This document shows, piece after piece, positions 1-12,144 of a stretch of DNA of 12,144 bases. This stretch comes from Candidatus Yonathbacteria bacterium (GTDB lineage Bacteria > Patescibacteriota > Minisyncoccia > Phycocordibacterales > UBA1550), in NCBI GenBank assembly GCA_003489395.1, contig DNMN01000044.1:1696-13839 (forward strand), in the 5' to 3' direction. Below the pieces are notes generated by a model. It did not search any database. It was given only the letters and a program-made list of their open reading frames with translations, and was not told the DNA's origin. The position numbers were made by a program, and so were the translations under genes. The stretch's first letter is position 1. The number at the start of each line of letters is the position of its first letter.

Positions 1-65
1 AGGAGAGTTTCGCCCGGAGCGACCTTGTATTGCTTGCCACCTGTCTGTATTACTGCAAAATTCAT
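1..65 (-). CDS. rplU: 50S ribosomal protein L21, 5' end only (cut by window edge)
   Basis: Twenty-one complete codons are visible, reading MNFAVIQTGGKQYKVAPGET and on towards the edge. The GGKQYKV motif near the N-terminus is the hallmark of bacterial L21, a large-subunit protein that binds 23S rRNA. The rest lies beyond position 1. The ATG at 63-65 is preceded by a weak SD-like AGGAAC only a few bases away. A promoter at 75-102 places transcription start very close to the ATG, so the message is leaderless or nearly so. The family assignment is firm despite the short fragment; the promoter reading is inference. Confidence 0.93.
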   Translation of the reverse strand, partial: MNFAVIQTGGKQYKVAPGETL

Positions 66-74
66 AGTTCCTGT

Positions 75-102
75 ATTCTACACTAAACAAAAGGAAATGC
101 AA
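75..102 (-). promoter_or_regulatory. Promoter of rplU
   Basis: On the minus strand a -35 box TTGCAT (97-102) and a -10 box TAGAAT (75-80) are separated by 16 bp. Only 9 bp lie between the -10 box and the ATG, which implies a leader of a few bases at most. Confidence 0.6.
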
Positions 103-125
103 CCCCACAGTGGGGCAAGAGTCAT

Positions 126-148
126 CCCCATAGGCCTCGCCTATGGGG
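126..148. repeat. Perfect inverted repeat (10-bp arms, 3-bp loop)
   Basis: CCCCATAGGC at 126-135 pairs with GCCTATGGGG at 139-148 around the loop CTC. It would fold on either strand. There is no T-run on either side, so it is not an intrinsic terminator. On the minus strand it is followed directly by ATGAC. Confidence 0.75.
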
Positions 149-373
149 GCACTGGATTCCCTTGACAAAAGCAGGCTTTCTTGTTACGTTTGGGGTGGGC
201 CTGTACCTGCAGTCTGATTCCCTCCCCTGAGAGTCAGCATTCGCAGAAGGCCTGTCTTGTAGCCATTGAAAACAGTGTTGTATGGGTTTGAGCTTGCTCC
301 CCTCGCATTGTAGACAGACGCTATGAGATGTTGTCACTTCGGTCCCACTTTTACCACTCAAAAGTCATGACCA

Positions 374-412
374 CCCGGAAGCCTCCCCCTTTAGGCTTCC
401 GGGATTTTTTTT
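374..412 (+). terminator. Strong plus-strand intrinsic terminator with no annotated upstream gene
   Basis: An 11-bp perfect stem CCCGGAAGCCT (374-384) / AGGCTTCCGGG (393-403) has an 8-nt loop and is followed by A and eight T residues (405-412). The T-run is on the plus strand only; the minus strand has no T-run after the stem. It therefore does not serve rmuC, and it points to a plus-strand transcript starting somewhere in 66-373. Confidence 0.8.
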
Positions 413-419
413 ACAAAAA

Positions 420-1535
420 TTAGTCTTCAGTCAGCGGTTTTTCTATAAGTAGCGGATCAATGCTTGCCGTCTCGCCGGTAATCTTTACCATATCTTTGTC
501 TACTTTTTTGAGTTCCTTGTAAGCTGTATTGTAATGATTTACTGTTGTTCCAAGAGTGCTTCCCAATTTTTTCATATAATCCTCGTAGGCCACAAGGTGC
601 TTGCGAAGCTCCTCCACTCGGCCAATAATGAGCTGTGCAGACTCCTCAATTTTGAATGCGCGAAAACCATAAAGCACTGACTGCAAATATGCGGAAAAAG
701 TCGTTGGCGAAACAATTATTACTTTCTTTTCATTTGTCGCGTAGTCTATTAGGCTCCTAGTATTTACCTTCACAGCGCCAACTTCATTTACAAGTAGGTC
801 ATAGTAAATGCCCTCTGCAGGGATGAACATAAACGCAAACGGAAGTGTTCCTTCGTTTGGACGCACGTATTTTGCGGTTTCATCAATACGTTTTTTGAGG
901 TCATTTCTAAAATCCTTTTCCAATTCTTCTTTGCGTGTGGGGTCAGTTTCGTTTACAACGCGATTGTAGTTGTCTAGAGAAAACTTTGCGTCCACTGGGA
1001 TCATCCCGTCTTTTGTAATAATAACCGCATCCACAGTCTCCCCGCCCTTAAACTGGTGCTGAAGCTTGTACGCGGTCGGCGGTAAAATATTTGAGAGAAT
1101 GAGCTCAAGAGCCGCTTCCCCTAGGTTTCCCCTTTGCTTCTGGTGAGTGAGAACTTTTTCCAGATTTTGAAGTTGGTCTGTGATACCCAAAACTTGTTTG
1201 CTTGTTTCATTTGCTGTGGTCATTTCTTTTGCCACGTTTGAAAGATTGCGTTCCACTTGCTCGTTGATTTCGCGAATGAGTTTTTGCGATTCGCTAAACT
1301 GCATATGCACCGCCTGTTGCATCTCCTTGTTTGAAGAGCCCACTTTTGCATCCACTGTTTTCATAAAGTCGCCGAGTTGCGCCTGAAAATTGCCAAGTTG
1401 ATTCTGAATAAGCATCAAAGCGTCGCCCTGCGGTTCTGTCTTCGCGCCACTTTGCTTTCGAAAAAAAGTCACAAAAATGAACGCGACTATTGCCCCTATT
1501 ACGAGTCCAACAAAAATTAGTAGAATTGAGTCCAT
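420..1535 (-). CDS. rmuC: DNA recombination protein RmuC homologue, membrane-anchored
   Basis: The 371-aa product starts with a hydrophobic membrane segment (about residues 5-26). A long predicted coiled coil follows (about 45-130), then the RmuC domain (about 133-330) with the conserved RGNLGEAALE entry. VDAVI (D169) and PVDAKF (D182, K184) match a PD-(D/E)XK-type nuclease core. RmuC proteins limit rearrangement at inverted repeats in E. coli and are thought to be nucleases; the substrate is not settled. E. coli RmuC is about 475 aa, so this is a compact version. The ATG at 1533-1535 lies 2 bp after the stop of the upstream 65-aa gene and lacks a clear SD, so translational coupling is likely. 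The family call is confident; activity is inferred. Confidence 0.92.
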   Translation of the reverse strand: MDSILLIFVGLVIGAIVAFIFVTFFRKQSGAKTEPQGDALMLIQNQLGNFQAQLGDFMKTVDAKVGSSNKEMQQAVHMQFSESQKLIREINEQVERNLSNVAKEMTTANETSKQVLGITDQLQNLEKVLTHQKQRGNLGEAALELILSNILPPTAYKLQHQFKGGETVDAVIITKDGMIPVDAKFSLDNYNRVVNETDPTRKEELEKDFRNDLKKRIDETAKYVRPNEGTLPFAFMFIPAEGIYYDLLVNEVGAVKVNTRSLIDYATNEKKVIIVSPTTFSAYLQSVLYGFRAFKIEESAQLIIGRVEELRKHLVAYEDYMKKLGSTLGTTVNHYNTAYKELKKVDKDMVKITGETASIDPLLIEKPLTED

Positions 1536-1537
1536 AA

Positions 1538-1735
1538 TTAAAATCCATACGCGCTACCTAGCGTAGACAAAAGCGCCGGTATTGCAAACATAAGTCCCAC
1601 GAGCGGAAGCACAAAAAGAGCGAGTGTCGCATAGAAAGTCCACAAAAAATATTTGCGAGTTTTTTCTGTTGAAATGTACACTTTTTGCAAAAGATCCTCC
1701 TGCGCCTGAAGGCGGTTTAAAATTTCTTGTTCCAT
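1538..1735 (-). CDS. Small membrane protein cotranscribed with rmuC
   Basis: A 65-aa protein. An N-terminal amphipathic, coiled-coil-like helix (about residues 1-25, EQEILNRLQAQEDLLQKVY) is followed by a basic TEKTRKYF stretch and a long hydrophobic segment (about 29-57) containing LPLVGLMFAIP. It could span the membrane once, or fold as a hairpin. I associate small proteins with a KTRKYFLW...LPL.GL pattern with Parcubacteria, but no function is known to me. It sits 2 bp upstream of rmuC, and a promoter immediately precedes it, so the two form one transcript. A role as a membrane partner of RmuC is inference from position only. Confidence 0.8.
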   Translation of the reverse strand: MEQEILNRLQAQEDLLQKVYISTEKTRKYFLWTFYATLALFVLPLVGLMFAIPALLSTLGSAYGF

Positions 1736-1741
1736 ACGGCT

Positions 1742-1750
1742 ATTATATCA
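1742..1750 (-). promoter_or_regulatory. Extended -10 promoter of the 65-aa gene and rmuC
   Basis: On the minus strand a consensus -10 box TATAAT (1742-1747) is preceded by TGA, an extended -10. No good -35 box is seen. Only 6 bp separate the -10 box from the ATG at 1735, so the expected transcription start falls on or next to the A of ATG: a probable leaderless message. The element abuts the T-tract of the upstream terminator. Confidence 0.65.
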
Positions 1751-1787
1751 CAAAAGAAAAACGGACCACCAATTTCTGGTAGTCCGT
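1751..1787 (-). terminator. Intrinsic terminator of the GGDEF gene
   Basis: On the minus strand an 11-bp stem, with one G-T pair, is formed by 1777-1787 and 1761-1771 around a 5-nt loop. It is followed by a T-rich tract (TTTTCTTTT, 1751-1760). It lies 12 bp past the stop of the diguanylate cyclase gene. Confidence 0.8.
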
Positions 1788-1799
1788 GTTAAGCAGGTT

Positions 1800-2396
1800 T
1801 TACTTACGTTTGCGCAGGCTCTTTTGAACTTGCATACGCGCGTCAGCCTCAGCAATCATAGGCATGTACTTTGTAAATCCTTCAGAAGTACTAGCGGTTG
1901 CAACTGAGGCCATTAATTTCAACTCCTCATTTTCCGAATCAAAACTGTATGATTTCAGCCCTGATTGGATTTTATCGCAGAGAAATTGAGCTTCCTCCTT
2001 CGTTGTATTCCGCGCGAGGATAAAAAATTCATCTCCACCAAACCGCGCCACCGTATCAACTTTACGTGTTACCTCCCGTAGATAATCGGCGAACTCAATA
2101 AGTATACGATCCCCCCGCAAGTGATTTCCGTCGTTTATTGCCTTAAATCCATCAAGATCTATGAAAATGATAGAGAAATTATTTGCGGCGCGATGGCCAC
2201 GATTTTTCTCATCACGATGAAGTACTGCGAAGCTATGTTCAAGGTCCTCATACACTTTCTTTTTACTTGCGAGCCCTGTGAGAGGATCTGTCCCCAAAGC
2301 TTCACGTAGTTGATTTTCTAACTCCTGAATGCTGTGTTCAAGAGCTTTGATTTTCACACGGCAATGAATACATGGGTCCTGCTGAAGTTTGTTCAT
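1800..2396 (-). CDS. GGDEF-domain protein, probable soluble diguanylate cyclase
   Basis: A 198-aa protein whose N-terminal cap contains CIHC (C9, C12) and a short helical region (about 13-35). A complete GGDEF domain follows, with the entry motif DPLTGL, metal-site FIDLDGFK (D80) and signature RFGGDEF (GGDEF at 120-124). RKVD (111-114) lies exactly five residues before GGDEF, which is the RxxD inhibitory I-site arrangement. Such enzymes make cyclic di-GMP from two GTP, and an intact signature argues for activity. The usual NDxxGHxxGD segment reads NDGNHLRGD, one residue shorter. There is no membrane segment or recognised sensor domain; CxxC might bind a metal or act in redox (inference). Start ATG 2394-2396 is fixed by AGGAGG (2402-2407) five bases upstream. 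It is a monocistronic gene with its own promoter and terminator. Confidence 0.92.
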   Translation of the reverse strand: MNKLQQDPCIHCRVKIKALEHSIQELENQLREALGTDPLTGLASKKKVYEDLEHSFAVLHRDEKNRGHRAANNFSIIFIDLDGFKAINDGNHLRGDRILIEFADYLREVTRKVDTVARFGGDEFFILARNTTKEEAQFLCDKIQSGLKSYSFDSENEELKLMASVATASTSEGFTKYMPMIAEADARMQVQKSLRKRK

Positions 2397-2439
2397 TTTG
2401 CCCTCCTATATGTAAAAAAACAAATTTGTTACTAAAACA

Positions 2440-2468
2440 AGTATAGCATATTTAGTATCAAAAGTCAA
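2440..2468 (-). promoter_or_regulatory. Promoter of the GGDEF gene
   Basis: On the minus strand TTGACT (2463-2468), a 17-bp spacer and TATACT (2440-2445), with an extended -10 TGC just before it. It is one of the two best promoters in the window and gives a leader of about 35 nt carrying a full SD. Confidence 0.8.
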
Positions 2469-2470
2469 TA

Positions 2471-2499
2471 GTGGAAGTGTGGCAAAAAAGCCGTATACT
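2471..2499 (+). promoter_or_regulatory. Divergent promoter of the YqeY-like gene
   Basis: A good -10 box TATACT (2494-2499) has only a poor -35 match (GTGGAA, 2471-2476) at 17 bp. It is back to back with the GGDEF promoter, whose -35 box ends 2 bp away. The leader would be about 21 nt and carries no good SD. Confidence 0.5.
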
Positions 2500-2527
2500 G
2501 TAAGGATTAAACAGTAATTTTTTCACT

Positions 2528-2980
2528 ATGTCTCTACACGAACAAATAAAAGCTGAGGTAAAACCTGCAATGATGGCAAAGGACGCTGTGCGCCTTTCTG
2601 TTGTGCGCAATATGATTTCAGCGTTTACGAATGAGCTTGTTGCAACAGGCAAAACTCCGCAGGATACGATAGATGACGCTGGCGCGCTAAAGGTTATCAA
2701 ACGTCTCGCAAACCAGCGTAAAGATTCTATTGAACAGTTTATCAACGGCGGACGCCCAGAGCTTGCGGACAGTGAAAAAGCAGAACTCGCAATTCTTGAA
2801 AAGTACCTCCCTACCCTGATGTCCCGCGAGGAAATTAAAAAAATCGCGCTCGCGAAAAAAGAAGCTCTCGGTGTTACAGACAAATCAAAAGCAGGTCAGC
2901 TTACGGGCGCAATTATGAAAGAGCTTGATGGTAAAGCAGACGGCGGTGATGTGAAAGCTGTTGTTGACGAGTTGTTTTAG
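2528..2980 (+). CDS. yqeY: GatB/YqeY-domain protein
   Basis: A 150-aa protein, the full usual length of the stand-alone YqeY family. Recognisable landmarks are the opening MSLHEQIKAEVKPAM.AKD, RLSVVRNM, QRKDSIEQF.NGGR.ELA.SEKAEL, LEKYLP, the K.AGQLTGAIMKEL segment and a C-terminal ADGGDVKAVVDELF. The family is related to the tail domain of GatB in the tRNA-dependent amidotransferase and is thought to interact with tRNA; its role as a single protein is not established. The start is supported by the family N-terminus, since no clear SD precedes the ATG. It converges on uvrC with 2 bp between the stops, so the transcripts probably overlap. Confidence 0.93.
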   Translation: MSLHEQIKAEVKPAMMAKDAVRLSVVRNMISAFTNELVATGKTPQDTIDDAGALKVIKRLANQRKDSIEQFINGGRPELADSEKAELAILEKYLPTLMSREEIKKIALAKKEALGVTDKSKAGQLTGAIMKELDGKADGGDVKAVVDELF

Positions 2981-2982
2981 CA

Positions 2983-4218
2983 TTATTTAATCTTTCCTCT
3001 AAGTTGCCTATGGAAGCCTATCGCGAAACGGTGGGCTTCGCTGTTTGCGAGAAGGATTTGTCGGTCGCGGTTCCGAATTAGCAAATTCGCGTCTTGGGCG
3101 GGAATTAATCTGCCGCCAATGAAGCCTTTTGGTTTATGGTGCTCATCCTTCACTACACCTACGACGGGGATTTGAATCCCCCATTCTTTTAGCGCTTTTT
3201 CCGCGGTGTTTACCTGGGCCTTCCCACCATCCACCACAATTAATTTTGGCATTGGCCACTCGGTGTGGTTAAACCGACGCTCAAGAATCTCGCGAAGAGA
3301 CGCATTGTCATCATTCGTGCTTGTTTTAATTTTGAATTTTCTATAGTCGCTCTTTTTTGGCTCGTTGTCTTCCAGGACAACCATTACGCCGACAACATTT
3401 GTTCCAGAAATATGCGCAACGTCGTAAGCCTCAATACGAAAACCCCCTTCGCCGAGGCGAGGCCTATGGGAAGCTTTGATTAGTGCAACATCTTGGATGT
3501 GATTAAGCGCAAAAATCATTCTTTTGATGCGCCCAGCTTCCTCAAATTTTAAGTTTTTCGCATAGGTTTTCATCTCACGAGTAAGTCCGCTTACCAGAGT
3601 TTTTTTCTTGCCTTCAAAAAACATTTTTATGCGACGAATTGTTTTTGCATATTCAGTTTTTGATACAGTGCCAGCGCATACTCCAGGGCAAAGTCCAATC
3701 TGCGCATTGAAGCAGGGCTTGCCAGAGTTTGGTTTGCATTTGTCTCTAAAAGGAAAAATTTTACGAACGATAGCGAGCGCTTCACGCAAAACACTTCCTT
3801 GTGGAAAGGGACCAAAAGTAGTTTGTATTTGATAGTTTGTAGTTGATAGTAAAGTTTCGAGTTCGCGACCACGGACGACAAGCACGCGCGGAAAATCCTC
3901 TTTTGTAATGACCACATAATTAAAACTTTTGTTGTCTTTTTCTTTTGTGTTGTAAACAGGTTGATGTTTTTTGATGAGGTGCGCTTCTAGGATGAGAGCC
4001 TCAAGCACTGAGTCGGTTTCTATGAAGTCCACAGATTTTGCAGATTCTACCATTCCGACAAGTATCGGTCCGCGAGTCGCGATAAGGTCGCCACGGAAAT
4101 AGCTCGCTACGCGAGAACGGAGCGATGTCGCCTTTCCAATGTACAATACCGCTCGTCCGCTACCGCGGAAGATGTATACACCTGGTTTGTCAGGGAGATT
4201 TGTGGCTAGTTTTTGCAT
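2983..4218 (-). CDS. uvrC: UvrABC system protein C, C-terminally short (no helix-hairpin-helix region)
   Basis: A 411-aa protein that makes the two incisions in nucleotide excision repair. The GIY-YIG domain (about 10-92) has PGVYIF, YIGKATSLRSRV and an E.LEALILEA segment with the metal-binding Glu. Cysteines 161, 169, 177 and 181 match the four-cysteine region reported as an Fe-S site in E. coli UvrC. A UVR motif that contacts UvrB lies at about 208-245. The RNase H-like 5' nuclease follows, with D266 (AYDVAHISG), D330 (VVDGGKAQ) and H403 (EAHRFAIGFHR), all catalytic residues present. The protein stops eight residues after that histidine, so the tandem helix-hairpin-helix DNA-binding region of the usual ~600-aa UvrC is absent. 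No room exists downstream, because yqeY converges 2 bp away. ATG 4216-4218 lacks an SD. Confidence 0.95.
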   Translation of the reverse strand: MQKLATNLPDKPGVYIFRGSGRAVLYIGKATSLRSRVASYFRGDLIATRGPILVGMVESAKSVDFIETDSVLEALILEAHLIKKHQPVYNTKEKDNKSFNYVVITKEDFPRVLVVRGRELETLLSTTNYQIQTTFGPFPQGSVLREALAIVRKIFPFRDKCKPNSGKPCFNAQIGLCPGVCAGTVSKTEYAKTIRRIKMFFEGKKKTLVSGLTREMKTYAKNLKFEEAGRIKRMIFALNHIQDVALIKASHRPRLGEGGFRIEAYDVAHISGTNVVGVMVVLEDNEPKKSDYRKFKIKTSTNDDNASLREILERRFNHTEWPMPKLIVVDGGKAQVNTAEKALKEWGIQIPVVGVVKDEHHKPKGFIGGRLIPAQDANLLIRNRDRQILLANSEAHRFAIGFHRQLRGKIK

Positions 4219-4221
4219 ATA

Positions 4222-4250
4222 TTTACATTTTATAAGTTTAGGCGTAGCAT
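4222..4250 (+). promoter_or_regulatory. Possible promoter of the 109-aa orphan gene
   Basis: TTTACA (4222-4227), a 17-bp spacer and TAGCAT (4245-4250), giving a leader of about 25 nt. On the opposite strand TATAAA (4228-4233) could act as the -10 box of uvrC, 9 bp before its ATG but without a good -35, so the two promoters would overlap. Confidence 0.45.
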
Positions 4251-4282
4251 TAAAAGAGATAAATAAAAGGGAGAGTAGTTCT

Positions 4283-4612
4283 ATGAAAAACCATACCTAT
4301 GCTGACGAGGCTAAAGTATTTCCACGTGTGTATAGTCACGCAATGATGTCATTGTTAAAACGATTGCCACTTTTTCATTATTCCTACTTGTTAAGGAACC
4401 TTGTTGGGAATTCGCAGAAAGTTACCCATTTGGTTATAAAAGACTATATAACATACCACGTGGATCAATATAACGGGTTATGTGATTTGGAGTCATTGCA
4501 AATCCTTGTTGCGAAAGACGTTGGACATGAATTTGTCGACAGAGTTGTCGTAAGATACATCACGATATTTCTCATAGGTAGACAAACACTCCGACTATCA
4601 AAGAAAGCGTAG
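4283..4612 (+). CDS. Hypothetical protein, 109 aa
   Basis: I do not recognise this protein. It starts MKNHTYADEAKVFPRVYSHA and contains a histidine- and tyrosine-rich middle, an acidic CDLESLQILVAKDVGHEF segment and a basic tail (RQTLRLSKKA). A hydrophobic patch (RYITIFLIG) near the end is too short for a confident membrane helix. The frame is open upstream to 4139, but the ATG at 4283 is chosen because AAAGGGAG (4266-4273) lies about nine bases before it and the promoter lies just upstream. It stands alone between uvrC and uvrA on the opposite strand, 28 bp before the uvrA stop. No clear terminator follows. Coding status is supported by SD and length only. Confidence 0.6.
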   Translation: MKNHTYADEAKVFPRVYSHAMMSLLKRLPLFHYSYLLRNLVGNSQKVTHLVIKDYITYHVDQYNGLCDLESLQILVAKDVGHEFVDRVVVRYITIFLIGRQTLRLSKKA

Positions 4613-4640
4613 TTACCATTTTTATAGCCACCTCGTGTGA

Positions 4641-7211
4641 CTATTTCTTTTGAGCTCGTAGAACTTTCTTTAAATACTTTCCTGTGTGCGAAAGAGGGCT
4701 AGCGGCGATTTGCTCTGGAGTTCCGCGCGCGACTATTTGCCCACCGCCTTCACCGCCCTCGGGACCGATATCTATCACGTAGTCTGCGCTTTTGATGACA
4801 TCCATATTGTGTTCAATAAGGATGACGCTATTGCCTTTGTCCACTAGCTTTTGCAGGATTTCAATAAGCTTGCGTACATCCTCGTAGTGGAGTCCGACAG
4901 TAGGCTCGTCCAAAAGGTATATTGTTTTCTCCACATGAGGGCGATAGAGCTCGGAGGAAATTTTCACGCGTTGAGCCTCACCGCCAGAAAGTGTAGTTGC
5001 GGATTGTCCAAGCTTCAAGTATCCGAGACCTACATCGTTGAGAGTCTTTAGGCGGTCATATATTGCAGGAATGTCCTCAAAAAATTTGATAGCCTCCTCT
5101 ACTGTCATTTCAAGAACCTCATAAATATTTTTCTTTTTATACTTTATTTCAAGGGTGTCCTTTTCAAAACGCTTTCCGCGACATACATCACAAGTGACAT
5201 ATACTGTCGGCAAAAAATGCATTTCAACAGCAATCGTGCCGTTGCCCTCGCATGTCTCGCATCGGCCCCCTTTTACGTTGAATGAAAACCTCCCCGGTCC
5301 CCACCCACGAAGACGAGCCTCTGCCGTCTCCGCAAAGAGGTCGCGCATAAAAGTGAATGAGCCTGTGTATGTTGCCGGGTTTGAGCGTGGTGTGCGACCG
5401 ATAGCGGATTGATCTATGAGCACAGTGCGTGAAAGATATTCCGTGCCGGTAAAACTTTCGCAGTTAAAAATATCAGCAGTGCGGTACTTGCGCTCAAGAC
5501 GCGCCTGCAGATTTTTGTGAATTAGCTCGTACATAAAAGTAGATTTGCCAGAGCCGGACACACCAGTGATGGCGACAAGTTTTCCGAGCGGAATATCCGC
5601 ATTCATTCTTTTGATATTAAAAATTGTGCCCTCGCGAATACGTAGGTGCCCTTTGTCAGTATCGCGTCTTTTTGGAATAGGCACGGAAACATCACCACGC
5701 AAATAGTCTAGCGTGAGTGATTTATATTTTTTAGTGTTAGTGATGAGTTCGTCCAAGTCACCTGAAACTACTATTTCTCCTCCGTGCACACCCGCACCTG
5801 GGCCAATGTCCACCATATAGTCCGCGGCGAAAATAGTATCTTCGTCGTGCTCAACTACGATGATGGTATTGCCAATGTCGCGGAGCTCCTTGAGAGTTTT
5901 GATGAGGCGGTCGTTGTCGCGCTGGTGGAGGCCGATGGTAGGCTCGTCTAGCACGTACAGCGCGCCTACGAGGCGTGAACCAAGCTGTGACGCGAGGCGA
6001 ATACGCTGACCCTCTCCACCCGAGAGCGTGCCAGCGCGACGGCTGAGGGTTAGATAGTTCAAACCGACCTCCAACATAAATGAAAGACGGTTTTGAATTT
6101 CCTTTACTACGGGTACTGAAATGTCTTTGTCTCGCGCAGAGATTTTTAAAGTTGCGAAAAAATCTGATGCGTCTTGAATGGACATATTCACGAGCTCAAC
6201 AATATTTTTTCCGCTTACAAAAACATTGAGGGCCTCTTTGCGTAGACGCGCGCCATCACAGTCTGGACAATTTTCTTTTCCAAAAAAATGTTTTGTGCCG
6301 AGCCCATTACAAAGAGGACATGCGCCGTATGGAGAGTTGAATGAAAAAAGTCTTGGTTCAATTTCAGGATATGAAAAGCCGTCATTCGGACACGCAAAAC
6401 GATTGGACATAATGAAGTCCTTAATATCTGCTTTCTTGTCTGTAAATACAATTCGTACCAAACTTTGCGATTCATCTATCGCCTTTTCTACGGCCTCTCC
6501 TAAACGCTCCCTGCCTTTTTCTTTACCCTTGAAGTCAGCAAGCAAAATTTCGTCCACAAGAACATCAATCTCGTGTTTCTTTGTTTTTGAGAGTTCAATT
6601 TTCTCACGGAGATTGTGCATCACTCCATCAATGCGCACCATCAAAAATCCTTTGCTAAGAAGGTCGTAAAGAAGCTGGTAGTACTCTCCTTTGCGTCCGC
6701 GTACTAGAGGAGCAAAGATTCGAATTGATGCTGACTTCTTTCCTACCGCACCTTTCACGTCGTCCATGATGAAATTTATGATTTCTTCGGTGCCGAGACG
6801 CTTGATTTCTTGTCCGCAGATTAGACAATGCGGTTTGCCAATGCGCGCGTAAAGCACGCGAAGGTAATCGTATACTTCGGTAATGGTTGCCACGGTGGAA
6901 CGCGGGTTTGATGAGTGGGATTTCTGGTCAATGGATATGGACGGAGAAAGTCCAGTGATCTCATCCACATCCGGCTTCTGCATTTGGTTTAGGAACTGCC
7001 TTGCGTACGCGGACAAAGACTCCACATAGCGACGCTGACCTTCTGCGAAGATGGTATCAAACGCAAGCGAGGATTTTCCAGACCCGGAAAGCCCCGTAAA
7101 GACAATCATCTTTTCACGAGGCATCTCTACGCTGATATTTTTGAGATTGTGCGTGCGCGCGCCACGTACAACGATTTTGTCTAGTGCTTTCGATTTTTTG
7201 TTTTCAGCCAT
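4641..7211 (-). CDS. uvrA: UvrABC system protein A (excision repair ATPase) lacking the insertion domain
   Basis: An 856-aa protein, the damage-recognition ATPase that loads UvrB. It has two ABC modules: Walker A GLSGSGKSS (40-48) with signature LSGGEGQR (396-403) and LDEPTIGLH (421-429); Walker A GVSGSGKST (550-558) with signature LSGGEAQR (741-748) and LDEPTVGLH (767-775). The UvrB-binding region begins at HCLIC (129-132). The C-terminal zinc finger is intact (C651, C654, C674, C677). The first finger reads CPND...CPLC (C274, D277, C298, C301), with Asp in place of one Cys. Between GLGTKHFF (303-310) and CPDC (315-318) only a few residues remain where other UvrA proteins carry about 110 residues of insertion domain. 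Usual length is about 940 aa. ATG 7209-7211 is chosen over an upstream TTG extension because the promoter lies inside that extension. Confidence 0.96.
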   Translation of the reverse strand: MAENKKSKALDKIVVRGARTHNLKNISVEMPREKMIVFTGLSGSGKSSLAFDTIFAEGQRRYVESLSAYARQFLNQMQKPDVDEITGLSPSISIDQKSHSSNPRSTVATITEVYDYLRVLYARIGKPHCLICGQEIKRLGTEEIINFIMDDVKGAVGKKSASIRIFAPLVRGRKGEYYQLLYDLLSKGFLMVRIDGVMHNLREKIELSKTKKHEIDVLVDEILLADFKGKEKGRERLGEAVEKAIDESQSLVRIVFTDKKADIKDFIMSNRFACPNDGFSYPEIEPRLFSFNSPYGACPLCNGLGTKHFFGKENCPDCDGARLRKEALNVFVSGKNIVELVNMSIQDASDFFATLKISARDKDISVPVVKEIQNRLSFMLEVGLNYLTLSRRAGTLSGGEGQRIRLASQLGSRLVGALYVLDEPTIGLHQRDNDRLIKTLKELRDIGNTIIVVEHDEDTIFAADYMVDIGPGAGVHGGEIVVSGDLDELITNTKKYKSLTLDYLRGDVSVPIPKRRDTDKGHLRIREGTIFNIKRMNADIPLGKLVAITGVSGSGKSTFMYELIHKNLQARLERKYRTADIFNCESFTGTEYLSRTVLIDQSAIGRTPRSNPATYTGSFTFMRDLFAETAEARLRGWGPGRFSFNVKGGRCETCEGNGTIAVEMHFLPTVYVTCDVCRGKRFEKDTLEIKYKKKNIYEVLEMTVEEAIKFFEDIPAIYDRLKTLNDVGLGYLKLGQSATTLSGGEAQRVKISSELYRPHVEKTIYLLDEPTVGLHYEDVRKLIEILQKLVDKGNSVILIEHNMDVIKSADYVIDIGPEGGEGGGQIVARGTPEQIAASPLSHTGKYLKKVLRAQKK

Positions 7212-7227
7212 GGTAATTAAGGTGCCC

Positions 7228-7256
7228 AGTATACCAGATTTTTTGAATAATGGCAA
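7228..7256 (-). promoter_or_regulatory. Promoter of uvrA
   Basis: On the minus strand TTGCCA (7251-7256), a 17-bp spacer and TATACT (7228-7233), with an extended -10 TGG. Transcription should start about 12 nt before the ATG at 7211, with no SD in between. This placement rules out the longer TTG-initiated reading of UvrA. Confidence 0.75.
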
Positions 7257-7262
7257 TTCCTG

Positions 7263-7291
7263 TTGCTAGCGCTCTTCCTATGTGCTAGCAT
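7263..7291 (+). promoter_or_regulatory. Promoter of the first beta-barrel-like gene
   Basis: TTGCTA (7263-7268), a 17-bp spacer and TAGCAT (7286-7291) with an extended -10 TGC. The palindrome GCTAGC occurs twice, at 7265-7270 and 7284-7289, overlapping both boxes. The -35 box starts 7 bp beyond the uvrA -35 box on the other strand. The leader is about 44 nt and carries AGGGGG (7331-7336). Confidence 0.6.
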
Positions 7292-7341
7292 TTTAATCAG
7301 TACAAGAGTTTTTTCTTGAAATACAAAAAAAGGGGGTAAAA

Positions 7342-8010
7342 ATGAAACACATTCTTGTTTTTGTAATTGTTCTTTTGATGCCTTTGCTTGCCAGCGCGGA
7401 AGTAACATGGACTGGAGGAGTTGGCGCCGGCCAGATGATTGTTTTGGACGGAATAAAACAATCAAGCACTGAAAAACAGATCGCAAGCATTCCAGGAGTG
7501 ATGAGCTCCGAAAGCATAGAGGACAAAACGACCTACAAGTCGTTTTCACTCGGACGTTGCTGGAATGAAAATTTTTGCGTAGAGGGAGCGTACTTATGGG
7601 GCGCTCACTTTGGCACAAATCTCGCGATAAACAATGTCGGTGTAGGCGTGGTCAATGTAGGCGGTTCCCAAATTGATTTTGGTACTCTGCCTGCAAATCT
7701 AACTATGCGACGCGAGGCCGATGTTTCTGCGGCACAGCTGTCGGCTCTCTGGAAAGTTCCTGTGAGCGATTATGTTGATGTTTTTGGCAGAGTAGGTCTC
7801 TATGACTACAATGTGAAAACAACTGCCAAAATATTGCTTCCAGGTACATCAATCTTCCTCGCAGAGGAAAGCGAGGACAGAGGAACTGTGCCAATGGCAA
7901 GCATTGGCTTTGATGCGAACTTTTTGAAAAAGCTGACCATCCGTGTAGAAGGACAAAAAACCGGAGTGGTAAGCATCTTTTCAGTTTTGTTTGTCTACAA
8001 GATCAAGTAG
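7342..8010 (+). CDS. Secreted beta-barrel-like (OmpA/opacity-type) protein, paralogue 1
   Basis: A 222-aa protein with a clear Sec signal peptide (MKHILVFVIVLLMPLLASA, cleavage likely after residue 19). The rest alternates polar and hydrophobic residues with many glycines and no long hydrophobic helix, as in small outer-membrane barrels. It has a GGVGAG opening strand, an FCVEGAYLWG strand, DYVDVFGRVGLYDY (143-156) and a last strand VSIFSVLFVYKIK at the C-terminus. VSAAQLS..WK.PVSDYV.VFGRVG (128-152) matches the same residues in the next gene. Cys73 and Cys79 could form a disulfide. AGGGGG five bases before the ATG fixes the start. It has its own promoter and terminator. The fold is inferred from sequence pattern, and the role is unknown. 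Confidence 0.82.
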   Translation: MKHILVFVIVLLMPLLASAEVTWTGGVGAGQMIVLDGIKQSSTEKQIASIPGVMSSESIEDKTTYKSFSLGRCWNENFCVEGAYLWGAHFGTNLAINNVGVGVVNVGGSQIDFGTLPANLTMRREADVSAAQLSALWKVPVSDYVDVFGRVGLYDYNVKTTAKILLPGTSIFLAEESEDRGTVPMASIGFDANFLKKLTIRVEGQKTGVVSIFSVLFVYKIK

Positions 8011-8022
8011 GCTCTACAAAAC

Positions 8023-8061
8023 AATAGCGGTAACGATTTTTGCAATCGTTACCGCTATTTT
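8023..8061 (+). terminator. Intrinsic terminator after the first beta-barrel-like gene
   Basis: A 16-bp perfect stem (8023-8038 with 8044-8059) closes a TTTGC loop and is followed by TTTTCTT on the plus strand. On the minus strand the stem is followed by TTGTTTTG, so it may also stop antisense transcription arriving from uvrB. Confidence 0.85.
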
Positions 8062-8081
8062 CTTGCCTATTTTGAGAATGC

Positions 8082-8110
8082 TTGACTTTTTAGCCCCAAT
8101 ATGCTATTAT
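8082..8110 (+). promoter_or_regulatory. Strong promoter of the second beta-barrel-like gene
   Basis: TTGACT (8082-8087), a 17-bp spacer and TATTAT (8105-8110) with an extended -10 TGC. The expected leader is about 64 nt and begins shortly before a stable hairpin. Confidence 0.8.
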
Positions 8111-8127
8111 TTTAAAAGTAACAAAGT

Positions 8128-8151
8128 CCCCTATTATGTAGGTAATAGGGG
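8128..8151 (+). promoter_or_regulatory. 5' UTR stem-loop upstream of the second beta-barrel-like gene
   Basis: CCCCTATTA (8128-8136) pairs perfectly with TAATAGGGG (8143-8151) around the loop TGTAGG, about 11 nt into the predicted leader. There is no T-run, so it is not a terminator. It lies 18 nt before the SD AAGGAGGA (8169-8176) and does not cover it, which fits a stability element rather than an SD-blocking switch (inference). Confidence 0.6.
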
Positions 8152-8180
8152 TTTATCGTTGTCAAAAAAAGGAGGAGTAG

Positions 8181-8870
8181 ATGAAAAAGTATCTCGTTGC
8201 ACTGATGTTTTTTTGTGGCCTATTTTCGCAAGTAGCGCAGGCAGACGACGAAGCAAGTCGCTGGTATGTGGGAGCTGGGGTTGCCGAACTGGTGTCCCCT
8301 GGCGGTATCCCTATGTCACCGCAGGAGATGGGATTTCTGGTTAACCAGACCTACTGGAATAGCAGTAGAACTGTGGAAAACAGGCGACTTGCTAATGAGG
8401 TCACGGTGGGTTATCAGATGAATGGCACCTTTGCGGTTGAGCTCGGATATATCCGTGGCGACAGCGGTGCCAAGGCGACAACCACGGCAACTATGCCAAC
8501 GTTTGACTGGAATACTGGCTTGCCAATTTCTGTCCCCATCACAATCGCGCAAAAAGAAACTCTTTCTGCGTGGCAACTGTCGTTCGTAGGCCAAAAGCCG
8601 TTGAATGACTATGTGTCAGTAATGGCGCGCCTCGGAATGATGAGGGCGCATACTGAATGGGAACAGCGCCAGACGTACACATGGCCGGCAAGTTGGAACG
8701 GCGACGGATCTTCACAAATCTGGACACGTTCATCAAACAAAGAAACGTTGCTCTACGGTCTCGGCTTCACTGCAAAGGTCGCAAACAACACGGACATTCG
8801 CGTGGAATGGAAAAAGTCCAGCGCGATGCAAACCGGTGTTTCATCGGCAGTTCTCCTTTTTCAACTTTAA
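8181..8870 (+). CDS. Secreted beta-barrel-like (OmpA/opacity-type) protein, paralogue 2
   Basis: A 229-aa protein with a Sec signal peptide (cleavage likely after AQA, residue 21) and no lipobox. The mature part looks like an eight-stranded small barrel: RWYVGAGVAEL (27-37), NEVTVGYQ / TFAVELGYIRGD (72-94), LSAWQLSF (128-135), DYVSVMARLGMM (143-154), TLLYGLGFTAKV / TDIRVEWKK (189-212) and a closing strand GVSSAVLLFQL at the C-terminus. LSAWQLS lies at the same residue numbers as VSAAQLS in the upstream gene, and P[VL][SN]DYV.V..R[VL]G[LM] is shared, so the two are tandem paralogues. ATG 8181 is fixed by AAGGAGGA four bases upstream. Its promoter, leader hairpin and terminator are separate from those of the first copy. 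Surface location is inferred; the ligand is unknown. Confidence 0.84.
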   Translation: MKKYLVALMFFCGLFSQVAQADDEASRWYVGAGVAELVSPGGIPMSPQEMGFLVNQTYWNSSRTVENRRLANEVTVGYQMNGTFAVELGYIRGDSGAKATTTATMPTFDWNTGLPISVPITIAQKETLSAWQLSFVGQKPLNDYVSVMARLGMMRAHTEWEQRQTYTWPASWNGDGSSQIWTRSSNKETLLYGLGFTAKVANNTDIRVEWKKSSAMQTGVSSAVLLFQL

Positions 8871-8888
8871 CCAAACCGCTATGCGGTG

Positions 8889-8924
8889 CATCCTCAGGCT
8901 TAGGCTTGAGGATGTTTTTATTTT
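8889..8924 (+). terminator. Intrinsic terminator after the second beta-barrel-like gene
   Basis: An 11-bp stem with one G-T pair (8889-8899 with 8904-8914), loop TTAG, then TTTTTATTTT. The T-run overlaps the uvrB stop codon (8918-8920). On the minus strand no T-run follows, so it serves the plus strand only. A small ACCGC/GCGGT hairpin lies just upstream at 8874-8886. Confidence 0.85.
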
Positions 8925-11005
8925 AGTAGTTGCTCTTTAAGCATCACGATTTCATCTCGCAAAATCGCCGCGGTTTCGAAATCTAGCTCCTTCACCGCTT
9001 TGGACATTTCTTTTTCTTTTAATTTCAATAGTTTTTGCGGGTCTTTTATAAATATCTGCGCATCTATGTCTAGGTTAATTCGCACTGCTTTCATATGGTC
9101 TGTTTCAAGATGCTCGGTGATGTCCTTGATTTGTTTGATGATAGTTTTTGGGGTTATGCCGTGCTCTTTGTTGTAAGCAACCTGAATAGCGCGACGGCGA
9201 CTTGTTTCGGAAACCGCGCGTTCAATAGAACCAGTAATTTTTTCTGCATAAAGAATCACACGCCCCTCCACGTTGCGCGCAGCGCGACCAATAATCTGAA
9301 TGAGCGATGTTTCTGAACGAAGAAAACCCTCTTTGTCAGCATCAAGGATGCCAATGAGCGTTACTTCTGGCAGGTCCAGGCCTTCACGGAGGAGGTTCAC
9401 ACCCACGAGGCAGTCAAACGTTCCCTTGCGAAAGGCCGTTAGGATTTGGATACGTTCTAGTGTTTTGATGTCGCTATGCACATACTCAGCCTTGATTCCC
9501 TCCCCTTTTAAATATTCTGAAAGGTCCTCAGCCATTTTTTTAGTAAGGGTTGTTGCAATCACGCGTCCACCTTTTGCAACCGCAATTTTTGTTTCAGCGA
9601 TGAGGTCTTGAATCTGACCTGGGTATGCGCCCTTTGAACGGTCCTCAAGTTCCCCTCTCGTGTCTTTGCTTTTCTTAAAACTTGGGCCTGTGGGGAAATT
9701 TGGACGCGCAAGAATGGGGCGAATAGAAATCTCTGGGTCAATGAGTCCTGTTGGGCGAATTACTTGCTCCACAACCTGCGCGCTGTTTTCTTTTTCATAT
9801 ACAGATGGTGTGGCAGAAGTAAAAACCATTTGTCCTACGCGCTCGTGAAATTCTTCTGAACGAAGCGGGCGGTTGTCCATTGCAGACGGCAAGCGAAAGC
9901 CGAACTCCACAAGAGTTTTTTTACGCGATTGGTCGCCTGCGTACATTCCGCCTATTTGTGGAATGGTCACATGCGATTCGTCTATGATAGTGAGAAAGTC
10001 AGGCTTTCCATCTTTTGTCCTAGGGAAGTACGAAAGAAGTGTGTCAGGGGCAGAACCAGCGCTACGCCCAGACATATGACGTGAATAGTTTTCAATGCCA
10101 CTACAGTAGCCAACTTCGCGAATCATAGCGAGGTCGTATGTGGTGCGACGCTTTAATCTTTCAGCCTCAAGTAGCTTCCCTTCTTTCTCAAATTTCTTTA
10201 GTTGAGAATCAAGCTCTTTTTTAATGACTTTTATTGCGCGCGATTTTTCAGCTTCATTGGTTATGAAGTGTTTTGCGGGAAAAATAAAAATTGATTCAGG
10301 AGTGTCTACGATTTTTTGTGATACTGGGTCAACTTTGTTGATTGACTCAATGCCTTTTGTGTCCATTGTGATACTCCACACTATCTTTTCTGATACAGGC
10401 ATTATTTCTATGAGAGCGCCGATAGAGCGGAATGTTCCGGGAGTAAGGTCGGCATTGGTGCGTGTGAAGTGAATGTTGATGAGTTTCTGCATAAGCGTCT
10501 TGCGGTCAATTTTTTGCCCTGAACTCAATTTCATATTTTCTTTTTCATATTCAGCGGGTGAACCCAAACCGTAAATACACGAAACAGACGCAACAATAAT
10601 CACATCTTTGCGTGTAAGAAGCGCCTGCGTGGATGCGTGGCGGAGACGGTCAATTTCTTCGTTAATTTGCGCGTCCTTTTCTATATATGTGTCCGTCGTC
10701 GGCATGTACGCCTCTGGTTGATAGTAGTCGTAGTACGATACGAAATAGTGCACCGCATTGTCTGGGAAAAATTCTTTGTATTCCTGCGCGAGCTGTGCGG
10801 CGAGGGTTTTGTTATGAGCGATGACGAGCGTCGGTTTGCCGACAGACGCAATGACATTCGCCATCGTGAATGTTTTACCTGAGCCGGTAACACCAAGCAA
10901 AGTCTGCGCGCACATCCCTTTTTTAAGTCCAACCAAAAGCTCCTTGATTGCTTTGGGTTGGTCGCCTGCTGGAGGCCAATCTGATTTTATGCTAAATGTA
11001 GACAT
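8918..11005 (-). CDS. uvrB: UvrABC system protein B, with an extra segment before domain 3
   Basis: A 695-aa protein, the helicase-like damage-verification subunit. Landmarks are Walker A GVTGSGKTFT (38-47), the tyrosine-rich beta-hairpin (YYDYYQPEAY, 91-100, through RHASTQALL at about 122-130), DESH (342-345), SAT (397-399), RVIATTLTKKMAEDL in domain 3, motif VI QIIGRAARN (570-578) and a C-terminal UVR motif (about 657-692) that binds UvrC. Between IRP (428-430) and QIQDLI (464-469) there are about 33 residues, where other UvrB proteins have about four; this segment is rich in Pro, Lys and Gly. E. coli UvrB is 673 aa. The ATG at 11003-11005 has no SD, and the promoter sits 15 bp upstream. 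No minus-strand terminator is seen after the stop. Confidence 0.97.
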   Translation of the reverse strand: MSTFSIKSDWPPAGDQPKAIKELLVGLKKGMCAQTLLGVTGSGKTFTMANVIASVGKPTLVIAHNKTLAAQLAQEYKEFFPDNAVHYFVSYYDYYQPEAYMPTTDTYIEKDAQINEEIDRLRHASTQALLTRKDVIIVASVSCIYGLGSPAEYEKENMKLSSGQKIDRKTLMQKLINIHFTRTNADLTPGTFRSIGALIEIMPVSEKIVWSITMDTKGIESINKVDPVSQKIVDTPESIFIFPAKHFITNEAEKSRAIKVIKKELDSQLKKFEKEGKLLEAERLKRRTTYDLAMIREVGYCSGIENYSRHMSGRSAGSAPDTLLSYFPRTKDGKPDFLTIIDESHVTIPQIGGMYAGDQSRKKTLVEFGFRLPSAMDNRPLRSEEFHERVGQMVFTSATPSVYEKENSAQVVEQVIRPTGLIDPEISIRPILARPNFPTGPSFKKSKDTRGELEDRSKGAYPGQIQDLIAETKIAVAKGGRVIATTLTKKMAEDLSEYLKGEGIKAEYVHSDIKTLERIQILTAFRKGTFDCLVGVNLLREGLDLPEVTLIGILDADKEGFLRSETSLIQIIGRAARNVEGRVILYAEKITGSIERAVSETSRRRAIQVAYNKEHGITPKTIIKQIKDITEHLETDHMKAVRINLDIDAQIFIKDPQKLLKLKEKEMSKAVKELDFETAAILRDEIVMLKEQLLK

Positions 11006-11020
11006 AACGGTAAGGTTGAC

Positions 11021-11029
11021 AATATACCA
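11021..11029 (-). promoter_or_regulatory. Extended -10 promoter of uvrB
   Basis: On the minus strand TGGTATATT: -10 box TATATT (11021-11026) with TGG before it, as in uvrA. The -35 match is poor (TTCCTT, 11044-11049). Expected start is 8-9 nt before the ATG. A TACCAT/ATGGTA palindrome at 11025-11039 overlaps the box. Confidence 0.6.
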
Positions 11030-11039
11030 TAAAATGGTA
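11025..11039. repeat. 15-bp palindrome in the uvrB / orphan-gene promoter region
   Basis: TACCAT (11025-11030) and ATGGTA (11034-11039) flank AAA. It overlaps the uvrB extended -10 and lies between the boxes of the divergent plus-strand promoter, where a repressor could bind. It does not match the E. coli (CTGT-N8-ACAG) or Bacillus (GAAC-N4-GTTC) LexA site. Confidence 0.5.
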
Positions 11040-11087
11040 GTTTAAGGAAGGGCATATCATAATCTTTTATGAAAGGAGTAGTTCGTT

Positions 11088-11438
11088 ATGACAAAGAAGA
11101 ACATCAGAGTTATGGCCTGCCATGACAAGGTATGGACATTTGAAGAACTACATCGTCGTATTGCCGGTGTAGTTGAAAATCCTGGGCCGGAAGAGCAGAA
11201 ATTTGTTGCTTGGCTCAAACAGGAGATTGAACAAGGACTGAAATATTTTCATGTCTCACTAAAGAGTACGACGCAGTATTTTTTTGACAAAATGGCAGAA
11301 CGGGCAGAAGGAACTCCCGCTGTCCCGCCTCCACCTGTTGTTGGAGAGGAAAGAGAAGCTTTGTTTGCTGAGCTGAACAAAATAAACGAGTTGGTTGCTA
11401 CTGGGCAATACGTCAACGTCACTGACAAAGTTTTATAA
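11088..11438 (+). CDS. Hypothetical protein, 116 aa
   Basis: I do not recognise this protein. It begins MTKKNIRVMACHDKVWTFEE. It looks soluble and largely helical up to about residue 75, then has a proline-rich hinge (PAVPPPPVV, about 77-85) and a short acidic C-terminal helix (EEREALFAELNKINELV). There is no signal peptide or membrane segment. The ATG is supported by AAAGGAG (11072-11078) about nine bases upstream. The leader shares GAGTAGTTC just before the start with the orphan gene at 4283. It is monocistronic, divergent from uvrB and convergent with tgt, with a strong terminator of its own, so it is very probably a real gene. Confidence 0.75.
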   Translation: MTKKNIRVMACHDKVWTFEELHRRIAGVVENPGPEEQKFVAWLKQEIEQGLKYFHVSLKSTTQYFFDKMAERAEGTPAVPPPPVVGEEREALFAELNKINELVATGQYVNVTDKVL

Positions 11439-11453
11439 TCTGAAAATATGCTG

Positions 11454-12144
<691 letters not shown>

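What the first reader, a model, noticed from the sequence alone, without database searches (positions are those of the whole stretch)
7342..8870. Tandem pair of signal-peptide-bearing beta-barrel-like proteins in a CPR-type genome
Both products have Sec signal peptides, glycine-rich alternating strands, no helical membrane segment and a closing hydrophobic C-terminal strand. They share a block at identical residue positions (128-152), [VL]SA.QLS....K.P[VL][SN]DYV.V..R[VL]G[LM]. This is the OmpA/opacity-like small barrel pattern. CPR bacteria are generally thought to lack a classical lipopolysaccharide outer membrane, so such proteins raise the question of where they sit. Options are an unrecognised outer layer, insertion into a host membrane, or a secreted barrel used in attachment. 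The duplication with separate promoters suggests separate control, perhaps for variation at the surface.
Basis: partly seen in the sequence, partly recalled or inferred. Interest (0 to 1): 0.7.

Follow-up and report, generated by a model that had tools for sequence, protein, structure and literature searches.

The report
OmpA-like barrels in outer-membrane-less bacteria
A tiny parasite-like bacterium thought to have no outer membrane carries two genes for outer-membrane barrel proteins of the OmpA kind, although none of the assembly genes searched for in its genome was found, which raises the question of whose membrane they sit in.

The parts
7342..8010 (+). ORF1, 222 aa OmpA-type eight-stranded beta-barrel with Sec signal peptide
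8181..8870 (+). ORF2, 229 aa OmpA-type eight-stranded beta-barrel with Sec signal peptide
7342..7398 (+). ORF1 signal peptide, residues 1-19, likely cleavage after ASA
   Evidence: hydrophobic core (max 15-residue KD 2.98) and AxA motif read by eye; no dedicated predictor run
8181..8243 (+). ORF2 signal peptide, residues 1-21, likely cleavage after AQA
   Evidence: hydrophobic core (2.10) and AxA motif read by eye; no dedicated predictor run
8023..8059 (.). 16-bp-stem hairpin between ORF1 and ORF2, terminator-like
   Evidence: scored on the - strand only; T-rich on the + side as well, by eye
8082..8110 (+). sigma-70-like promoter TTGACT-17-TATTAT with TG before ORF2
   Evidence: consensus match only
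8128..8151 (+). 10-bp-stem hairpin in the presumed leader of ORF2
   Evidence: no Rfam family at gathering score
8888..8915 (+). terminator-like hairpin after ORF2, in the gap before convergent uvrB
4641..7256 (-). uvrA, left neighbour of the slot
8918..11005 (-). uvrB, right neighbour of the slot
   Evidence: found in 16 of 16 genomes of the genus

Best explanation
Shown by computation: the two genes encode single-domain, eight-stranded OmpA-type barrels with signal peptides. They are a paralogous pair kept in a gene-turnover slot between uvrB and uvrA of Ca. Yonathbacteria, in a lineage with no detectable BamA, TamB or LptD and no Skp over its cut-off. Inferred: the ancestors of these barrel genes came from Gram-negative bacteria, more than once across the order. 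The proteins leave the cell by Sec and act at the contact with a Gram-negative partner. Most likely they partition into, or are taken up by, the partner's outer membrane (small OmpA-type barrels can fold into bilayers unaided, which I recall and did not test). There the long loops would serve attachment or a small pore.
Against: ORF1 and ORF2 themselves end in K and L, not in an aromatic residue. The genes are patchy: 6 of 16 in the genus, one of these a remnant and one short, so they are dispensable. No host is known to me for this lineage and nothing shows transfer to a host membrane. ORF1 relatives do not show excess variation in the outward loops (3371/10000 permutations). Direct BAM-independent insertion in vivo would be unusual.
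Confidence: 0.42

Rival explanations
1. The barrels sit in the bacterium's own unrecognised outer lipid layer, inserted spontaneously or by an unknown, non-homologous assembly protein.
For: Barrel matches with mostly aromatic C-termini occur in 14 of 179 genera of the order. A passage of PMC4508563 says that an outer membrane was reported for OD1 organisms (Gong et al. 2014, not read).
Against: No Omp85, TamB or LptD in the genomes searched. Passages of PMC6744442, PMC7906910 and PMC12102498 speak against an outer membrane in CPR, and PMC7143001 against one in a single Microgenomates genome. If such a layer were general in the order, barrels in only 18 of 397 genomes would be surprising.
Confidence: 0.17
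2. The barrels are displayed on the CPR cell surface or released, as adhesins or lipid-binding proteins, without being integrated in any outer membrane.
For: Signal peptides, paralogy, and outward loops of ORF2 relatives more variable than the turns (0.75 against 0.32 bits, 1/10000 permutations, 7 rows).
Against: OmpA-type barrels have a lipid-facing hydrophobic belt, supported here by strand alternation; I recognised no wall or S-layer anchor in the two proteins, whose Pfam matches are the two barrel families only.
Confidence: 0.25
3. They are captured or decaying foreign genes with little function, kept only because the uvrB-uvrA gap tolerates insertions.
For: Patchy presence; a remnant in G008 and a short copy in G009; other ORFs in the same gap in several genomes.
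Against: Open frames with conserved family across homologues of 46-99% identity (ORF1, 16 proteins) and 50-99% (ORF2, 6 proteins); both paralogue clades are present in G000 and G002. No dN/dS was computed.
Confidence: 0.12
4. Contig chimera or contamination from a Gram-negative bacterium.
For: OmpA barrels are typical of Gram-negative bacteria; ORF2 GC3 is 0.543 against 0.42-0.47 in uvrA, uvrB and uvrC.
Against: Conserved slot in independent assemblies, including a named Ca. Yonathbacteria contig of 95.9 kb and a 112.7-kb contig in G013; ORF1 GC3 0.453 like uvrA 0.468; the two ORF1 homologues that name an organism, of 16, are both CPR.
Confidence: 0.01

Closest known systems
OmpA N-terminal transmembrane domain (PF01389), E. 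coli and Klebsiella OmpA
   Same: Eight-stranded barrel, sequence and structure match, signal peptide, long first outer loop and short inner turns.
   Different: No C-terminal peptidoglycan-binding domain; found in a lineage without detectable BAM; no terminal aromatic residue in the window's two proteins.
Small opacity-like and Ail/OmpX/NspA barrels (OMP_b-brl, PF13505)
   Same: Stand-alone single-domain barrel of about 200 residues; Ail and OmpX are among the Foldseek matches.
Rhizobial porin-family proteins (relatives of the barrel in G713)
   Same: Same broad barrel class, also found in a genome of this order.
   Different: A different subfamily at another locus, pointing to separate acquisition.

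Membership tests
OmpA-type transmembrane barrel (PF01389 / PF13505) | Profile score over the curated cut-off | tested here: met
   ORF1 39.3 and 29.6 bits, ORF2 47.2 and 34.9 bits; cut-offs 21 and 28.7
OmpA-type transmembrane barrel (PF01389 / PF13505) | Eight antiparallel strands closing a barrel like OmpA | tested here: met
OmpA-type transmembrane barrel (PF01389 / PF13505) | Sec signal peptide | tested here: met
   Hydrophobic core and AxA site by eye; no dedicated predictor available
OmpA-type transmembrane barrel (PF01389 / PF13505) | C-terminal aromatic residue of the BAM signal | tested here: not met
   ORF1 ends in K, ORF2 in L; of 19 related loci read, 14 end in F, one in W and four in other residues. 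Typical of the class, not strictly defining (recalled).
OmpA-type transmembrane barrel (PF01389 / PF13505) | Residence in an outer membrane | not testable with these tools
   Needs cell fractionation or imaging
Full-length porin OmpA (NF008071) | Score over 277 bits with C-terminal OmpA domain | tested here: not met
   17.2 and 20.9 bits; PF00691 not found in any of 16 genomes searched, own genome included
Diderm envelope with BAM and Lpt | Omp85/BamA, LptD, TamB, Skp | tested here: not met
   Omp85 0/61 and 0/19, LptD 0/61 but controls ring in only 2 of 14, TamB 0/19, Skp 0/19 over cut-off, one sub-cut-off match in G729
Diderm envelope with BAM and Lpt | Second bilayer seen by imaging | not testable with these tools
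   No imaging of this lineage in the passages read

The most novel reading that the evidence does not exclude
CPR bacteria with a single membrane repeatedly capture outer-membrane barrel genes from Gram-negative bacteria and use the products on their hosts: the barrel is made and secreted by the epibiont but ends in the host's outer membrane, as a docking site or pore, perhaps folded by the host's own BAM complex.
Probability: 0.28. Interest if true: 0.92.

Novelty: new variant of a known kind. Interest (0 to 1): 0.68.

Why it matters
Outer-membrane barrels are taken as a mark of diderm cells and as dependent on BamA. Finding genuine OmpA-type barrels in several genera of a group described as lacking an outer membrane, with no detectable BamA, leaves three options, each of interest: a host-directed membrane protein, an unseen outer layer, or assembly without BamA. 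It gives genes and loci with which the CPR envelope and host-contact question can be tested.

Tried and rejected

Limits: counts with PF13505 are lower bounds, since the short G009 copy was missed by it though it passes OmpA_membrane (29.8 bits). Of the 18 genomes, five are under the cut-off (G002, G026, G624, G654, G485); the last four may not hold barrels. Phylum-wide, PF01389 matched only 3 of 379 genomes. In the genus, the gap could not be seen up to uvrA in G005 and G012. Rows dropped before the tree: I gave 5 of 16 ORF1 homologues, 2 of 6 ORF2 homologues, 4 of 5 proteins of the G040 group, and 15 of the 16 other new proteins; two of these were cut to their first 215 residues. The label 'CPR' of most rows there is inferred, as they name no organism; G003 sits on a long branch. 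Alignment A1 behind included one uncertain member (L009). Gene names beside fetched loci (tuf, ychF, proS, mreB) were read by eye from translations.

Full report
What is there. The window carries uvrC, uvrA and uvrB on the minus strand. They are paralogues (24% identity over 225 columns, E 5e-8) and share the block at residues 128-152, 12 of 25 identical. Each has a purine run like a ribosome-binding site and a hydrophobic signal peptide followed by no helical membrane segment. A strong hairpin separates them and a good promoter-like site precedes ORF2, but such consensus matches are weak evidence.

Organism. Among named genomes the closest UvrB, 82%, is from Candidatus Yonathbacteria RIFCSPLOWO2_01_FULL_47_33b; most of the next 25 rows are other Parcubacteria-group or Patescibacteria records. 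An ORF1 homologue (60%) is named Candidatus Yonathbacteria and another (46%) Candidatus Pacebacteria; the other 14 name no organism. The assembly has 639,064 bases in 62 contigs and is 91% complete. So the CPR claim holds.

Not a chimera. UvrB is found in 16 of 16 genomes of the genus. Next to uvrA, two barrels lie in G000 and G002 (in G002 the uvrB match is on another contig), one in G003 and G013, a short diverged one in G009 that still passes OmpA_membrane (29.8 bits), and in G008 a remnant whose middle is missing. The other 10 genomes gave no profile match in the fetched stretches: uvrA and uvrB abut in G004 and G010, other small ORFs fill the gap in six, and in G005 and G012 the stretch did not reach uvrA. 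The named contig carries a barrel identical to that of G003 in the same place. In many of the 19 UvrB loci of other Parcubacteria and neighbours listed, uvrB and uvrA run in the same direction with various genes or none between. The gap is a place of gene turnover and the barrels are one of its cargoes.

Distribution. OMP_b-brl matches 8 of 61 relatives and 18 of 397 genomes of the order, in 14 of 179 genera, 13 genomes over the cut-off. OmpA_membrane matches 3 of 379 genomes of the phylum. Outside the genus the loci differ: beside uvrB in G055, beside ychF in the single-contig genome G571 (one barrel over cut-off, 45 bits, and a tandem neighbour under it, 24.3 bits), beside tuf in G485, a weak match. 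Subtypes differ: G040 and G055 form one clade (100/99), and the Yonathbacteria ORF1 and ORF2 clades lie together on one side of a branch (96/91) (unrooted). The G713 barrel is about 39% identical to rhizobial porin-family proteins. I infer repeated capture from Gram-negative bacteria; the trees do not fix the number or direction of events.

No assembly genes found. Omp85 has no match in 61 of 61 relatives and in 19 of 19 genomes with a barrel match, while the same search rings in 7 of 14 known control genomes. TamB has none in 19 (controls 6 of 14), Skp passes its cut-off in none of 19 with one weaker match in G729 (controls 6 of 14), and LptD has none in 61, though its controls ring in only 2 of 14. 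SurA was not tested. Several genomes are incomplete, so single absences mean little, but the agreement is strong.

Literature. Passages read say that CPR bacteria lack TonB-ExbB-ExbD and PilQ, consistent with no outer membrane (PMC6744442); that ultrasmall groundwater cells without an outer membrane attach to cells with two lipid layers (PMC7906910); and that the CPR T4SS is of the monoderm type (PMC12102498). One passage notes that an outer membrane has been reported for OD1 (PMC4508563). PMC11809585 mentions a large exoprotein whose homologues carry an autotransporter beta-domain. Ten full-text searches listed no title about OmpA-type barrels in CPR. Only passages were read, of eight papers, so prior mention elsewhere is possible.

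How it most likely works. Shown by computation: OmpA-type barrels with signal peptides in cells without recognised barrel-assembly genes. Inferred: Sec export, folding outside the cell, action at the contact with a Gram-negative partner, most likely in its outer membrane. For this: the fold, the aromatic C-terminus in most relatives (15 of 21 barrels or candidates counted), and the imaging of attachment to Gram-negative-like cells. Against: the two window proteins lack that terminal residue, the genes are patchy, and no experiment touches location. Outer loops are more variable than turns in ORF2 relatives (7 rows) but not in ORF1 relatives (17 rows). I give the host-interface reading 0.42, with an adhesin without outer-membrane integration, an own outer layer and decay as rivals.

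Noticed in passing
window 7257-8917; L106-L130: The uvrB-uvrA gap in Ca. Yonathbacteria is a place of gene turnover: abutting genes in G004 and G010, barrels or remnants beside uvrA in six genomes, other small ORFs in others.
   Followed up: partly
L136, G000:C7:41267-41713: A third small barrel-like ORF in the same genome (149 aa, ends GLGVNF) near proS and mreB; OMP_b-brl under cut-off (25.2 bits, 26.6); in no other of 61 genomes.
   Followed up: partly
L134 (G571:C1:594000-601000): Single-contig genome of the order with two tandem signal-peptide barrel-like ORFs beside ychF, one over and one under the OMP_b-brl cut-off.
   Followed up: partly
L131 (G055:C11) 934-2094: Beside the barrel of G055 lies a 386-residue frame with a signal-peptide-like start and many Asn, Gln and Ala residues; function unknown.
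   Followed up: no
window 1800-2396: A 198-aa stand-alone GGDEF protein in a 639-kb CPR genome (92.6 bits).
   Followed up: no
window 8128-8151: A 10-bp-stem hairpin between the promoter-like site and the start of ORF2; no Rfam match.
   Followed up: no
window 11088-11438: A 116-aa ORF between uvrB and tgt without any Pfam match.
   Followed up: no
L107 (G008) 3652-3957: Remnant of an ORF1-type gene with its middle missing (profile 75.5 bits), showing that the gene can be lost.
   Followed up: yes
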